From Bacteroidota bacterium (lineage in GTDB: Bacteria > Bacteroidota > Bacteroidia > Flavobacteriales_D > Sanyastnellaceae): a DNA stretch of 64,000 nucleotides. Numbering within the stretch: the stretch's first letter is position 1; each line of letters begins with the position of its first letter. Where the stretch lies: contig NVXE01000008.1 of the NCBI GenBank assembly GCA_002746975.1, positions 95,667 through 159,666 of the forward strand, in the 5' to 3' direction. Both the position numbers and the translations under genes were made by a program. The notes beneath the pieces were generated by a model. The model saw only the letters and a list, made by a program, of their open reading frames with translations, searched no databases and was not told the origin of the DNA. This document shows positions 1 through 64,000 of the stretch, piece by piece.

Positions 1-1
1 T

Positions 2-403
2 GCTTTAGATTTTGATGACGTAATTGCCTCACTTGAAATGGAACTAGGCAATGCCGTAGATTGGGTGTTAGAGAACGACACTAAGGCTCCTAAAGCACCA
101 GAGGGACTGCTGACACTCCTATCTGTGACATTAAGACGGCTTTTACCGCCAAATTATTCAAACGATCAAAACACTCATGTTAATGCACTAATAAAAAATG
201 ATTGGTCTGGGGTGAGAATAATGTTTGACGGAGATGCTAATGCTGCAACAGAAGAATTGAAAAATCTATTTTCTGGCTCATCTACTAGCCAAATGTGGTC
301 TCCCGTTTTTGAACAAGCGGAACGTATGTCAGGAAGAATTATGTTAGAATGCAACCCCCTTGGAGGGCATTCAGTCGTTTTGGATATCCCGCACCCAAAA
401 TAG
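2..403 (+). CDS. C-terminal fragment of a possible histidine-kinase-like protein
   Basis: The reading frame is open from base 2, so this is the 3' end of a gene that begins outside the window; the first in-frame ATG (38) need not be a start. The last residues (ERMSGRIMLECNPLGGHSVV then LDIP) resemble the end of a GHKL ATPase domain of sensor kinases, where a Gly-rich turn is followed by a beta strand ending in hydrophobic-Pro. A clear G1 or G2 nucleotide-binding box is not visible in the part present, so the ATPase may be degenerate. It runs toward the 3' end of pheS, with 18 bases between the two stops. The assignment is inference from a weak resemblance. Confidence 0.45.
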   Translation, partial: ALDFDDVIASLEMELGNAVDWVLENDTKAPKAPEGLLTLLSVTLRRLLPPNYSNDQNTHVNALIKNDWSGVRIMFDGDANAATEELKNLFSGSSTSQMWSPVFEQAERMSGRIMLECNPLGGHSVVLDIPHPK

Positions 404-421
404 TTGTATTAATACCGTTTC

Positions 422-1444
422 CTAACGTTCTCCACTGAATTGATTAAGGAAACGTTTATCATTTTCAAAGAAAAGCCTTAGATCACCGATTTGGTATTTA
501 AGCATGGTTATGCGCTCAATACCCATACCGAAAGCAAATCCACTATACTTCTTAGAATCAATTCCATTTGCTTCGAGGACGTTAGGGTCTACCATACCAC
601 ATCCAAGAATTTCAAGCCATCCAGTGCCTTTAGTGATTCTTTTATCCACTTCAGTTTCTAGTCCCCAATAAACGTCCACCTCTGCGCTAGGTTCGGTAAA
701 AGGGAAATATGACGGTCTAAGGCGAATTTTCGTTTCCGGTCCGAAAAAACGCTTTGCAAAATGTAATAGCGTTTGTTTTAAATCTGCGAAAGAAACATTC
801 TCATCAATGTAAAGACCTTCTATTTGGTGAAATATACAGTGAGCGCGAGAGCTTACTGCTTCGTTTCTAAAAACACGTCCAGGCATGATAATGCGCATAG
901 GTGGTTTGCGTTTTTCCATTTCTCTCACCTGAACAGAGCTGGTATGAGTTCTCAACAGAAGGTCTGGATTACGCTCTACAAAGAACGTATCCTGCATATC
1001 TCGAGCTGGGTGTTCTGGGGGGAAATTTAAGCCACTAAACACGTGCCAATCATCCTCAATTTCTGGCCCTTCGACTACTTCGAAGCCCATATTCTTAAAT
1101 ATCCCAACTATTTCTCTTCGTACCACTTGAAGAGGATGATGAGTACCATGAGGTTGTCCACCAGCAGGTCTAGAAGCATCAATACCACTTGCTTTAGCTG
1201 ATTTCTTCTTTTTAAAAACCGCTTGCTCAATGGCCAATCTCTCCTCTACAGCACCTTTAACTTTATTAATCTGTGGCCCTAATTCTCGCTTCAGCTCAGG
1301 AGCAACATTACGGAACTCAGCCATAAGGTCCTTGATTTTACCTTTTCTCCCAAGAAACTCTACCCTGAATGCCTCAACTTGATCAGCAGTCTCAAATGTT
1401 CTACTTGCAATATCTGCTAGTAATAAATCTAATTCTTCGCGCAT
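422..1444 (-). CDS. pheS: Phenylalanine--tRNA ligase alpha subunit
   Basis: Catalytic subunit of the alpha2beta2 phenylalanyl-tRNA synthetase, which charges tRNA-Phe in the cytoplasm. The 340 residues match the usual bacterial length. An N-terminal coiled-coil arm of about 100 residues is followed by the class II core: motif 2 (GRVFRNEAVSSRAHCIFHQI) and motif 3 near the C terminus (FGMGIERITMLKY). The start ATG overlaps the stop of the upstream cyclophilin gene (TAATG), which suggests coupled translation. The beta subunit gene is not adjacent: pheT lies about 3.9 kb away on the opposite strand, so the two subunits are made from separate transcripts here. Confidence 0.97.
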   Translation of the reverse strand: MREELDLLLADIASRTFETADQVEAFRVEFLGRKGKIKDLMAEFRNVAPELKRELGPQINKVKGAVEERLAIEQAVFKKKKSAKASGIDASRPAGGQPHGTHHPLQVVRREIVGIFKNMGFEVVEGPEIEDDWHVFSGLNFPPEHPARDMQDTFFVERNPDLLLRTHTSSVQVREMEKRKPPMRIIMPGRVFRNEAVSSRAHCIFHQIEGLYIDENVSFADLKQTLLHFAKRFFGPETKIRLRPSYFPFTEPSAEVDVYWGLETEVDKRITKGTGWLEILGCGMVDPNVLEANGIDSKKYSGFAFGMGIERITMLKYQIGDLRLFFENDKRFLNQFSGER

Positions 1445-2145
1445 TATTTTATTACTTCAATACTGAATTTAACATCCTCAAGAGGTCTATCTGACCTATC
1501 TGTTTTAACGGCAGCAATAGAGTCTATTATATCCAGTCCTTCTATCACATATCCGAAAACGGTATAATTTAAGTCCAAAGGAGCATATCCCCCCAGCTCA
1601 AGATATGCTGTCTTCATTTTATCTGAGTATCTAAAATCTGGATTAGTCGCTTGATGTCTCATTTCAAATGACTTAAGTTCACCTTCTTTATACTTCCCAC
1701 CTTGGACTATGTAAAACTGGCTACCGGAAGAATTCCTATCAGGATTTACTGAATCTGGCTGTCTAGCAGCAGCAAGTGCTCCTTTAACATGAAGGTGGTC
1801 AGAACGCATCTCATTTGGAATAGTGTAACCTGGCCCTCCTGACCCAAGTCTAACTCCCTTTTCAGCTCCCTTACTTTTAGGGTCTCCACCTTGTATCATA
1901 AAATCACTCATAACCCTGTGAAACAAAAGGCCATCATAAAAACCTTCTTCAGCTAGTTTTATAAAATTATCTCTGTGTTGGGGTGTTGAATCGGATAATA
2001 ACACTACCATATCACCGAAATCTGTATGAATAACAACTTTCTTAGGTCCTTTACTAGAGGCTACATTATCACATCCTGATGCAGATAGCATGAAAAAAGA
2101 AGTGACAACGAAAGCAATTTGAAATAAAAAGGTGCGTGTGAGCAT
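1444..2145 (-). CDS. Cyclophilin-type peptidyl-prolyl isomerase, lipoprotein
   Basis: Predicted periplasmic or outer-membrane-anchored prolyl isomerase that helps fold exported proteins. Starting at the ATG at 2145, the first 25 residues form a lipoprotein signal peptide ending in a lipobox (LSASGC). The cyclophilin domain follows, with FHRV carrying the catalytic Arg, the GG-D-P segment and the SGSQFYIV core. A longer open frame reaches 2229, but its extra N terminus is unlike a signal peptide and would cross the likely promoter box at 2182-2189, so the internal start is chosen. It overlaps pheS by one base and is probably co-transcribed with it. Confidence 0.92.
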   Translation of the reverse strand: MLTRTFLFQIAFVVTSFFMLSASGCDNVASSKGPKKVVIHTDFGDMVVLLSDSTPQHRDNFIKLAEEGFYDGLLFHRVMSDFMIQGGDPKSKGAEKGVRLGSGGPGYTIPNEMRSDHLHVKGALAAARQPDSVNPDRNSSGSQFYIVQGGKYKEGELKSFEMRHQATNPDFRYSDKMKTAYLELGGYAPLDLNYTVFGYVIEGLDIIDSIAAVKTDRSDRPLEDVKFSIEVIK

Positions 2146-2181
2146 GTTTTTGATGATATTTGTAATCAATATAATTGAACG

Positions 2182-2189
2182 CAAAGTTA
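2182..2189 (-). promoter_or_regulatory. Bacteroidota -7 box for the cyclophilin-pheS unit
   Basis: On the minus strand the sequence reads TAACTTTG, a full match to the Bacteroidota TAnnTTTG element, 36 bases before the ATG at 2145. No TTG is found at the usual upstream spacing, so this is a half-site call. Confidence 0.5.
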
Positions 2190-2203
2190 TAACCCCACCT
2201 GCA

Positions 2204-2587
2204 ATGAATCGCTTTTTTTCCATATTCACATTCGCGACTATAGTAATTTTCGCATCTAGCTGTTACGAAATCAATGAAACTATTGCAAATATTCAGATAT
2301 ACAGAGTAGATGCTGTAGGCGAAAAAATCCCTGTCGCTGGTTGTGACGTTAGACTATTCGCACTTGGCTCTCTTAATCAGGACTTCGTAGGTGAGCCTCG
2401 CTTTGATACGATTCAAACAACTTCAGAAGAAGGATTTGTTTCATTTAATTTTTCAGATATGTATGTCGGAGGCCAGGCAGGCTTTGCTGTTTTAGATATA
2501 GAAGCTTCAAAAGGATCTCTTTTCGGGTCAGGTCTAATCAAAATTGAAGAGATGATGACTAATGAAGAAATTGTAATTGTAGAGTAA
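2204..2587 (+). CDS. Small lipoprotein of unknown function
   Basis: A 127-residue protein with a clear lipoprotein signal: basic N terminus, hydrophobic stretch, and lipobox ending FASSC at about residue 18-19. The mature part has alternating hydrophobic and polar residues consistent with a small beta-sandwich, but I recognise no family. The open frame extends upstream to 2132, but the ATG at 2204 places the signal peptide at the N terminus and is preferred. It is divergent from the cyclophilin gene with 58 bases between starts. Location in the periplasm or on the outer membrane is inferred from the lipobox only. Confidence 0.7.
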   Translation: MNRFFSIFTFATIVIFASSCYEINETIANIQIYRVDAVGEKIPVAGCDVRLFALGSLNQDFVGEPRFDTIQTTSEEGFVSFNFSDMYVGGQAGFAVLDIEASKGSLFGSGLIKIEEMMTNEEIVIVE

Positions 2588-2614
2588 ACGGCTGTACTGT
2601 AATTACTCTTCTTT
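2581..2614 (+). terminator. Weak terminator-like inverted repeat
   Basis: AGAGTAA (2581-2587) can pair with TTACTCT (2603-2609), followed by a T-rich run. The left arm contains the lipoprotein stop codon and the loop is long (15 bases), so the call is tentative. Confidence 0.3.
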
Positions 2615-2625
2615 ATTGCTACTTC

Positions 2626-2967
2626 TCACTCATCTATCCAAGCGGCAAAATATTCAACTAATTGTCTCTTCAACATAAGTTCTTGCTCATCGGAATCGAG
2701 CTCTGGCATTTCACCTATTCTTTCGAAATGGGGCCATCCATCTTCATCTAAGCCCAAACTCTTATAATAACCGAGTGGTTCCAAGATTGTACATATGCCT
2801 ACGTGCATGAGGTTAACTTTATCGTCTTTCTTATACTCTCTTGCTCCCTGCCCTACTTCCTGTAAGCCTACAGCAAACACGATACTAGTAACATCAGGTT
2901 GTTCTCCGAACCTGTCCATCATAAGCTTTAAAAGCTTATTCCAATCTTTCTCAAATTCGAAATCCAT
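2626..2967 (-). CDS. Conserved hypothetical protein of Bacteroidota
   Basis: An acidic soluble protein of 113 residues. It resembles a small family I associate with Flavobacteriia that begins with a Phe-Glu-rich segment (MDFEFEKDWNKLL here) and carries SIVFAVGLQEVG and a GYY / DGWPHFE region. No catalytic motif or signal peptide is visible and the function is unknown. An in-frame ATG eight codons upstream (2991) would add a basic extension; the ATG at 2967 fits the family start as I recall it. It converges on the lipoprotein gene and is divergent from the DMT transporter, so it is likely a single-gene unit. Confidence 0.75.
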   Translation of the reverse strand: MDFEFEKDWNKLLKLMMDRFGEQPDVTSIVFAVGLQEVGQGAREYKKDDKVNLMHVGICTILEPLGYYKSLGLDEDGWPHFERIGEMPELDSDEQELMLKRQLVEYFAAWIDE

Positions 2968-3011
2968 TTTCTTGTGTTTAATCGATTGCAAAACTACCTT
3001 ATTTTTAGGTC

Positions 3012-3848
3012 GTGATATACGTTTTACTAACTACTTTATTTTTCGGTATCGGCGATGCGCTTTGGAAACCGGTGCTTGATGAGTTTGAGGTACTACCATC
3101 AATAAGGGCGAGAACTATTATTACAACTTGCTTTCTCGGAATATTTGCTCTTGCTCTTAACGAGCACCCACTTAGCTCATCACTAGAATACCTAAGCGCA
3201 ATTATACCAAGTTTTCTCGCTGGATTTGGATTGTTGTTCTTAATTAAAGCGTTCAAAAATTCGTCCGTTTCTCTAGTGATAACTCTTAATTCTGCTACCC
3301 TCGCTGTCTCACAAATCTCTTCTTTCACTTTATTTAAAGAGGACATAAACGCAACTAATTACACTTTAATTATTGTATTAATCTTAGTTTCAATCTTCTT
3401 ACTTAATGGCGCGAAATTTAGAATCGAAAAAGGAATCAAATATGCCCTATTCTCATCTTTACTATTCGGCATCTCTTATCCCCTACTTTCAATTCCTTCG
3501 GAAAGCATTGGCAGTTACCAAACCGCGTTAATTCAAGAAATCGTGGTATTGGTGGTATTTAGTGGTTTGGTTTATTGGAAAGTTGATAAATCGCCCCCTT
3601 TAAAGAAAATGCTTCTAAATAAAAATATCTTAGCTGTAGCCCTATGCTCGTCAATAGGTCTAACTCTACTATTCTATTCCTACACGATCTTACCCGTATA
3701 TAAAGTCCATCTGATAACGAGTTTCGTGCCCATCCCTGCGTTAATTTTCGCAAGACTCGTCTATAAGGAACGCCTCACACGCACGCAACAAATCGGAGTT
3801 TTAATTTCATTAATTTGCTCCTACTTAATAGTGACTGGGTTCGTGTAG
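3012..3848 (+). CDS. EamA/DMT-family membrane transporter
   Basis: A 278-residue, almost wholly hydrophobic protein with about ten predicted membrane helices in two repeats, the layout of the drug/metabolite transporter superfamily. Typical features are the first-helix segment FFGIGDALWKP and the second-repeat segment FSSLLFGISYPLL, with the last helix after a KERLTRTQQIG loop. The substrate cannot be inferred; relatives move amino acids, nucleotides or other metabolites across the inner membrane. Translation probably starts at GTG 3012. A near-consensus -7 box (TATTTTTA, 3000-3007) ends four bases before that GTG, so the mRNA may be leaderless. It is convergent with the following regulator gene. 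Confidence 0.85.
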   Translation: MIYVLLTTLFFGIGDALWKPVLDEFEVLPSIRARTIITTCFLGIFALALNEHPLSSSLEYLSAIIPSFLAGFGLLFLIKAFKNSSVSLVITLNSATLAVSQISSFTLFKEDINATNYTLIIVLILVSIFLLNGAKFRIEKGIKYALFSSLLFGISYPLLSIPSESIGSYQTALIQEIVVLVVFSGLVYWKVDKSPPLKKMLLNKNILAVALCSSIGLTLLFYSYTILPVYKVHLITSFVPIPALIFARLVYKERLTRTQQIGVLISLICSYLIVTGFV

Positions 3849-3875
3849 GGTTTCGCGAAAATCTTCATCTTAATC

Positions 3876-5168
3876 TCAGAAATACTCTTTTAAGAGTTTA
3901 AGATCAAACCTTACAAGCCCTGTCCTCTCAACAATTTTCGAATACTGTTCTTCAATTTTAAGCATTTCTTTAGTCTCTGATTCATTCTCTAATTTTAAGA
4001 TTTGGTATAATGCCACCTGATAAAAAAGAGTCAAATAATCATCATACGATTCAGTAATATTAAAAAGGTCAATATGAGTTAGAGATAGCCTCGCTGTTTT
4101 CAACTTCATACATTTAGTGTCAGAAAGAGACTTACCTATTAAGTAGATCGTCTCCTCAGTGCTGTGCTGCCACTGGGTGGCGTTAAACACTTTCTCATAG
4201 TAATCCTCAACGACTATAGTTATTAAATCAATACGCTTTATGAAAATTAGAGCCGGTACGACTTCTAAAAAAAATTCCAAAAAATTACTGGCCCTTTTTG
4301 CATGATTGAGTGTAACGTTAAAAATTTCCTCGACATCAGAAGGATCAGCACTTAACAACATCCAACCAAAATATCTTCCTTCCAAAGTAGGAAACTTACT
4401 TGACGGTTTTAAAACAGGAGTGAATTCAAAAAGATCTTCGCTTGTTAAGTATGCACCATAGGACTGCATTAAATTGATGAAAACCTTGCTATCAGAAGCT
4501 TTTTCATACTGCTTTGCACCCTTTAACAAGATAGCATAGTATCCATTTAAGTGAGAATAGTCCACGAAAAAGTATACTATATTTTCTCTAAACAAAGATT
4601 CAGAAACAAGAGAATCAAAAATATGAAATTGCGATTCGGGTAAATCCCTCATTCTGTTTCCCACAGAAAGCCCAAACCGTAATGCAATATTGAAATCTAG
4701 GTTGAGTAAGCGTTGGTTCGAAAAATAAAACTTGAGTTTATTTACTTGTCTTAATGAAAACGCGCTACTTACAAGATAAATTAGAAATAAATAATAATCA
4801 GAATTTGTTTTCTTCAGAAGAAGTAAATCTTTAATGGATTCATCACTCAAGTAAGGCTCTAGTTCCATTTTAAATACCCTCTCCCAACAATTCCATGAAT
4901 AGTCCTTTGCCTTTTGCTTCATGAAATTCGCATGATTTTTATAGCCGATATATTGCGAAAGAGTGTTTAATGTTTTTGAATTGGGGTTCGTAGATTCAAT
5001 TAGACCAAAAAATCTTCTAAGTGTATTCACTCCTAAAATCACACCCGTTTCGTTGAAAATATATTCCTTAAGCAACAGCACATCTTGCTGATTTCTAATC
5101 AGTTTCCCGAACTTCATCTCAACACTAGTGAGTAGATCAGTGTGAATAATCTTAGTTTTATTTACCAT
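3876..5168 (-). CDS. Putative regulator with Bacteroidota-specific N-terminal domain and helical repeats
   Basis: A 430-residue protein without signal peptide. The N-terminal 90 residues contain a pattern I have seen in a Bacteroidota group: VNTLRRFFGLI, then NSKTLNTLSQYIGYKN, then F. It looks like a helix-turn-helix or related helical bundle. The remaining 330 residues are almost all amphipathic helices rich in aromatic residues, reminiscent of TPR or other helical repeats, without catalytic motifs. The gene is AT-rich compared with pheT next to it. DNA binding is an inference from the N-terminal pattern; the ligand or partner is unknown. It stands alone, convergent with the DMT gene and divergent from pheT. 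Confidence 0.6.
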   Translation of the reverse strand: MVNKTKIIHTDLLTSVEMKFGKLIRNQQDVLLLKEYIFNETGVILGVNTLRRFFGLIESTNPNSKTLNTLSQYIGYKNHANFMKQKAKDYSWNCWERVFKMELEPYLSDESIKDLLLLKKTNSDYYLFLIYLVSSAFSLRQVNKLKFYFSNQRLLNLDFNIALRFGLSVGNRMRDLPESQFHIFDSLVSESLFRENIVYFFVDYSHLNGYYAILLKGAKQYEKASDSKVFINLMQSYGAYLTSEDLFEFTPVLKPSSKFPTLEGRYFGWMLLSADPSDVEEIFNVTLNHAKRASNFLEFFLEVVPALIFIKRIDLITIVVEDYYEKVFNATQWQHSTEETIYLIGKSLSDTKCMKLKTARLSLTHIDLFNITESYDDYLTLFYQVALYQILKLENESETKEMLKIEEQYSKIVERTGLVRFDLKLLKEYF

Positions 5169-5310
5169 AATGACAAATATGGGCTAGAAATGGGCAAAAA
5201 AGCACTACTTATGGATTATTTTTGTAGTGTTCTTTTTGAAATGCATTCTTATTAGAAAATGAACCACATATTTACTTCTACGTCATAGTAGAAAACTTAA
5301 ATTTAAAGTG

Positions 5311-5341
5311 AACCCCGACCATTAACCAGTCGGGGTTTTTT
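5311..5341 (+). terminator. Strong intrinsic terminator with no obvious gene upstream on its strand
   Basis: A perfect 9-bp stem, AACCCCGAC (5311-5319) with GTCGGGGTT (5329-5337), is followed by T residues. No annotated plus-strand gene lies between 3848 and this site, so it either ends an undetected small RNA or short leader transcript, or blocks read-through into pheT. The 206-base gap 5169-5374 otherwise holds only the pheT -7 box. Confidence 0.8.
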
Positions 5342-5347
5342 AGTTAG

Positions 5348-5355
5348 TAACTTCG
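5348..5355 (+). promoter_or_regulatory. Likely -7 box of pheT
   Basis: TAACTTCG matches the TAnnTTYG element seen before several genes in this window and lies 19 bases before the pheT ATG, just after the terminator. No TTG -33 element is visible. Confidence 0.45.
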
Positions 5356-5374
5356 CATCACTTTAAGATGAACT

Positions 5375-7858
5375 ATGAAGGTAAGCTATAGAAAAATTAA
5401 GGAGTTCCTACAAACGTCAGTTTCAGCAAACCATGCCGCTGCAGTTTTAACTGCAACTGGACTTGAAATTGAAGGAATTGATGTTATAGATGATGTGCCT
5501 GGTGGATTACGTGGGCTGGTTGTAGGCGAAATAACTCAATGCGAACAACATCCTAATGCTGACAGGTTAAAATGTTGCAAAGTCGAAATAGGGGCGGAAG
5601 CGCCACTCGATATAGTTTGTGGTGCGCCTAATGCTGCTACAGGCTTGAAAGTTGTTGTTGCGACTGTCGGAGCCGAATTATTCCCCGCTGAAGGCGATCC
5701 GTTTAAGATTAAAAAAGGCAAAATAAGAGGTGAGGTAAGCATGGGGATGTTATGTGGGGCTGAAGAAGTAGGAGTAGGCACGCCGAATGGGGGGATTATC
5801 GAACTTGACTCGAAGTGGGCCGCAGGGACACTTGTAAGCGAAGTTTTTGAAGTAGGGTCGGATGAGGTGCTTGAAATAGGCCTTACCCCTAACAGGAATG
5901 ATGCGATGGGGCATTTAGGTGTTGCTAGAGATTTAAGGGCAGGACTTTTACATGGTACTGTGAGCGAATTTGTAGAGGACGGTCTGAAAAAGGTCGAGGT
6001 TCCGAGTGGTGAGAATATAGATTTCGGGATGGGCTTAGGAAGCAACTTCGAAATTAAAGTGGGCGCAAAAGATCTCGCCCCGATATATACATCGGTCAGA
6101 ATAGATGGGGTCGAAATAAAACCATCACCGCAATATGCTCAAAGGTTTTTGAAAGCTCTTGGAGTTTCTCCGATAAATAATATTGTGGACGCTACTAATT
6201 ACGTATTACACGAAATGGGACAGCCTTTGCACGCTTTCGATTTCGAGAAAATAAAAGGAGGAGAGTTGAACGTAAGACTTGCAAATAATGGTGAGACGAT
6301 AACAACTTTAGATGGTGAGAAAAGAGATTTAGATGTTGCTGACCTCGTGATTGCTGATGCTAGTGAGGCAATGTGTATTGCAGGGGTTTTCGGAAGTGAA
6401 AAGCATGGTGTAAGTAATAAAACCAAATCAATTTTAATAGAGTCCGCATATTTCAACCCTGTTTCGGTAAGGAAATCTGCGAAAAGACATGGATTATCGA
6501 CGGATGCTTCTTTCAGGTTTGAAAGACAGATCGACCCTAACCTTGTAAAATCAGCAGCTGAAAGAGCTACCAAATTAATTTTAGAATGGGGTGGCGGTAC
6601 TGTTGTAGGGGCTGATGAGCAAAAAGGAGATGTGGACTGGATTAAGGGACACGTAGTCGAGTTAGAGTGGGCTATGTTGAACCGATTGATAGGGCAAGAA
6701 TTAGAAAAGGCTAGAGTAAAGTCTATACTCGATTCGTTAGATATTGAGATTACTTCTGAAGACGACACGAAGTTGACTTTAAATATTCCTGCATATCGGA
6801 GTGATGTAACACGTCCAGCAGATGTCGTTGAAGAAATTTTAAGGATACACGGTTTTGACCAAATAGATATTCCATCTCGTATCACAAGTACTCTTGAGGT
6901 TCCAGTAGGACCTGATAGGGAAGATATTTTATTCGGTTTGGCTTCTACTCTAGTCGCAAGGGGTTTTAACGAAATAATGTCTAATTCTCTCACTAAAGCC
7001 GAGTATGTTGAAGGAGTTGAAGATGATGATATTAATGCTTCTGCCTCAGTAGTCATTTTGAATCCCTTAAGTGGAGACCTGAGCGTTATGAGGCAGTCTT
7101 TAGTGTTTCAGGGTATCGAGGTAATTGCTAGAAATAAAAGTCATAGGGTAGCTGATTTGAAATTATTCGAATTTGGAAGAAGCTACCAAAAGATTAATGA
7201 TGGTAATAACGGATCAACTGATAGCTATAAGGAAACTGAGCATTTAAGTCTGTGGGTAACGGGTAAAAAGCATCCTGAAAATTGGAATGAAAAGGCACAG
7301 GATGTAGGTTTATTCACTATCAAAGATGCTGTTTTTTCAATTTTAGACCAAATAGGAATTAGGTCTAAAATTTCCGAACTAAGTGATGAAGGGGGATTAT
7401 TACTTGAAGGAAATCAGATTATACTAGGAGTAAAACCCATAGGTAGATTCGGGCAAGTACACCCAGATATCACTAATATGTGCGGAGTTGACGAACCTGT
7501 ATTTTGGGCTGATTTACTTATTAAACCACTTCTGAAATCTAGGAAAAAAAGAAAAATCGTTGCTACAGGGCTACCTAAATTTCCTTCCGTAAGGAGAGAC
7601 CTTTCTTTAATCCTTGATAAAGGAGGTAGGTTCGAGGAGATTAAACAAGCTGCACTTAAAGCTGAACGCAAGTTGCTTAAGGAAGTCACTTTATTCGATG
7701 TTTATGAAGGAGATAAATTGGAAGAGGGAAAGGTGAGTTATGCTGTGAGTTTGGTATTACAAGATGAAGGAAAAACTCTGAACGATAAGCAAATAGATAA
7801 AAGCGTAAGTAGGATTTTGGAAGCTATTACTAAAGAAACTGGTGCTGTCCTAAGATGA
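5375..7858 (+). CDS. pheT: Phenylalanine--tRNA ligase beta subunit
   Basis: Beta subunit of phenylalanyl-tRNA synthetase, which binds and edits tRNA-Phe in complex with PheS. At 827 residues it has the full bacterial architecture: an EMAP-like OB-fold tRNA-binding domain (about 40-150, with GEITQCEQHPNADRLKCCKV and DIVCGAPN), the B3/B4 editing region (INNIVDATNYVLHEMGQPLH), the B5 domain (IPAYRSDVTRPADVVEEILR), the catalytic-like core and the C-terminal FDX-ACB anticodon-binding domain (KFPSVRRDLSLI). Its stop overlaps the next start by four bases (ATGA), so it is probably co-transcribed with the acyltransferase. It is not in an operon with pheS. Confidence 0.97.
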   Translation: MKVSYRKIKEFLQTSVSANHAAAVLTATGLEIEGIDVIDDVPGGLRGLVVGEITQCEQHPNADRLKCCKVEIGAEAPLDIVCGAPNAATGLKVVVATVGAELFPAEGDPFKIKKGKIRGEVSMGMLCGAEEVGVGTPNGGIIELDSKWAAGTLVSEVFEVGSDEVLEIGLTPNRNDAMGHLGVARDLRAGLLHGTVSEFVEDGLKKVEVPSGENIDFGMGLGSNFEIKVGAKDLAPIYTSVRIDGVEIKPSPQYAQRFLKALGVSPINNIVDATNYVLHEMGQPLHAFDFEKIKGGELNVRLANNGETITTLDGEKRDLDVADLVIADASEAMCIAGVFGSEKHGVSNKTKSILIESAYFNPVSVRKSAKRHGLSTDASFRFERQIDPNLVKSAAERATKLILEWGGGTVVGADEQKGDVDWIKGHVVELEWAMLNRLIGQELEKARVKSILDSLDIEITSEDDTKLTLNIPAYRSDVTRPADVVEEILRIHGFDQIDIPSRITSTLEVPVGPDREDILFGLASTLVARGFNEIMSNSLTKAEYVEGVEDDDINASASVVILNPLSGDLSVMRQSLVFQGIEVIARNKSHRVADLKLFEFGRSYQKINDGNNGSTDSYKETEHLSLWVTGKKHPENWNEKAQDVGLFTIKDAVFSILDQIGIRSKISELSDEGGLLLEGNQIILGVKPIGRFGQVHPDITNMCGVDEPVFWADLLIKPLLKSRKKRKIVATGLPKFPSVRRDLSLILDKGGRFEEIKQAALKAERKLLKEVTLFDVYEGDKLEEGKVSYAVSLVLQDEGKTLNDKQIDKSVSRILEAITKETGAVLR

Positions 7859-9207
7859 ATAAGAAAAATAGACCTATTCTAACACCTCCTATTCAAAGGG
7901 TAACGATACCATATTTCTTAACCCGTTTCCTAGTAAAAAATGGGGTCTCACGGTTTCATCGAATAACGACCATAGAGAATTTTGATAAATTACCAAATAA
8001 ACGAGATCCTATAATTTTCGTTTCTAATCATCAAAATGGAATGATGGATCCGATGATTATTTCTGGTTTGATTAAACATCAATTACACTGGCTTACTAGA
8101 TCTGATGTCTTTTGGAAACCCTTAATTAGGAAGTTGCTTTATTCCTACAATCAAATGCCGATTTATAGACATAGGGATAAGTTTACTGACATAAGAGAAC
8201 GGAATAGTATTATCTGGAATTGTTGTGTCGAAAGACTAGAGATAGGTGCTGCTTTATCTCTTTTCCCTGAAGGTAATCACAATCCTAAAAAGACTATAAG
8301 AGATGTTAAGAGAGGGCTGGGGGACTTACTCGGGATTGCGATTAATAAACATCCCAATCTGAAAAGGGTCAAGATAATTCCATTAGGGCTAGACTATGAA
8401 GACTACCCTGGATATAAAAGACGCTTAAGTTTACGAATGGGAGATGCTATTGAGTGGAATGACATAATTAATAAAGAAACTGGGGTAATCGATTTCAACA
8501 TTTTAAGCAATAGGGTACAGAGCGCTTTAAGGAAACTTACAACAGATATCAGACCTAAAGCATATTATGATGAACTTCTACCCTTCGTTAGAGCAATGCG
8601 CACTACTGAGGCAAAAAATGATGCTTGGCTGAGTAAATCTGCTGAACTTGATAGAATTGCTAAAAAAGGAGAGAGTTCAGAATGGCTAGAAGACGTTTCG
8701 GCAGCCTGTAAAAAACTCAAGGAATCTGGGTTTACGGAGGAAATGAGGCCAGAAGCGTGGGGAACTGAAGAGTGTGAAAAAAGACAAAAGAAAATTTGGA
8801 CTAAAGTATTATTACCGTTAGCATATCTAGGGAATTTACCCACTGCACTTCAACAGTATTTACTGAATAGAAGAGGTGATAGGTTAAAAGCAATGGAGTT
8901 TAGAAGTACGTTGAAGGTGGGGGCGGGGATATTTATTTATCCAATTTCTTGGACAATATTAGCTTCTATTGCAGGATGGATGGCTTATTTAAATGGGGTT
9001 AGTTTTTTCGGGGTGAGTCCGTTTTTTGAAGTATTTATCGCATTTTGGTCTTGGGCTACATTTGGAAATAAATTTTATGGATGGTTTCAAGAGCATATTC
9101 ACGATCATAGAGACGCAATTGAGGGAGAACAGTTTTGGTGTAGCGAAAAAAAATCACCTTTAAGAAACGCTTGGATAGAGTACATTGCAGTAATGAAAAA
9201 ACAGTAG
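7855..9207 (+). CDS. PlsC-like lysophospholipid/glycerol-phosphate acyltransferase
   Basis: Predicted membrane-associated acyltransferase for phospholipid synthesis. The acyltransferase block has NHQNGMMDP (His59-Asp65) and the FPEG motif at about 137-140 (LFPEGNHNP). The His and Asp are separated by five residues instead of the classical four, a variant I know from Bacteroidota homologues. The domain fills about residues 30-230; a helical region and two C-terminal membrane helices (about 355-380 and 385-410) follow. The length of 450 is nearly twice a minimal PlsC. The exact acceptor (glycerol-3-phosphate, lysophosphatidate or an ornithine-type lipid) cannot be settled. Confidence 0.85.
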   Translation: MNKKNRPILTPPIQRVTIPYFLTRFLVKNGVSRFHRITTIENFDKLPNKRDPIIFVSNHQNGMMDPMIISGLIKHQLHWLTRSDVFWKPLIRKLLYSYNQMPIYRHRDKFTDIRERNSIIWNCCVERLEIGAALSLFPEGNHNPKKTIRDVKRGLGDLLGIAINKHPNLKRVKIIPLGLDYEDYPGYKRRLSLRMGDAIEWNDIINKETGVIDFNILSNRVQSALRKLTTDIRPKAYYDELLPFVRAMRTTEAKNDAWLSKSAELDRIAKKGESSEWLEDVSAACKKLKESGFTEEMRPEAWGTEECEKRQKKIWTKVLLPLAYLGNLPTALQQYLLNRRGDRLKAMEFRSTLKVGAGIFIYPISWTILASIAGWMAYLNGVSFFGVSPFFEVFIAFWSWATFGNKFYGWFQEHIHDHRDAIEGEQFWCSEKKSPLRNAWIEYIAVMKKQ

Positions 9208-9211
9208 TCAA

Positions 9212-10276
9212 ATGAGTTATGTAATTCAAGGAATTCAACATGTCGGTATTGCTGTATCAGATATGGATGCTAGTTTAAAACTTTACCGTAAACTTTTCGG
9301 ACTTGATATCCCTTTTTTCGACGCTGTAGCTGCCGCTCCATTAATGGATAGCCATTGTAACGGAGACACCATCGTGAAACGAGCTAGCATGGTGCTGAAC
9401 CACCAAGGAGGTTGTGCCGTTGAGGTTGTCTCACCAACTTCGTTTAAGCCAAGAGGGCCTGTTTTCGATTTGTCTCAAGGAGATTTAGGTATAGGCTCGA
9501 CCATTGTGAAGACACCTGATATTCGTAAGATGCACGATCACGCATTGGGAGTTTTAGGCGATTCGTGTGATAAAGAATTAACTATGGACCCAATAGGTCG
9601 TTTGACCTTTTTCTTGCGTGACTACGACTCTAATTTATTTCAAATTCTAGAGTCCGACGGCTGGTTCACTAATAACGGCCACCCAAGTGGTGGGATTATG
9701 GGTTGTACCATAGGTGTAAGTGACATGAGCAAGGCCTTTTCTCTTTATAAAGATATTTTAGGGTACGACAAGGTGGTTTACGATAAAACTGGCATTTTTG
9801 AGGATTGGGCACACTTATCTGGTGGCTCTGAGAAGTATCACAGGGTTCTTTTAGCCCAAACAAATCCCGGCACAGGTGGCTTCGCTTCAATGATGGGGCC
9901 TACTTCAATAGAGCTCGTGGTTGCATTAGATCGAAAAGGACGTTTCATCTTTGAAGACCGCATCTGGGCAGACCTTGGAATAGTCCATTTGGGCTTCGAT
10001 GTTAGGGGAATGAAAGAACTTGGTGAGAAGCTTGAAAAAGACGGATTTGGATTTAGATGTGATACCGATGACGCACTAAGCATGGGGGATCATACTTCTG
10101 TGCATTGTACTTATATTGACGATCCTGACGAATGTTGGATAGAACTTATTGAAGTTCACAAAATCCCCATTTTAGAAAAGCTAGGGGTTTTCATGGACGT
10201 TCAAAAGCGCGCTCCTTCAAAACCATTACCCAAGTGGATGCTACACGCACTGAGATTTAATAGGATTAAAGATTGA
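9212..10276 (+). CDS. Two-domain VOC (glyoxalase/dioxygenase fold) protein
   Basis: A 354-residue cytoplasmic protein with two vicinal-oxygen-chelate domains. The first starts at about residue 7 (IQHVGIAVSDMDASLKLYRK) and the second near residue 165 (GCTIGVSDMSKAFSLYKDIL), with a further strand-helix unit from about 255. This duplicated layout is shared with ring-cleaving dioxygenases, 4-hydroxyphenylpyruvate dioxygenase-like proteins and double glyoxalases. Metal-binding His and Glu candidates are present but I cannot align them with certainty, so the reaction is unknown. It starts four bases after the acyltransferase stop and its end overlaps a possible TTG start of the response regulator, so it is probably in the same transcript. 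Confidence 0.8.
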   Translation: MSYVIQGIQHVGIAVSDMDASLKLYRKLFGLDIPFFDAVAAAPLMDSHCNGDTIVKRASMVLNHQGGCAVEVVSPTSFKPRGPVFDLSQGDLGIGSTIVKTPDIRKMHDHALGVLGDSCDKELTMDPIGRLTFFLRDYDSNLFQILESDGWFTNNGHPSGGIMGCTIGVSDMSKAFSLYKDILGYDKVVYDKTGIFEDWAHLSGGSEKYHRVLLAQTNPGTGGFASMMGPTSIELVVALDRKGRFIFEDRIWADLGIVHLGFDVRGMKELGEKLEKDGFGFRCDTDDALSMGDHTSVHCTYIDDPDECWIELIEVHKIPILEKLGVFMDVQKRAPSKPLPKWMLHALRFNRIKD

Positions 10277-10281
10277 AAGAC

Positions 10282-10962
10282 ATGAATAAAATATTACTCG
10301 TAGATGACGAAAGTGATATCCTAGAATTTCTATCTTATAATTTGGAACAAGCTGGGTACAAAGTAAAGGTTGCAAATAATGGAGAAGAAGGAGTAAAGGT
10401 CGCAAAATCTTTCATCCCAGACTTGATACTACTCGATATGATGATGCCTGAGATGGACGGTGTCGAAACGTGTGAAATGATTCGAGAAATTGATGACTTA
10501 AAAAATGTTGTAATAGCATTCCTTACTGCAAGAGGAGAAGATTATAGTCAAATTGCTGGCTTTGATGCCGGAGCAGACGATTATATTTTGAAACCCATAA
10601 AGCCAAAAGTACTCATGAGTAGGGTTAAAGCACTATTAAAGCGGTCAGTTAGTCCTACAGTTGTACCTACTAAATCCGATCAAATAATCATTGGAGATTT
10701 AGAAATAAATCTTAAGCGATATGAGGTGGTTGTTAATGGGGAGTCTATAAATCTTCCGAAAAAAGAATTCAAACTTCTGGTTCTATTATGTGAAAAACCT
10801 GGGGAGGTAAGAACTCGGGAGGAAATTATGGACAAGGTTTGGGGTACGGAAGTCATAGTAGGAGATAGGACGATAGATGTACATATAAGAAAACTAAGAG
10901 AAAAACTTGGAGAAGGTTTTATAGATACTATTAAAGGGGTGGGTTATAAAATAATTGGTTGA
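10282..10962 (+). CDS. OmpR/PhoB-family response regulator
   Basis: A 226-residue DNA-binding response regulator. The receiver domain has the acidic pair LLVDDE, the phospho-acceptor Asp52 (LILLDMMMPEMDG) and the conserved Lys104 (YILKPIKP). The winged-helix domain ends with the typical DRTIDVHIRKLREKLG and GVGYKI segments. ATG 10282 is preferred over a TTG at 10273 that overlaps the preceding stop. It is followed by its kinase gene, a PiT-like phosphate carrier and an arsenite pump, which suggests a PhoB-like role in phosphate response; the 11-bp TTAACA repeat at 12012-12044 is a plausible target. The phosphate link is inference from context. Confidence 0.93.
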   Translation: MNKILLVDDESDILEFLSYNLEQAGYKVKVANNGEEGVKVAKSFIPDLILLDMMMPEMDGVETCEMIREIDDLKNVVIAFLTARGEDYSQIAGFDAGADDYILKPIKPKVLMSRVKALLKRSVSPTVVPTKSDQIIIGDLEINLKRYEVVVNGESINLPKKEFKLLVLLCEKPGEVRTREEIMDKVWGTEVIVGDRTIDVHIRKLREKLGEGFIDTIKGVGYKIIG

Positions 10963-10967
10963 GCCTG

Positions 10968-12008
10968 ATGAATGAGAGTACTCCCAAAGATGTAGCTAGA
11001 CAATCTGCAATTTTTATTGGAGTAATTTCTTGGTTAGCCATTATTACGATATTATTCTTCGTTGAATCATTAGAATTTTGGGCATTATCAATAGTTATTG
11101 GAGTCATTATTGAGGAGCTTAGTTATCTAGTGATATACAAGGCTGTAGAAAAATATCTTAACCACAAAATTAATGTCCTATATAAGACGATTAGTAAGAT
11201 TAAAGGTGGTTCTGAAGCTTCATTTAACATGGACGACAATGTGGTAGAGCTTGCTAATCAGGATGTCATGGAGTGGGCTGAAGGCCAAATCGAAGAGATT
11301 ACTCTCCTTAGAGAAACCGATTCGTTTAGGAAGGACTTCATCGGAAATCTCGCACACGAGCTAAAAACTCCACTATTTAATATTCAAGGATTTATTTTAA
11401 CTCTACTGGAAGGAACTTTAGACGACCCCGAAATAAACCGGAAATTCCTATCAAAAGCAGAGAAAAACATCGATAGAATGACGAGTTTACTTGAAGATTT
11501 AGATAGCATATCAAAAATCGAGGCCGGAGTTATGACTATTAACCTTGAGAGAGTTAACATCGTAGAGCTTAGTACAGAACTTGCCGATAACTTAGATAGG
11601 AAATCTAAAGACTCAAACGTTCAAATCAAGGTTAAAAATTCATCTGATTTCTACGTCATGTGTGACGTAAATAAGATACAACAAGTCCTCTCTAACCTTC
11701 TGGTTAATTCTTTAAATTACGGTAAAGATGGGGGTAAAACTAGGGTTAGATTCTATGATATGGGAGATGACATTCTAATTGAGGTCTCAGACAATGGAAT
11801 AGGAATTAAAGAAAGTGATCTTATTAGAATTTTTGAAAGATTCTATAGAGTAGATAAAAGTCGATCTAGAAATGCAGGTGGCTCAGGATTAGGTCTTGCT
11901 ATTGTAAAACATATTATTGAAGCACACGGAGGTAATATTCACGTACGCTCAACTCTTGGTACAGGTACTACATTTAGTTTTACTTTACCTAAATCTGACA
12001 TTGCATAA
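10968..12008 (+). CDS. Membrane sensor histidine kinase, PhoR-like
   Basis: Partner kinase of the preceding regulator. Two hydrophobic helices lie in the first 60 residues with almost no periplasmic loop between them, so there is no obvious extracellular sensor domain. The HisKA domain holds phospho-acceptor His130 (FIGNLAHELKTPLF). The catalytic domain has the N box (QVLSNLLVNSLNYG), G1 (VSDNGIGI), F box and G2 (GGSGLGLAIVKHI). PhoR kinases share such small input regions and often sense through the transporter complex. ATG 10968 is chosen; a TTG at 10959 overlaps the regulator stop and is also possible. Cytoplasmic signalling at the inner membrane is expected. Confidence 0.92.
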   Translation: MNESTPKDVARQSAIFIGVISWLAIITILFFVESLEFWALSIVIGVIIEELSYLVIYKAVEKYLNHKINVLYKTISKIKGGSEASFNMDDNVVELANQDVMEWAEGQIEEITLLRETDSFRKDFIGNLAHELKTPLFNIQGFILTLLEGTLDDPEINRKFLSKAEKNIDRMTSLLEDLDSISKIEAGVMTINLERVNIVELSTELADNLDRKSKDSNVQIKVKNSSDFYVMCDVNKIQQVLSNLLVNSLNYGKDGGKTRVRFYDMGDDILIEVSDNGIGIKESDLIRIFERFYRVDKSRSRNAGGSGLGLAIVKHIIEAHGGNIHVRSTLGTGTTFSFTLPKSDIA

Positions 12009-12011
12009 AAC

Positions 12012-12044
12012 TTAACATTGACTTAACATTGGTTTAGTTAAGCA
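12012..12044 (+). promoter_or_regulatory. Candidate PhoB-type operator: 11-bp phased TTAACA repeats
   Basis: TTAACA occurs at 12012-12017 and again at 12023-12028, exactly 11 bp apart and within the longer repeat CTTAACATTG. A degenerate third copy (TTAGTT) starts at 12034, again 11 bp on. OmpR/PhoB regulators bind tandem sites at this spacing, and TTAACA-type repeats are known for PhoP of Bacillus. The array sits between the kinase gene and the PiT-like gene, about 60-90 bases before the ATG at 12100. Confidence 0.6.
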
Positions 12045-12099
12045 TTCGAATTTATACCTGACCTTGCGAAACGAAATTAATGATCTTTAAAATTTAGTC

Positions 12100-13095
12100 A
12101 TGGTTGCTTTATTTACGACAGTAGGATTTATTCTTGCTGGTTATTCAGTTATTGCAAACGATAGTGTTCAAACTCTTGGGACTTGGATTGCCTCAAATCG
12201 TGAGAAATTTAAATGGTACCAACTTTGGGCAGCAGCCTCTATAGTCCTAGTGGCTACACTTGTTTACGGATGGTATACTGGAGATGGCGATATTTCATTT
12301 GGACGTCTTACAAAGATTCCATATAAAGAACCACAGTGGTATCATGCTTTGGCTCCTTTAGCTCTTGTAGCTTTAACTAGAAAAGGAATTCCGGTTTCTA
12401 CTTCATTCTTAGTTTTATCAGCTTTTGCATCAACATTTGTTCTTGAAAAGATGCTCATGAAGAGTATTATGGGGTACGGACTTGCTGCTGTAGCTGCATA
12501 TGTACTTTGGATAGTTATTTCTAGAATAATTAATGAGAAAGAGGATATCAGTGAAAAATACAAGCCGTTCTGGAGGACTTTTCAATGGTTTAGCACTGGG
12601 TTTTTATGGTTTACTTGGCTTTCTCATGACATAGCGAATATTGCCGTATTCCTTCCTCGTCAGATTGACCTTTGGCAATTAGTCTTTATCATACTATTTT
12701 TTGTGGTAGGGCTAGCATATATTTTCTATAAGCAAGGGGGTGCGATTCAGCAAATAGTTCTTGACAAGCAGAGTACCAAATACGTTAGGTCAGCAACTTT
12801 AATTGATTTAGTTTATGCCTTCCTCCTACTCTACTTTAAGCAAATGAACAACATCCCTATGTCAACGACTTGGGTATTTGTAGGCCTACTTTGTGGACGT
12901 GAATTAGCTCTTAATACTGGTCTGACAAAAAAGGGTAACTTGAAGTCTATATTCCCTATCGTAGCGAAAGATTTTCTAAAATTAATCGTTGGATTAATGG
13001 TCAGTGTTGCTATCGTTCTTGCCATTCACTATGGCACTGATGAAGCCCAAAGTGCTAAAGATAATGCTGCTACTCAAACCGAGATTAGCGAATAG
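12100..13095 (+). CDS. PiT-family-like inorganic phosphate transporter
   Basis: A 331-residue inner-membrane protein with about nine to ten helices. Two repeats carry the signature parts of PiT/Pho-4 carriers: an Asn-Asp helix start in each half (IANDSVQTLGT near residue 20 and SHDIANIAVFLPR near residue 178) and a matching Pro-Val-Ser-Thr hairpin (GIPVSTSFLVLSAF and NIPMSTTWVFVGLL). PiT proteins move metal-phosphate complexes with protons or sodium. The usual GANDxxN is partly altered, so substrate is inferred from the repeats plus the PhoBR-like neighbours. The PhoB-type repeat lies just upstream. Its stop is directly followed by the GTG of the arsenite pump. Confidence 0.75.
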   Translation: MVALFTTVGFILAGYSVIANDSVQTLGTWIASNREKFKWYQLWAAASIVLVATLVYGWYTGDGDISFGRLTKIPYKEPQWYHALAPLALVALTRKGIPVSTSFLVLSAFASTFVLEKMLMKSIMGYGLAAVAAYVLWIVISRIINEKEDISEKYKPFWRTFQWFSTGFLWFTWLSHDIANIAVFLPRQIDLWQLVFIILFFVVGLAYIFYKQGGAIQQIVLDKQSTKYVRSATLIDLVYAFLLLYFKQMNNIPMSTTWVFVGLLCGRELALNTGLTKKGNLKSIFPIVAKDFLKLIVGLMVSVAIVLAIHYGTDEAQSAKDNAATQTEISE

Positions 13096-13096
13096 A

Positions 13097-14122
13097 GTGG
13101 GTAGATTAGGATTTCTTGATAGGTATTTAACTGTTTGGATTTTTCTTGCAATGGCTGTGGGAATTGCTCTCGGGGCTTGGGTTCCTAGTCTTCCTGAAAA
13201 TATCGAGAGCATCGCATACCGAGGGGTGAACATTCCCATCGCAATAGGATTGATATTAATGATGTATCCACCCTTAGCAAAGGTCGATTACAGTACTCTG
13301 CCTCTCATATTTAAGGATGTAAAGCTATTAACGCTATCCATGGTCCTGAATTGGATAATAGGTCCTATTCTTATGTTCACTCTAGCAGTGATTTTTCTAG
13401 GAGACAGGCCAGAACTTATGACGGGCGTTATCTTAATCGGTCTCGCTAGGTGTATTGCAATGGTTCTTGTTTGGAATGACTTAGCTAATGGAGACAGAAC
13501 ATACGGTGCAGCCCTAGTTGCCCTGAATAGTCTTTTTCAAGTTTTCACTTTTAGTTTTTATGCTTGGTTTTTCTTGACAATTCTCCCTACTTGGATTGGA
13601 TTGGAAGGTGTTGCCATAGATGTGCCGTTTAAATTAGTGGCTCTTAATGTTAGCTTGTACCTAGGCATTCCTTTCGTTCTGGGATTAGGAGGTCGGTTTT
13701 TATTGATTCGGACTTACAGCGATAAGTGGTATAAGGAGTCGTTCCTACCTCGTATAGGTTCCCTCACTCTAATTTCACTTCTCTTTACAATTGTGGTAAT
13801 GTTCTCTCTTCAGGGTGATCGTATTTTAGACCAAACCTCCGATGTACTCCTCGTATCTATACCTCTAGCTCTTTATTTTCTTATAATGTGGCTCGTGAGT
13901 TATTTCACCGGAATTAAACTTGGAGTTGATGAACCTCGAACAAGAGCTGTCGCATTTACTGCAGCCGGAAATAATTTCGAACTTGCTATTGCTGTTGCTA
14001 TTGGAGTTTTCGGACTCCATTCTTCTGAAGCTTTCGTAGGAGTTATCGGTCCGCTTATTGAAGTGCCTGCACTTTTGATTTTGGTCTTACTTTCGAAAAA
14101 ACTTTCGAAAAAAAAGAGCTAA
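13097..14122 (+). CDS. ACR3-family arsenite efflux transporter
   Basis: Inner-membrane pump that exports arsenite (and in some relatives antimonite). It has about ten helices; the ACR3 hallmarks are the N-terminal LGFLDRYLTVWIFLAM, the conserved Cys119 in GLARCIAMVLVWN needed for arsenite transport, and the late AAGNNFELAIAVAIG segment. The frame is open upstream to 13004, overlapping the PiT-like gene, but the GTG at 13097, one base after that gene's stop, gives the standard 341-residue protein. No arsR or arsC is nearby. Its place behind a phosphate carrier and PhoBR-like genes suggests control by phosphate, since arsenate enters through phosphate carriers. Confidence 0.92.
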   Translation: MGRLGFLDRYLTVWIFLAMAVGIALGAWVPSLPENIESIAYRGVNIPIAIGLILMMYPPLAKVDYSTLPLIFKDVKLLTLSMVLNWIIGPILMFTLAVIFLGDRPELMTGVILIGLARCIAMVLVWNDLANGDRTYGAALVALNSLFQVFTFSFYAWFFLTILPTWIGLEGVAIDVPFKLVALNVSLYLGIPFVLGLGGRFLLIRTYSDKWYKESFLPRIGSLTLISLLFTIVVMFSLQGDRILDQTSDVLLVSIPLALYFLIMWLVSYFTGIKLGVDEPRTRAVAFTAAGNNFELAIAVAIGVFGLHSSEAFVGVIGPLIEVPALLILVLLSKKLSKKKS

Positions 14123-14125
14123 ACG

Positions 14126-14794
14126 CTACTTCTGTAACATTCCCGTTCCAGCACCATTTACATAGGGATTCGTTAACTTCTCCTTCCCTATTGTTGTAGA
14201 TGGCCCGTGTCCTGGATAAACAGAGAAGCTGTCTGGAAGAGTAAACATTTGGTCTTCAATACTCCTAGCTAGTATATCCGGATTACCACCTGGAAGATCA
14301 GTCCTACCAATGCTACCCGAAAACAATACATCCCCTCCTATTACGAAAGCTTCGTCATGAGCTACAAAAATTACGTGGCCTGCACTATGTCCAGGAGCGC
14401 ATCTTAATTCGAGTTTATAAAGACCACATTCTATAATTGAACCGTGGTCTCCTAGATCAGGCCCTCTTGCCGGCAGTTCATCCATACCCGTTCCATATAA
14501 CTTAGCCGAAATAGGAGCTTGAGTCCAGGTTATTTCATCTGAAGGGTGTAGCCTCGGAAACACTCCATACTTTTCTGACACCCAAGTAACACCCATAACA
14601 TGGTCTAGGTGGGCATGTGTCAAAAGACATTCTACAATCTTAACATTAAGTGACTTACAGACTCTTTCAAATTCTAATTTTTCTTCTATAGAGCTCATAC
14701 CAGGGTCGAAAACCGTTGCTTCTCCGTCCCCATGATCAAGTAAATATGTTTGTTCACTGAATACATTGAATGTGAAAGCGTGGAGATTTTTCAT
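14126..14794 (-). CDS. MBL-fold metallohydrolase, glyoxalase II-like
   Basis: A 222-residue metallo-beta-lactamase-fold hydrolase. The dinuclear metal site is visible: H60-A-H62-L-D64-H65 (LTHAHLDHVMG), a further His in APGHSAGHV, the Asp in GGDVLF and the last His in YPGHGPST. The overall pattern and length match the small hydroxyacylglutathione-hydrolase-like group of Bacteroidota, which hydrolyse thioesters, but the true substrate is unknown. It is convergent with the ACR3 gene (three bases apart) and divergent from the large protein at 14871. A near-match to the -7 box (TTACTTTG) ends four bases before its ATG. Confidence 0.88.
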   Translation of the reverse strand: MKNLHAFTFNVFSEQTYLLDHGDGEATVFDPGMSSIEEKLEFERVCKSLNVKIVECLLTHAHLDHVMGVTWVSEKYGVFPRLHPSDEITWTQAPISAKLYGTGMDELPARGPDLGDHGSIIECGLYKLELRCAPGHSAGHVIFVAHDEAFVIGGDVLFSGSIGRTDLPGGNPDILARSIEDQMFTLPDSFSVYPGHGPSTTIGKEKLTNPYVNGAGTGMLQK

Positions 14795-14833
14795 TTTGCA
14801 AAGTAAATCCTCAAAGCACTACGAACAATAGCA

Positions 14834-14865
14834 TTGAAAGAAATCAGAAGAATGACGTATTTTCG
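14834..14865 (+). promoter_or_regulatory. Bacteroidota promoter TTG-N21-TATTTTCG
   Basis: TTG at 14834-14836 and TATTTTCG at 14858-14865 are separated by 21 bases, matching the known -33/-7 layout. The box ends five bases before ATG 14871, so the transcript would have almost no leader. Confidence 0.6.
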
Positions 14866-14870
14866 TGTCG

Positions 14871-17800
14871 ATGAAAGCAGTTCGCAAATTCATAATTCTA
14901 TTCCTATCAACAATTACTGTTCTAGTTAGCTCTAACGAAGTAATGGCCCAGTTTTACGATGGATTGCAAGTGGAATATGGAAAGAACCGTGTACAATATA
15001 GAGAATTCTTTTGGCAAAGTCATACCGTAGGTCATTTTGAAATTTACTTCTACCAAGGTGGTCATGAATTAGCGGGTGCTATTGCAGGAATTGTAGATCC
15101 TATTGCAAAAGAGTTAAAACCCTTTTTCGGAAACAGCTTAGATGGACCTATTCAAATTATCGTTTACAATAATATTGCTGAATTTCGTCAGAGTAATATC
15201 GGAGTATTCTCTGAAGATGAGGAGAGTGAGAATATTGGAGGAACAGCAAAAATAATAGGAAATAAAATTTTCTTGTACGGACGGGGTGACAGGGCAGCTC
15301 TTGAACGCGACTTAAGAGGCGGACTAGCAAGAATTGCACTTCATCAAACCATTTACAAGGGCGATTGGCAAGATGCTCTTAAAAATTACAGTATGCTACA
15401 GATTCCCGATTGGTTTAGCGAAGGGTTAATCGAGTATCTAGCAGAAGAGAAATCATCAAGGTCTAAAATCAACATTTTCGATGCTGCAAGGTCAGGCGCT
15501 CTTAATAACATTGACAGAAGTGAAGGTGATGAGGCTGGAAAACTAGGAAATGCCGTCTGGGATTACATTGCAGACGTTTATGGAATTCCCGCCATTGCTA
15601 ACGTGTTGTACATGGTAAGGATTAGCCGTAGTGTTGAGGGGGGATTTAGGTTCGCCACTGGATTAAATTTATCCAGTCTTATGTCTGAGGTGATTTCATA
15701 CCAAACCTCCCAAACCCCAATTAATTATTCCTCTAAGTTGCCTCGTATTGAAACGCGAAAAGAAAAAAAACACTCAAAAAGGGATGGGGGCGATTTGCCC
15801 TTTTTATTAAAGAAACGATACAACTATGTCTCTATAAAACTGTCTCCTGATGGTAAGACATTCGCTTTTATTACTGATGAGAGAGGGCAAATGCGAGTTT
15901 GGACCTGCGAGATAAATGATAAAGAGATGACGAGTGGAGAAAATCAGTTCACTATCACGAAACGAGCTCAACACGGCAATAAGCTAGATCAAATTATTAG
16001 CGACATCCCTCCTCCTATTGCATGGCACCCCGACGGAAAGAAATTCACTTATTCTACAAGTGAAAAAGGCTCTCCCATTCTAGTCACAGTAATACTTGAC
16101 GAGAAGAAGATTATAAAAAAAGACCTCTTTCGAATAGACGAAGTTCTGTCAATGGACTATTCACCTGATGGGAAAAGCATAGTGTTTTCAGGTATGCAGA
16201 ACGGTATTTCCGACTTATACCTTTATCGTGTAATAGGAAATCTACAGGAACCACTTTGGAGAGATAGGTTCGATGACTTAAACCCCCGTTTTACTGAAAA
16301 TGGTCTCTCCATTATTTTTTCGTCTAATCGTAGCGATGAAGTTTTAAGGGGGGATAGAGAAAATATCCCCTTTAACAAGCAGTTAGATATTTATTTATGC
16401 CACCTCGATGAGAAAACTCCTTATTTAGAACAACTGGTAAAAACTCCAAGAATTGACGAACGATTTCCAATACCTCTTCCAAATAGAGAATTCGTGTACC
16501 TTTCAGAATACGAAAATGGAAATCAAGAAACTAGTTGGGGTTGGGCAGATAGTACCATACTAAGTATCGACACTATTATTCGATATAGACACTTTTTCGA
16601 TACTAGAGTTATATCCGAATTAGATATTCCCATAAGTAGTTTGGATTGTGATACTTTAAGTGGAGTATGCTATGGCAACTCTACTGTTATGAGACATTCA
16701 TATAGAGTAGATATAGGGAAAATGCCTCGTACTAAAGACAGGACATCAGGCGTATTTAGTGTTTCAACCCAAAATATAAATCTAAATACCGGGTTTATCC
16801 CCCCTGATTGGACTGAGAAATTCGAATCTACTGATGCCGATATTAGAAATTATAAGTTTGAATTTGAGAGTCGGATTGAAAAAGCTCAGTTTTCAAATAA
16901 AAACAATTCTGAAGATACAGTACTTACATCTAATAACGAATCAGCTGATACTCTAGTTGCCTCTATACGACTTAAGCCAGTACACTACAGGCTGAACTTT
17001 TCTCTTCAGAAATTACAGAGTCAAGTTAACAATACATTCGGCTCTCAATTCTATAGAGCATATGATGGAACTACTTCATTTAATCCTGGTCTAGGGAATG
17101 CAACAGAAATACGAATTAGTGACTTATTTGATGACTATCACATAATTGGAGGGTTTAACATTCCCGCAAATTTGAGTAATACTCTTGTAGGTTTGGCTTA
17201 TTACGACTTGAGTGGCAGAGTGGATAAAATGATTTCATTTCAACGTCAAGGAAAAACTGGAATTGATCCTTTGTCATATAATATACTCGAGACCCAATCA
17301 CATTTCGCTCAGTATCGACTCACTTTTCCTGTTGATGAAGTTAGAAGTCTGAGGGCTTCCATGGGTCTAAGGCTCGATAGAGCTGTCACCCAAGGCACTG
17401 AGATGTTCAGCTTGACTACTCCTAATTCTTGGACAAACCAAATCGGTTTTAAGCTCGCTTGGGTAAAAGATAATTCCCGAAGTCCCGCTCTAAATATCAT
17501 GGAGGGGACAAGAGCAAAAGTTTGGGCAGAGTATTACTTAGATGGATTTGATAAGAGTTTCGGAACAATAGGGTTCGATTTAAGACACTACGTAAAAATA
17601 TATGCAAACGCAATAATTGCTGTTAGAGCAGCTGGAAATTGGTCCATCGGCGAGCTTGCTTTATTAAATTTACTTGGGGGAACTGATAACAGCTTGTCGT
17701 TGGGTAACAACTACGGTACACCTATTGACACCAAACAATCTTATGCTTACCAAGCAAACATAACTCCTATGCGTGGGTTTGCGAACAACGCTAGAAATGG

Positions 17801-18161
17801 ATCTAACGCAGCTATTTGCAATGTCGAATTAAGAATTCCCCTTTGGAGTACGTTATTCTCAGAACCATCAAAAACAGATTTTATTCGAAACCTTCAGATG
17901 GTTGGTTTTGCCGATGTGGGAAGTGCTTGGACAGGCCTAAACCCATACTCTGACGACAATACTTTTAACTCTACGGTCTATGAAAATAATCCAATCACTG
18001 TAACCATCAATAACAATAAAGAACCTATCATTTACGATTTTGGATTCGGGTTTCGTTCCAGAATGTTCGGGTATTGGGTAAACGCAAATTGGGGTTGGGG
18101 AGTTGATGATAATATAATTCTGCCTAGCCGTTTCTCCCTTAGCTTAAATTTTGATTTCTAG
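14871..18161 (+). CDS. Giant secreted protein: degenerate peptidase, WD40-like propeller and outer-membrane barrel
   Basis: A 1096-residue protein with a signal peptide (cleavage near VMA-Q, about residue 26). Residues 45-195 resemble gluzincin (peptidase MA) domains: the helix DLRGGLARIALHQTIY (147-162) stands where HExxH should be, and IPDWFSEGLIEYLAE (178-192) is the typical downstream helix. The zinc-binding HExxH is missing, so it is probably inactive. Residues 320-560 hold TolB-type propeller repeats (LSPDGKTFAFITDE, YSPDGKSIVFSG). The last 400 residues look like a BamA-type surface-antigen barrel (LNLLGGTDNS, TPMRGFANNA) ending in Phe. It probably sits in the outer membrane; the role is unknown. 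A GTG at 14865 lies inside the promoter and is rejected. Confidence 0.82.
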   Translation: MKAVRKFIILFLSTITVLVSSNEVMAQFYDGLQVEYGKNRVQYREFFWQSHTVGHFEIYFYQGGHELAGAIAGIVDPIAKELKPFFGNSLDGPIQIIVYNNIAEFRQSNIGVFSEDEESENIGGTAKIIGNKIFLYGRGDRAALERDLRGGLARIALHQTIYKGDWQDALKNYSMLQIPDWFSEGLIEYLAEEKSSRSKINIFDAARSGALNNIDRSEGDEAGKLGNAVWDYIADVYGIPAIANVLYMVRISRSVEGGFRFATGLNLSSLMSEVISYQTSQTPINYSSKLPRIETRKEKKHSKRDGGDLPFLLKKRYNYVSIKLSPDGKTFAFITDERGQMRVWTCEINDKEMTSGENQFTITKRAQHGNKLDQIISDIPPPIAWHPDGKKFTYSTSEKGSPILVTVILDEKKIIKKDLFRIDEVLSMDYSPDGKSIVFSGMQNGISDLYLYRVIGNLQEPLWRDRFDDLNPRFTENGLSIIFSSNRSDEVLRGDRENIPFNKQLDIYLCHLDEKTPYLEQLVKTPRIDERFPIPLPNREFVYLSEYENGNQETSWGWADSTILSIDTIIRYRHFFDTRVISELDIPISSLDCDTLSGVCYGNSTVMRHSYRVDIGKMPRTKDRTSGVFSVSTQNINLNTGFIPPDWTEKFESTDADIRNYKFEFESRIEKAQFSNKNNSEDTVLTSNNESADTLVASIRLKPVHYRLNFSLQKLQSQVNNTFGSQFYRAYDGTTSFNPGLGNATEIRISDLFDDYHIIGGFNIPANLSNTLVGLAYYDLSGRVDKMISFQRQGKTGIDPLSYNILETQSHFAQYRLTFPVDEVRSLRASMGLRLDRAVTQGTEMFSLTTPNSWTNQIGFKLAWVKDNSRSPALNIMEGTRAKVWAEYYLDGFDKSFGTIGFDLRHYVKIYANAIIAVRAAGNWSIGELALLNLLGGTDNSLSLGNNYGTPIDTKQSYAYQANITPMRGFANNARNGSNAAICNVELRIPLWSTLFSEPSKTDFIRNLQMVGFADVGSAWTGLNPYSDDNTFNSTVYENNPITVTINNNKEPIIYDFGFGFRSRMFGYWVNANWGWGVDDNIILPSRFSLSLNFDF

Positions 18162-18185
18162 CATAGACCTAATACCTTTCTTAAC

Positions 18186-18605
18186 ATGGAACTCTCCACT
18201 CTTTTCATCCTTCTCGCAATAGGAATCTGTGCTGGAATTGCAAGCGGCTTTGTGGGTATCGGAGGTGGGCTGATAATCGTGCCTGCTTTGATTTACTTCA
18301 CAGGTTTAGACCAACACACAGCTCAAGGGACTAGCCTAGCTTTAATGTTACCCCCTATTGGAATACTTGCTGCAATGAATTACCACAGCGAACAATCTGT
18401 TGAATGGACCTATTCAGCAGTAATTGCAGTAACATTTATCGTAGGTGCATGGCTAGGTAGTAAGTGGTCTTTACGATTATCTCCGTCTATTGTTAGACTT
18501 ATCTTTTCCGCGCTTTTATTTTATGCTGGCATACAAATGGCGTTAAAGTCGCTTCGGGAGATTTTTCCTGACTTTTTTACCGATAATTTTACTGGCAATG
18601 GATAA
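18186..18605 (+). CDS. Half-size TauE/SafE-family membrane protein
   Basis: A 139-residue inner-membrane protein with four predicted helices, equal to one of the two repeats of TauE/SafE (UPF0721) exporters. The first helix carries the family motif GIASGFVGIGGGLIIVPAL, followed by HTAQGTSLALMLPP. Family members export sulfite, sulfoacetate or other organic anions; half-size versions are thought to dimerise. The substrate is unknown. Its last eight bases overlap the start of the M20 hydrolase (ATGGATAA), suggesting translation coupling, so the exported compound may be related to that enzyme's product. Confidence 0.82.
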   Translation: MELSTLFILLAIGICAGIASGFVGIGGGLIIVPALIYFTGLDQHTAQGTSLALMLPPIGILAAMNYHSEQSVEWTYSAVIAVTFIVGAWLGSKWSLRLSPSIVRLIFSALLFYAGIQMALKSLREIFPDFFTDNFTGNG

Positions 18606-19803
18606 ATCCTTCCCCGAGAGTGAACTGGCGCGTTTATTTAAGCTTGCATCTAAAAAACTAATCCCCCAACTATCTATATGGAGGAGGCATTTACATGCTA
18701 ATCCTGAACTTTCATATGTAGAGTTTGAGACAATGAAGTACGTTGCTCTAGAGCTAAAGAAAATGAAGGTGTCTTTCAAAGAAGGTATCGCTACTACTGG
18801 CATTATTGCAACCATTGAGAGTAATACACCGGAAACACGTCTTATGGCTCTTAGAGCCGACATGGATGCTCTTCCTATTCACGAAGAAAATAAAGTTTCG
18901 TATGCTTCTAATAACCCAGGAGTTATGCATGCTTGCGGACATGACGTTCATACTACATCTCTTTTAGGAGCTGCACATATTCTATCAACACATAGAGAAC
19001 ATTGGACTGGAACTGTAAGATTAATATTTCAACCCGGTGAAGAACGCCTGCCAGGTGGAGCATCGCTAATGGTTGCAGAAGGTGCTCTAAAAAACCCTGT
19101 TCCATCACACATTCTAGGTTCTCACGTTTTCCCCGACCTTCCTGCTGGACAAGTTGGAATGAAATCAGGTATTTACATGGCTTCTGCTGATGAACTACAC
19201 TTAACTATCGTGGGAAAAGGAGGTCATGCAGCCCTTCCTAAAGATCAAGTAAATCCACTTCTGGTAGCATCTGAAATACTCCTTACATTAGAAAAACTAA
19301 TTTCGGAAAGACCCGACAAATCGATTAAGACCGTTTTGGCCTTCGGATTTATTGAAGGAAAAGGGGCAACTAACGTTATCCCAAACGAGGTTCGTCTCGA
19401 AGGCACATTTAGATCTTTAGATGAAACATGGAGATTTGAGGCTCACAAAAAAATGAAGCATCTAATTGATGAAATATGTAGTAAAAGAGGAGCTAAAAGC
19501 AATTTTGACCTTAAAGTAGGTTACCCTAGTGTTTATAATTCACCAGAAATAACAGCAAGAATGAGATCTTGTGCAGTTGCTTTTTTGGGCGAAAAAAATG
19601 TTCACGACTTACCTGAAAGAATGACCGCTGAAGACTTCAGCTTCTATGCAAATGAAATTCCTGGATGTTTTTATCGAATAGGAACCTCAAGCCCCAACTC
19701 TGACCTAGGACATAGTGGCCTGCACACTCCGACTTTCGATGTTGATGAAGATTCTCTTCAATTAGGAGCTGGGCTTATGGCATTCGCTGCTGCCACTACA
19801 TAA
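18598..19803 (+). CDS. M20-family metallo-amidohydrolase
   Basis: A 401-residue enzyme of the N-acyl-amino-acid / hippurate hydrolase group. The metal-binding residues are visible: HACGHDVH (Cys113, His115), GEE near 147-149, the His in GSHVFPDLPAGQVG and a late His in LGHSGLHTP. It begins with the typical RRHLHANPELSYVEFET segment. A central dimerisation lid (GKGGHAALP) separates two parts of the catalytic domain. No signal peptide, so it is cytoplasmic; likely reactions are removal of acyl groups from amino acids or peptides. Translation starts inside the TauE gene end (8-bp overlap). Confidence 0.9.
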   Translation: MDKSFPESELARLFKLASKKLIPQLSIWRRHLHANPELSYVEFETMKYVALELKKMKVSFKEGIATTGIIATIESNTPETRLMALRADMDALPIHEENKVSYASNNPGVMHACGHDVHTTSLLGAAHILSTHREHWTGTVRLIFQPGEERLPGGASLMVAEGALKNPVPSHILGSHVFPDLPAGQVGMKSGIYMASADELHLTIVGKGGHAALPKDQVNPLLVASEILLTLEKLISERPDKSIKTVLAFGFIEGKGATNVIPNEVRLEGTFRSLDETWRFEAHKKMKHLIDEICSKRGAKSNFDLKVGYPSVYNSPEITARMRSCAVAFLGEKNVHDLPERMTAEDFSFYANEIPGCFYRIGTSSPNSDLGHSGLHTPTFDVDEDSLQLGAGLMAFAAATT

Positions 19804-19814
19804 GTGAGTTGTTG

Positions 19815-22013
19815 TTAATTCGCTATATCGCTCAAGAATTTAACTCGCATTAACCTCAACTCATCCTCAGAATATGTGTCTTCGAACTCAACGCACGCTG
19901 CATCAATTCCCTCGTCATCAGACTCGCTGAAAAACTCAAATAACTCTTCGATACAGTCTTCATCCATCGTTTCTTCAATACAATGGTCGATATTCAGCTT
20001 TGTACCAGCAGCAACAATTTGTTCTATTTCGCTTAAAACCTCATCGCGAGTTAAATTAGTCCTAGAAGCCATATCATCGAGATTCATCTTTCTATCAATC
20101 TGCTGAATTATCGCCACCTTGTTAGATGACTTACTTGAAGCCGTTCGAACAAGCAAGTCCTCAGCCCTCTCGATTTCATTCTCTTCTACGTATTTTGATA
20201 TAAGATCTAAGAATTTTAATCCAAACTTCTTTGCTTTACCAGCTCCCACACCTGTGATACGTAACAATTCCTCCTCTTTAATCGGATAGTGGATTGACAT
20301 CTCATCTAGTGAAATATCTTGAAATATCACATAAGGGGGTAAACCCTTCTCATCTGCCACATCTTTTCTGAGAGTAACTAGCATTTTTCGAAGTGTTGTA
20401 TCTGCTACACCTCCCTGTCCACGACGTGTTTGAACCATCGTGTCGCCAGAGTCTACATCTCTATAATTTCTCTCTTCAGCAAGCATAACTGGTTTAGGGT
20501 TCATGATAAAGTCATGTCCTTTCTCAGTTATTTTTAGAACTCCATACTTCTCAATTTCCTTCTGTAAAAATCCAAGAACTATTGCTTGGCGAATTACTCC
20601 ATTCCAATGCCTGTCAGTTTTATCTTTTCCTCTATTCCAAAATGAACTTTTCACTCCATCATAGTCGTCTATTTCTCTATTGTGTTCTCCCGTAAGAAGA
20701 GCCGAAATAAATTGCATTTTATGCGCCTCCTTATGTTCTAATACAGCACTAATCACGGTATGAATCTCTTCTTGTCCATCATACTGTTGCTTCGGATAAC
20801 GTGTGTTATCACAATTTTTTGCACCTGGACCGTTTATCTCATCGAATTCCTCTCCGAAGTAATGAAGTAAGAACTTCCTTCGAGATATAGAAGTTTCAGC
20901 ATAAGCCATTACTTCTTGAAGAAGTTGAGAACCTATTTCTTGTTCTGCTAATGGTTTTCCTTGAAGGAATTTTTCAAGTTTCTCAATATCTTTATGACTA
21001 TAGAAAGCTATACAATGCCCCTCTCCACCATCTCTTCCCGCTCTTCCTGTTTCCTGATAATAGCTTTCAAGACTTTTAGGTATATCGTAATGCATAACAA
21101 AGCGTACGTCGGGTTTATCAATACCCATTCCGAAAGCAATAGTAGCAACAATAATATCAACATCTTGCATAAGAAATTGATCCTGAATTCGACTTCTAGT
21201 TTTGGAGTCTTTTCCAGCGTGATAGGGAAGTATTTTTATCCCATTTACTGCCAAAGTTTCAGCTATTTGCTCAACTTTCTTTCTACTGAGGCAGTAAATA
21301 ATCCCACTCTTTCCCTTATTATTAAGTGCATGTTGCACAATTTGCTTTAATGCATCCTTTTTAGGTCTAACCTCATAGTACAGATTATCCCTATTAAATG
21401 AAGACTTAATAAGAGTGGCATCTACCATCTCCAAATTCTTCTGTATATCCTGTTGAACCTTAGGCGTAGCTGTTGCAGTAAGTGCAATCACTGGTACATC
21501 AGCAATTTGCTTAATGATAGGACGAATTCTTCTGTATTCTGGTCTAAAATCATGACCCCACTCTGATATACAGTGGGCCTCATCAACAGCAACGAAACTG
21601 ATGTTTACTGACTTCAAAAACTCAATATTACTCTCCTTAGTTAATGTTTCTGGAGCAACATAAAGGAGTTTGGTTCGCCCTGACTTTACATCAGCACGTA
21701 CCATCTCTGCTTCAGATTTATTTAAAGACGAGTTTAAATAGTGTGTGATAGCTGGATCTTCATGATTACCTCTCAAGGCATCCACTTGATTTTTCATTAG
21801 TGCAATCAAGGGTGATACCACAATAGCTACACCCTCCAACATTAATGCTGGTAGTTGATAACACATGGACTTACCTCCCCCAGTAGGCATGATAACGAAC
21901 GTATCTTTCCCATCCAAGACGCTTTGTATAGCAAGCTCTTGCTCTCCCTTGAATTCTTTAAATCCAAAATATGTTTGTAACGCCTCTAATGGCGATTCAT
22001 CAATAAGGCTCAT
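19815..22013 (-). CDS. recQ: ATP-dependent DNA helicase RecQ
   Basis: 3'-5' DNA helicase for recombination and repair. The helicase core has Walker A (MPTGGGKS, residues 42-49), DEAH (144-147, AVDEAHCISEWGHDFRPEYR), TATATPKVQ and motif VI (YYQETGRAGRDGG). A RecQ-C winged-helix region follows and the HRDC domain is near 520-600. The zinc-binding cysteines of E. coli RecQ are mostly gone: the segment GPGAKNCDNTRYPK keeps one Cys, a feature I recall from other Bacteroidota RecQ proteins. The C-terminal tail is very acidic. It is divergent from kdsD. Confidence 0.95.
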   Translation of the reverse strand: MSLIDESPLEALQTYFGFKEFKGEQELAIQSVLDGKDTFVIMPTGGGKSMCYQLPALMLEGVAIVVSPLIALMKNQVDALRGNHEDPAITHYLNSSLNKSEAEMVRADVKSGRTKLLYVAPETLTKESNIEFLKSVNISFVAVDEAHCISEWGHDFRPEYRRIRPIIKQIADVPVIALTATATPKVQQDIQKNLEMVDATLIKSSFNRDNLYYEVRPKKDALKQIVQHALNNKGKSGIIYCLSRKKVEQIAETLAVNGIKILPYHAGKDSKTRSRIQDQFLMQDVDIIVATIAFGMGIDKPDVRFVMHYDIPKSLESYYQETGRAGRDGGEGHCIAFYSHKDIEKLEKFLQGKPLAEQEIGSQLLQEVMAYAETSISRRKFLLHYFGEEFDEINGPGAKNCDNTRYPKQQYDGQEEIHTVISAVLEHKEAHKMQFISALLTGEHNREIDDYDGVKSSFWNRGKDKTDRHWNGVIRQAIVLGFLQKEIEKYGVLKITEKGHDFIMNPKPVMLAEERNYRDVDSGDTMVQTRRGQGGVADTTLRKMLVTLRKDVADEKGLPPYVIFQDISLDEMSIHYPIKEEELLRITGVGAGKAKKFGLKFLDLISKYVEENEIERAEDLLVRTASSKSSNKVAIIQQIDRKMNLDDMASRTNLTRDEVLSEIEQIVAAGTKLNIDHCIEETMDEDCIEELFEFFSESDDEGIDAACVEFEDTYSEDELRLMRVKFLSDIAN

Positions 22014-22035
22014 CGATGTGTAAATTTGCTCACTA

Positions 22036-22065
22036 TAAAGATAAGCCGATTCTGTTATTTTGCAA
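22036..22065 (-). promoter_or_regulatory. recQ promoter, TTG-N19-TATCTTTA
   Basis: On the minus strand TTG (22065-22063), 19 bases and TATCTTTA (22043-22036) match the Bacteroidota promoter layout except the last base of the -7 box. It lies 22 bases before the recQ ATG. The region is shared with the divergent kdsD gene. Confidence 0.5.
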
Positions 22066-22079
22066 CTATAAATTTATGT

Positions 22080-23087
22080 ATGCCTTTAAATAATCCATAT
22101 TCGTCTATTTCTAAGGAGTCAATTCTTAAGATAGCTACTCAAACTTTAGGTTTAGAGGCAGACGCAATTAACCGTCTAGCTGAAAACTTAGATGATAATT
22201 TTGTGGCGGTTGTAAGCCTAATCCTAAATTCTACTGGTAGAGTAGTCATCACAGGAGTAGGAAAAAGCGCTGACGTAGGGCGTAAAATAGTTGCCACACT
22301 GAATTCCACTGGCTCTCCAGCTCTATTTGTACATTCAGGAGATGCTGTTCATGGGGATTTAGGTGTAATCCAAACCGGTGATGTAGTTATATGCCTCTCT
22401 AAAAGCGGTCGTAGCGCCGAAATAATGGCTCTAGCTCCTTTATTAAAACAGCAGGGGCACCCAGTGATAGGAGTCACTGGGGTTGCAGACTCCCCACTCG
22501 CTAAACAGTCTGACTACGTACTGATAGCAGGTGTCGACCCTGAAGCTTGTCCTTTCGACCTAGCTCCAACGACGAGTACCGCAGTTCAGATGGCATTAGG
22601 TGACGCCTTAGCGCTTTGTTTAATGGAAGCTCGGGGATTCGGAGCGGAGGACTTTGCGAAATTTCATCCTGGGGGTGCTTTAGGTAAGCGTCTTACCGTT
22701 AAACTAGACGACCTTAGGGATTCGGGGAGGAAACCAAATGTAGGTATGGAATCACCACTCCAAGATGTTCTTATGTCCATGACCGAAGGTCGTTATGGAG
22801 CTACAGTCGTATTAGGAGATGATTCTTCTATTAAAGGCATAATAACCGACGGCGACTTGAGAAGGTCATTAGCTAATGGGACTGCAACGGACTCTAAAGC
22901 TTCAGAAATCATGTCATCAGAACCATTAACGGTAAACGGTAGTGAGCTTGCTGCTCAGGTTGCTGGGGTTTTTCAAGAAAAAGGCATTTCTCAAATTATC
23001 GTAACTGACGAAATGGGGAAGTACAGTGGAATGGTACACCTCCACGACCTAGTTAAGGAAGGAATAATACAAGTAACTACGAAATGA
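22080..23087 (+). CDS. kdsD: Arabinose-5-phosphate isomerase (KpsF/GutQ family)
   Basis: Converts ribulose-5-phosphate to arabinose-5-phosphate, the first step of KDO synthesis for lipopolysaccharide. An SIS domain (about 35-175) has GVGKSADVGRKIVATLNSTG, SGDAVHGDLG and LSKSGRSAEI; the linker has the family HPGGALGKRL. Two CBS domains follow (about 210-330). ATG 22080 gives 335 residues, close to the usual length; an upstream ATG at 22026 would add an unconserved extension. The stop overlaps the tatC start by four bases (ATGA), and the run continues to lptB, so the locus is devoted to envelope biogenesis. Confidence 0.93.
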   Translation: MPLNNPYSSISKESILKIATQTLGLEADAINRLAENLDDNFVAVVSLILNSTGRVVITGVGKSADVGRKIVATLNSTGSPALFVHSGDAVHGDLGVIQTGDVVICLSKSGRSAEIMALAPLLKQQGHPVIGVTGVADSPLAKQSDYVLIAGVDPEACPFDLAPTTSTAVQMALGDALALCLMEARGFGAEDFAKFHPGGALGKRLTVKLDDLRDSGRKPNVGMESPLQDVLMSMTEGRYGATVVLGDDSSIKGIITDGDLRRSLANGTATDSKASEIMSSEPLTVNGSELAAQVAGVFQEKGISQIIVTDEMGKYSGMVHLHDLVKEGIIQVTTK

Positions 23088-23917
23088 GTCCATTAGACCA
23101 AGACTATCCCGATGAAAAAGAAATGGGGTTTTTAGACCATTTGGAAGAAGTTCGAAAGAGGTTGTTTTATTCTGCAATAGCTATTGTATCAGGGGGTACT
23201 CTATTATTCATTAATAAAGACTGGCTATTTAACACCGTTTTGTTTGGGCCTAGAAATGAGGACTTTGTGAGTTTTCGAGTTTGGTGTAAAATCTCTGAAT
23301 TAATCGGCGCGGGTGACAAGCTGTGTGTAAAAGACATTACATACGAACTGATTAATACGACTATGATGGGGAACTTCACTGCTCACATCATAGTTTCAAT
23401 TATAGGAGGTGTGATTATCGCATTTCCTTTAGTAATCATGCAATTATGGGCATTCATAAAGCCTGCATTAAAAACTACCGAGAAGAGAGCTGCGAGGGGT
23501 GCTGGAGCCGCATCGTCAGTACTGTTTTTCTTTGGAGTCGCTTTTGGGTATTGGGGTATCGTACCTCTTTCCCTACAGTTCTTAGGTCATTACGAACTAG
23601 GCGATGTAGCTGCTAGAATTGGAGTAATGTCTTACGTAAAGACGGTAGCTACAATCTCATTTGCAGCAGGGTTGATTTTTCAACTGCCCGTTCTGATTTT
23701 CTTCCTAGCAAGGGCAGGTGTAGTAACAGCAAAGGGTCTTAGGAAATATAGAAAGCACTCTCTTGTAGGAATTCTCGTTCTGTCGGCTGTAATAACCCCT
23801 CCTGACATAACAAGTCAAATAATGGTATCACTTCCTGTTTTAGGTTTATACGAGTTAGGCATAATTATTGCCAAACGTGAGGAGAAGCGTAGAGAAAATC
23901 GCTTAAAAAACCTTTAG
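23084..23917 (+). CDS. tatC: Sec-independent protein translocase TatC
   Basis: Core receptor of the twin-arginine export system, which moves folded proteins across the inner membrane. The 277-residue protein has six predicted helices and the conserved N-terminal FLDHLEEVRKRLFYS, the first-loop acidic region, and the late VLSAVITPPDITSQIMVSLP segment. The first periplasmic loop is longer than in E. coli, as is common in Bacteroidota. No tatA or tatB is visible in the window, so the partner is encoded elsewhere. It overlaps kdsD by four bases and is followed after three bases by the DUF5686 gene. Confidence 0.95.
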   Translation: MSPLDQDYPDEKEMGFLDHLEEVRKRLFYSAIAIVSGGTLLFINKDWLFNTVLFGPRNEDFVSFRVWCKISELIGAGDKLCVKDITYELINTTMMGNFTAHIIVSIIGGVIIAFPLVIMQLWAFIKPALKTTEKRAARGAGAASSVLFFFGVAFGYWGIVPLSLQFLGHYELGDVAARIGVMSYVKTVATISFAAGLIFQLPVLIFFLARAGVVTAKGLRKYRKHSLVGILVLSAVITPPDITSQIMVSLPVLGLYELGIIIAKREEKRRENRLKNL

Positions 23918-23920
23918 TCG

Positions 23921-26380
23921 TTGAAACAATTCACAGCCTTTATAGTATTTATTTGTGTCGTCGGTTTTTCGGTTTTAGGCCAAACAACTACAGTATCTGG
24001 TCGAGTATTTGACGGTGTATCAGGTGATGCTCTACCATACGTAAATGTCAGTTTCCAAGGGTCTTCTATAGGAACTATGACTAACGTTAAGGGTGAGTAT
24101 TTGATTGAAACAGAAAAAAATGTTGGTCGAATAAACATTTCTTTTATGGGGTACTCGTCCCAAAGCATTTCTATACAAAGACAGGTAAGTCAAAAAATAG
24201 ATATCGCTCTAGAACCTAAAAATTTCGAATTAGCCGCTGCTGAAGTCCGTCCAGACGATATTAAAAAGGAAAACCCTGCTAAACCTTTAATGCAAAGAGT
24301 TGCCGATGCAAAGCCACTTAATAATCCCGCATTAATTCCTGCTTTAAGCTATGATTTTCACGAAAGACTTCAAATCGACTTAAATGATATTCCGCACAAC
24401 TTGCCTAACAGGAAATTATGGGGGGCGTTTGGATGGGTTTGGGATGCTTTAGATTCAAGCGATGCAAGGGTTGCTCTACCTATGTTTCTATCTGAAACGA
24501 TAGGAACCGTTAGGACGCAAAATAAGCCTAGACGTTCAGAAAAACGGGTTGAGGCTGCTAGGGCAACATGGCTGGAAGATGGACAGAGTACCTCTTCTAT
24601 ATCAGCTGAATATCTTAAGATAAATCTTTATGAAAATCAACTTCTACTTTTAAACAAAGCTTTCACTAGCCCTCTTCATGATAGAGGTAACCTGCATTAC
24701 AGATATTACATTCTAGATACTTTACTTATAAACGAGAGGCCCACTTTCCATATGGCTTTCGTTCCTCGTAGAAGAGGTGAAATGACCTTTGAAGGTGAGA
24801 TGTGGATAGACACCTTAAGTCTAGCTCTTACAATGGTTGAGGCAAAGGTTAGTGAAGGGTCTAATATCAATTACATAAGAGCACTAAGGTGGAAACAGAA
24901 TTATGAGCTTATAGAAAATCATTGGCTATTAGTTCGTCAAGAAGACGTAATTGATATGTCAATGACTGGTGGAAGTCTTGGAATTTATGGAAGAAACACA
25001 AACGTTCTCACCAATTTTGAGTTCGCTCAGAAGTGGCCTAAAGAGGTTTGGACTTCAAAAAGAGACATGACTTTTGCCAAGGGAAGCAATGATGTACTAG
25101 AAACGCAGTGGAAGCTGATGCGTCCGGAACCCTTATCCGCAATAGAGGAGGATGTCTATGCAATGGCCGACTCGGTTACTTCAATGAGGCAATATAAATT
25201 CTTGACGGGGTTAGTTTATGGTTTAGGTACTGGGAATGTATTGCTTGGAAATATTGAGCTTGGGCCATGGTATTACGGGTATTCACGGAACTTCGTTGAA
25301 GGGAATCGTTGGCGATTAGGTATTGAGACTAGTAACAATTTCAGTAGAACATTTTTACCTAAAGCATTCGTGGCCTATGGGACGAAAGACGAAAGGTGGA
25401 AATATGGGCTTGAAGTCACTTGGCTTCAACGAAAGACCCCACGTTTAGAATGGTATGTCTCCCATCGTAAAGACATAGAACAAATGGGAATGTTGGGCTT
25501 TTTCAATCAGGGTAATGTTTTTAATTCCGCTTTAAGCATAGAAGGAGGGCAGCAAAACCTAACCGAAGTAGTGAAAACAGAGGCGAGCTTTTTAGCCGAA
25601 TTCGGTTCTGGGTGGTCAGCATTTACAGAGTTAAGACATAGGAAAGTTACTCCTCGAGGTTTATTAGTATTTCCATTGCCCACTGATCCCGATGGTAACG
25701 CGACATTAAACACTGCAGAAAGCACGCTTCAAATTAGATACGCTCATGGAGAGAAATTCGTAAGTGGGGCTTTTGATAGAGTGTCGTTAGGCTCACGGTT
25801 CCCCATAGTAACTTTAACTACAACTCAGGCATGGAAAGGTATAGCCGGATCACAATACCGTTATGGAAGATATACTTTGGACTTAGAAGGAAAAATAAGA
25901 ATGGGGCCTATGGGGAGAATACGTTGGAATACCACAAGTGGAGTGTATTCTGGAACAGCACCTTTCGCACTTATGGAACTACAACCTGCTAATGAGACTA
26001 TTATTTCTATTCAACCCTCCTTTAACCTACTTAGATATTTCGAGTTTGTGACTGATAAATGGGTGAGAGGTAGCATTGAATGGCATGGAGAAGGAGCAAT
26101 ACTAAATCACATTCCGTTTATTCGAAGGGCCGAATTGCGTGAGGTTTTGGGTATTAAAGGCGTTTACGGATCTTGGGATACTCGCCATGAAGAATTAATT
26201 TCACTTCCTAGTGGTACAAGTGGCTTAAATGGAGTTTATGGAGAAGCAGTGGTGGGACTTGAAAACATTTTACATTTCATACGAATTGATTATCATATAC
26301 GTTTGACTGAAAGTCTTGACGGTATGAGAGACAGCTCTGGTTGGGGTGGACTGAGAATAGGAATAGCTGTTGAACTTTAA
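23921..26380 (+). CDS. DUF5686-type outer-membrane protein with carboxypeptidase-regulatory domain
   Basis: An 819-residue exported protein. The start is TTG 23921, directly after tatC; the next residues form a signal peptide (hydrophobic to about residue 20, cleaved near LGQ). Residues 22-105 are a CarboxypepD-regulatory-like beta-sandwich (VSGRVFDGVSGDALPYVNVS, FMGYSSQS), common at the front of Bacteroidota outer-membrane proteins. The rest resembles the DUF5686 family and is rich in amphipathic strands with a terminal strand ending VEL, so it is likely a barrel. The function is unknown. Position between tatC and lptB suggests a role in envelope assembly. Confidence 0.82.
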   Translation: MKQFTAFIVFICVVGFSVLGQTTTVSGRVFDGVSGDALPYVNVSFQGSSIGTMTNVKGEYLIETEKNVGRINISFMGYSSQSISIQRQVSQKIDIALEPKNFELAAAEVRPDDIKKENPAKPLMQRVADAKPLNNPALIPALSYDFHERLQIDLNDIPHNLPNRKLWGAFGWVWDALDSSDARVALPMFLSETIGTVRTQNKPRRSEKRVEAARATWLEDGQSTSSISAEYLKINLYENQLLLLNKAFTSPLHDRGNLHYRYYILDTLLINERPTFHMAFVPRRRGEMTFEGEMWIDTLSLALTMVEAKVSEGSNINYIRALRWKQNYELIENHWLLVRQEDVIDMSMTGGSLGIYGRNTNVLTNFEFAQKWPKEVWTSKRDMTFAKGSNDVLETQWKLMRPEPLSAIEEDVYAMADSVTSMRQYKFLTGLVYGLGTGNVLLGNIELGPWYYGYSRNFVEGNRWRLGIETSNNFSRTFLPKAFVAYGTKDERWKYGLEVTWLQRKTPRLEWYVSHRKDIEQMGMLGFFNQGNVFNSALSIEGGQQNLTEVVKTEASFLAEFGSGWSAFTELRHRKVTPRGLLVFPLPTDPDGNATLNTAESTLQIRYAHGEKFVSGAFDRVSLGSRFPIVTLTTTQAWKGIAGSQYRYGRYTLDLEGKIRMGPMGRIRWNTTSGVYSGTAPFALMELQPANETIISIQPSFNLLRYFEFVTDKWVRGSIEWHGEGAILNHIPFIRRAELREVLGIKGVYGSWDTRHEELISLPSGTSGLNGVYGEAVVGLENILHFIRIDYHIRLTESLDGMRDSSGWGGLRIGIAVEL

Positions 26381-26398
26381 GAGTCGTAATTTTATCAC

Positions 26399-27142
26399 AT
26401 GGGAAAATCATCAAAAGCATTACGCGCAGAAGGCCTTGTAAAAAGTTACGGCGGACGTAAGGTTGTAAATGATGTGAATTTCTTTATTGAACCTGGTGAA
26501 GTTGTGGGGCTTTTAGGACCAAACGGAGCAGGTAAAACCACTTCTTTTTATGCCGTTGTAGGTCTCGTCAAACCTGATTTAGGAAAGGTTTTCCTAGGGT
26601 CTAGTGAGATTACTAAATTACCTATGCACGAGAGAGCAAGACGGGGAATCGGTTATTTACCCCAAGAACCATCCGTATTTAGAGCTCTTTCAGTAGAGGA
26701 CAACATCACTGCTATTCTTGAAATTCAGGGGTTTTCAAAAGATGAGCAAAAAGATAAACTAGAATCACTTTTAGAAGAGTTTGGGCTCCAAAAAGTTCGA
26801 AAGAGTATGGGCAATGTTCTTTCTGGAGGAGAAAGGCGACGTACAGAAATTGCACGTGCGCTCGCTTGTGACCCCACCTTTATTTTATTAGACGAACCCT
26901 TTGCGGGAGTAGATCCTATAGCAGTCGAGGACATTCAAAGAATTGTGGAACAACTCAGTAAAAAAGGAATCGGGATTCTAATTACCGATCACAACGTACA
27001 GGAAACTCTTCACATAACAGATCGAGCATACCTTCTATTTGAAGGACAAATACTTATGGAAGGAACTGCTAAATCTCTCGCTGAGGATGCGCATGTACGT
27101 CGCGTATATCTAGGCCAAAATTTCGAACTAAGAAAGAAATAG
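26399..27142 (+). CDS. lptB: LPS export ABC transporter ATP-binding protein LptB
   Basis: ATPase that powers lipopolysaccharide extraction from the inner membrane together with LptFG. The 247 residues have Walker A ([16 protein letters not shown]), the Q-loop typical of LptB ([20 protein letters not shown]), the ABC signature ([15 protein letters not shown]), Walker B ([13 protein letters not shown]) and the switch His (ITDHNVQET). The C-terminal ends RRVYLGQNF, diagnostic for LptB. It closes the kdsD-tatC-DUF5686 run. Its stop is directly followed, with no spacer, by the stop of riboflavin synthase on the other strand. Confidence 0.95.
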
Positions 27143-27742
27143 TCAGAATCTATCGGCAAACATCTTAGATATGTACTTTCCGAAAATATCGAACTCTAGA
27201 TTAACTGTGTCGCCTATTTCGAGCTTGTGCATGTTCGTTTCCGACCATGTATAAGGTATTAACGCAACAGAAAATGACCCCTCCGAACTCTCGACCACAG
27301 TAAGTGAAATTCCATTTATCGTTACCGACCCCTTAGAAACCGTCATCCACTCTGGGTTGTCTTTAGATACCGGATGAGAGAACGTTAAAACGTATGAGCC
27401 ATCTCGAGATTCAATGCTTAAAAGCGTTCCCGTTGTATCAACGTGCCCCTGAACCATATGACCATCTAAGCGGTCTCCTATTCGCAAGCACCTCTCTAGG
27501 TTTACCACGTCTCCTTTTGCCCAAACCCCAAGGCGGGTTCGCTGTAATGTTTCCTCTATAGCTGTCACGGTATATCGCTCAACATCACACTTTACTACAG
27601 TGAGACATGTACCATCGTGAGCTACGCTTTGGTCTATTTTAAGTTCAGAAGAAAAAGGGCAAGAGAGTGTGAAATGTACATTCGTACCCTCTTTTACGAC
27701 CTCCTCGATAACTCCAGTATTTTCAACTATTCCTGTAAACAT
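27143..27742 (-). CDS. ribE: Riboflavin synthase, alpha chain type
   Basis: Dismutates two 6,7-dimethyl-8-ribityllumazine molecules to riboflavin and a pyrimidine product. The 199 residues consist of two lumazine-binding barrels, starting MFTGIVENTGVI and, in the second repeat, DGHMVQGHVDTTG; the trimer-forming C-terminal helix follows. The conserved GTCLTV and GSVTINGISLTV segments are present. It begins nine bases after the large T9SS cargo gene on the same strand and probably shares its transcript. No FMN riboswitch is visible nearby. Confidence 0.95.
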   Translation of the reverse strand: MFTGIVENTGVIEEVVKEGTNVHFTLSCPFSSELKIDQSVAHDGTCLTVVKCDVERYTVTAIEETLQRTRLGVWAKGDVVNLERCLRIGDRLDGHMVQGHVDTTGTLLSIESRDGSYVLTFSHPVSKDNPEWMTVSKGSVTINGISLTVVESSEGSFSVALIPYTWSETNMHKLEIGDTVNLEFDIFGKYISKMFADRF

Positions 27743-27751
27743 TAGATTTTC

Positions 27752-30439
27752 TTATTCAATAATAATGCCTCTTCCGCCAGCTAACTGAATATTTCCAGAG
27801 AATTTTTCTGGTACTATTCCTGAAAGACGGCGGGTATAAGCTATAGCTGTATAATAGTAAACTCCATCAGGTAAAAGCTCCCCCGATTCAAAGTGCGTTC
27901 CATCCCAATTCACATCCGGGTCATGAGTCGAAAAGACCGCTTCGCCCCAACGATTGTGGATTACGACGTCCACACTATCAATGAACTTCCATGGAAAAGA
28001 TCTAAAAAGATCATTAGTCCCATCTTGATTTGGTGTAAAAATATTAGGTAGAAAGTAAAATGGGCAATTATCAACACACTCGACATTGGAAAATTCACTT
28101 TCATTGCGCCTCAAATCACCTCCTGGCCCAGCAATAAGACTATCGAGGGCAGTGACTGCAAAGCACCCTGCAATACTTCCTTCTATTTCATTTTCATTAA
28201 AAATAAAAGTTGTGTCTAAATCCAAACCCTCTTCAAAATCAAACCAAGCATACGGTCTGAGTGTATCACCCTCAAAAGGAGACCAATAAAGAATATACCC
28301 CATCACATCGTCGGAACATTCTTCCGAGCCCCACCAATTTATTACGTCTATTTCCTCTATACAATCAGCATCTACTTCAAGAGTCGGTGGACAAGGTGGG
28401 GTGAAATCATATGGTGTCGCGCAGGTAGTTTGAGAGGCATTCAGAAGAGGTGACTCCACTTCTGTTCCGTCATAAGCACCCTCACACACTACTCTGTAAC
28501 AATATGACACTCCATTTACAAGCCCTGTGTCTGAATACACTTTGGTGTTACTAATAGGGAATACACCATCCCAAATCACGGTATCTAATGGAGCGTAGTC
28601 ATCTAATGTGAATTCTATTTTACGAGAAATATAAAACTTTCTATTTGACCAAGTTACAGATGCTCTTAGTTCTAAATCAATTTGATTATCATTAGGTGTA
28701 AGAGTTAAAAAAGGAGTTGACGACGGAAGACTTTCTCCTATTAATTGCTCTCCAGCAATAGTTTCAGACCATGCTTCTACTTTGTAAATCAACATTGAAG
28801 ATTGAGTGTCAACTTGGGTATCTACGTAGTTAGAATCTGACGTTATAACTATCTCAATCCCATCTCGTATGACCTTAAAGAAATATGGCCCAGGAAATGC
28901 GATAGTATCCATTTCTGTAGGTGGCGACCAACCTACATTGACTGAACCATCAATACCCGTTACTATTACATCTGCATGAGTCATAACAGGGACGTCTTTT
29001 ACTATGGTGGCACAAACTTCATCACTCGCTAATGACTCAGAGCCATCATCGAAACGCATAACTATTCTATAGCAATATGTAGCTCCGAAAGACAGTAAAT
29101 CATCATCAACATAGGAGGTGAGTCCCAAATCTGAATTGCTAGCGATGAGATCATAACCCAAATCATCTGGTACACCTGTTTCACATACCGTAGGTTCCCA
29201 TTCAGAAGGTTCTAATTTTCTGTAAATGTCATGAAAACCAGCCTCTCTCTGCCAGTTTTCTAACTCATCGCTGCACACCCCTCCGCTCCAACTCAAGAGC
29301 ATGGTATTACCCACAGGCTCTACAACTACATTTTCAACTGCTGGTGCAACAATTCTAACATAAGCGGTTGAGATGTCGGTTAGTGGCACTGCTTGACCTT
29401 GGTCGGTTGCCTTAAATATGACTTGATATGGGGCGAGACGTACTTCAGCACAAGTCGGAGCCCAAGCGAACTCTCCTATCCCTCCTCCCAGGTTAGTAAA
29501 TATTGCCGGGTGCGCAACCTCACTTATAGGACCTCCTACTGCGTTGAGGGTGATATTATCACCATCAGGATCACTCGCGTTTACATACCAAGTTAAAAAA
29601 GATCCTGCAACTATGCATGTATCTGGTTGTTCTGCAACTTCTGGAGGTTGATTCGAGCAGACTTGTACGTCGATCTGCATATCGCGTACAACTTCCCCTA
29701 CTTTTCGTAATAATCCACCTACTTCCCTCCACTCTTCTACTCGTATCGCAATGTTATACTCCCCTACGATTTGTGGACTAGACCAAACTACATCTCCAGT
29801 AAACTCGTCAATTTCGAACAAGTCATCCGCAGGGCTAACTTCATCTGGAAATATATAAGTAGGTATTGGATCTCCATTAAAGCCCCGACACGCAACTAAT
29901 GTAAAAGTCAAAAGATCTCCATCTTCATCAAAAGCAGCCGGATTATGAATCCACTCTCGATTTAAACATGCGTTCTCAGTTGCTGGATTTAACAATTGAA
30001 CACTGTTATTATGTCCAGCTTGAGGGTCAATAATAAGCAACGACCTAATCGCAAACGGTGTATCTACCGAGCCCACCATATTTAGCACCCCCTCATTTCT
30101 ATTTGGATCCTCAACCTTAATCTCGAACTCTCCCGGCCCGCCATAAGTGTGGGTGCCTCTGTAAGTATTAACCTTTATATCGCCTATCAGAATATTAATG
30201 GATTCTCTTTCTAACGAATCCATATCCAAACCATTCTCATCTCCCCACGTAAGAAATAAGATAGGTCTGTCAGCTAAAGCAGAGGCCTTTGTGTAAGTCG
30301 TTATTAACACCTCATATGTTAAGCCATCTACGTGCTTGTACGTAATTTCTCCTGCCCTATTATGAGTAGCGCGTGCCGTTGTAGCAAAACAAACTACACT
30401 TAACATTAATAACACTTGTCTATTTACGAGCCTGAACAT
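27752..30439 (-). CDS. Large T9SS-secreted protein with gliding-motility C-terminal domain
   Basis: An 895-residue exported protein. A signal peptide is followed by the sequence THNRAGEITYKHVDGLTYEV, typical of large Bacteroidota adhesin-like proteins. Residues about 160-380 contain cadherin/PKD-like beta-sandwich repeats (DEDGDLLTFTL, NASDPDGDNITL) and about 380-770 fibronectin type III-like repeats. The last 90 residues are the gliding-motility-associated C-terminal domain (FLPNIFTPNQDGTNDLF, VVIHNRWGE, WDG, LPDGVYYYTA), the type B sorting signal for type IX secretion, which usually depends on a SprF-like partner. Many cysteines suggest disulfides. It is presumably cell-surface or released; the ligand is unknown. 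Confidence 0.9.
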   Translation of the reverse strand: MFRLVNRQVLLMLSVVCFATTARATHNRAGEITYKHVDGLTYEVLITTYTKASALADRPILFLTWGDENGLDMDSLERESINILIGDIKVNTYRGTHTYGGPGEFEIKVEDPNRNEGVLNMVGSVDTPFAIRSLLIIDPQAGHNNSVQLLNPATENACLNREWIHNPAAFDEDGDLLTFTLVACRGFNGDPIPTYIFPDEVSPADDLFEIDEFTGDVVWSSPQIVGEYNIAIRVEEWREVGGLLRKVGEVVRDMQIDVQVCSNQPPEVAEQPDTCIVAGSFLTWYVNASDPDGDNITLNAVGGPISEVAHPAIFTNLGGGIGEFAWAPTCAEVRLAPYQVIFKATDQGQAVPLTDISTAYVRIVAPAVENVVVEPVGNTMLLSWSGGVCSDELENWQREAGFHDIYRKLEPSEWEPTVCETGVPDDLGYDLIASNSDLGLTSYVDDDLLSFGATYCYRIVMRFDDGSESLASDEVCATIVKDVPVMTHADVIVTGIDGSVNVGWSPPTEMDTIAFPGPYFFKVIRDGIEIVITSDSNYVDTQVDTQSSMLIYKVEAWSETIAGEQLIGESLPSSTPFLTLTPNDNQIDLELRASVTWSNRKFYISRKIEFTLDDYAPLDTVIWDGVFPISNTKVYSDTGLVNGVSYCYRVVCEGAYDGTEVESPLLNASQTTCATPYDFTPPCPPTLEVDADCIEEIDVINWWGSEECSDDVMGYILYWSPFEGDTLRPYAWFDFEEGLDLDTTFIFNENEIEGSIAGCFAVTALDSLIAGPGGDLRRNESEFSNVECVDNCPFYFLPNIFTPNQDGTNDLFRSFPWKFIDSVDVVIHNRWGEAVFSTHDPDVNWDGTHFESGELLPDGVYYYTAIAYTRRLSGIVPEKFSGNIQLAGGRGIIIE

Positions 30440-30445
30440 ATAAGA

Positions 30446-30453
30446 CGAAGTTA
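30446..30453 (-). promoter_or_regulatory. -7 box of the T9SS cargo gene
   Basis: TAACTTCG on the minus strand ends six bases before the ATG at 30439, predicting a leaderless or nearly leaderless mRNA. It lies 14 bases from a divergent plus-strand box. Confidence 0.45.
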
Positions 30454-30467
30454 CGTAACTATGTCGC

Positions 30468-30475
30468 TACCTTTG
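30468..30475 (+). promoter_or_regulatory. -7 box of pdxA
   Basis: TACCTTTG fully matches TAnnTTTG and lies 21 bases before ATG 30497. No TTG -33 element is visible at usual spacing. It argues against translation starts further upstream. Confidence 0.5.
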
Positions 30476-30496
30476 GTCTTAATAAAAAGACTACTT

Positions 30497-31549
30497 ATGC
30501 GCATAGGATTAACTGCAGGGGACCCAAATGGAATAGGTATAGAAACTATTCTACGTGTATTTGAAGATGATAGAATGCTGAGTGACCTTACTCCTATTCT
30601 GTATGCTTCTTCAAACCTTGTAAATTCAAACTTAGAGGCGATTGGAGTAAAAGATCTAAACTGGAAAATTATTGATTCAGCTGAGAATGCCAAACCTGGA
30701 ATATTAAATGTCATTTCTGTAGATGATGATTTTAAGATCTCTCCAGGCGAGCTTTCTTCTGAGGCGGGCGGATATTCTTTTAAGTCACTTGAAAAAGCGG
30801 TTGATGATTTGGCCTCCACTAAGACTGAAGTTCTAGTAACAGCTCCTATCAATAAGGATGCAATAACTCAGGCTGGGTTTAAATTTCCAGGACATACAGA
30901 ATATTTAGCTCACATGGCTAATGCAGATGATGTGTTAATGTTTCTCGTGGCTGATAGTCTCAGAATAGGGATTGTAACTGGACATATTGCGCTTAAAGAC
31001 GTAGCCACATCCTTAACTGGAGCAGCTATTAAAAGTAAACTAGCCATTATGAACGAATCCCTACTACGCGATTTCGGTTGCGCATCGCCTCGCATCGCCG
31101 TCCTAGGGCTTAATCCTCATGCAGGAGACAATGGTCTTATGGGCGACGAGGAAAAGAACATTATCTCCCCGGTGATTCGTGATGCATGTTCATCTGGAAT
31201 GAATGTTTTCGGTCCTTATGCCGCAGATGGTTTCTTCGGTTCTGGAGCTTACAAAGATTTCGATGGAGTACTCGCAATGTACCACGACCAAGGTTTAGCT
31301 CCCTTTAAAGCCATGAGTTTCGGCAGAGGTGTTAACTTCACAGCTGGTCTTCCTATTGTTAGAACAAGCCCTGACCACGGCACTGGATTCGATATTGCGG
31401 GAAAAGGAATGGCGTCTGCTGACTCTATGCGCTCTGCAATCTTCTTAGCCCAGGACATTCGCAAGAACAGAGTCGAGTATAAAGAACTAACCTCAAACCC
31501 TTTGGAGATAACCCCTCAAAGGAAAGAATATCGAGATTCTAGACGTTAG
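30497..31549 (+). CDS. pdxA: 4-hydroxythreonine-4-phosphate dehydrogenase
   Basis: Oxidises 4-phosphohydroxy-L-threonine in the DXP-dependent pyridoxal phosphate pathway. The 350-residue protein starts MRIGLTAGDPNGIGIE, the standard PdxA start, and has the three zinc-ligand His sites in PGHTEYLAH, GLNPHAGDNG and MYHDQGLAPFK, plus the NAD-binding RTSPDHGTGFDIAGKG. Frames upstream of 30497 cross the promoter and are rejected. It opens the plus-strand run to accC; the pdxA-DUF177-rpmF-fabH-accBC order is common in Bacteroidota. Confidence 0.95.
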   Translation: MRIGLTAGDPNGIGIETILRVFEDDRMLSDLTPILYASSNLVNSNLEAIGVKDLNWKIIDSAENAKPGILNVISVDDDFKISPGELSSEAGGYSFKSLEKAVDDLASTKTEVLVTAPINKDAITQAGFKFPGHTEYLAHMANADDVLMFLVADSLRIGIVTGHIALKDVATSLTGAAIKSKLAIMNESLLRDFGCASPRIAVLGLNPHAGDNGLMGDEEKNIISPVIRDACSSGMNVFGPYAADGFFGSGAYKDFDGVLAMYHDQGLAPFKAMSFGRGVNFTAGLPIVRTSPDHGTGFDIAGKGMASADSMRSAIFLAQDIRKNRVEYKELTSNPLEITPQRKEYRDSRR

Positions 31550-31582
31550 AATATCTGTTTTTCACTGAATTGCAAAAAAGTC

Positions 31583-31613
31583 TTGGGAACCTGTTAGGGA
31601 TACACTATCTTTG
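31583..31613 (+). promoter_or_regulatory. Promoter TTG-N20-TATCTTTG before DUF177-rpmF
   Basis: TTG (31583-31585) and TATCTTTG (31606-31613) are 20 bases apart, a full match to the Bacteroidota consensus. The DUF177 ATG is 21 bases downstream. A TTG start at 31611 would fall inside the box and is rejected. Confidence 0.75.
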
Positions 31614-31634
31614 CCGTCCCGAAATTTGGACGGA

Positions 31635-32138
31635 ATGAATCCTTTGGCAAATTATAGAATCCCTTTCATGGGGCTTAAGCCTGGAAATCACGAATTCCAA
31701 GTGGACGTGGACTCGGAGTTCTTTGCTTGCTTCCCTGAATCAGAAATCCAGAGTGCTAATGGCACTGTGGGGGTAATTCTTGAGTACACAAAAACGACAA
31801 TGACATTGCGTTTAAGTCTCAATCTTACATGGAAAGTACCTTGCGGACGTTGTCTAGAGGAACTGACGTTTCCCCTTCTTCACGAAGAGCGTATCGCTAT
31901 TCGTTTTGGAGAGAAAACGGAAATTACTGAGTCGTTATGGATCTTAGGTAAAAATGAGTATGACTTAGATTTAAGCCAAATCATTTACGAGATGTCTCAT
32001 CTCGCGCTACCTAGCAATAAAGTTCATGAAAATGAATCTGACTGCGATCCTAATATGCTTGGTTACACCATGAATGAATCAGAAGAAGAAAGCGAAAAAC
32101 CTTCGGACCCTCGATGGGACGCATTGAAGAACTTGTAA
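31635..32138 (+). CDS. YceD/DUF177-family protein
   Basis: A 167-residue cytoplasmic protein of the YceD (DUF177) family. The family is conserved next to rpmF across bacteria and has been linked to 23S rRNA or ribosome assembly, with unknown mechanism. Typical marks are the PCGRCLEELTFPL segment with two Cys (CxxC) and the acidic C-terminal tail ending DPRWDALKNL, where DPR-W-x-L is widely conserved. It has its own full promoter and is followed after ten bases by rpmF. Confidence 0.92.
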   Translation: MNPLANYRIPFMGLKPGNHEFQVDVDSEFFACFPESEIQSANGTVGVILEYTKTTMTLRLSLNLTWKVPCGRCLEELTFPLLHEERIAIRFGEKTEITESLWILGKNEYDLDLSQIIYEMSHLALPSNKVHENESDCDPNMLGYTMNESEEESEKPSDPRWDALKNL

Positions 32139-32148
32139 TAATACCTAA

Positions 32149-32337
32149 ATGGCACATCCTAAAAACCGGCAGAGTAAGACCCGTACACGTAAACGTCGTA
32201 CGCACTACACGGCAACAGCACCAAACGTAAGTACCTGCCCTACAACTGGTCAACCTCATATGTTCCATCGCGCTCACTGGCACGAAGGAAAGCTCTACTA
32301 CAAGGGCAAGGTTGTTATGGAACGCGAAGAAGCATAG
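32149..32337 (+). CDS. rpmF: 50S ribosomal protein L32
   Basis: Small basic ribosomal protein of 62 residues. It starts [20 protein letters not shown], where the P-K-R-R-S/T-K pattern is diagnostic for L32. The usual four zinc cysteines are reduced: only [10 protein letters not shown] remains, so it is likely a zinc-free (C-minus) type as in related genomes. It is paired with DUF177 as in most bacteria and ends in a strong terminator. Confidence 0.96.
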
Positions 32338-32374
32338 ATCTTCTTTGTCGTTAAGCTGATTACAAATAGAATTG

Positions 32375-32396
32375 AAGGGGGCTTCTGCCCCCTTTT
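32375..32396 (+). terminator. Intrinsic terminator after rpmF
   Basis: AAGGGGGC-TTCT-GCCCCCTT forms a GC-rich stem with a four-base loop and runs into T residues. It separates rpmF from fabH. Confidence 0.85.
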
Positions 32397-32485
32397 ATAT
32401 TCATAGACATTTTATTTTGCTAGGTTATACACCTTCAACGGTTAAGACTACTGTTAAAAACACTCTTTTGTAAGAGATAGGCCTA

Positions 32486-32493
32486 TAACTTTG
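32486..32493 (+). promoter_or_regulatory. -7 box of fabH
   Basis: TAACTTTG matches the consensus; ATG 32512 is 18 bases downstream. A possible TTG lies at 32468 but the 15-base spacing is short. The TTG at 32491 inside the box is an unlikely start. Confidence 0.5.
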
Positions 32494-32511
32494 GCCCTCA
32501 ATAACTTTATT

Positions 32512-33507
32512 ATGAGAGCAGCTATTACATGTGTCGCAGGATACGTTCCCGATGACCTACTCACAAATGCCGATTTAACGGAAATGGTAGATACTAATGA
32601 CGAGTGGATTAAATCTCGTACTGGTATCTCACAACGCCATATTCTCAAAGACCCACTCAAAGCAACTTCAGACATGGGCGCTGAGGCAGTAAAAACACTG
32701 TGTGAGAAAAGAGGCATTGACCCTTCTGAAATTGATATTATCATAACTGCTACAGTAACCCCAGATATGATGTTCCCGTCAACTTCAAATTTAATAGCTC
32801 AAAAAGTAGGAGCAACTAAAGCTTGGGGATTTGATTTAAGTGCCGCCTGTTCTGGGTTCATGTTTGCACTGACAACTGGAACTCAATTTATCCAAAATGG
32901 GACCTACAAAAAAGTTGTAGTTGTGGGAGCAGATAAAATGAGTTCTATCGTTGATTACACAGATAGAACTACATGCATTCTTTTTGGTGACGGTGCAGGC
33001 GCCGTTCTCCTTGAGCCTTCTGAGGACGAAGAAAATGGGATTATTGATCACATTCATTACTGTGATGGAGAAGGAGCAAGCTTCTTAAGACAAGAAGGTG
33101 GTGGATCTCTAAACCCTGCATCTCATGAAACAGTTGACAAAAAAATGCACTTCCTATTCCAAGACGGTAAGCCAGTTTTTAAGGCAGCTGTTACTGGAAT
33201 GGCTGATGTCAGCTACGAAATAATGGAACGAAATGGCCTTACAGGTGATGATGTCGCATGGCTAGTTCCTCACCAAGCAAACCTTAGAATTATCGACGCT
33301 ACACAAAGACGTATGGGGGTTGATAGGGAAAAGGTTATGATAAATATTCAAGACTACGGAAATACAACCGCAGCAACAATTCCACTCTGTCTTAGAGACT
33401 GGGAGAACCAGTTAAAAAAGGGAGATAATTTAATACTCGCAGCCTTTGGAGGTGGATTCACTTGGGGATCTATTTACTTGAAATGGGCATACGATACAGA
33501 TTCTTAA
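32512..33507 (+). CDS. fabH: 3-oxoacyl-ACP synthase III
   Basis: Condenses acetyl-CoA (or a branched acyl-CoA) with malonyl-ACP to start fatty-acid synthesis. The 331 residues carry the full catalytic triad: Cys113 ([13 protein letters not shown]), His253 (VPHQANLRI) and Asn283 ([10 protein letters not shown]). The start ATG 32512 gives [15 protein letters not shown], the usual beginning. It has its own promoter after the rpmF terminator and is followed by accB and accC, so initiation and malonyl-CoA supply are co-located. plsX, often found before fabH, is absent here. Confidence 0.95.
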
Positions 33508-33510
33508 CGA

Positions 33511-33534
33511 TCAGGTAGTACCTTTCCGACCTGA
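33511..33534 (+). repeat. Inverted repeat before accB
   Basis: TCAGGT (33511-33516) and ACCTGA (33529-33534) are 6-bp inverted arms with a 12-base loop, located between the fabH stop and accB start. It could be an mRNA hairpin or operator; chance is possible. Confidence 0.3.
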
Positions 33535-33547
33535 AAATCATGATATC

Positions 33548-34063
33548 ATGAAAATAACTGAAATTCAAGACCTTATAAAATTCATCGCTAAAGCAGGTGT
33601 TACTGAGGTAGAAATAGAACAAAAGGACTTTAAGATTATTATAAAGTCTGAAATGCCTAGAGGTCGCAAAAAGGGCATGGATGAACCTTATGTTCAGCAT
33701 ATTCAAGTCCCTGTAGCTGCTGGAATGCCTATGATGGATGGAATGTCGCCTATGGCCGCGCCTGTTGCAGCGCCTGTTGCAGCAGCACCCTCTTCCGAAG
33801 CTTCTAGTGAAGACACTTCTAACTTAATTGAAGTTAAGTCTCCTATGATAGGTACATTCTACCGTCGTCCTAGCCCAGATAAAGATCCATTTATGGAAGT
33901 GGGTAATATGATTAAGGAAGGTGATGTGGTGTGTGTAATCGAGGCGATGAAGCTCTTTAATGAAATCGAATCTGAGGTAAAAGGTAAAATCGTAAAATTC
34001 CTTGTTGAGGATAATACTCCTGTGGAATACGATCAACCTTTATTCTTAGTCGAGCCTTCTTAA
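33548..34063 (+). CDS. accB: Biotin carboxyl carrier protein of acetyl-CoA carboxylase
   Basis: Carries biotin between the carboxylase and transferase sites of acetyl-CoA carboxylase. It is 171 residues: an N-terminal helical region ([15 protein letters not shown]), a flexible Pro/Ala linker with a small duplication ([10 protein letters not shown], about 70-80), and the C-terminal biotinyl domain with the acceptor Lys135 in [27 protein letters not shown] is the typical domain start. It is directly upstream of accC; the carboxyltransferase subunits are not in this window. Confidence 0.96.
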
Positions 34064-34090
34064 CCCTTCGTAAACGAAGTCCTTTAAATC

Positions 34091-35425
34091 ATGTTTAAGA
34101 AGATCCTCATAGCCAATAGAGGCGAGATTGCGCTACGCGTCATCCGTACTTGTAGAGAGATGGGCATTGCTACTGTCGCTGTATATTCAACAGCCGATAA
34201 AGAAAGCCTGCCTGTAAGATTTGCTGATGAAGCTGTATGCATAGGTCCACCACCTAGTGCTGATAGTTATCTAAATATTCCAAACATTATTGCTGCTGCA
34301 GAGATTACGAATGCAGATGCGATACACCCTGGATACGGCTTCCTTTCTGAGAACGCTAATTTCTCAAGAATTTGTGCTGAAAACAACATCAAATTTATTG
34401 GAGCTAGCTCTGATATGATTGATTCTATGGGAGACAAGGCTGCAGCTAAGACTACCATGAAAAATGCCGGTGTCCCTACAATTCCAGGATCAGAGGGCCT
34501 ACTAGATTCTTACGAAGATGCTCTTAAATGTGCTAATGATATGGGCTACCCTATCATGATGAAAGCTACAGCTGGGGGTGGGGGTAAGGGAATGGCTCTT
34601 TGCAATAACGATGAAGAATTAGAGTACGCTTGGGAAAACACACGTCGTGAAGCTGCTGCAGCTTTCGGTAACGATGCTATGTACATGGAGAAGTTTATCA
34701 TGGAGCCTCGTCATATAGAAATTCAAATTGCTTCTGATTACCGTGGAAAAGCATGTCACCTATCTGAACGTGACTGTTCTATTCAACGACGTCATCAAAA
34801 ATTAGTCGAGGAGACTCCATCTCCATTTATGACTGACGAACTTCGTAAAAAAATGGGGGATGCTGCTGTTCTCGCAGCAGAAACCGTGAAATATGAAGGA
34901 GTGGGTACAGTAGAATTCTTAGTTGATGCGGATCGCAATTTCTACTTCATGGAGATGAATACTCGTATCCAAGTAGAGCATACTATTACTGAGGAAGTCA
35001 TTAACTACGACCTTATCAAGGAGCAAATAAAACTAGCTGCCGGAGAGAAAATTAGCGGACGCAACCACTTCCCTACCATGCATGCTATTCAGTGTCGTAT
35101 TAATGCTGAGGATCCTGATCGCAATTTCGCTCCATGTCCTGGTACAATTACTCATTATCACCAGCCTGGTGGTCATGGGGTACGTGTGGACACTCACGCT
35201 TATGCTGGGTACCGCATCCCGCCCTTCTATGACAGTATGATCGCTAAACTCATAGTTGTAGCCCAAACCCGTGAAGAGGCAATCACAAAGATGGAGCGAG
35301 CTCTAGACGAGTACATTATTGAAGGTGTAAAGACCACAATTCCATTCCACCAACGCTTAATGAAGAACGAAAAATTTCGTTCTGGAAACTTCACTACGAA
35401 GTTTATGGAGGAAGAGAATATCTAA
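34091..35425 (+). CDS. accC: Acetyl-CoA carboxylase biotin carboxylase subunit
   Basis: ATP-dependent carboxylation of biotin on AccB. The 444-residue protein shows the biotin carboxylase start ([20 protein letters not shown]), the ATP-grasp glycine loop ([14 protein letters not shown]), the [16 protein letters not shown] segment, the catalytic [14 protein letters not shown] and the C-terminal [12 protein letters not shown]. It is 27 bases downstream of accB with a small hairpin (CTTCGTAAACGAAG) between, and ends the pdxA-to-accC run. Confidence 0.97.
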
Positions 35426-35460
35426 ACGATAAGATTAAGGTCTAACTAGTACTTCCTAAA

Positions 35461-35485
35461 GATTAACCTGCTACGCAGTTTAATC
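35461..35485. repeat. Near-perfect hairpin between convergent accC and rfaE2
   Basis: GATTAACCTGC and GCAGTTTAATC are complementary at ten of eleven positions around a 3-base loop (TAC). It sits between two convergent genes and may act as a bidirectional transcript end or 3' stabiliser. No long U tract follows on either strand. Confidence 0.55.
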
Positions 35486-35534
35486 CATTAAACAACGTAC
35501 AACTCGGACAAGAAAAATGTTTCGTTAGGTTTAC

Positions 35535-36017
35535 CTATCGCTTTAAAATCCCAGTAGTACTGTGTCCTGGTAATAACGGCACAGAATACACCGTCCCGCC
35601 AGCCGCTCGAACTTCCTTAGAACCAACGATATAGGCCGGGTTAGCGGTGTCGATGCATGAGGGGTCGTAATCGCCGCCCTTTACGAGCACGTGGGGGGAG
35701 AGAGCGATAATTAGATCTAGGGGCGTGTCTGACTCGAAAATAATGACTGCGTCTACACATGATAGGGCGGAAAGGAGTCGTGCTCGGTCTTGCTCACTAT
35801 GGATGGGACGATCTGGGGCTTTGTTGAGTCGACGAACGCTAGAGTCGGAATTGATACCTACTATCAGGCGCGTTCCGTGAGCAAGTGCGGATTCTAGGGA
35901 ATGTAAATGACCCACATGTAAGACATCGAATACACCATTCGTAAAAACAATCCTTTCCCCTTCAGATTCCCATTTCTGCTTTTCTTCGAGAAGTGAATTA
36001 AGAGAGAATAGGGACAT
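35535..36017 (-). CDS. rfaE2: D-glycero-beta-D-manno-heptose 1-phosphate adenylyltransferase
   Basis: Activates heptose-1-phosphate with ATP to ADP-heptose for the LPS inner core. The 160-residue protein equals the C-terminal half of E. coli HldE. The nucleotidyltransferase motifs are present: TNGVFDVLHVGHLHSLESA (HxGH), VGINSDSSVRRLNK and the late PLLPGHSTTGIL (ISTT-like). It ends a minus-strand run from DUF3109. The kinase half is not in this window. Confidence 0.94.
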   Translation of the reverse strand: MSLFSLNSLLEEKQKWESEGERIVFTNGVFDVLHVGHLHSLESALAHGTRLIVGINSDSSVRRLNKAPDRPIHSEQDRARLLSALSCVDAVIIFESDTPLDLIIALSPHVLVKGGDYDPSCIDTANPAYIVGSKEVRAAGGTVYSVPLLPGHSTTGILKR

Positions 36018-36042
36018 GATGCGAGAGTGAGGGTGCGAGTGT

Positions 36043-36999
36043 TTATTTGATCTTCTTTAAAGAAAATCGGTGATAAGCTAGAAAAATGTATCCTAAAGCG
36101 CCTGAAAATATTATCATTGAGGTTTGTGTAAGCCAAACAACATTACCTACTGCAACACCTACTAGTTTATCATAACCGAGAGATTCAAAACCTAAAGTAA
36201 CTGCCCATTGATAAGAGCCTATGCCTCCTGGAGCTGGGAAAACCATTCCGAATCCTCCCGACACCATAACCCACAATGAATCGAAAACTCCTATTCCGCT
36301 TGATCCTTTCATTGAAGAATACAGGAAATAAGACATTAGGAAATACATAATCCAAATAAATAAAGTATGAAGTATGAAGGCTGACCTGTTCTTCATCGCT
36401 AGAACACTTTTAATACCATCTCCAATACCAGCTACAAATTCAGCGATTTTTGTGCTTTTTTTGACAAAAAGAATACCTACTATAATGAACACGACCATTA
36501 TTAAGGCCAAAACCATGAGAGTATTACCCTCAGGAATAGAGATTTGGCCTAAAAGAATGAGAACGGCATCAAAATTCGTTACGAAGGCAATGCTCATAAA
36601 AAGGAATAACATTATCAGGTCCACAACACGCTCAGTAATAACAGTTCCGAAAAGCTTATTTACTGGAATATTATCTGTGGAATTTAGCGCAGCACATCTC
36701 ACTAATTCGCCAGAACGAGGGACGAAAGTATTCGAGAAATAACCAAATGCGACAGCACAAACTGCCCTAAAACCCGACGCTTTGTAACCCATAGGCTCAA
36801 GCAGAATCAGCCATCTCAACCCTCTACTTACTATTGCCAGAAAACCCATTGTGAATGTAATGGCAACAGCCCACCACGGTGCAGACGACATATAATCAAA
36901 AAGCTCTGCTTTGTCTTCAACCATATCCATTAATTTCACAAAAAGGAGGACACCTATTGCAAAAAAAGCGAGAAGAGTAAGAGCTTTTTTCAGATTCAT
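36043..36999 (-). CDS. Flippase-like (LPG synthase TM / UPF0104) membrane protein
   Basis: A 318-residue inner-membrane protein with about eight helices of the lysylphosphatidylglycerol-synthase transmembrane family. Visible family marks are FVPRSGELVRCAAL in the middle and FGMVFPAPGGIGSYQWA near the end. It lacks the C-terminal aminoacyl transferase domain of MprF, so it is the membrane part alone, thought to translocate or bind lipids. The start follows the panD stop with almost no spacer. A second, divergent paralogue lies at 41957-42976. Confidence 0.85.
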   Translation of the reverse strand: MNLKKALTLLAFFAIGVLLFVKLMDMVEDKAELFDYMSSAPWWAVAITFTMGFLAIVSRGLRWLILLEPMGYKASGFRAVCAVAFGYFSNTFVPRSGELVRCAALNSTDNIPVNKLFGTVITERVVDLIMLFLFMSIAFVTNFDAVLILLGQISIPEGNTLMVLALIMVVFIIVGILFVKKSTKIAEFVAGIGDGIKSVLAMKNRSAFILHTLFIWIMYFLMSYFLYSSMKGSSGIGVFDSLWVMVSGGFGMVFPAPGGIGSYQWAVTLGFESLGYDKLVGVAVGNVVWLTQTSMIIFSGALGYIFLAYHRFSLKKIK

Positions 37000-37000
37000 T

Positions 37001-37351
37001 CTATATTAATTTGTTAGTTGCTGTATCGGGAAACACTACTGTAGGGGTGAATGATTTAGCCTCTTCTATGGTAAGCATTCCGTAAGCTACAACAATAATT
37101 ATATCGCCAGGAGCACATCTTCTAGCTGCAGGCCCATTAAGACAAACAACTCCCGAGCCTCTTTCCCCTACAATTGTGTAAGTCTCGATTCTTTCGCCGT
37201 TGTTTACGTTTACTATTTGGACTTTTTCACCTTCAACAAGGCCAGCTGCATCGAGCAAATCCTCATCTATAGTGACACTTCCTACATAATTAAGATCCGC
37301 TTGAGTAACTGTAAGACGGTGCAGCTTGGAGCGCATAACTGTTATTAGCAT
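37001..37351 (-). CDS. panD: Aspartate 1-decarboxylase
   Basis: Pyruvoyl enzyme that makes beta-alanine for pantothenate and coenzyme A. The 116 residues contain the self-cleavage site Gly24-Ser25 ([10 protein letters not shown]), which generates the pyruvoyl group at Ser25, and the conserved [23 protein letters not shown] and IIVVAYG segments. Lys9 and Tyr residues are in place. The panD-flippase pair is common in Bacteroidota. panB and panC are not in the window. Confidence 0.96.
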
Positions 37352-37382
37352 GGTGCAAAAATAGTGATTCTTTTATTGTAAA

Positions 37383-38909
37383 TTATTGCGACCTTAAATC
37401 TTCTTCGACTTTCCAGCGTAGCTCCACTCGGCGGTTAGTTGCGTGAACTTCTGGAGGACATTCTGCGGAGTTTTTTAGGGAGTTTTCAGGGCAAAATTCC
37501 ATTGGGAACCTAGCCCCCATTCCCCTTGTGCTAAGCATTTCTGAGGAAAGGCCTTTTGCGAGTAACCAGTCTTTAAACCAAACCGCTCTTTGTTCACTCA
37601 GCACATCATTTTTCGCACTCACTCCCGTCATATCGGCATGACCTTCAATTACGAGGGGTGTCGAGATTAGTTGTGTCATTATATATCGTGAGTTTGAGAT
37701 CCACCACGAGTCTAGAAGTATGCGCGATTCTTTATTCGGTGAGATAGAATCGATATCGAAATGAAGCGATATTAAAGCGGGCGAGCGAGATGGGAGAGTG
37801 CTCAAGTCGTCCCCTTGAAGGAATACCAAACCGTAGATTTCGTCCAAAGGAAGGAAGTCGGCAGTAAATATTCCCGACGATCTAATTGAGTACTCTCGAA
37901 CGAAATTCCCCTCTGGATTGTAAATCCTAATTACAGATCCTTTCATCGGAGGGGAATTAGCAGTACCTACTCTAAGCGATAGAGTTTTGCTCGAAGGAAG
38001 TCCATCCAATGACATTTCGCCATCCGAGTTAGTCGTTCCTTCAAATACTGGAGCTCCTTTATTTATTCCCGCTAGTTCTACCCATCTTACGAGAATGCCA
38101 TCCACTGGAATGTTATCGTGAGTGATAGTAAGTGTAAATCCTAAAGCGATAGGCTCCAGCTTAGGACGGCTTACTAGATACACGTCCAAATTACTATCCC
38201 TATTAGAACTCACGTACATCTCATCTTTATTTAGGATAACAACAGAAAGATCATCGTACTTAGAATTAAAAGGTTCAGGCAATAGTTCTGCGCTTTGCCA
38301 TTGTAGATTTCTAGGTGCAAAAAAGATATCAAAATCTTTAGTTTGAGAGGGCTTTTTGTGTCCGTTAGAAGCGAAATAAAGTCCACCTTCTAAGAACTGT
38401 GGAAATACCTCATCGCCATTAGTGTTTAATGACGAAAGTGGGAACAACCTAGACCACTTTCTTGTTGGCATCTCCATTCCAGGAGATCTAGATTGAAGTC
38501 TCGATGGCTCTAGCGTGGAGCTAATAAACAAATCATAATCGGAAGCCCCTGGATAAGGACGAGCCGAAATCACTGCAAGTCCTCGGTCTGAATCGATACT
38601 AACGTGTTGAATATTTCCTACCCCCTCCCAGGCTTCGTCAGAAACCGCCATAATCGCTACCGGTTCAGTATCGTATGGTGTTGTAGCATCCGAATTTCGA
38701 AATGCTCGAAAATTCTCCCCACTCCTCTGCAAGTAAATATAATTTGAATCCACCCCGAAAACCACATCGTCAGCATCTGTACTTAACAAGCTAATTCTCT
38801 TAGAGGTGAAAGTAGAATCGGAGGTTTGGGCTATGAAAATATTCTGAAAAAAAAGACTACTCAGGACAACTATGATATATTTCAAATTAAGGCTACGCAT
38901 TTTTTTCAT
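37383..38909 (-). CDS. OmpA-family outer-membrane protein with propeller-like repeats
   Basis: A 508-residue exported protein with a signal peptide (basic MKKMRSLNLKY, hydrophobic to about residue 27). Residues 40-265 contain PD40/WD40-like segments (YFASNGHKKPSQTKDFDIFF, DEMYVSSNRDSNLDVYLVS). A region at about 270-360 resembles a small carboxypeptidase-regulatory-like sandwich. The C-terminal 130 residues form the OmpA-like peptidoglycan-binding domain (VIEGHADMTG, LSEQRAVWFKDWL, NRRVELRW). This layout is shared by PorE-like proteins of type IX secretion; its role here is unproven. The start overlaps the end of the DUF3109 gene by 17 bases. Confidence 0.87.
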   Translation of the reverse strand: MKKMRSLNLKYIIVVLSSLFFQNIFIAQTSDSTFTSKRISLLSTDADDVVFGVDSNYIYLQRSGENFRAFRNSDATTPYDTEPVAIMAVSDEAWEGVGNIQHVSIDSDRGLAVISARPYPGASDYDLFISSTLEPSRLQSRSPGMEMPTRKWSRLFPLSSLNTNGDEVFPQFLEGGLYFASNGHKKPSQTKDFDIFFAPRNLQWQSAELLPEPFNSKYDDLSVVILNKDEMYVSSNRDSNLDVYLVSRPKLEPIALGFTLTITHDNIPVDGILVRWVELAGINKGAPVFEGTTNSDGEMSLDGLPSSKTLSLRVGTANSPPMKGSVIRIYNPEGNFVREYSIRSSGIFTADFLPLDEIYGLVFLQGDDLSTLPSRSPALISLHFDIDSISPNKESRILLDSWWISNSRYIMTQLISTPLVIEGHADMTGVSAKNDVLSEQRAVWFKDWLLAKGLSSEMLSTRGMGARFPMEFCPENSLKNSAECPPEVHATNRRVELRWKVEEDLRSQ

Positions 38910-39474
38910 CTATCCAAACCTTCATGGTTTTCAATGCTTCTTCATACCACTCTAGGCCAAACCTTCTCACCAACGCTTCCTTGCAGAACTCCAATACTGT
39001 TGTTTCACGTGCAATACCGCAGCTCAATGCTGAGTTACAAATACTCCACTTATGATAATTTAGAGCAGTGAAATCGATAAGTTCTTTAATTCGAATTGGA
39101 TAAAGATGGCACGAAATGGGCTTTTTCCATTCGATTTTACCCTCTCGATGAGCTTGTTCTATTCCGCATAGAACATTCCCGTTTTTTGAAATAGTCGTAT
39201 ATACACAAGCGCGATCTTCTATGAGTGGTGTTTCTAATGTTCCGTCTCGTCCCACGACGAAGAGTCCTTCCTTTTCTATTACATCAATTCCTTCCTTTCT
39301 CAAATATGGCTTAATATCATCGAAAATGTCGTCGAGAATAGCACACTCCTCCTCAGAAAGAGGAGCGCCACCAGATCCTTCCACACAACACGCACCTTGA
39401 CATGCGCCTATGTCACATGAAAATTGAACTTCGAAAATATCTTCCGAAAGGAGTTTGTTACCTACTACTATCAT
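38893..39474 (-). CDS. DUF3109-family cysteine-rich protein
   Basis: A 193-residue cytoplasmic protein of the DUF3109 family. Cysteines are concentrated in motifs such as CDIGACQGACCVEG near residue 20, ACVY, LCGIEQAHREGK, ISCHLYPIR and CNSALSCG, which resembles YkgJ-like zinc or iron-sulfur binding proteins. The function is unknown. An upstream TTG (39477) precedes the ATG at 39474; ATG is chosen. It is the first gene of the minus-strand run ending at rfaE2 and overlaps the OmpA-like gene by 17 bases. Confidence 0.88.
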   Translation of the reverse strand: MIVVGNKLLSEDIFEVQFSCDIGACQGACCVEGSGGAPLSEEECAILDDIFDDIKPYLRKEGIDVIEKEGLFVVGRDGTLETPLIEDRACVYTTISKNGNVLCGIEQAHREGKIEWKKPISCHLYPIRIKELIDFTALNYHKWSICNSALSCGIARETTVLEFCKEALVRRFGLEWYEEALKTMKVWIDEKNA

Positions 39475-39528
39475 CAAGGCTAATATACTATTCTAATCAA
39501 TCTATTATATCTATCTCTCAATGAATTA

Positions 39529-39562
39529 TTACATACAAATTGTTACGATTGTAGATATGTAA
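39529..39562. repeat. Inverted repeat in the divergent gap before the secreted hydrolase
   Basis: TTACATA (39529-39535) and TATGTAA (39556-39562) are 7-bp inverted arms 20 bases apart between two divergent genes, in an operator-like position. AT-rich sequence makes chance occurrence possible. Confidence 0.3.
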
Positions 39563-39618
39563 TGGCTCTAGTTTTTTAATACGAAAAGATTACCTTAGCC
39601 CTAATCCACAAAGAAATA

Positions 39619-40938
39619 ATGAAGAGTGTTTTTTTAATCGTATGTTTAATTGCCACTTCTGTCTCTTGGGGACAATATTGCATACCAAATAGGTTTGATG
39701 AGCCAACGTTTTCTATAAATCAAATAGACTCCATTTTTGTACAGTATGGCCAAAACCATTCTTGGAACTCTAATGAAATGGAGAACCTATATCTCGATGT
39801 TTACTACCCTAAGCTCAATATAGACCCTCTCGAAAAAAGGCCCTTAATAGTTATGATTTTTCCCGGTGGATTTTATGTAGGCAACAGGCAACATTTTAAA
39901 TATCACTGTCGCCAATTAGCAAAGAGAGGCTTTGTTGCTGCAACAATCGATTACAGAATAGGATGGGATTTTGGGCTAGGAGATCAATATGAATCAATAC
40001 CAAATTTCTCAGTTAACTACACTTTTGAATGTCTCGGCGATGCAAATTCTGCTATTTCTGCATTATATCGAGCGCAACAAGATCAAAAAGCTGCGCTTAG
40101 GTTTTTAGTAAATAATGCCGATACTATAAGAATAGATACAAATCAAATTTTTGTTGGAGGGAGTAGCGCAGGTGGTGTATCTGCTTTATCTCTACAATAT
40201 CTTTCACAAGAGTTCTACGACACAGAATTTCCTGACTTAGATCTTTTAGGTACTCTAGGTCCGTTAGAGTCGTCTACAAATGATCTCTCAGATTCATTTT
40301 CTTTAGCAGGCATATTTAGTATGTGGGGAGCTTTGCCTGACACGTCATTTATCACTGTCGAAAATAGTATTCCTACACTACTGATGCACTGTACTGGAGA
40401 CAGTTTGGTCCCTTGTACCGATTCAAATTATTATTCGTGTTCTAACTATCCCGTCGCTCAGGGATCTTGCGAAATATCGAAAAGGCTTGAGAATCTGGGC
40501 GAATGTTATGAGTTCAACTATTACGATGCCCCTTTCCCCGATAACGGATGTCATGACGTTTACCCCTATAATTATCATATCGATAGGTTTTCTAAATTCC
40601 TGAAAAGACAGTTTTGTGATGACTGTCGTCAGATAACTATCGAGAATCAAGTTGAGATTTCTAATAACCCTATTCTCTCCATCGAAGAAGCTGGGTTAGA
40701 TGTGAGTGAGCGTCTTCTAATTTATCCTAATCCCACTTCTACCGTACTCAATATTGAATCTGATATTGATATTGAAGGTTTTGAGCTATTCGATATTTTA
40801 GGTAAAACTGTTAAAAAGCAAACTACTTTAAGCCGTAATGTAATTTTCCGCGTTGATGATATTCCTACAGGAGTTTACCTTTTAAAGGTTAATCTAATTT
40901 CAGGGGATGTAATTACTAGACAAGTGGTTATTGAATAA
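39619..40938 (+). CDS. Secreted alpha/beta hydrolase with T9SS sorting tail
   Basis: A 439-residue exported esterase-like enzyme. A signal peptide (cleaved near SWG-Q) is followed by an alpha/beta-hydrolase domain with an oxyanion-type segment (MIFPGGFYVG), the nucleophile elbow GGSSAGG and likely catalytic Asp (HCTGDSLVP) and His (DNGCHDVYPYN). The last 75 residues are a type A sorting domain: LLIYPNPTSTVLNIES, FDILGKTV and GVYLLKVN with a final VVIE, which directs secretion through type IX. Several Cys suggest disulfides. The substrate is unknown; polysaccharide esters are plausible. Confidence 0.9.
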   Translation: MKSVFLIVCLIATSVSWGQYCIPNRFDEPTFSINQIDSIFVQYGQNHSWNSNEMENLYLDVYYPKLNIDPLEKRPLIVMIFPGGFYVGNRQHFKYHCRQLAKRGFVAATIDYRIGWDFGLGDQYESIPNFSVNYTFECLGDANSAISALYRAQQDQKAALRFLVNNADTIRIDTNQIFVGGSSAGGVSALSLQYLSQEFYDTEFPDLDLLGTLGPLESSTNDLSDSFSLAGIFSMWGALPDTSFITVENSIPTLLMHCTGDSLVPCTDSNYYSCSNYPVAQGSCEISKRLENLGECYEFNYYDAPFPDNGCHDVYPYNYHIDRFSKFLKRQFCDDCRQITIENQVEISNNPILSIEEAGLDVSERLLIYPNPTSTVLNIESDIDIEGFELFDILGKTVKKQTTLSRNVIFRVDDIPTGVYLLKVNLISGDVITRQVVIE

Positions 40939-40950
40939 ACAAAGGGGAGT

Positions 40951-41964
40951 ATGAGTTCATTAGCGATAGTTCGAGATAGGTGGAGGAGGTTGCGGGTCGT
41001 TAATTTCAAGAGGGGTTGGAATATTTTGAGACTGGTCTTAGGATATCGGAAGCGCGTTATGCTTGATGGGGCTATGCCGATGTCGCTAAGTATCGAACCC
41101 ACCACTTCGTGTAATCTAAGATGTCCGGAATGCCCTTCGGGGTTGAGGTCTTTTACTAGACCTACGGGGATGGCCGAACTTGAGATGGTCGAAAATGTAT
41201 TGGTCGAACTAAAGGATTGGCTCGTGTATGTGAATTTATATTTTCAAGGGGAGCCTTATTTACATCTCGGGTTAGACGAGATGGTGCGAGCTTGTAAAAG
41301 GGCGAACGTTTATACCTCGACCTCGACAAATGCTCACTTCTTAAATCCCGAAAAAGCATCATCTCTCGTATCCTCAGGTTTAGATCGCCTCATAATTTCC
41401 ATCGACGGACTCACACAAGAAAGTTACTCCGCTTATAGAATAGGGGGCCGCTTAGAAAAAGTTCTCGAGGGGACTAAGAACGTAATAAAAGCGAGAAAGA
41501 ACTTAAAAAGCAGCACGCCCTTGGTGGTTTGGCAATTCCTCGTAGTTAAACCGAACGAACATGAGGTCGAGGACGTAAAAAAGCTCGCCCGTAAGTTCGG
41601 TGTCGATGAGGTCGTTATTAAAACGGCCCAAATCGACTCCCCACACGATGATCATTCCCTCCTCACGAAAAACCCGAAATATCGACGCTACGACAAAAAC
41701 AAAACGTCCGGAAAATGGCAACTCCGAAACCCCATGAAAAACGAGTGCTGGAGAATGTGGCAAGGTTGCGTAATTACTTGGGACGGGAAAATCGTTCCGT
41801 GCTGTTTCGACAAAGACGCGCAGCACGAAATGGGTGGGGTAACAGAGATCGAAGAGGTTTGGTCTGGAGAAAAATACGAGAAATTCAGGGGGAAAGTATT
41901 CGCCGACAGGAAATCGATTAAAATGTGCACGAACTGCTCTGAAGGGACGAAAACGTATGCCTAA
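40951..41964 (+). CDS. Radical SAM/SPASM-type protein
   Basis: A 337-residue radical S-adenosylmethionine enzyme. The 4Fe-4S motif is CNLRCPEC in IEPTTSCNLRCPECPSG (residues about 50-60). A partial TIM barrel follows (NLYFQGEPYLH, STSTNAHFL, ISIDGLTQESY). The C terminus has a SPASM-like cluster of cysteines (CWRMWQGCVITWDGKIVPCC, then KMCTNCSEG) for auxiliary iron-sulfur clusters. SPASM proteins modify peptides or other substrates, but no precursor peptide is visible nearby. The last eight bases overlap the flippase-like gene (ATGCCTAA), linking the two. By eye the gene uses more CG-rich codons than the hydrolase before it. Confidence 0.87.
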   Translation: MSSLAIVRDRWRRLRVVNFKRGWNILRLVLGYRKRVMLDGAMPMSLSIEPTTSCNLRCPECPSGLRSFTRPTGMAELEMVENVLVELKDWLVYVNLYFQGEPYLHLGLDEMVRACKRANVYTSTSTNAHFLNPEKASSLVSSGLDRLIISIDGLTQESYSAYRIGGRLEKVLEGTKNVIKARKNLKSSTPLVVWQFLVVKPNEHEVEDVKKLARKFGVDEVVIKTAQIDSPHDDHSLLTKNPKYRRYDKNKTSGKWQLRNPMKNECWRMWQGCVITWDGKIVPCCFDKDAQHEMGGVTEIEEVWSGEKYEKFRGKVFADRKSIKMCTNCSEGTKTYA

Positions 41965-42976
41965 ATCTTTAATTTCAATAAAACGATGGAAGGCCTTAAC
42001 TCCTGCCGTAATAGGGCTAGGGGTGATTTACTACCTCTATAGTGAAGATTTGAACGGGGTGGGAGAAATTGAGTTTACTTCTAAAGCTATGCTTGCCCTG
42101 GCGGCGGCGATGGGTTTCGTCGTATTACGAGATCTTGCTTATATGGTGAGGGTGAAGATTCTTTCTATGGGAGAGTTTAGTTGGAAAAGCACACTTTACG
42201 TGGTATTGCTTTGGGAATTTGCATCGGCAATAACGCCAAGTGTGATAGGTGGAAGCCCCATTGCAATTTATCTAATGAAACGAGAAGGCATGACTCTAGG
42301 AAGAAGTGTTGCGACGGTACTTGCAACGTCTCTTATGGATGAGTTTTTCTATGTACTTGTCGTGCCTCTTTTGGTTTTTACGATAGGCCTTGGAGCTTTT
42401 ATTCCAGAAGGGCTGAGCACGACTGCAGAGATGGGACTGAAAACGATGTTTTGGAGTGGGTATGCCGTTCATTGCGCCATAACTGTACTCATAATGTTCG
42501 TGTTGTTTATCGCTCCCAGTGCCACTAGAAGTGCGTTTTTGAAGATTTGTAGGTTGCCTTTCCTTAGGAGGTGGGAAATTAAAGCCCAAACCCTAACCCA
42601 GGAATGGATGCTCGCCTCGGAAAGTCTGAAGGGAGCGACGAAGACTATGTGGGGCAAGGTGTTAGGGGTGACTTTAGTAAGCTGGACAGCTCGATTTATG
42701 ATTCTCAACGCCGTATTGTACATATTCTTCGACTCGGTTAACAATCTAGAAGTCTTCGCACGCCAACTATCGCTTTGGATAGCTATGCTAGTAAGCCCCA
42801 CTCCTGGAGCTTCCGGAATAGCAGAATACTCTCTCCCCGTATTTATGCAGGGAGTGGCTGTTGTGGGGGGAGTGGCTGTATTGGTTTGGCGTATGTTAAC
42901 CTACTTCGTGTATCTAATAATCGGATCTTTATTATTGCCAAACTGGCTTGCACGAACAGCCGAAAAAATTGATTAA
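41957..42976 (+). CDS. Flippase-like (LPG synthase TM / UPF0104) membrane protein
   Basis: A 339-residue inner-membrane protein with about eight helices. Family marks are ITPSVIGGSPIAIYLMKREG in the middle and MLVSPTPGASGIAEYSLPVF near the end, equivalent to the PAPGG region of its paralogue at 36043. It lacks the soluble aminoacyl-transferase domain. Translation coupling to the radical SAM gene suggests that the two act on the same lipid-linked or membrane substrate. The function is unknown. Confidence 0.82.
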   Translation: MPKSLISIKRWKALTPAVIGLGVIYYLYSEDLNGVGEIEFTSKAMLALAAAMGFVVLRDLAYMVRVKILSMGEFSWKSTLYVVLLWEFASAITPSVIGGSPIAIYLMKREGMTLGRSVATVLATSLMDEFFYVLVVPLLVFTIGLGAFIPEGLSTTAEMGLKTMFWSGYAVHCAITVLIMFVLFIAPSATRSAFLKICRLPFLRRWEIKAQTLTQEWMLASESLKGATKTMWGKVLGVTLVSWTARFMILNAVLYIFFDSVNNLEVFARQLSLWIAMLVSPTPGASGIAEYSLPVFMQGVAVVGGVAVLVWRMLTYFVYLIIGSLLLPNWLARTAEKID

Positions 42977-43007
42977 CTTTACTGACCACTAACGAAAACT
43001 TGAAACG

Positions 43008-44168
43008 ATGTCTGACGGAAAAGGAAAAGGAACGAGGGCAGTACATGCCGGAGTTAAACACGATCCTGCTACTGGGGCGATTATGACGCCTGTTTATCTC
43101 ACTTCTACATACGTGCAATCTGCAGTAGGAGAACATAAGGGATATGAGTATTCACGAACGCAAAACCCTACAAGACACGCTTTAGAAAACGCCTTTGCTG
43201 AACTAGAAAACGCAAAATACGGACTAGCTTTTGCGTCGGGGTTAGCTGCTATGGACACTCTTTTAAAGGTGCTGGAACCTGGCGATGAGGTGATCTCTAC
43301 TAACGATCTTTACGGAGGTAGTTATAGACTTTTTACTACTGTATTCTCTAGATATGGAATCAAATTTCATTTCGTAAATCTAGACGATTCTGAAAATGCT
43401 CTTGATGAAGTAATCAACGATAAAACAAGGATGATTTGGATTGAAACTCCAACAAATCCTATGATGCAAATCACAGATATTCAGGCCGTAGCGAAAAAGG
43501 TTGAAGGAAAGAACATCCTCGTTTGTGTAGATAACACTTTCGCTACTCCTATGCTTCAGCAACCTCTTCAACAAGGGGCTGACGTGGTGATGCATTCAGT
43601 AACTAAATACCTAGGCGGACACTCTGATGTAGTGATGGGTTGTCTTATGCTCAACGACGATGCGCTCGATGAGAAGCTTCGCACTCTACAGAATTCGTGT
43701 GGTGCTATCGCAGGACCGATGGATAGTTTCCTAGTACTTCGAGGTATTAAAACACTTCATTTAAGAATGGCACGTCACTGTGAAAATGGACGAGCGATAG
43801 TAGACTTTTTAAAGAATCACGAAAAAGTAGAGAAAATCTATTGGCCTGGACTCTCCAGCCACATAGGACACGAGGTAGCTTGCCGTCAAATGTCAGGCTT
43901 CGGAGGCATGGTAGCATTCACTCTTAAGGGCGATTCTCTTGCTGACGCAAACAAATTTGTAGAGTCTACTGAACTTTTCACTCTTGCCGAGTCACTTGGT
44001 GGAGTGGAATCACTAATCGGACATCCCGCTTCCATGACTCATGCTTCTATACCAAAAGAAGTTCGTGAAAAAGTAGGGGTAACTGACGGCCTTATCCGAT
44101 TGAGTTTAGGAGTAGAGGATGCCGTAGATATTATTGCAGATCTCGAACTTGCATTTAACGCTATCTAG
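43008..44168 (+). CDS. Transsulfuration enzyme, cystathionine gamma-synthase/lyase type
   Basis: A 386-residue PLP enzyme of the Cys/Met metabolism family. It has the substrate region YEYSRTQNPTRHALE, the Gly-rich FASGLAAMD, the cofactor Asp in CVDNTFATP and the Schiff-base Lys in HSVTKYLGGHSDVVMG. The conserved end LIRLSLGVEDAVDIIADLE is present. Sequence alone does not separate cystathionine gamma-synthase, gamma-lyase and homocysteine-forming relatives. It is followed after two bases by kynurenine 3-monooxygenase. Confidence 0.9.
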   Translation: MSDGKGKGTRAVHAGVKHDPATGAIMTPVYLTSTYVQSAVGEHKGYEYSRTQNPTRHALENAFAELENAKYGLAFASGLAAMDTLLKVLEPGDEVISTNDLYGGSYRLFTTVFSRYGIKFHFVNLDDSENALDEVINDKTRMIWIETPTNPMMQITDIQAVAKKVEGKNILVCVDNTFATPMLQQPLQQGADVVMHSVTKYLGGHSDVVMGCLMLNDDALDEKLRTLQNSCGAIAGPMDSFLVLRGIKTLHLRMARHCENGRAIVDFLKNHEKVEKIYWPGLSSHIGHEVACRQMSGFGGMVAFTLKGDSLADANKFVESTELFTLAESLGGVESLIGHPASMTHASIPKEVREKVGVTDGLIRLSLGVEDAVDIIADLELAFNAI

Positions 44169-44170
44169 AA

Positions 44171-45583
44171 GTGAGCACAGAACACCATGCTATTGTTGGC
44201 GCAGGCCTTGTAGGCGGTTTACTTGGATTAATTCTCGCGCAACGCGGATTCCAAGTCACCATCTATGAACGAAGGTCTGATCCTAGAATCGGGAAAACAC
44301 TAGAAGGGCGTTCAATAAATCTTGCACTGAGCGATAGGGGCTGGAAAGCTCTTGAGATAGCTGGCGTAGCGGATAAAGTTCGAGAAATCGCTCTTCCCGT
44401 TCTAGGCAGAAGGATGCACGACCTATCTGGAAACGAGACCTTCCAAAAATACGGAGTTGAGGGCCAGTGTATTTACTCGGTTTCACGCTCTGGTTTAAAT
44501 GCTATTCTTATAGAAGCCGCCGAATCTCACCCGCTTGTAAAGGTGAAATTCGATCACGTCTCGACGGGATACGAAATAGTAAAAGATGGTGTAGTTGTAA
44601 ACTTCAAGAATGAAAAGGCAATTCTACACGATAGAGTATTTGGGACGGACGGTGTTTTTAGCGTAATACGTGAAAAGATGACCCACACAGATAGATTTGA
44701 CTTCTCTCAACGCTATCTACCGCATGGGTATAAAGAAATCGCTATGACTCCTACTGAGGATGGTGATTTCCGAATGGCGAATAACGGGCTTCATATTTGG
44801 CCTAGAGGACAGTTCATGTTCATGGCCTTGCCTAACCCAGGCGGAAGCTTCACCTGTACTTTATTTGCCCCATTCGAAGGAGAAGAATCTTTCGAAAATA
44901 TAAAATCAGATTCTGATGTTATCGATTTCTTCGAACGTCATTTTCCAGATGCTATCTCCCACCTGCCAAACCTCCTAGAAGACTGGAACTCGAACCCTGT
45001 CAGTTCACTCTGCACAGTAAAGTGCTTCCCTTGGAATATCAAAAGCCGAGTAGCTCTCGTGGGCGATGCTGCTCACGCTATAGTTCCTTTCTTCGGACAG
45101 GGAATGAACGCAGGGTTTGAAGATTGCTCTTTAATAGCAGAGTTACTCGACTCTCAGTTGCCAAGTTCTGAAGAGGATTGGCTTACTCTTCTCGACAAAT
45201 ACACTCGCTTGCGCAAACCCGCCGGTGATGCAATCCTCGATCTCGCCCTCCACAATTATATCGTTATGCGCGACAAAACATCCGACGCTACTTTTCTACT
45301 GCAAAAGAAAATCGAAGCTAAAATCGCGACAACTCACCCAGACCGTTGGAAACCACTGTACTCCCTAGTAACGTTCAGCCATATCCCATACCAAGACGCT
45401 CTCGCTAGAGGCGAAATGCAGCAGGCGATAATGAACGAAATAATGTCGTCTCCAAATATCGAGAGTTCATGGGCTAAATCCAGCAACGAAATCGTCTCGC
45501 GCGCTATCTCCCTCCTAAACGAGTACGAAGCGGATGCTACAAAAATCGCACGCCCATCCCCACTTCTAGACACGAATGTTTAG
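44171..45583 (+). CDS. kmo: Kynurenine 3-monooxygenase
   Basis: FAD- and NADPH-dependent hydroxylation of kynurenine to 3-hydroxykynurenine in aerobic tryptophan breakdown or NAD synthesis by the kynurenine route. The 470-residue protein has the FAD-binding GAGLVGGLLGLILA near the N terminus, the KMO-specific GRSINLALSDRGWKAL and VSRSGLNAILIEAA, and the second FAD motif VALVGDAAHAIVPFFGQGMN. Translation starts at GTG 44171, two bases after the transsulfuration gene. No kynureninase or tryptophan dioxygenase is in the window. The stop overlaps the next start by eight bases. Confidence 0.93.
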   Translation: MSTEHHAIVGAGLVGGLLGLILAQRGFQVTIYERRSDPRIGKTLEGRSINLALSDRGWKALEIAGVADKVREIALPVLGRRMHDLSGNETFQKYGVEGQCIYSVSRSGLNAILIEAAESHPLVKVKFDHVSTGYEIVKDGVVVNFKNEKAILHDRVFGTDGVFSVIREKMTHTDRFDFSQRYLPHGYKEIAMTPTEDGDFRMANNGLHIWPRGQFMFMALPNPGGSFTCTLFAPFEGEESFENIKSDSDVIDFFERHFPDAISHLPNLLEDWNSNPVSSLCTVKCFPWNIKSRVALVGDAAHAIVPFFGQGMNAGFEDCSLIAELLDSQLPSSEEDWLTLLDKYTRLRKPAGDAILDLALHNYIVMRDKTSDATFLLQKKIEAKIATTHPDRWKPLYSLVTFSHIPYQDALARGEMQQAIMNEIMSSPNIESSWAKSSNEIVSRAISLLNEYEADATKIARPSPLLDTNV

Positions 45584-46505
45584 TCGCTTGAATATATTTA
45601 TTCTGATAGGAAGTATCTTTCTTTCGCTTTGTTTCACAGTAAACGTCTCAGCCCAAACCTCTTTCTTCTCTCCCACCCTCTCCGACTACCGTTCTTCCGG
45701 ATGGAACCTTTCCCTTGGCGGATCTGGGCTTGGCGGATCGCATTCGGAATTTCAAGAGGAGTGGATTACTGAGAATCTCCTTTCTGGGACGACAGACACC
45801 CTCTACTCCGGTACTTGGACTCCCGATGGCGGCTTTCATTTGACGGGAGGGATAGGACGAGTTTGGATCGCTAAAAGACCGCTCCTGGCAGATAGATTCA
45901 CGCTCGGAGTTATAGGGTCGAAACGCTCTATTGTCGAATCGTTCAATGGACGAGTCGCCCCATTTCCTAACCCGACTCTACCTCCTACGCCCGTTCCTAC
46001 GACCTTTATTGACAGCTCCCTAACGAGTTCGGCAAGTTCGATCAATCTAGGAATTTACGGTTCCGCTCTACGTGCTATCCCGATTTCACCAGACCTCTTC
46101 GTCGAGCTAGGGCTCGGAGCTTCGTTCCGTTACGACTTTAAGCTCGATACTACTCCCCCACCATTAACTCGCCCCACCCCAGAAAACGAATACTCACCAT
46201 ATTCGGCCAGTCTAGAAATTATCGTGGGAGCTGGCGTTATGATCTGGAGAAATCGATTTATGAGAGTCCAATTCGCTACAGATATCTTACAACTCGCTCC
46301 CATAAACGGAACTGCAAAACTTCCTTGGATGGTGGGAAGTTATCGACCGTACAGGGTAATAATGAATTGGGATTTGTTTGGTCATAAGCCCCTTAAAGCT
46401 GAAGGATCATGCGCTGCTCCTACTCACTCAGAGAAAGCGAGAGAGTTATTCGGAAAGGATATGAGAGGATATGGCAGAGCGAAGAATAAAGTGAAAAAGC
46501 GCTGA
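45576..46505 (+). CDS. Exported, probably outer-membrane protein of unknown function
   Basis: A 309-residue protein with a signal peptide (hydrophobic core to about residue 25, cleaved near VSA-Q). The mature part is rich in Gly and alternating aromatic residues (GWNLSLGGSGLGG, FHLTGGIGRVWIA, LFVELGLGASFRYDF), as in small outer-membrane barrels. Two Pro-rich loops are present (PFPNPTLPPTPVPT and PPPLTRPTPENEY), and the tail is Lys/Arg-rich. I recognise no family. Its start overlaps the kmo stop by eight bases (ATGTTTAG), so it is translated from the same mRNA, although a functional link is not evident. Confidence 0.7.
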   Translation: MFSRLNIFILIGSIFLSLCFTVNVSAQTSFFSPTLSDYRSSGWNLSLGGSGLGGSHSEFQEEWITENLLSGTTDTLYSGTWTPDGGFHLTGGIGRVWIAKRPLLADRFTLGVIGSKRSIVESFNGRVAPFPNPTLPPTPVPTTFIDSSLTSSASSINLGIYGSALRAIPISPDLFVELGLGASFRYDFKLDTTPPPLTRPTPENEYSPYSASLEIIVGAGVMIWRNRFMRVQFATDILQLAPINGTAKLPWMVGSYRPYRVIMNWDLFGHKPLKAEGSCAAPTHSEKARELFGKDMRGYGRAKNKVKKR

Positions 46506-46561
46506 AGGAGGATTATTTCTGGTGTTGCGAAAACCTTCTGAATTTACCTAGTTGTTACAAC

Positions 46562-46954
46562 CTACCCCTCACATAGTTCCACTAGTACCTTCGCAGTATC
46601 TGATGGGTGAAGGAACGCTATTCGCTTTCCATCTGCGCCGTCTTTAGGACCGGAAATACATCTATAACCCTTTGCTTCGAGAATCGCGATTTCTGCCGAG
46701 AGATCATCTACTGCGAAAGCGACGTGATGAAGTCCTGGCCCTCGCCTTTCTATATGACGAGCGATAGGCCCATCTGGAGTTGTCGATTGAAGGAGCTCTA
46801 CTTTTGAATCGCCCGCCTTGAAAAATGAAGTTATTACGCCTTCCGACTCCACCTCTTCTCGCTTGTAAGGAGCGATACCTAAAACGTCCGTGAATATTTT
46901 TTCTGCTGCTGCTAGATCCTCTACCGCTATTCCTAGATGTTCTAATTTCTTCAT
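46562..46954 (-). CDS. mce: Methylmalonyl-CoA epimerase
   Basis: Interconverts (R)- and (S)-methylmalonyl-CoA in propionate metabolism, feeding the B12-dependent mutase. The 130-residue VOC-fold protein starts MKKLEHLGIAVEDLAAAEKI and has the family segments SKVELLQSTTPDGPIARH, GPGLHHVAFAVDD and the final VLVELCEG, with metal ligands expected at the His and Glu of these. A longer frame upstream is rejected because a -7 box lies four bases before ATG 46954. It is divergent from the SDR gene. Confidence 0.93.
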   Translation of the reverse strand: MKKLEHLGIAVEDLAAAEKIFTDVLGIAPYKREEVESEGVITSFFKAGDSKVELLQSTTPDGPIARHIERRGPGLHHVAFAVDDLSAEIAILEAKGYRCISGPKDGADGKRIAFLHPSDTAKVLVELCEG

Positions 46955-46958
46955 ATTC

Positions 46959-46966
46959 CAAAGGTA
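46959..46966 (-). promoter_or_regulatory. -7 box of the epimerase, leaderless position
   Basis: TACCTTTG on the minus strand, a full consensus match, is followed by GAAT and then the ATG at 46954: a four-base gap predicting a leaderless mRNA. Confidence 0.6.
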
Positions 46967-46998
46967 AACCAAACCCGATTTATCGTAGTAAGCTAGCT

Positions 46999-47006
46999 TA
47001 TCTTTG
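46999..47006 (+). promoter_or_regulatory. -7 box of the SDR gene, leaderless position
   Basis: TATCTTTG is a full consensus match followed by CGAC and ATG 47011, a four-base gap. Confidence 0.6.
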
Positions 47007-47010
47007 CGAC

Positions 47011-47796
47011 ATGAATTTATCATTAAAAGGAAAGCACGCTTTGGTTTGTGGTGCGTCACAGGGAATAGGGCTTGCCGCCGCACGCGAACTTGCAATGTTA
47101 GGTGCGAGGGTGACGCTAATGGCGAGGAATGCCGATAAGTTAATGGACGCAGTAAAAGGATTGCCTGAAGGAGATCACGAGGGGCACGGATATGTGGTGG
47201 CGGACTTTAGTAAGTACGAAGAAGTTAGAGAAGTGGCTCAAAAATTAACGGCGCACACGAAAATAGATATCCTCATAAATAATACTGGAGGACCTAAAGG
47301 AGGACCGATTTCAAGTGCGGAGGTAGAAGAGTTTACTCGAACTTTTGAGCAGCACTTGTTGTGTAATCATGTTTTGGCACAAGCTGTTCTACCTGGGATG
47401 AGGGAAAGGAAAAATGGACGAATTGTGAATGTGATTAGTACTTCTGTGAAAGCTCCACTCAATGGGTTAGGAGTTTCTAATACGATACGAGGCGCAGTAG
47501 CTAATTGGTCGAAAACCCTTGCCAATGAGGAGGGGAAACACGGAATTAGAGTTAATAATGTACTTCCTGGAGCTACGAATACAGGAAGACTGCAAAGTAT
47601 TATCGAAGCGAAGGCGAAAAAAGGCGGCGTTTCGACAGAAGCGATACAGAAATCTATGGCGGGGGCCGTCCCTGCAGGGAGATTTGGTGAGCCTGAGGAG
47701 ATAGGTGGAGCAATCGCATTCCTTTGCACGCCGGCTGCAGACTATATCAGTGGGATTAACTTACCGGTAGATGGAGGCAGAACAGCCTCACTTTAG
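47011..47796 (+). CDS. Divergent short-chain dehydrogenase/reductase without YxxxK
   Basis: A 261-residue Rossmann-fold oxidoreductase-like protein. The cofactor motif GASQGIG (14-20), the NNTGGP segment near 90 and the C-terminal FGEPEEIGGAIAFLCTP with DGGRT are those of FabG-like SDRs. The catalytic Ser region is present (VISTSVKAP), but where Tyr-xxx-Lys is expected the sequence reads GLGVSNTIRGAVANWSKTLA, without Tyr and with Arg near the Lys position. I recall a similar VSNTxR pattern in a Bacteroidota subgroup, so it may be a defined divergent clade. The reaction is unknown. It shares a divergent promoter region with the epimerase. Confidence 0.85.
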   Translation: MNLSLKGKHALVCGASQGIGLAAARELAMLGARVTLMARNADKLMDAVKGLPEGDHEGHGYVVADFSKYEEVREVAQKLTAHTKIDILINNTGGPKGGPISSAEVEEFTRTFEQHLLCNHVLAQAVLPGMRERKNGRIVNVISTSVKAPLNGLGVSNTIRGAVANWSKTLANEEGKHGIRVNNVLPGATNTGRLQSIIEAKAKKGGVSTEAIQKSMAGAVPAGRFGEPEEIGGAIAFLCTPAADYISGINLPVDGGRTASL

Positions 47797-47807
47797 AAAC
47801 TTTGAAT

Positions 47808-47815
47808 TATCTTTG
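47808..47815 (+). promoter_or_regulatory. -7 box of gdhA
   Basis: TATCTTTG matches the consensus and lies 47 bases before ATG 47863. No TTG is found at the usual upstream spacing. Confidence 0.5.
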
Positions 47816-47847
47816 CGCCGCAAACGCACACTAAAGAAAAACGTTAG

Positions 47848-49206
<1,359 letters not shown>

Positions 49207-49213
49207 TTGCATT

Positions 49214-49651
49214 ATGATTACAGGATTCCTTCACCTCCACTCTGCCCTTCGATGGGTAGTACTTGCGCTTTTACTAGTAACTTTTATTAAAGCTGCTATC
49301 GGCTTATCTAACAAATCTACTGATTTCGGATCTCAAGGAAAGCTCGGTCTATTCACTATGATCGCTCTTCATATCCAACTTATAATAGGACTTGTCTTAT
49401 TCTTTGATGGGCACTGGTCTGAATATACATTAGACGGAGTTACTCGATTCTTTATGATGGAGCATACTCCCATGATGATTATTGCTATCGTACTAGGAAC
49501 CCTCGGTCATTCTTTATCGAAAAGAGCTACTGAGGTAAGAGCTAAATTCAAGAAGCAAACAATCTTTTTTGGTCTTTCATTGCTATTAATATTTGCAATG
49601 ATACCATGGCCATTTATGCGCAACTTCGGTGAAATTTTCGGTTGGATTTGA
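49214..49651 (+). CDS. Four-helix membrane protein, possible b-type cytochrome
   Basis: A 145-residue inner-membrane protein with four helices. Conserved-looking His residues lie at helix ends or inside helices: HLHSALRW at the start, ALHIQLIIGLVLFF in helix 2, MEHTPMMIIAIVLGTLGHSLSK in helix 3. This spacing would allow bis-His heme binding as in small cytochrome b561-like proteins. The next gene encodes a c-type cytochrome lipoprotein that overlaps it by four bases, which supports a redox role. Heme binding is inference; I do not recognise a named family with certainty. Confidence 0.7.
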   Translation: MITGFLHLHSALRWVVLALLLVTFIKAAIGLSNKSTDFGSQGKLGLFTMIALHIQLIIGLVLFFDGHWSEYTLDGVTRFFMMEHTPMMIIAIVLGTLGHSLSKRATEVRAKFKKQTIFFGLSLLLIFAMIPWPFMRNFGEIFGWI

Positions 49652-49995
49652 GTCGATTTAATATAATACATCTGCTTTTTATTGCCGTTATTTCCTCATG
49701 TGGGAACACTGAGGGAAGTACTAGACAGGTGCTAAGCGATGAGATTAAGGCTATCAATTTCGAAGATGTTAGAGCTACTTACGGGTATAAGTGTTCTATC
49801 TGCCATGGTAGCGAAGGAGTATCTGTAATACGAAGTGCACCTAATTTGGTATCAAGTCAGCTAAGTATTGATGAGAGGGTGGAAATTATTTCAAACGGAA
49901 AAACCACTATGCCTCCTCAAAAGGATGTCCTTGATGAAAGTATGATCCTGGGGCTTGCTATGTATATCGATAGTCTTGCCATTGCGGCTAATTAA
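49648..49995 (+). CDS. c-type cytochrome lipoprotein
   Basis: A 115-residue exported monoheme cytochrome. The N terminus is a lipoprotein signal ending in the lipobox AVISSC; the heme motif is CSICH (ATYGYKCSICHGSEG), and the distal Met is likely in TTMPPQ. Translation probably starts at TTG 49648, overlapping the previous stop (TTGA); TTG 49642 is an alternative. It probably passes electrons at the periplasmic side, with the membrane protein before it as a candidate partner. Confidence 0.85.
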   Translation: MSRFNIIHLLFIAVISSCGNTEGSTRQVLSDEIKAINFEDVRATYGYKCSICHGSEGVSVIRSAPNLVSSQLSIDERVEIISNGKTTMPPQKDVLDESMILGLAMYIDSLAIAAN

Positions 49996-50007
49996 AGTCA
50001 AATACTA

Positions 50008-51210
50008 ATGGCGAAACGCGCTCCTATAAGTACAGATGTTGAGAAGGAAACTTGCGTACTTGTGGGACTTGCTACACAGCAGCAGAAGCGGGAGCAATTA
50101 GAGGAATACCTTATAGAACTTGAGTTTCTAGTCACGACGGCTAATGCTGTTTCGAAAAAAACCTTTATTCAATCTCTTACAAAACCAGACGTAAGGACTT
50201 TCATTGGGTCAGGTAAGCTCCAAGAAATAAAGGAGTATGTACTTGCGGAGAATATAGATATGATCGTTTTTGACGACGAGTTGAGTGGGTCTCAGATTAG
50301 AAATATCGAGAAAGAAATCGAGGGTATAAAAGTTTTGGATAGACCTAACCTTATCCTAGATATATTCGCTCAAAGAGCTCGAACTGCACACGCGAAAACT
50401 CAGGTAGAATTAGCGCAATACCAATACCTACTTCCTCGTCTAACGAATATGTGGACCCACCTTCAAAAACAAAAAGGTGGTATAGGGATGAAGGGGCCAG
50501 GAGAGAAAGAAATTGAGACTGACAGGAGGATAATTAGAGATAGGATAGCGCTTTTGAAAAAGGATTTGGCCTCAATAGACAAACAAATGGCTACCCAGAG
50601 AAGTAATCGAGGTGCCCTGATTAGAGTTGCTTTAGTGGGATATACAAATGCTGGGAAGAGTACACTGATGACTGCCCTTTCTAAAAGTGATGTCTTTGCG
50701 GAGAATAAACTTTTCGCTACACTTGACACTACTGTTAGGAAAGTGGTTGTGGGGAATCTCCCATTCTTGTTGAGTGATACCGTAGGATTCATTCGCAAAT
50801 TACCTACTCAGCTAATCGAGAGCTTTAAGTCTACCCTCGACGAAACTCGTGAAAGTGATTATCTAATACACGTTGTTGACGTGAGTCACGCTCAATTTGA
50901 AGATCAACTAGCGGTTGTAGAAAGAACCTTGGCTGAAATAGGTTCCGATGATAAGCCTACTCTTTTGCTTTTTAATAAAATTGACCTTTTAAAAGAGGGT
51001 GACGAGGAAAATGAGTTTGGAAATGAATTCGAGAGTTCTGCTGAAGACATTATTTCAGGATTAAGGGAAAGGTTCGAAAAGGACGGAAATGATGTAATCT
51101 TTTTGAGCGCGAAAAGCAAAGACGACATTACGACTTTAAGAGATTTACTTTATGAGAGAGTGAAAGAATTACACATTAAACGCTACCCTTACAATCAATT
51201 CCTTTACTAA
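50008..51210 (+). CDS. hflX: GTPase HflX
   Basis: Ribosome-associated GTPase that splits stalled or heat-damaged ribosomes. The 400-residue protein has the HflX N-terminal domain (TFIGSGKLQEIKEYV, VFDDELSGSQIRNIEKE), the linker KGGIGMKGPGEKEIETDRR and the G domain with G1 GYTNAGKS (211-218), G3 DTVGF and G4 FNKIDL. The C-terminal tail is short. It is followed by rbfA after nine bases, a pairing of two ribosome factors. Confidence 0.96.
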   Translation: MAKRAPISTDVEKETCVLVGLATQQQKREQLEEYLIELEFLVTTANAVSKKTFIQSLTKPDVRTFIGSGKLQEIKEYVLAENIDMIVFDDELSGSQIRNIEKEIEGIKVLDRPNLILDIFAQRARTAHAKTQVELAQYQYLLPRLTNMWTHLQKQKGGIGMKGPGEKEIETDRRIIRDRIALLKKDLASIDKQMATQRSNRGALIRVALVGYTNAGKSTLMTALSKSDVFAENKLFATLDTTVRKVVVGNLPFLLSDTVGFIRKLPTQLIESFKSTLDETRESDYLIHVVDVSHAQFEDQLAVVERTLAEIGSDDKPTLLLFNKIDLLKEGDEENEFGNEFESSAEDIISGLRERFEKDGNDVIFLSAKSKDDITTLRDLLYERVKELHIKRYPYNQFLY

Positions 51211-51219
51211 CTTCGACAC

Positions 51220-51558
51220 ATGTCTAGTATTCGCCAAGAAAAAGTAGGCTCCTTAATTAAACAGGAGCTAAGTATGATATTCCAACGTGAAGCAAATATG
51301 CATTACGAAGGACTTTTTATTACTGTCACTCAAGTACGAATGTCACCTGATTTGGGCTCTGCAAAGATATATCTGAGCTTTATGGCTGTTAAAGATCCCG
51401 AGGAAGCTCTTAAGGTGGTTAAAAAGGAATCGAATTGGACTCGTAGAACTTTAGCTGGGATTATAGGAAAACAGGTTCGTAGAATTCCCGAGTTAAACTT
51501 TTACATAGACGATAGTCTTGACTACTACGACGCAGTTGAGAAAGCTCTGAAAGGATAG
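51220..51558 (+). CDS. rbfA: Ribosome-binding factor A
   Basis: Single KH-domain protein needed for 16S rRNA maturation in the 30S subunit. The 112 residues show the RbfA start (RQEKVGSLIKQELSMIF), the VRMSPDLGSAKIYLSF strand-helix and the end VRRIPELNFYIDDSLDYY. In Bacteroidota rbfA is usually followed by a LolE-like permease, as here, with four bases between. Confidence 0.95.
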   Translation: MSSIRQEKVGSLIKQELSMIFQREANMHYEGLFITVTQVRMSPDLGSAKIYLSFMAVKDPEEALKVVKKESNWTRRTLAGIIGKQVRRIPELNFYIDDSLDYYDAVEKALKG

Positions 51559-51562
51559 AGCT

Positions 51563-52768
51563 GTGCGTCTTCCCTTCCGACTTGCCAGGCGTTACGTGTT
51601 CCAACCGAAGTCACGTAAACTAGTCCACGTAATTTCCGGAATCTCTATGTTCGTTATTGCAGCTGTAACTATGGCTATGATAGCGATTCTTTCTGCATTT
51701 AATGGTATCGAGGGGTTAGTACAAAACTTATTCGGAACTCTTGATGCAGACCTCGCTGTAATCCCCGTTTCTGGCGAGGTAATCCCGAACGAGCTAAGCG
51801 AAATAATATCAGAACATCCCGGAGTAGCAAACTACTCAGCGGTAATAGAGAGTGAGGCAATAATTCGTGGGAACGGTATAACTCAGATTTGTTCTGTGTT
51901 AGGTGTCGATTCTCAGTACGGAGACGTTTCCGAAATCGAAGGAGCTATAATCGAAGGGGTTTGGGGTAAATCATTCCTTAACGAGCAGTGTATATGTCTC
52001 GGATATGGAATAAGGTCTGAAATAGGAGTTAGATCAGACTCTCTCGAGCCTCCATTAATATCTCTAGGCGCTCCTATTCGAGGCAAACGCCTAAGCCGCC
52101 ACAGAGATAAAGCCTTCCGAACTTTACCGGCTCTAGCATGTGGCACGTTTTCCGTAAATGCCGAGATAGATACTCGCTACGTAATAGCGCCCTTACAATT
52201 AGCACGTGAGCTATTTGACAGACCCAACGAAGTCTCTAGGTTTGAGATACGCGTTTCGGAGGGTTGGACTAGCAAAATGTTGGTCGAGGACGCTGACTTC
52301 CTAAAAGCTTTGGGCCCTAATGTGAAGCTAAGGACTAGAGCTGAGAAGCATAAATTTATAACCCAAACCAATCGCGCCGAAAAGCTCGCCACCTTTGTCA
52401 TTTTGAGCTTTATTCTTGTCGTAGCGGCGTTCAATATTTTGGCCTCTTTAACTATGCTTTTAATAGATAAAAGAGACGATTTAGAGGTGTTTAAGGCGTT
52501 GGGAATGAGAGGTCGAGATTTGGAGCTAACTTTCTCTATGCAAGGACTTGCCATTAATATCATAGGGGGAGTTATAGGTGCGATTCTAGGGATAGCGATA
52601 GTCGTCGGTCAGGACTCTTATGGTTGGCTTACCCTTGAAGGCTCGGTAGTCCCATCCTACCCAGTAAAACTTGCGCTTATTGATGTCGTAGGAACTCTTG
52701 CCGTAGTTATAGGAATAGGAGGTTTAGGCTCGGCAGCTATGGTGAGGTTTCTAATAAGAAGGCTCTGA
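51563..52768 (+). CDS. FtsX/LolE-family ABC transporter permease
   Basis: A 401-residue permease of the lipoprotein-releasing type. One N-terminal membrane helix (VISGISMFVIAAVTMAMIA), a large periplasmic domain (about 50-260) and three C-terminal helices (AFNILASLTMLLIDKRDDLE, then GLAINIIGGVIGAI and the last near 375) form the MacB/LolE layout. The coupling segment FKALGMRGRDL is present. It presumably extracts lipoproteins from the inner membrane with a LolD-like ATPase encoded elsewhere. Start GTG 51563. Confidence 0.88.
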   Translation: MRLPFRLARRYVFQPKSRKLVHVISGISMFVIAAVTMAMIAILSAFNGIEGLVQNLFGTLDADLAVIPVSGEVIPNELSEIISEHPGVANYSAVIESEAIIRGNGITQICSVLGVDSQYGDVSEIEGAIIEGVWGKSFLNEQCICLGYGIRSEIGVRSDSLEPPLISLGAPIRGKRLSRHRDKAFRTLPALACGTFSVNAEIDTRYVIAPLQLARELFDRPNEVSRFEIRVSEGWTSKMLVEDADFLKALGPNVKLRTRAEKHKFITQTNRAEKLATFVILSFILVVAAFNILASLTMLLIDKRDDLEVFKALGMRGRDLELTFSMQGLAINIIGGVIGAILGIAIVVGQDSYGWLTLEGSVVPSYPVKLALIDVVGTLAVVIGIGGLGSAAMVRFLIRRL

Positions 52769-52790
52769 TTTGGCCTTAAAAAGGAGGAGA

Positions 52791-53786
52791 TTACCTCGAA
52801 AAATCGTGATCTTCGAAAAGCTCAGCTATTAGTTCCAACTTCGCCCTTATCTCATCGACGGTATCTAGCGTTACCAAATCGAGTCTGTGCTTCTTAAAAT
52901 CAGGAATCCCCTTGAAGTAATTCGCATAGTGGCGGCGCATCTCTACTATACCTAATCTATCGCCCTTCCATTTTAAAGAACCTTCGAAATGCATAGATGC
53001 GGCTGCTATCCTCGCTTCCATATTCGGGGGAGCTAGATGTTCACCTGTTGCCATAAAATGCTTTATCTCATTAAATATCCAAGGAGCTCCTATACTTGCA
53101 CGCCCTATCATAATACCATCAACCCCGAAGCGTTCTCGATATTCCACCGTTTTTTCAGGGGTATCTACATCGCCATTGCCGAAAACCGGAATATTTAAGC
53201 GTGGATTATTCTTCGTCTCAGCAATCAAAGACCAGTCTGCTTCCCCCTTGTACATTTGGGCTCTCGTGCGACCGTGAATACTTATAGCCGCTATCCCTAC
53301 GTCTTGCAAACGTTCCGCCACTTCTACTATAAACTTTGAATTCTCGTCCCACCCGAGTCGAGTTTTAACGGTCACAGGTAAATTACACGTATTGACGATT
53401 TCCTTCGTCATAGCGACCATCTTCGGGATGTCCTGAAGAATCCCTGCCCCCGCACCCTTACAAGCGACTTTCTTAACTGGACATCCGTAATTTATATCGA
53501 TAATGTCTGGACCCGCTTGTTCTGCGATAGCCGCAGCCTCTCTCATGGGCCCGATATCCGATCCGAAAATCTGAATCCCGACGGGACGTTCGTACTCGAA
53601 AATATCCAGCTTCATTTTACTCTTCGCAGCATCGCGAATTAACCCCTCCGAGCTTATAAATTCGGTATACATAAGGTCCGCCCCGTACTTTTTACATACA
53701 GCACGAAATGGCGGATCACTCACATCCTCCATAGGGGCGAGCAAAAGAGGAAACTCCCCTAATTCTATGTCTTCAATCTTGACCAA
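52791..53786 (-). CDS. dusB: tRNA-dihydrouridine synthase B
   Basis: FMN enzyme that reduces uridine in the D-loop of tRNAs. The 331-residue TIM-barrel protein has the Dus start (LLLAPMEDVSDPPFRAVCKK), the catalytic Cys in INYGCPVKKVACKGAG, IHGRTRAQMYKGEADW and the FMN phosphate site VFGNGDVDTPEK. The start is TTG 53786 within GGTTTGGTCAAG; no ATG fits. It is alone on the minus strand, convergent with the LolE-like gene and divergent from the CPBP protease. Confidence 0.94.
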   Translation of the reverse strand: MVKIEDIELGEFPLLLAPMEDVSDPPFRAVCKKYGADLMYTEFISSEGLIRDAAKSKMKLDIFEYERPVGIQIFGSDIGPMREAAAIAEQAGPDIIDINYGCPVKKVACKGAGAGILQDIPKMVAMTKEIVNTCNLPVTVKTRLGWDENSKFIVEVAERLQDVGIAAISIHGRTRAQMYKGEADWSLIAETKNNPRLNIPVFGNGDVDTPEKTVEYRERFGVDGIMIGRASIGAPWIFNEIKHFMATGEHLAPPNMEARIAAASMHFEGSLKWKGDRLGIVEMRRHYANYFKGIPDFKKHRLDLVTLDTVDEIRAKLELIAELFEDHDFSR

Positions 53787-53834
53787 ACCGTTTACTTAAT
53801 TTTCACGAACTTGCCGCAAAATTAAGCCCTTCGC

Positions 53835-54782
53835 ATGACGTTCATACAAACAGCCTTCAGGAATCTTCATCCGCTCTTGCAATTCGTCTTTATCGCATGC
53901 ATAGCACTCTCGGGAATGGGGTTGTCTGTTTTCATCGGAACCTATGTATCTGCTGGGATTTGCGGTACTGGCGGCACACTTTCTGACATGTTGTCTAGCT
54001 TGTCTAACCTTGAAAGCGAGAAAGGGATTTGTTCTAATCTCCTTATAAATTCTTTAAACCAAATCATAGCATTCGGCGGTGCAGGCCTCGCTTACGCTTT
54101 GCTTCATGGAGCAGCACCAGGGGTAGGGTTTTCATCGGAAGGCAAATCCGACCACTTATGGAAATTCTTCGTCGGGGCAATTATTATTACACTCGGCTTC
54201 TCGCCCATACTCGATTTCACATATCGCATTAATGAGTGGCTTCTCATGGAGGGATCTACTTTACACTCGATGGCAGCAGCACTTGAAGCCGAAGCTGCAC
54301 GTATAACTGCCGCCATGCTTCAAATAGAAACCTCGAAGCAATTTATCGCTACACTAGTTTCTATAGCACTACTCCCTGCAATTTGCGAGGAGTTGTTATT
54401 TCGAGGAACGATTCAGCCCATTTTCGTTAAGTGGAGTGGAAATATTCACGTCGGAATTTGGATTAGCGCTGCGATATTTAGTGCGATACACTTTCAATTT
54501 TTCGGATTTATTCCGCGAATGCTTTTAGGTGCCGGGTTCGGATATTTAGTTTACGCTAGCGGTAGTTTATGGCCCGCTGTATTAGGACACTTTATTAACA
54601 ACGGTCTTGCTGTCTTTGCGGCTTGGTGGCTCGGACCGGAATGGATTTCGGAAGGTATGGACCCTAGTGCAGGAAGTTGGGGGGTAGTCGAAGCTATTAC
54701 TACGTTCGTAGGCGTAACCGCTATATGGTTGAGCGGTCGTTGGTTAAAACGTTCGATGGATTTAAAGGAGCAAACGACCTAA
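53835..54782 (+). CDS. CPBP-family intramembrane metalloprotease
   Basis: A 315-residue protein with about eight membrane helices. The Abi/CPBP motifs are present: motif 1 EELLFRGTIQPIF (Glu-Glu-xxx-Arg), motif 2 SAIHFQFFGFIPRMLLG and motif 3 LGHFINNGLAVF. The family includes CAAX-processing and bacteriocin-immunity proteases; the substrate here is unknown. Convergent with ispD at a distance of five bases. Confidence 0.9.
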   Translation: MTFIQTAFRNLHPLLQFVFIACIALSGMGLSVFIGTYVSAGICGTGGTLSDMLSSLSNLESEKGICSNLLINSLNQIIAFGGAGLAYALLHGAAPGVGFSSEGKSDHLWKFFVGAIIITLGFSPILDFTYRINEWLLMEGSTLHSMAAALEAEAARITAAMLQIETSKQFIATLVSIALLPAICEELLFRGTIQPIFVKWSGNIHVGIWISAAIFSAIHFQFFGFIPRMLLGAGFGYLVYASGSLWPAVLGHFINNGLAVFAAWWLGPEWISEGMDPSAGSWGVVEAITTFVGVTAIWLSGRWLKRSMDLKEQTT

Positions 54783-54787
54783 TATCG

Positions 54788-55477
54788 TTACTCGCCAAAC
54801 AAAGCCCTAGCAATGATGAGATCCTCGGGGGTCGTTAATTTAATGTTCACGGGATCGCCTTGACAAAGAGTAATTGGGTGTCCCGATGCTTCAAAAACAG
54901 AGGCGTCGTCAGTAAAAGTTGGGGAATAAGGTGATGCGAAGGCAGGTTTTAGAAGGGAGAGGTCGAAACACTGAGGGGTTTGGACTGAAAGAAAGTCGGA
55001 ACGATTTACAGAAACAGAATCTGAAACAGAATCTGAATCTTTAGAGTAGGATATCTTACGTATGCTATCCTTTAGGGGAATCGTGGGGATGGCGGAACCG
55101 TGGGTGGCGGCTGTGTCGAAGGCCGTACGTATGAGCTTTATAGAGGGGAATGGGCGAACGGCATCGTGGATTGCTACTAGACCTTCGTCGGGTAGGGAGG
55201 TGAGGCCAGCGAGGACGGAATGAAATCTCTCGGCACCGCCTTTGATAAGGTGGGTCGCGCCTGAGGGACCGTGTTCGGACTCTAGAATTCGAAATTCGTC
55301 GAATAGTGATTCGTGTAGTACGAGAGTAATGGGCGCGTCGGGAACAGCTTCGCCGAAACGACGAAGGGTCCGCCATAAAATAGGCAGACCCTCTATCATT
55401 AAAAACTGTTTAGCTGTATTTGTACGCATGCGCGTACCCGTGCCACCTGCTACGATTATAACGAAGCGGCTCACCAA
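54788..55477 (-). CDS. ispD: 2-C-methyl-D-erythritol 4-phosphate cytidylyltransferase
   Basis: Third step of the MEP isoprenoid pathway: CTP + MEP to CDP-ME. The 229 residues have the CTP-binding loop VAGGTGTRMRTNTAKQF, the VAIHDAVRPF catalytic segment, VQTPQCF and VNIKLTTPEDLIIA. Between IPLKDSIRKI and the VQTPQ motif there is a Ser/Asp/Val-rich insertion (DSDSVSDSVSV) encoded by a 12-bp duplication. It is the last gene of the run deaminase-protease-SOD-ispD. Confidence 0.94.
   Translation of the reverse strand: MVSRFVIIVAGGTGTRMRTNTAKQFLMIEGLPILWRTLRRFGEAVPDAPITLVLHESLFDEFRILESEHGPSGATHLIKGGAERFHSVLAGLTSLPDEGLVAIHDAVRPFPSIKLIRTAFDTAATHGSAIPTIPLKDSIRKISYSKDSDSVSDSVSVNRSDFLSVQTPQCFDLSLLKPAFASPYSPTFTDDASVFEASGHPITLCQGDPVNIKLTTPEDLIIARALFGE
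55011..55040. repeat. 12-bp tandem duplication inside ispD
   Basis: GAAACAGAATCT occurs at 55011-55022 and 55023-55034 and is followed by a partial copy. It is in frame and encodes the Ser-Asp-Ser-Val repeat of IspD. Confidence 0.75.
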
Positions 55478-55481
55478 TTTA

Positions 55482-56090
55482 TTACTTGTTCGCTTCAGCG
55501 AAACGACCAGCTACTGCGTTCCAATCTACAACATTGAAGAATGCTGAAATGTAGTCAGGACGACGGTTTTGGTAATTCAAGTAATATGCATGCTCCCAAA
55601 CATCGAGACCCATAACAGGTATGCTTCCACAACCGATACCCGTCATAAGTGGGTTATCCTGGTTCGCAGAAGAGCAAATCGACAACTTTCCATTCCCTTC
55701 AGAACAAAGCCAAGCCCAACCAGACCCAAAACGAGTCGCAGCCGCCTTAGAAAACTCATCCTTGAAGGCATCGAACGACCCGAATGACGAATCTATAGCA
55801 GAAGCTAGCTCACCAGAAGGAAGTCCGCCTCCATTAGGAGACATAGAGTTCCAAAATAGTGTATGGTTGTAAAAACCCCCACCGTTGTTTCTAATAGCTG
55901 GGTTATCAGTATTATGAGCGAGGAGATCCTCAATACAAGATCCCTCAAGATCAGTGCCTTCAACGGCAGCGTTCAACTTAGCAGTATAGCCTGCATGGTG
56001 CTTGTCGTGATGGATTTCCATTGTACGAGCGTCGATATACGGTTCGAGAGCATCGTATGCATAGGGAAGGTTTGGTAATTCAAAAGCCAT
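55482..56090 (-). CDS. sod: Superoxide dismutase, Fe/Mn family
   Basis: Converts superoxide to oxygen and peroxide. The 202-residue protein shows metal ligands His27 (MEIHHDKHH), the His of NHTLFWNSM and the Asp and His in [20 protein letters not shown]. The metal (Fe or Mn) cannot be decided safely from sequence. No signal peptide, so cytoplasmic. It follows the S41 protease with a one-base gap and precedes ispD by four bases. Confidence 0.96.
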
Positions 56091-56091
56091 T

Positions 56092-57801
56092 TTAATGAAT
56101 ATTTAAAGTTTGTGAGATAGAATCACTTTGATTCGTCTCGTTCTCTAGTAGCAAATATAGTCTTCCTTTTTGAATGCCAAACCTCTCTTCTTCCAACAAT
56201 TCATAAAGAGCTCTTTCTATAGCTTCATCGCCTTCATAAAGCGCTCTGTAGAAACTGTTTTCCCCATTCATTATCCTGATGACTTGTGCATAGAATCTAC
56301 TCATAATTCTCTCTATTTCTTCCTCCCCTTCTTCACTAGAATTGTCAGGCCAAACCAGTCCTAACTTCTCCACCACACGCTTCATAGCCGCCTTCCCGCC
56401 CTTAGTTTCATCCTTCCAAACTGGACTAGACTCAGAGAAGTTTTCCGGTAGTGTACCCCTATGTGCATCCACCCATGTAAATGCTTCATCCCTAAATACT
56501 CCTATCCAAACCAGTTCTGCGAGGGCTCTAAATTCCCCAGTTCTTTTGAGTGGAATAAAGATGTCTGGAGTGATGCCTCCTCCTCCATATACTGGACGAC
56601 CTAGTGAAGTTCGAAATACAACGGTGTCCGCGACCTTTACACTATCCTCAAAATAGAGTTCGCCAGAATCAAATCGATCAATTGCATCGTGTGCGTAATC
56701 CACTTCCTTCCCGTATGGCTTTTGGATTGCTCGACCGCTTGGAGTATAAAATCTGGCTATCGTAAGACGAAGCGCTCCAGCATCTGGAACATCGTACTCT
56801 TCTTGTACGAGTCCTTTTCCGAAAGATCTCCTTCCCAAGATAAGAGCTCTGTCATTATCCTGCATGGCGCCAGCGAATATTTCACTTGCAGAAGCTGAAT
56901 TTTCGTCAATTATTATCGCAAGAGGTAGGTATTTGTACAGTCCATCAACTCTAGAAACGTAGTCCTTTCTAGCTACGGCATTCCCTTCTGTATAAAGAAT
57001 TTCTTCCCCCTCATTGAGGAAAAGGCTTATCATATCGATAGCCTGATTTAAGTAGCCTCCTCCATTTGCTCTGAGGTCAATAATAACAGAACTTACATTT
57101 TTAAGTGCCAAATCGTACATCGCCTTCTCAAACTCAATAGCAGTTGTAGCAGAAAAACGATTAATCTTTATATACCCGACTTCGTTCTCTAAAACGTAAG
57201 AGGCAACAACGCTATGGATGGGAATTCTATCCCTTTCGATTACAACATCGTATCTGGCGAATGGCGCATTTCTTACCAAACCTAGCTCGACTAATGAACC
57301 TCTCTCCCCCTTAAGCAGCTTCATCACTTCCTTATTATCTAAACTCTTCCCCGAAATCTCAACCCCACCTACTTCGACAATTCTATCTCCGGCCATTACT
57401 CCCGCTTGTTCCGAAGGTCCGCCCTCTATTGCCGACACAACCATTAACGTATCGTCCTTAATAATAAACTCCACCCCTATACCTTCGAAATTACCATCCA
57501 TCGATTCCGCATTCGCTTCAACTTCTGCCTTAGTGAAATAATAAGTGTGAGGATCTAATTCGCTAATGATCGCATCGACAGCAACATCGACGAGCGCCTC
57601 TCTATCGACGGAATCGACATATAGAACTTCTATTTGGTCTAAAATGTGCGAAATCCTAGACCCCACAGATGACTGGCGAGTAGAAACATCGTCGCACCCA
57701 CGCCCCAACATCATTCCCACAACTAAAGTGAGAGCGAAAATTAACGGACCCGTAGGACCATTAAAAATGGACTTGTTATTATTCTCCGACATCTCCGACA
57801 T
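56092..57801 (-). CDS. C-terminal processing (S41) peptidase
   Basis: A 569-residue periplasmic, membrane-anchored protease. A single N-terminal helix ([14 protein letters not shown], about 20-33) is followed by a helical region, a PDZ domain (about 100-190, [20 protein letters not shown]) and the S41 catalytic domain. The catalytic Ser is in [13 protein letters not shown] (302-306) and Lys329 in [10 protein letters not shown] long C-terminal extension (about 420-569) is helical and charged. It acts on C termini of exported proteins. The start is one base after the dCMP deaminase stop. Confidence 0.92.
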
Positions 57802-57802
57802 T

Positions 57803-58231
57803 TTATTCCTCTAGTAATTCCGTTTGAATTGACGACTTTCTCAAAAAGTCTATCCCTTCAGTGTCCTTATAAGCCGTTTTGTAAACTACACGAACTATGC
57901 CAGATTGTAAAATCAGCTTAGCACAATCTCGACATGGTGAAAGGGTAATGTAAAGTGTAGCTCCCTCAGCACTATTGTTAGATTTCGCTAGCTTAGTAAT
58001 CGCATTTGCTTCCGCATGAAGTACATACCAAAACGTTTCACCTTTATCATTCTCACACTCGTTAGGAAAACCACTCGGAGAGCCATTATATCCATCTGCT
58101 ATTATCATACCCTCTTTTACAATAAGTGCACCCACATTCTTACGAGTACAATGAGAAAGTTTTGCCCATTCTTCTGCCATTCTCATATAGGCATTATCAT
58201 ACCTACTTTGCTTTTTCTTCACTTCCTTCAT
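57803..58231 (-). CDS. dCMP deaminase-family protein
   Basis: Zinc enzyme predicted to deaminate dCMP to dUMP for thymidylate synthesis. The 142 residues contain HAEANAI (zinc His and catalytic Glu) and SPCRDCAKLI (two zinc Cys), with the dCMP-type segment DGYNGSPSGFPNECE near residue 50, which binds a second zinc and nucleotide in relatives. It starts the tight minus-strand run of four genes and is divergent from the cobalamin adenosyltransferase gene. Confidence 0.92.
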   Translation of the reverse strand: MKEVKKKQSRYDNAYMRMAEEWAKLSHCTRKNVGALIVKEGMIIADGYNGSPSGFPNECENDKGETFWYVLHAEANAITKLAKSNNSAEGATLYITLSPCRDCAKLILQSGIVRVVYKTAYKDTEGIDFLRKSSIQTELLEE

Positions 58232-58252
58232 TAAAGTGCAAGTTAGTATATG

Positions 58253-58260
58253 TAAATTCG
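58253..58260 (+). promoter_or_regulatory. -7 box of the adenosyltransferase, leaderless position
   Basis: TAAATTCG is followed by TTTT and ATG 58265, the same four-base gap as at other leaderless candidates. Confidence 0.45.
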
Positions 58261-58264
58261 TTTT

Positions 58265-58810
58265 ATGCGTATCTATACAAGAACTGGTGATGATGGGACT
58301 ACGGGACTTTTCGGTGGTACTCGATTAAAGAAGGATAATGTGAGAATCGAAGCTTACGGCACTGTAGATGAGTTAAATGCCTTTCTGGGCAAACTTATCG
58401 AACATGATGCTTTATCTCCACATTTAGGCTTTTTTAGGGATATCCAATCCCAATTATTTCTTTTGGGAAGTCATTTGGCAACTATAGACCCTAAAATGAA
58501 GGCAGGACTTCCTCCTTTCGACTCAAAAGCAACCACAGAATTTGAAAAATGGATGGACGAAGTTGACGAAAAAGTCCCCGTACTGAAAAACTTTTTGCTC
58601 CCAGGTGGTCATCCTTCTGTGGCCGATGCACACGTTGCAAGAGCCGTTTGTAGAAGGGCAGAACGCAGATGTGTATCATTAGCAGAGGTTGAAAGCATAG
58701 ATTCTGAGTTAATTGTATATCTAAATCGTCTATCAGACCTCCTTTTTACTACCGCACGTTACCTTTCATTCGTTACTGAGACTGAAGAAATAGCCTGGAA
58801 GACGAGATAG
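58265..58810 (+). CDS. Cob(I)alamin adenosyltransferase, PduO type
   Basis: Makes adenosylcobalamin from cob(I)alamin and ATP. The 181-residue trimeric PduO-type protein starts MRIYTRTGDDGTTGLFGGTR, the ATP-binding segment, and has AYGTVDELNAFLG, RAVCRRAERRCVSL and LNRLSDLLFTTARY. The methylmalonyl-CoA epimerase at 46562 and this enzyme together imply a B12-dependent methylmalonyl-CoA mutase in the genome. No cobalamin riboswitch is visible. Confidence 0.95.
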   Translation: MRIYTRTGDDGTTGLFGGTRLKKDNVRIEAYGTVDELNAFLGKLIEHDALSPHLGFFRDIQSQLFLLGSHLATIDPKMKAGLPPFDSKATTEFEKWMDEVDEKVPVLKNFLLPGGHPSVADAHVARAVCRRAERRCVSLAEVESIDSELIVYLNRLSDLLFTTARYLSFVTETEEIAWKTR

Positions 58811-58822
58811 TTGACGTAAAAC

Positions 58823-58852
58823 TTGCAATTCATTGAGATTCTGTTATTTTTG
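58823..58852 (+). promoter_or_regulatory. Promoter TTG-N19-TATTTTTG of the DUF2795 gene
   Basis: TTG (58823-58825) and TATTTTTG (58845-58852) are 19 bases apart, a full match to the Bacteroidota consensus; the ATG is 41 bases downstream. Confidence 0.75.
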
Positions 58853-58893
58853 CGCGCTGTAACCCTTACACAAGTAAGAAAGCAAGATTAGCA

Positions 58894-59115
58894 ATGTATT
58901 GGACTCTCGAATTAGCCTCTTACTTAGAGGACGCCCCTTGGCCCGCTTCAAAAGACGAGCTCATTGATTTCGCTATGCGTACTGGTGCCCCACTCGAAGT
59001 AGTGGAAAACCTTCAAGGTCTTCAAGATGATGGAGATAACTACGACACTATTGAAGATATTTGGCCTGACTACCCTTCAAAAGAAGATTTTTTCTTCAAC
59101 GAAGACGAGTACTAG
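58894..59115 (+). CDS. DUF2795-family small acidic protein
   Basis: A 73-residue very acidic protein starting MYWTLELASYLEDAPWPASK, which matches the DUF2795 pattern: a short helix, the PWPASKDELIDFA segment and the VVENLQGLQDDG helix. The tail (DFFFNEDEY) is highly acidic. The function is unknown. Its stop codon TAG lies inside the first copy of a 15-bp tandem repeat. It has a strong promoter, so the protein is probably abundant. Confidence 0.88.
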   Translation: MYWTLELASYLEDAPWPASKDELIDFAMRTGAPLEVVENLQGLQDDGDNYDTIEDIWPDYPSKEDFFFNEDEY

Positions 59116-59163
59116 ATAGACGAGTACTTGATAGACGAGTACTTGATAGACGAGTACTTGATA
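59104..59163 (+). repeat. Four copies of a 15-bp tandem repeat spanning a stop codon
   Basis: Unit GACGAGTACTTGATA: copies at 59104-59118, 59119-59133, 59134-59148 and 59149-59163. The first copy differs by one base (TAG for TTG), which creates the DUF2795 stop. The repeats are in frame with the gene. Confidence 0.95.
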
Positions 59164-59172
59164 AGGCTAGGT

Positions 59173-60486
59173 TTAACTGACCTTAGCTAGGAGTCGCCTT
59201 ACTGTAGTTGGACATTTTTGTTCCATCAAAACCTGCCTTCCTGCAGTTAACTCAGTTATTAAATCTTCACTCCCGTGCCTTACCGTTAATAGGTCTAATG
59301 CTTTAGTAGTTTTAGTCCAAAACCCTTTTTCTAATGCCCCAACGAATCTTTTAAGTTTTTCGCTGTCTTCATCAAACACCAAATCAAATTGTATCGCCGA
59401 ATTTTGCATCATTCTAATATGAATTCCTGAGCTGTTTAATGCTCCGAAGACTGTTGATAGATGATCTTCTCCGACAAACGATCTATCTGAGGGGCCAAGC
59501 GACAGTCGCACAACGTTATGTCGAGAAATATACATCGGTACGGAAGGCTTCTGTCCAGGGTAGAAACCGACACGAGTTATAGGGGAGCCGAGATCGATAA
59601 AGCTTCGTAAATATAGCGGGATGCCTTCGTTTTGAAGTGGCTTTATCGTTCGGGGATGTATCACACTCGCTCCGTAGTAACTTAGTTCTAAAGCCTCCTC
59701 ATAATCGAGTTCTGTTACTGTAACAGTGTTCGAAAAAACTTTCGGGTCGGCATTTAGCATTCCAGGCACATCCTTCCAGATTACGACTTCTTTACTTTCG
59801 ATAGCACGAGCGAGCAACGCCGCCGAATAATCCGACCCCTCACGACCTAAAGTGGTAGTTCTTCCATTTGACGATCTTCCGATAAAACCCTGAGTAACGA
59901 TAATTCGTTGCGAAGGGCTTGAGTCCGAACTTGCTATGGTCGCACCCGAAAGTGATTTCCTCAGTGCCTCTCCCTTTTCGAAAATACTTCCTTCATCGAC
60001 TCTCGCACATCTATGTCTTTCGTCTGTGGAAATAACATCGCGTACGTCCCACCACTCAACATAGAAACTTAACTTTCTTAAATACCCTTCCAAAATTCTA
60101 GTACTAGCAAACTCCCCTGCTGCTACCAAAGCGTCATATCTAGCATCAACATCTTCATGTTCCAGAGCTTCATCAAGGGCAGAATTAAACACGTCTCTCA
60201 ATGTCTCTTCTATTTCCAAGTCTATCTCTAGCTCCTTAGCAATTTGAATATGTGATGAAATAATAATAGAAAGCTCTGTTTGGGCTTCTATGATACCTTT
60301 AGAGTTCAAAATCGAGAACACCTTTTCCAAAGCATTTGTAGTCTTCCCCATCGCCGAAACAACCACCACCGCTGGAGAATCTACATGCGTTATTAGAATC
60401 TTAGCCACGTTTCTAACCGCATCAGCATCCACAACAGAAGCTCCTCCAAATTTGTGGACTGAAAATAATGGACTTTTATTTTGCAC
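59173..60486 (-). CDS. lysC: Aspartate kinase, monofunctional
   Basis: First step of Lys/Thr/Met synthesis. The 437-residue protein has the kinase start VHKFGGASVVDADAV, VVVSAMGKTTNAL, FIGRSSNGRTTTLGREGSDY and VWKDVPGMLNADP. A C-terminal ACT-type regulatory region follows from about 310. It starts at GTG 60486, four bases after a TAACTTCG box. No homoserine dehydrogenase is fused, unlike the ThrA-type enzymes. The stop lies just past the tandem repeat of the convergent DUF2795 gene. Confidence 0.93.
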   Translation of the reverse strand: MQNKSPLFSVHKFGGASVVDADAVRNVAKILITHVDSPAVVVVSAMGKTTNALEKVFSILNSKGIIEAQTELSIIISSHIQIAKELEIDLEIEETLRDVFNSALDEALEHEDVDARYDALVAAGEFASTRILEGYLRKLSFYVEWWDVRDVISTDERHRCARVDEGSIFEKGEALRKSLSGATIASSDSSPSQRIIVTQGFIGRSSNGRTTTLGREGSDYSAALLARAIESKEVVIWKDVPGMLNADPKVFSNTVTVTELDYEEALELSYYGASVIHPRTIKPLQNEGIPLYLRSFIDLGSPITRVGFYPGQKPSVPMYISRHNVVRLSLGPSDRSFVGEDHLSTVFGALNSSGIHIRMMQNSAIQFDLVFDEDSEKLKRFVGALEKGFWTKTTKALDLLTVRHGSEDLITELTAGRQVLMEQKCPTTVRRLLAKVS

Positions 60487-60490
60487 GTCG

Positions 60491-60498
60491 CGAAGTTA
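60491..60498 (-). promoter_or_regulatory. -7 box of lysC, leaderless position
   Basis: TAACTTCG on the minus strand is followed by CGAC and GTG 60486, a four-base gap. The CGAC spacer is identical to that of the SDR gene at 47011. Confidence 0.5.
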
Positions 60499-60530
60499 CC
60501 CGAAGACAGGTATTATAACTACATTGCTGC

Positions 60531-61106
60531 ATGGATTCATTACCGATAATCGATATAGTTTTAATAATTATTTTAATCTGGGGAGGAATTTCTGGATTTA
60601 GAAAAGGGTTAATCCTTTCTTTAGCTTCTTTTGTAGCAATTATTGCCGGAGCTCTTGCAGCTTACTATGGATCTGACGCTATTGCAGTAGAGTTAGTAAC
60701 TGAGGTGGATTGGTCCCAAAAGCAAATCGCTGTTGCTTCTTTTGCCATTGCGTTTTTAGGGGTGGTATTACTTGTACACTTGTTAGCTAAAGTTTTGGAA
60801 AAAGCACTAGACATTGTAGCTCTAGGGTTTGTGAATAAAATTTCAGGCGCCATTTTTGGAATGGCAAAAAACGCACTTCTTCTTACGTTTGTGATATTTG
60901 GATTAAAGGGGTTAGGTGATTATATCCCTGAAGATGTCGATGAAGAGTGTGTCGTATATCCCGTTGTAGAGTCAATTGCGCCTTTAGTTCTTCCGTATTG
61001 GGACGATTTTAAGGAAAAGACAGACCTTGAAAATCTGAAAGACAGAATTGAAGATAAAGTCGATGACGTAAAGGAAAAATTAGAGCCCCTGAAAGGCGCT
61101 GAATAA
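60531..61106 (+). CDS. CvpA-family membrane protein
   Basis: A 191-residue inner-membrane protein with four helices in the CvpA pattern (IDIVLIIILIWGGISGFRKG, LASFVAIIAGALAAYYGSD, AFLGVVLLVHLLAKVLEKAL, ISGAIFGMAKNALLLTFVI) and a charged helical C-terminal tail rich in Lys/Asp/Glu. The E. coli homologue is needed for colicin V production and stress tolerance; the molecular role is unknown. Its coding end overlaps the end of the convergent fusion gene by 27 bases. Confidence 0.9.
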   Translation: MDSLPIIDIVLIIILIWGGISGFRKGLILSLASFVAIIAGALAAYYGSDAIAVELVTEVDWSQKQIAVASFAIAFLGVVLLVHLLAKVLEKALDIVALGFVNKISGAIFGMAKNALLLTFVIFGLKGLGDYIPEDVDEECVVYPVVESIAPLVLPYWDDFKEKTDLENLKDRIEDKVDDVKEKLEPLKGAE

Positions 61107-63710
61107 TTCCTGGACTTGTTTTGCAAGTTCCGTTCTTTTAGAAATATAGTCGTCCTTTTCTGAAAGCACCGTGTTAACACTGACGTAGAATTTTATTTTC
61201 GGCTCAGTACCTGAAGGGCGTACCGTGATTCGAGACCCCTTTTCTGTAACGAACTGAAGAACGTTAGATTTAGGTAGGTCGATATTTGTAACGGTCGAAG
61301 AAATAAGGTCGTGATGTTCGTGAGATTCGAAATCGAGAAAGGCAACAACTTTTTCCCCAGCGATATTTTCAGGAATCGAAGTTCTAAACCCAGACATCAT
61401 ATCTGATATTTCCTGTGCACCATCTATTCCCTTTTTCACTATTGCCACTAATCCCTCTTGATATAGTCGGAACCTCCTATGAATTTGTTCTAATTTAGAG
61501 AGCATGGTTTCCCCAGATTCTTCAAGAGAATGGGCCAATTCTGAAAGCACACAACATGCAGAAACCGCATCCTTATCACGTGCAGTATCCTTAATCAAAT
61601 ACCCATAGCTCTCCTCTGCACCTACTATAAACTGCCGCTTCCCTGACTCCTCAGCTATAGCAGCAGCGATGTGCTTAAATCCTGTCAATGTAGTTCTCAC
61701 CCCTAGACCAAACCCTTTTCCTATTTCTGCTAAAAGTGGTGATGTTACTACTGTCGTAGCTACAAAATCCGAAGAATCATAAATCCCTCCATCTGCTCTA
61801 CCACATCGAAGTACATAATCAAATAGTAAAGCCCCTGTTTCATTTCCATTAAGAAGTTGAAATCCTCCTTCGCCATTAGGTACTGCTAGTCCTACACGAT
61901 CTGCATCTGGGTCTGTCCCCATTACTAGTAACGCTCCCACTTTCTCTCCTAGCGAGATCGCTTCTGAAAGAGCCTGCCCTTCTTCAGGATTAGGACTCGA
62001 TACAGTGGGGAAACTACCATCCGGTACTGCTTGAGATTCAACCTCGTGCACGTTTGTAAACCCAAATGCTTTAAGTGCGGGCGGGACACTTACAGAGCCC
62101 GTGCCATGAAGTCCGGTAAAAACCAAACACGCTCGAGACCCTTTTTTTGCAAGTGACTCGGATCGTCTTAACTTTAATATCTCGCTTCTATAGCCCTCGT
62201 CCAAATAACTTCCCAATAAAGTAATCAATTCCTCCAATTCAATATCAACGCTCGACATCTTCACGTCTGAAATGGACTTTATTTTCCTTACCTCAGATAT
62301 TATCCCAGCATCGTGAGGGGCTACGATTTGGGCTCCATCATCCCAATAAACCTTGTAACCATTATATTCTGGCGGATTGTGTGAAGCGGTAATTACAACA
62401 CCAGCTACGCATCCCATTTTACGAACGGTATAGGAAAGTTGAGGTGTAGATCTCAATTCCGGATAGAGTAGAGCTTCAATACCGTTACCTGCCAGAACAC
62501 GAGCTGTCACCTCCGCTAACTCAACACTTTGGTGCCTACAATCATATGCAATTGCTACTTTTTTATGAGCAGCAATCTGATTTTCTCCACCCTGAGATTT
62601 TATGTAATTCACTAAACCTTGAGTAGCCTGAGCAATAATCGAGTTGTTAATCCTATTAGTGCCTGGTCCGCAAATGCCCCTAATGCCACCTGTCCCGAAC
62701 TCAATGTCCTTATAGAAAGCTTCCATTAAAACCTCCTTCATGTCTTCATCTAGCCACATTCGTACAGCAGCCCTCGTTTCGCTGTCGTATGGTTCTTTAG
62801 TCCAAACCTCTGCTCTTTTCTTTACCCTTTCGTATTCACTATCTAAACACATAACTAATGACTCTTTCCAATTCCTTTTCTCAAGACATAACAACTCCCT
62901 AAGCTCGGCCCCCCCCAAATGAGAATTCATAGGTCTAATTGCTCTTGTAGGGTATTCTGAAGATGTAATCCCTAGAACCTCAACATCCATTTTTAATTCC
63001 TCAAAAATACTTCTTGCGAACGAAGCCCAGCACGTTACACCCTCATCACTAAAGTGATAAATTCCACTCTTCAAAGTCTCAAAAGAATTCACCCAAGCAT
63101 AAATCGCTTCTGAAAGCGAACCTGTATATGTGGGAGTCCCCCTTTGGTCATAAACTACTTTAATTTCATTCCTATCACTACCTAACTTCACCATAGTAGT
63201 TAAAAAATTCTTCCCTACACGATCGTAAAGCCATCCAGTTCGAACGATAAAATATCGACCTTCCCCACCATCCATAACCGCTTCAATAGCGCGCTCTCCA
63301 GCCTCCTTCGACCTCCCATAAACACCTAGCGGAGCAACAGTATCTCTCGCCTCATACGGTTTATCTTCAGTCCCTCCATCCTCTCCGTTAAAAACGTAGT
63401 CTGTACTAATGTGCAATAATCCCACGCCCCTTTTTACACAAGCCTCAGCAATAAATCCCGGCGCCCTAGCATTTACATCCCACGCCCCCTCAATATCGCC
63501 CTCTGCATCATCGACCGCAGTATATGCCGCTGCGTTAATGACAACGTCGGGATTCTCTAAATCGAGAACCCTTTCAATCTCCGAAAGATTCGTGATATCC
63601 AAATCCGTTCTAGAATAACCCACAAACTGAACCTCGCTATCTCCTTCGTATTGCCTAATAAGGCAACTACCTAATTGCCCTCCTGCTCCAAATACTAATG
63701 CTCTTTTCAC
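61080..63710 (-). CDS. Fusion of RmlD-like dTDP-4-dehydrorhamnose reductase and phosphosugar mutase
   Basis: An 876-residue protein in one open frame joining two enzymes. Residues 1-286 are RmlD-like: NADP-binding GAGGQLG (8-14), AAYTAVDDAE, STDYVFNG, the catalytic Tyr131-x3-Lys135 (YGRSK) and YDQRGTPTYTG. Residues 288-876 are a complete phosphoglucomutase/phosphomannomutase with FGTGGIRGICGPGTNRIN, the phospho-Ser443 (TASHNPPEYNGYK), the metal loop GTDPDADR (598-605), GAEESYGYL and the C-terminal RPSGTEPKIKFY. An in-frame ATG at 62852 (residue 287) marks the junction and could allow a second product. Start GTG 63710. Glucose-1-phosphate and dTDP-rhamnose synthesis would be linked. Confidence 0.9.
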   Translation of the reverse strand: MKRALVFGAGGQLGSCLIRQYEGDSEVQFVGYSRTDLDITNLSEIERVLDLENPDVVINAAAYTAVDDAEGDIEGAWDVNARAPGFIAEACVKRGVGLLHISTDYVFNGEDGGTEDKPYEARDTVAPLGVYGRSKEAGERAIEAVMDGGEGRYFIVRTGWLYDRVGKNFLTTMVKLGSDRNEIKVVYDQRGTPTYTGSLSEAIYAWVNSFETLKSGIYHFSDEGVTCWASFARSIFEELKMDVEVLGITSSEYPTRAIRPMNSHLGGAELRELLCLEKRNWKESLVMCLDSEYERVKKRAEVWTKEPYDSETRAAVRMWLDEDMKEVLMEAFYKDIEFGTGGIRGICGPGTNRINNSIIAQATQGLVNYIKSQGGENQIAAHKKVAIAYDCRHQSVELAEVTARVLAGNGIEALLYPELRSTPQLSYTVRKMGCVAGVVITASHNPPEYNGYKVYWDDGAQIVAPHDAGIISEVRKIKSISDVKMSSVDIELEELITLLGSYLDEGYRSEILKLRRSESLAKKGSRACLVFTGLHGTGSVSVPPALKAFGFTNVHEVESQAVPDGSFPTVSSPNPEEGQALSEAISLGEKVGALLVMGTDPDADRVGLAVPNGEGGFQLLNGNETGALLFDYVLRCGRADGGIYDSSDFVATTVVTSPLLAEIGKGFGLGVRTTLTGFKHIAAAIAEESGKRQFIVGAEESYGYLIKDTARDKDAVSACCVLSELAHSLEESGETMLSKLEQIHRRFRLYQEGLVAIVKKGIDGAQEISDMMSGFRTSIPENIAGEKVVAFLDFESHEHHDLISSTVTNIDLPKSNVLQFVTEKGSRITVRPSGTEPKIKFYVSVNTVLSEKDDYISKRTELAKQVQELFSAFQGL

Positions 63711-63714
63711 TCTA

Positions 63715-63722
63715 CGAATCTA
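63715..63722 (-). promoter_or_regulatory. -7 box of the fusion gene, leaderless position
   Basis: TAGATTCG on the minus strand is followed by TAGA and GTG 63710, a four-base gap. Confidence 0.45.
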
Positions 63723-63757
63723 CAACGAACGCTATATTTGTTGTACACAAAAATCAT

Positions 63758-63777
63758 TTTGGCACGCCACTTGCAAT
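63758..63777 (+). promoter_or_regulatory. Sigma-54 promoter
   Basis: TTGGCACG, four bases (CCAC) and TTGCA match the RpoN -24/-12 consensus at every key position, including the invariant GG and GC with ten bases between. The next plus-strand start (63805) is 28 bases downstream, the right distance for a transcript beginning near 63788. No other such site was found in the window. Confidence 0.85.
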
Positions 63778-63804
63778 GGTTCACTTAATAAATACAATAA
63801 TCGT

Positions 63805-64000
63805 ATGAAAAATATATCATTTTTACTGCTATCAGTTTTCTTTTTTTCGCTTACCTCTTTAGGACAAGATTCTAATGACAGCAGTACTAAAGACAACAAA
63901 AGCAGAAACCATAATAAAGTCACACGTATCTTCACGTTTGCTGCAATGTCTGATATTCATGATGAAAATAATTTTGATATTGTGCTCAACAGCCCGCAGC
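63805..64000 (+). CDS. Secreted protein, N-terminal part, cut by window end
   Basis: The frame opens at ATG 63805 and is still open at 64000, giving the first 65 residues. They start with a clear signal peptide (MKNISFLLLSVFFFSLTSLG, cleaved about there), followed by an Asn/Asp/Ser/Lys-rich linker and TRIFTFAAMSDIHDENNFDI. The rest lies outside, so no family is assigned. The sigma-54 promoter upstream suggests control by an enhancer-binding regulator. Confidence 0.75.
   Translation, partial: MKNISFLLLSVFFFSLTSLGQDSNDSSTKDNKSRNHNKVTRIFTFAAMSDIHDENNFDIVLNSPQ

Follow-up and report, generated by a model that had tools for sequence, protein, structure and literature searches.

Proteins that place a TolB-like propeller ahead of an outer-membrane barrel have been described twice, as "WD40-Omp85" (2014, PMC4104836) and as "OMP-TolB-like" (2025, PMC12204202), with function unknown in the sections cited here. 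The WD40-Omp85 proteins of Heinz and Lithgow (2014, PMC4104836) carry a TolB-like propeller before a non-POTRA Omp85 barrel, and were likened in the cited part to a BamA-BamB fusion that gives other BAM members a platform. The main text of that paper does not contain the word peptidase, and its Metallo group is based on PF00149, which is another domain. The OMP-TolB-like or FhaC-TolB-like proteins combine an outer-membrane barrel with a six-bladed TolB-like propeller, are often annotated as TolB, and were suggested as the source of TolB; the adjacent domain is called a Rossmann fold and no catalytic history is described in the cited sections (PMC12204202). Omp85 barrels are also present in BamA and in TamA/TamL, which occurs with TamB and has three POTRA domains (PMC12045153, cited part). 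Recent work showed that envelope biogenesis in the phylum departs strongly from that of E. coli, and the cited part of the same paper lists BamA, D, G, H, M, and P as subunits of the F. johnsoniae BAM complex, none of them a protein of the present kind; its main text does not use 'peptidase', 'propeller', or 'TolB' (PMC12611786).

Here we analyzed a protein encoded in a Bacteroidota DNA stretch of 64,000 nucleotides (the whole stretch is referred to as the window). It shows the WD40-Omp85 traits, i.e., an Omp85-type C-terminal barrel with a WD40/TolB-like propeller ahead of it, and its identity with the WD40-Omp85 set rests on the published description as cited. The protein was found in 132 of 149 genomes of the window's class, whereas Omp85 subfamilies other than BamA, TamA, and Lipo were conserved at the genus level only according to the cited part of PMC4104836. 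A literature search that excluded supplements and bioRxiv preprints returned no function for the family, no peptidase-like domain reported for a WD40-Omp85 protein, and no catalytic history.

Gene and domain layout

The gene occupies 14871-18161 on the forward strand (ATG at 14871, stop at 18159-18161) and encodes a protein of 1096 residues; a GTG at 14865 is an alternative start of the same reading frame. A full-length search of its own 2.39 Mb genome returned one copy, and profile A1 gave a second match for this genome. Conservation and open frames in relatives, with matches in 58 of 60, rule out a chance reading frame or a MAG artefact. A stop codon was seen inside the match in two relatives, G012 (1 TAG) and G058 (1 TAA). 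A scan for promoters and terminators gave sites no more numerous than in shuffles.

Sequence matches and predicted models gave a layout of a signal peptide, a gluzincin-fold N-domain without HExxH, a TolB-like propeller, and an Omp85/BamA-type barrel, all encoded on the forward strand. The sequence-only reading, which had placed the last three in one polypeptide at this position, is thereby confirmed in its outline. The Sec-type signal peptide (residues 1-26, 14871-14948) was read from the sequence and includes a helix at residues 2-19 in the model; cleavage presumably takes place before Q27, which is found in 98% of 60 class rows and 100% of 33 other-class rows of the alignment. Judged by sequence, the window protein does not resemble a lipoprotein. 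The N terminus of Omp85 proteins lies in the periplasm, and the earlier description of the peptidase-like part as held "outside a barrel" is therefore read as periplasmic, a location that the N-domain and the propeller would share.

The propeller (residues 316-620, 15816-16730) was recognized by both sequence and fold, in agreement with the TolB-like repeats proposed earlier. Pfam PD40 matched in four stretches (E 8.4e-14), the best E against TolB structures by sequence was 3.5e-6, TIGR02800 (TolB) matched with E 1.5e-14, and Foldseek aligned the propeller with the TolB structure 7mx5_B (E 7.9e-9). The TIGR02800 score of 53.8 bits lies below the cut-off of 343.15 and a barrel is present, so an identity as TolB of the Tol-Pal system was rejected. 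The propeller is followed by a poorly conserved linker (residues 621-705, 16731-16985) with pLDDT mostly <65 and a mean pairwise identity of 0.19 in the class.

The barrel (residues 706-1096, 16986-18158) gave a weak signal by sequence: NCBIfam Omp85_fam matched with E 0.006, below its cut-off, the Pfam scan of the window protein returned no Omp85 match, and Pfam Omp85 was above cut-off in two of seven homologues scanned. Structure prediction did yield a barrel, and its model (residues 712-1096) matched BamA of D. radiodurans (8xnb_A; Z 24.6, 315 residues aligned, rmsd 4.1) and of F. johnsoniae (9n2d_A; Z 23.7). An RGF motif at residues 968-970 (17772-17780) is the counterpart of the Omp85 loop-6 VRGF/Y motif, as described in the cited part of PMC12611786. 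RGF or RGY was present in 31 of 32 class rows, and 30 of 32 end in Phe, as the window protein does. Together, the predicted fold and the motif uphold the BamA-type barrel of the sequence-only reading. The N-terminal part appears to differ from those of both BamA and TamL: Pfam matches up to E 10 included no POTRA, and residues 27-620 are filled by other folds, the linker being of low confidence. No BamA model appeared in the NCBIfam scan of the window protein up to E 10 and the N-terminal part is a peptidase fold with a propeller, so BamA identity was also rejected.

A peptidase fold without an intact zinc site

The N-domain (residues 27-315, 14949-15815) was modelled over residues 24-318 with a pLDDT of 84.3 and a pTM of 0.81. 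Its fold matched M9 collagenase (Z 15.0), M30 lugdulysin (Z 14.1), and M1 aminopeptidases (Z about 12-13); the 50 fold matches listed included no Rossmann protein, in contrast to the label given to the adjacent domain of OMP-TolB-like proteins. A Pfam scan of the window protein found no peptidase. The class N-domain profile aligned to homologues with an intact HExxH at an hhalign probability of 100 (E 1.3e-55), and PF13485 (Peptidase_MA_2) matched 5 of 5 other-class proteins scanned (four above cut-off) but neither of two class homologues nor the window protein. By fold and descent the domain thus belongs to the Peptidase_MA_2/gluzincin peptidases, from which the window protein differs in having none of the HExxH residues.

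In the alignment, HELVH of homologues with an intact site falls on G150-G151-L-A-R154 (15318-15332), and of the zinc site only the downstream Glu is left: residue 184, in the third-ligand column, is still Glu (state string GGREE). The sequence-only reading had put ARIALHQ at the place of HExxH. It was right that the motif is missing, but ARIALHQ spans residues 153-159 and merely overlaps the true site, which starts three residues earlier. The helix that it described as kept downstream, IPDWFSEGLIEYLAE (residues 178-192, 15402-15446), does retain Glu184 and Glu188 in the alignment, and P179, W181, and G185 are at 100% in both the 60 class rows and the 33 other-class rows. A shifted or displaced intact site was rejected, as the window protein has no HExxH elsewhere, and the proposal of a pseudo-enzyme holds.

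The same alignment column carries an intact HExxH in all 35 other-class genomes read (28 families). Within the class, 161 of 166 genomes read had only the degenerate form, four (one family) only the intact form, and one both, in 59 families altogether. H150, E151, H154, E184, E188, and Y223 are invariant in the 33 other-class rows; in the 60 class rows these columns are scattered, the commonest residue reaching 0.17-0.48, except at 151 (Gly, 0.67), and at 184 it is still Glu (0.42). All 32 degenerate proteins used fall on one side of one branch, both in the full-length tree and in the tree without the N-domain. This suggests that catalysis was probably lost once with the N-domain kept. We infer that the change was a loss and not a gain; the complete zinc site in other classes indicates that the family probably began as a metalloprotease.

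In other classes the N-domain is the most conserved part, with a mean identity of 0.55 against 0.44 for both barrel and propeller, while the class mean pairwise identities are 0.37 for the N-domain, 0.40 for the barrel, and 0.32 for the propeller. Several residues conserved in the class differ from those of other classes (R40 1.00, S108 0.93, G111 0.95, N121 0.80, N244 0.83). This retained identity, together with the newly conserved residues, suggests continued selection on the class N-domain for something other than catalysis; part of the domain may be relaxing, given the drop from 0.55 to 0.37. Separately, the N-domain is very divergent in class families f14, f53, f62, and f69.

Distribution and genomic neighbourhood

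No copy of the protein was found in 17 of the 149 class genomes. Families without it are f9, f29, f32, f36, f39, f43, f63, and f66 in the class and f81 outside, and no common explanation was found for them. An N-domain profile search of 17 further genomes of f63, f32, and f81 gave no match, which shows little since it was run without a positive control. Of the 149 class genomes, 143 have SprA (TIGR04189), and 13 of these are among the 17 in which the protein was not found; a strict component of type IX secretion is thus ruled out. PADLOC returned no defence-system match.

Neighbours in the window encode a metallo-beta-lactamase-fold hydrolase, a half-length TauE, an M20 peptidase, and RecQ, and their clusters recur in nine, six, seven, and five of 13 class loci, respectively; they lack an evident functional link, and an operon in the window was rejected. 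Among homologues in other classes, a TamB/AsmA-like gene at position -2 and RNase R at -1, on the same strand, were seen in 9 of 28 loci from nine families, against none of the 13 class loci examined. This neighbourhood is a loose link between the family and outer-membrane assembly or lipid transport, although it may reflect no more than shared gene order, with RNase R in between.

Proposed role

We propose, with a probability of roughly 0.45, that the protein is an Omp85 factor without POTRA domains that uses its pseudo-peptidase and propeller to bind clients or partners in the periplasm. The POTRA domains would be replaced by the TolB-like propeller and the gluzincin-fold domain on an Omp85 protein of the assembly or translocation type. 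The family probably started as a periplasmic metalloprotease tethered to the outer membrane, and a single branch, from which most of the window's class descends, would have lost the zinc and catalytic residues while keeping the fold. The retained fold and constraint suggest that the N-domain was probably kept for binding and not cutting, most likely as a non-catalytic receptor. The binding or gating suggested in the sequence-only reading would likewise follow from the retained fold and constraint, and the role in secretion or surface assembly raised there is hypothetical. Client polypeptides or partner proteins would be held by the propeller together with the old substrate cleft, or with a newly formed surface, where the barrel opens to the periplasm, and this would help to insert or move them; both the client binding and the barrel activity are putative. 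There are Omp85 relatives that secrete or display a passenger instead of inserting proteins, so the role of the barrel could differ from insertion. PlpD is an example (PMC4104836, cited part). The 17 class genomes without the protein speak against the proposed role, as some lineages manage without it, and so does its absence from the listed subunits of the F. johnsoniae BAM complex.

A fuller version appears doubtful: a nearly class-wide outer-membrane machine, in which a tethered periplasmic metalloprotease gave up catalysis a single time and turned into a receptor that passes clients to an Omp85 insertase or translocase without POTRA domains, parallel to BAM and TamL and maybe with its own TamB-like bridge in other classes. 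The same architecture seems to be a live protease in other classes and a pseudo-protease in the window's class. Comparing the live and degenerate forms could show what a propeller and a peptidase fold do beside a barrel, and whether a protease turned receptor.

A quality-control alternative starts from an ancestral outer-membrane protease resembling BepA. An ancestor of that kind could have trimmed or removed stalled outer-membrane proteins, with the class form left as a non-catalytic chaperone for BAM or LptD clients and the barrel chiefly an anchor. The complete HExxH in other classes, the Glu184 at 100% in their 33 rows, and the N-domain being their most conserved part agree with this, but the Omp85 hallmarks of the barrel exceed the needs of an anchor, and no BAM- or Lpt-type gene was recognized by reading through 28 neighbour clusters. 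We consider this unlikely.

The TamB/AsmA-like neighbours in other classes raise a further alternative, that a second TamB/AsmA-like bridge has this protein as its outer-membrane partner, and that the protein takes part in phospholipid or protein transport across the periplasm. PF04357 (TamB) matched in seven of the nine loci by at least one search, i.e., by genome search in G209, G299, G310, G376, G408, and G426 and by hmmscan in L090, L096, L098, and L107, and in G209, G310, and G426 the match at the locus is the only one found in the genome. The two PF04357 searches disagree for some rows, however: hmmscan found no family in L100 and AsmA/DUF748 only in L094 and L116, all three of which had PF04357 in the genome search. 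L110 has DUF748 only, as does L092, there below cut-off. Another TamB match also lies elsewhere in G268, G299, G376, and G408, beside a full TamL in G268 and a few kb from a sub-cut-off TamL-model match in the other three. With no such neighbour in the class loci, a bridge partner seems quite unlikely.

It is decidedly improbable that the propeller links the outer membrane with the cell wall by binding a partner that is Pal-like or attached to peptidoglycan. TolB is indeed the best match of the propeller, and in the cited sections of PMC12204202 (2025) OMP-TolB-like proteins adjoin TolB by structure and Bacteroidetes have no identifiable tol-pal loci; yet the TolB family score is far below its cut-off, and no tol or pal gene was recognized by reading the neighbour clusters. 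An N-domain that is a left-over, binds nothing itself, and serves only to keep the propeller in its fold would account for the lost constraint at the catalytic columns, the lower class identity, and the four very divergent families, but has very little probability, as the domain is kept across the 59 class families with an identity near that of the barrel and with newly conserved residues.

Domain architecture of the protein

The window protein is a widespread Omp85 protein with an architecture that has already been named; its gluzincin domain was not found reported. It is encoded by one open frame of 1096 residues (14871-18161, +; ATG at 14871), and a full-length search of the genome (2,390,714 bases, 14 contigs) found a single copy. 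Profile A1 gave a second match in the genome, printed without its position, which is perhaps another propeller. A relative with 81% identity across residues 481-1096 is carried on a Flavobacteriales MAG contig.

PD40 was the sole confident Pfam match (E 8.4e-14). NCBIfam returned TolB with a score under the model cut-off and Omp85_fam at E 0.006, and a sequence search of the PDB gave TolB (best E 3.5e-6). For the window protein itself, the barrel and peptidase assignments therefore depend on homologues and fold. PF13485 was found in all five scanned proteins from other classes of the phylum (four over cut-off) and was absent from the window protein and from both scanned homologues of its own class, Bacteroidia.

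The full-length AlphaFold2 model, built on an alignment of the window protein with 46 homologues from its class (47 sequences in all), reached a pLDDT of 82.0 and a pTM of 0.78. Its C-terminal part (712-1096) matched BamA of D. radiodurans (Z 24.6, 315 aligned, rmsd 4.1) and of F. johnsoniae (9n2d_A; Z 23.7, 302 aligned, rmsd 3.5); Foldseek likewise returned BamA, and also TolB (7mx5_B, E 7.9e-9). A separate model of the N-domain (residues 24-318, 59 sequences; pLDDT 84.3, pTM 0.81) matched Grimontia collagenase (Z 15.0, 235 aligned, rmsd 4.2), lugdulysin M30 (Z 14.1) and aminopeptidase N (Z about 12-13), where values below about 13 can be common among helical folds and the top matches lie above that. 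In Foldseek, the peptidase domains of M9 collagenases matched at E 9.4e-5 at best, with six matches at E ≤ 0.001. As far as can be judged, the top fold matches all come from one clan, and the predicted N-domain fold matches that of gluzincins; this model is not independent of HExxH-bearing homologues, because its alignment contained them.

The architecture has been named WD40-Omp85 in the main text of one paper (PMC4104836), in which the word 'peptidase' is absent. The available text of a paper on the origin of TolB (PMC12204202) describes the same architecture as OMP-TolB-like and terms the adjoining domain a Rossmann fold; the best fold matches of the domain modelled here are gluzincins. Neither 'propeller' nor 'TolB' occurs in the main text of a 2025 BAM paper (PMC12611786) or of a TamL paper (PMC12045153). 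A literature search, with supplements and preprints outside its scope, returned nothing on the peptidase domain or on how it lost its site.

Probable loss of the HExxH site

Homologues from other classes carry HELVH, or a close variant, followed by EGLAEY or similar. At the aligned site the window protein has G150, G151 and R154, with Glu184 and Glu188 retained. Together with the sequence matches and predicted folds, these residues bear out the sequence-only reading of an inactive gluzincin-like domain, a propeller and a barrel in one polypeptide. That reading placed ARIALHQ where HExxH is expected; the motif is indeed missing, but ARIALHQ begins three residues past the start of the site.

Of the 229 N-domain rows aligned, 227, from 201 genomes, were read for the motif. 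Conservation of HExxH across homologues had been proposed as a check by the earlier reading. HExxH was intact in all 35 genomes of other classes (28 families), whereas 161 of 166 class genomes (59 families; a non-random set including the window genome and 28 members of its genus, family and order) had only degenerate forms. Four class genomes, all of family f50, had only the intact form, and one of family f72 (G188) had both. Of the 181 degenerate rows, where several genomes are represented more than once, 1 retains the first His, 2 retain the Glu, 5 the second His and 54 the downstream Glu. H150, E151, H154, E184, E188 and Y223 were fixed in 33 other-class rows and scattered in 60 class rows, where Glu was still the most frequent residue at position 184 (0.42).

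A tree was built from 32 degenerate proteins, 4 intact ones of the class and 30 from other classes, all full-length (66 in total, two pairs identical). It placed all degenerate proteins behind one branch (SH-aLRT 100), with a single change of state. The same split and single change were recovered without the N-domain (support 99). Both were quick, unrooted searches without bootstrap, with 19 and 16 rows, respectively, flagged for unusual composition. Gluzincins in general are HExxH enzymes, and the direction is therefore read as loss, not gain. The alignments and trees thus suggest that the gluzincin domain was probably disarmed once.

Intact HExxH within the class occurred at five loci (L134, L135, L136, L187 and L247, in genomes G133, G163, G096, G191 and G188): one in each of the four f50 genomes read, and one as a second copy in G188. 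The intact proteins in the tree, from four of these five genomes, clustered together on a long branch, next to other-class proteins; they are either retained paralogues or transfers.

Constraint on the domains and possible function

Mean pairwise identity (60 class rows vs 33 other-class rows) was 0.37 vs 0.55 for the N-domain, 0.32 vs 0.44 for the propeller, 0.19 vs 0.23 for the linker and 0.40 vs 0.44 for the barrel. The N-domain is thus the best-conserved part where HExxH is intact; where the motif is lost, its identity drops and roughly equals that of the barrel. Some residues (R40, S108, G111, N121, K132, Y136, N244 and Y247) are conserved in the class yet different elsewhere. We read this pattern as an N-domain that, once catalysis had ceased, would have been selected for binding or for structure. 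A relic N-domain is a rival explanation, and relaxed selection may account for part of the lower identity in the class. Tentatively, we prefer docking of a client or partner at the barrel (probability about 0.45); quality control and, with a TolB-like propeller, Tol-like tethering are further rivals.

Distribution and type IX secretion

A full-length single-sequence search gave matches in 134 of the 149 genomes drawn from the class, two of them confined to the propeller (G156, G185). The N-domain profile matched 131 and profile A1 added G117, so the protein is present in 132. The 17 genomes without it belong to f9 (3), f29, f32, f36, f39 (4), f43 (3), f63 (3) and f66. Across the phylum draw, profile A1 matched 225 of 247 genomes, a count overstated by weak f63 and f81 matches; in G181 (f63) they were confined to propeller columns. 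A search of 17 further genomes (11 f81, 5 f63, 1 f32), run without a positive control, found no N-domain. Altogether, N-domain profiles matched none of the genomes tested from f9 (3), f39 (4), f63 (8), f43 (3) and f81 (11), those of f81 and five of f63 lacking a positive control.

SprA was found in 143 of the 149 class genomes, including 13 of the 17 without the protein, which therefore does not strictly track the type IX system; strict dependence on that system is ruled out. SprA is kept by the f9, f39 and f63 genomes of this draw and not by those of f43. Two SprA matches contain in-frame stops, possibly assembly errors (G139 C31, three TGA; G112 C1, two TGA, one TAG and three TAA).

Gene neighbourhoods

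TAM-like transport is a rival to docking on which the neighbourhoods bear. Upstream of the gene in 28 other-class loci of 20 kb (28 families), position -1 was occupied by an RNase R-like gene in 10 loci and position -2 by a TamB/AsmA-like gene in 9, both on the same strand; the three genes stand in a row at L090, L092, L094, L096, L098, L100, L107, L110 and L116 (nine families). RNase R was confirmed in the one locus checked, L098 (RNB, E 9.5e-112). By hmmscan, the nine -2 proteins had TamB (PF04357) over cut-off in L090, L096, L098 and L107, AsmA over cut-off and no TamB in L094 and L116, and DUF748 alone in L110 (over cut-off) and L092 (under). The L100 protein (13848-18563, -) had no Pfam family by hmmscan, yet a genome search placed PF04357 within it (117.7 bits). 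That search, disagreeing with hmmscan, matched six of the nine, L100 included; seven were matched by at least one of the two. PF04357 was found in 10 of 12 genomes searched; the -2 neighbour was the sole match in G209, G310 and G426, and G268, G299, G376 and G408 had a match elsewhere.

The arrangement occurred in none of the 13 class loci, where the recurrent neighbours were an MBL hydrolase encoded on the other strand (9), an M20 peptidase (7), a half-length TauE protein (6) and RecQ (5). No tRNA was found within the 64-kb window. The window's half-length TauE/SafE protein (18186-18605, +) covers positions 126-237 of the 237 of PF01925, and genes from its cluster, likewise short at 124-133 aa, stand at +1 in five other class loci. 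Upstream, an SBF-family transporter ORF (13004-14122, +) was given a GTG start that falls within the PHO4-like gene before it; its real start probably lies farther downstream.

Follow-up and report, generated by a model that had tools for sequence, protein, structure and literature searches.

Fusion of an RmlD-type reductase with a phosphohexomutase in a single reading frame of Bacteroidota

Known rhamnose enzymes and the fused gene

In the synthesis of dTDP-rhamnose, RmlA uses glucose-1-phosphate and RmlD performs the final reduction (PMC9415975). Multifunctional enzymes that join consecutive steps of rhamnose synthesis have been described, namely the RmlC/RmlD fusion of Prymnesium parvum and the NRS/ER and RHM proteins of plants; RmlC/RmlD, NRS/ER and RHM proteins are eukaryotic, with NRS/ER types also being viral (PMC6556577). 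The protein considered here resembles these in that an RmlD-type reductase is chained to another enzyme of rhamnose synthesis, yet it is found in bacteria, its partner is a mutase that stands upstream of RmlA, and it possesses no epimerase/dehydratase domain (a domain search for RmlC or RmlB returned just RmlD's own weak SDR cross-match). We found no description of an RmlD-phosphosugar mutase fusion in the literature searched, in agreement with an earlier note made from this DNA alone, which was aware of no characterised fusion of this type. We regard the gene as joining two familiar enzymes in a new way; its novelty is real but modest, and its most interesting aspect is its independent repetition.

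The gene lies in a window of 64,000 nucleotides (the whole stretch of DNA that was analysed, part of contig C5 of genome G000). Read as an open frame, positions 61080..63710 of the reverse strand, on which all features of the gene given below are also found, form a single uninterrupted frame of 876 codons that encodes RmlD followed by a phosphohexomutase (876 aa; GTG start at 63710-63708, stop at 61082-61080). The RmlD half (residues 1-288; 62847..63710) is matched by fold and by the Pfam profile RmlD_sub_bind (PF04321; residues 3-291, 287 bits, E = 1.5e-85), and the fused protein passes the curated cut-off of the rmlD equivalog model TIGR01214 (274.4 bits against 224.05). Its NAD(P)H-binding GxxGxxG motif, recognised by sequence and alignment, reads GAGGQLG (residues 8-14; 63669..63689), with no variation at G8, G11, Q12 or L13 across the 15 fused sequences aligned. 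The catalytic YGRSK site, located by alignment (residues 131-135; 63306..63320), acts with Thr103, and the triad T103, Y131 and K135 is invariant in 65 sequences (15 fused and 50 unfused). Judged by profile and motifs, this half is a predicted dTDP-4-dehydrorhamnose reductase.

The phosphohexomutase half (residues 290-876; 61083..62843) contains all four domains of the PGM/PMM superfamily in order at residues 336-843 (PGM_PMM_I, II, III and IV; PF02878, PF02879, PF02880 and PF00408), a fold match, and all four active-site loops. These are the phospho-serine Ser443 (62382..62384) within TASHNPPEY, invariant in all fused sequences; the metal loop DPDADR (residues 600-605; 61896..61913), where D600, P601, D602, D604 and R605 are invariant; the sugar-binding loop GAEESYGY (residues 697-704; 61599..61622), where G697, E699, E700, S701, G703 and Y704 are invariant; and the phosphate-binding loop RPSGTEPK (residues 831-838; 61197..61220), likewise invariant. 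Over both halves, the 15 fused sequences preserve GxxGQLG, T103-D-Y-V-F, Y131/K135, TAS443HNP, D600PDxDR, GxEESxGY and RPSGTEPK without change or nearly so. The earlier reading of one frame holding a complete RmlD-like reductase (YGRSK) and a complete mutase (phospho-Ser443, GTDPDADR) is upheld by domains and motifs alike. With its four domains and four loops, the mutase half belongs to the PGM/PMM superfamily of the GEESYG type common in Bacteroidota, from which it differs in being preceded by RmlD and in scoring above the cut-off of none of the NCBIfam mutase equivalog models. In fold comparison its predicted model resembles PGM, PMM/PGM and phosphopentomutase structures, and sequence features do not discriminate among these three as to its substrate.

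We consider it very probable that the gene encodes a bifunctional enzyme, the single chain of which combines an RmlD reductase with an alpha-D-phosphohexomutase, and that it was produced by loss of a stop between adjacent genes. The mutase half would interconvert glucose-6-phosphate and glucose-1-phosphate, and perhaps mannose phosphates as well; the separately encoded RmlA, RmlB and RmlC would convert glucose-1-phosphate to dTDP-4-keto-rhamnose; and the RmlD half would reduce the latter to dTDP-rhamnose. We infer both enzymatic activities, the substrate of the mutase and whatever benefit the fusion may bring. It is possible that the chain is cleaved after translation into separate enzymes. 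Elsewhere in the window, a frame of 1098 aa on the forward strand (14865-18161) has a WD40-like PD40 repeat as its sole Pfam match.

Conservation of the fused frame within the genus

When relatives were searched, the same in-frame fusion was found in 13 of the 14 genomes of the window's genus, that is, in every one that covers the junction. A complete frame spanning both enzymes is present in 12 of them; in G013 the junction is present and the contig ends inside the mutase, and the fourteenth genome, G010, holds a mutase fragment only, with the junction uncovered. The same fusion is carried by Flavobacteriales bacterium UBA2619 (L039), which was left out of the genus count. Fused relatives within the genus are 58-84% identical to the window protein.

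An assembly or sequencing error that hides a stop at the junction was a concern of the earlier note, as was the prospect that relatives always keep two separate genes. The first concern has some foundation, given that eight consecutive C (62909-62916), a classic site for indels, lie in the frame near the junction. However, the conserved reading SHLGG..LR...W..L..C stays in frame through this homopolymer, and 12 other assemblies have the identical in-frame junction, which rules out an indel at the homopolymer as the source of the fusion. Moreover, dN/dS (from pairs with unsaturated silent sites only) lies well below 1 on either side of the junction, at approximately 0.12-0.18 in RmlD and 0.06-0.12 in the mutase. 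Both halves are under purifying selection and have consequently been kept working, and we consider an artefact scarcely credible. The second concern is dispelled for the genus itself, though elsewhere the pair usually consists of separate, neighbouring genes.

The earlier note had further suggested that the mutase may also be made alone from an internal ATG at 62852. This codon (Met287; 62850-62852) is indeed present in 10 fused sequences, all of one branch of the genus. However, the methionine sits within the terminal helix of RmlD (W..SL.MC), and it is absent from the deep branch of the genus; G003, G012 and G008 have Gln, Glu or Leu instead. In G008, moreover, there is no ATG, GTG or TTG from 75 to 3 codons before the mutase core (73 codons), leaving it with no start codon across the junction, and no aligned internal start occurs in the two fused genes of a second genus described below (G120 and G123). 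An internal start is thus ruled out as a conserved feature, and separate production of the mutase from this ATG appears very unlikely.

Separate gene pairs and the origins of the fusion

In the other genera of the family, rmlD and pgm usually lie next to each other as separate genes, in an unchanged order, and reading of the DNA of 47 adjacent pairs in the family revealed a stop between the genes. Such pairs, known also from other Bacteroidota, share with the fused gene both components, their order and, in near genera, the locus beside a CvpA-type gene, whereas in them a stop divides the two open frames. In the window this neighbour is a CvpA/Colicin_V-type membrane protein gene on the forward strand (60531..61106; PF02674, 92 bits), convergent with the fused gene and overlapping its 3' end by 27 bp with its own 3' end (61080-61106). 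Since it adjoins the fused gene across the genus, and in L013, L017 and L018 the unfused pair, this is an orthologous locus, at which the two genes fused in place. Adjacent rmlD-pgm pairs extend to Bacteroidales and to one other family of the class (L040, L041, L048, L056, L061, L077, L112 and L159), so that the fusion has a far narrower distribution than the gene pair. Three further genomes (G021, G102 and G106), which an open-frame listing had suggested as carriers of fusions, were rejected because their DNA, when read, has a stop separating the two genes.

A second fusion occurs in a different genus of the family, in two species (G120, contig C80, 149017-151506, locus L119; and G123, contig C320, 515-3028, locus L120), each in one frame, of 863 and 877 aa respectively, with motifs intact. 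In the trees these fused genes group with unfused members of their own genus (g11) and not with the window's genus; this holds for G123 in the RmlD tree, which was first built without G120, and for both in the mutase tree, where placement and the approximately unbiased (AU) test relied on a quick tree. The AU test rejects trees that unite all fusions in a single clade, and does so for both halves (mutase, p = 1.2e-5; RmlD, with G120 included, p = 0.014), and the fused state requires two changes on the RmlD tree and two on the mutase tree. Furthermore, the junction of G123 is tighter than that of the window's genus, and several residues shorter. One ancestral fusion followed by several later splits would need more changes than two fusions, and we set it aside; the fusion in G120 and G123 most probably arose independently of that in the window's genus, two origins being the shorter account. 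No further fusion was detected among 395 genomes sampled from the class and 395 from the phylum at E <= 1e-175, a threshold that misses very diverged fusions, and 80 named loci yielded none beyond the one from the window's genus.

The junction and its place in the pathway

In unfused relatives, RmlD ends soon after a W..SL..C motif, with a tail of approximately 5-20 residues following it. According to the junction alignment, the fused protein lacks this tail and passes straight into the first mutase helix, with no linker and no added domain. In an AlphaFold2 model, the last helix of RmlD and the first of the mutase are predicted to form one continuous helix (residues 281-302; 62805..62870), the junction blocks having a pLDDT of 66-76; the model, built from a 15-sequence alignment, is of moderate confidence overall (mean pLDDT 79, pTM 0.61), and its placing of the halves relative to each other is unreliable. 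Its RmlD half matches solved RmlD structures with TM-scores of 0.84-0.94 over the target, those for 1vl0, 3sc6 and 4wpg being 0.90-0.94. Under the bifunctional reading, the stop between two nearly overlapping adjacent genes would have been lost in place and the RmlD tail trimmed, such that the last RmlD helix would run on as the first mutase helix.

Metal-dependent dimeric RmlD of the Salmonella type is characterised by the dimer motif E1-PLG-E/D2-E3 (PMC4832382). The fused protein lacks this motif at the E1 and E2 positions compared: the metal-bridging glutamates E15 and E190 of the Salmonella enzyme correspond to Cys16 and Gly197, and in all fused sequences the E1 position is C, F or R and the E2 position is Gly. 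Acidic residues are rare at these positions in unfused relatives too (6 of 50 at E1 and 1 of 50 at E2). By the criterion of that study, the fused RmlD is predicted to belong to the monomeric class (PMC4832382), in which case the addition of a C-terminal domain would not necessarily interfere with a dimer. It shares with monomeric RmlD of the GacA type (PMC4832382) the fold, T103/Y131/K135, a score above the TIGR01214 cut-off and the lack of the E1/E2 glutamates, but bears a whole phosphohexomutase at the C-terminus, where the other ends.

These features bear on whether the fusion has brought any gain. A variant of the bifunctional reading, differing from it only in the matter of benefit, holds that a stop was lost by chance between genes coupled in translation and that the fusion persisted since it harmed neither enzyme, with no advantage. 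Among 48 adjacent pairs (the 47 in the family, and G566/L159 from a different one), the distance between the stop of RmlD and the ATG of the mutase is -29 to +36 nt, frequently a 4-base overlap, and 25 of these pairs have both genes in one frame, so that fusion is mutationally close; the bare junction and the apparently monomeric RmlD (PMC4832382) also fit with such an origin. Weighing against it are the lack of visible reversal in any sampled genus genome that covers the junction and the fact that the fusion arose twice, although each of these is compatible with neutrality too. We view a neutral origin as a serious candidate, albeit one that falls somewhat short of probable.

A search elsewhere in the genome found rmlA, rmlB and rmlC present but scattered, all over their cut-offs: rmlA on contig C5 (177361-178206; 469.8 bits), approximately 18 kb from the fused gene, rmlB on C4 (16216; 469.7 bits) and rmlC on C3 (165601; 216.2 bits). 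Six genomes of the genus were tested: each has full-score RmlA and RmlB, and RmlC is missing from one only, the incomplete G012. The fused RmlD is the sole RmlD match over the cut-off, and the only other phosphohexomutase in the genome is a GlmM-like protein; the fused mutase therefore probably serves every pathway that needs glucose-1-phosphate.

The earlier note proposed that the fusion joins both ends of the dTDP-rhamnose pathway. This is accurate in so far as the two halves stand at the two ends and rmlA-C are present, but RmlA, RmlB and RmlC act between them and are neither fused nor adjacent; the phrase is a description of parts and not a mechanism, and any coupling of the ends would be a further step. 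That the middle three enzymes are encoded elsewhere and the joined steps are not consecutive also tells against the pathway sense of the bifunctional reading itself. Physical coupling of the ends for regulation or flux, for example through a complex with RmlA-C or feedback on the supply of glucose-1-phosphate, might be argued from the presence of rmlA-C, and from a near-overlapping pair that is kept across the family and has fused twice, which suggests a recurring advantage of joint production. Yet repeated fusion is expected simply from genes that nearly touch and often share a frame, the steps are not consecutive, rmlA is distant and rmlB and rmlC lie on other contigs, and the mutase must also feed other pathways. 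We thus regard such coupling as unlikely. A recurrent architecture in which a rigid helical junction ties supply of the starting sugar to completion of activated rhamnose, perhaps as a scaffold for RmlA-D, also seems to us unlikely. For the bifunctional enzyme that we favour, the likely consequence would be that two sugar-nucleotide enzymes are made in a fixed 1:1 ratio and kept in one place, as opposed to direct hand-over of an intermediate.

The fusion provides direct evidence, of the "Rosetta stone" type, that the rmlD-pgm pair of Bacteroidota is a functional unit, and helps to assign the generic "phospho-sugar mutase" of the phylum to the supply of glucose-1-phosphate for rhamnose and other envelope sugars. 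Moreover, two independent fusions of nearly touching genes in one family offer a clean natural case of coupled genes becoming one protein, and whether their origin was selected or neutral is a testable question.

A loosely kept linkage was also observed at this locus: rmlA lies approximately 15-20 kb from the fused gene in six genomes (G000, G003, G005, G008, G011 and G012), with rmlB and rmlC on other contigs.
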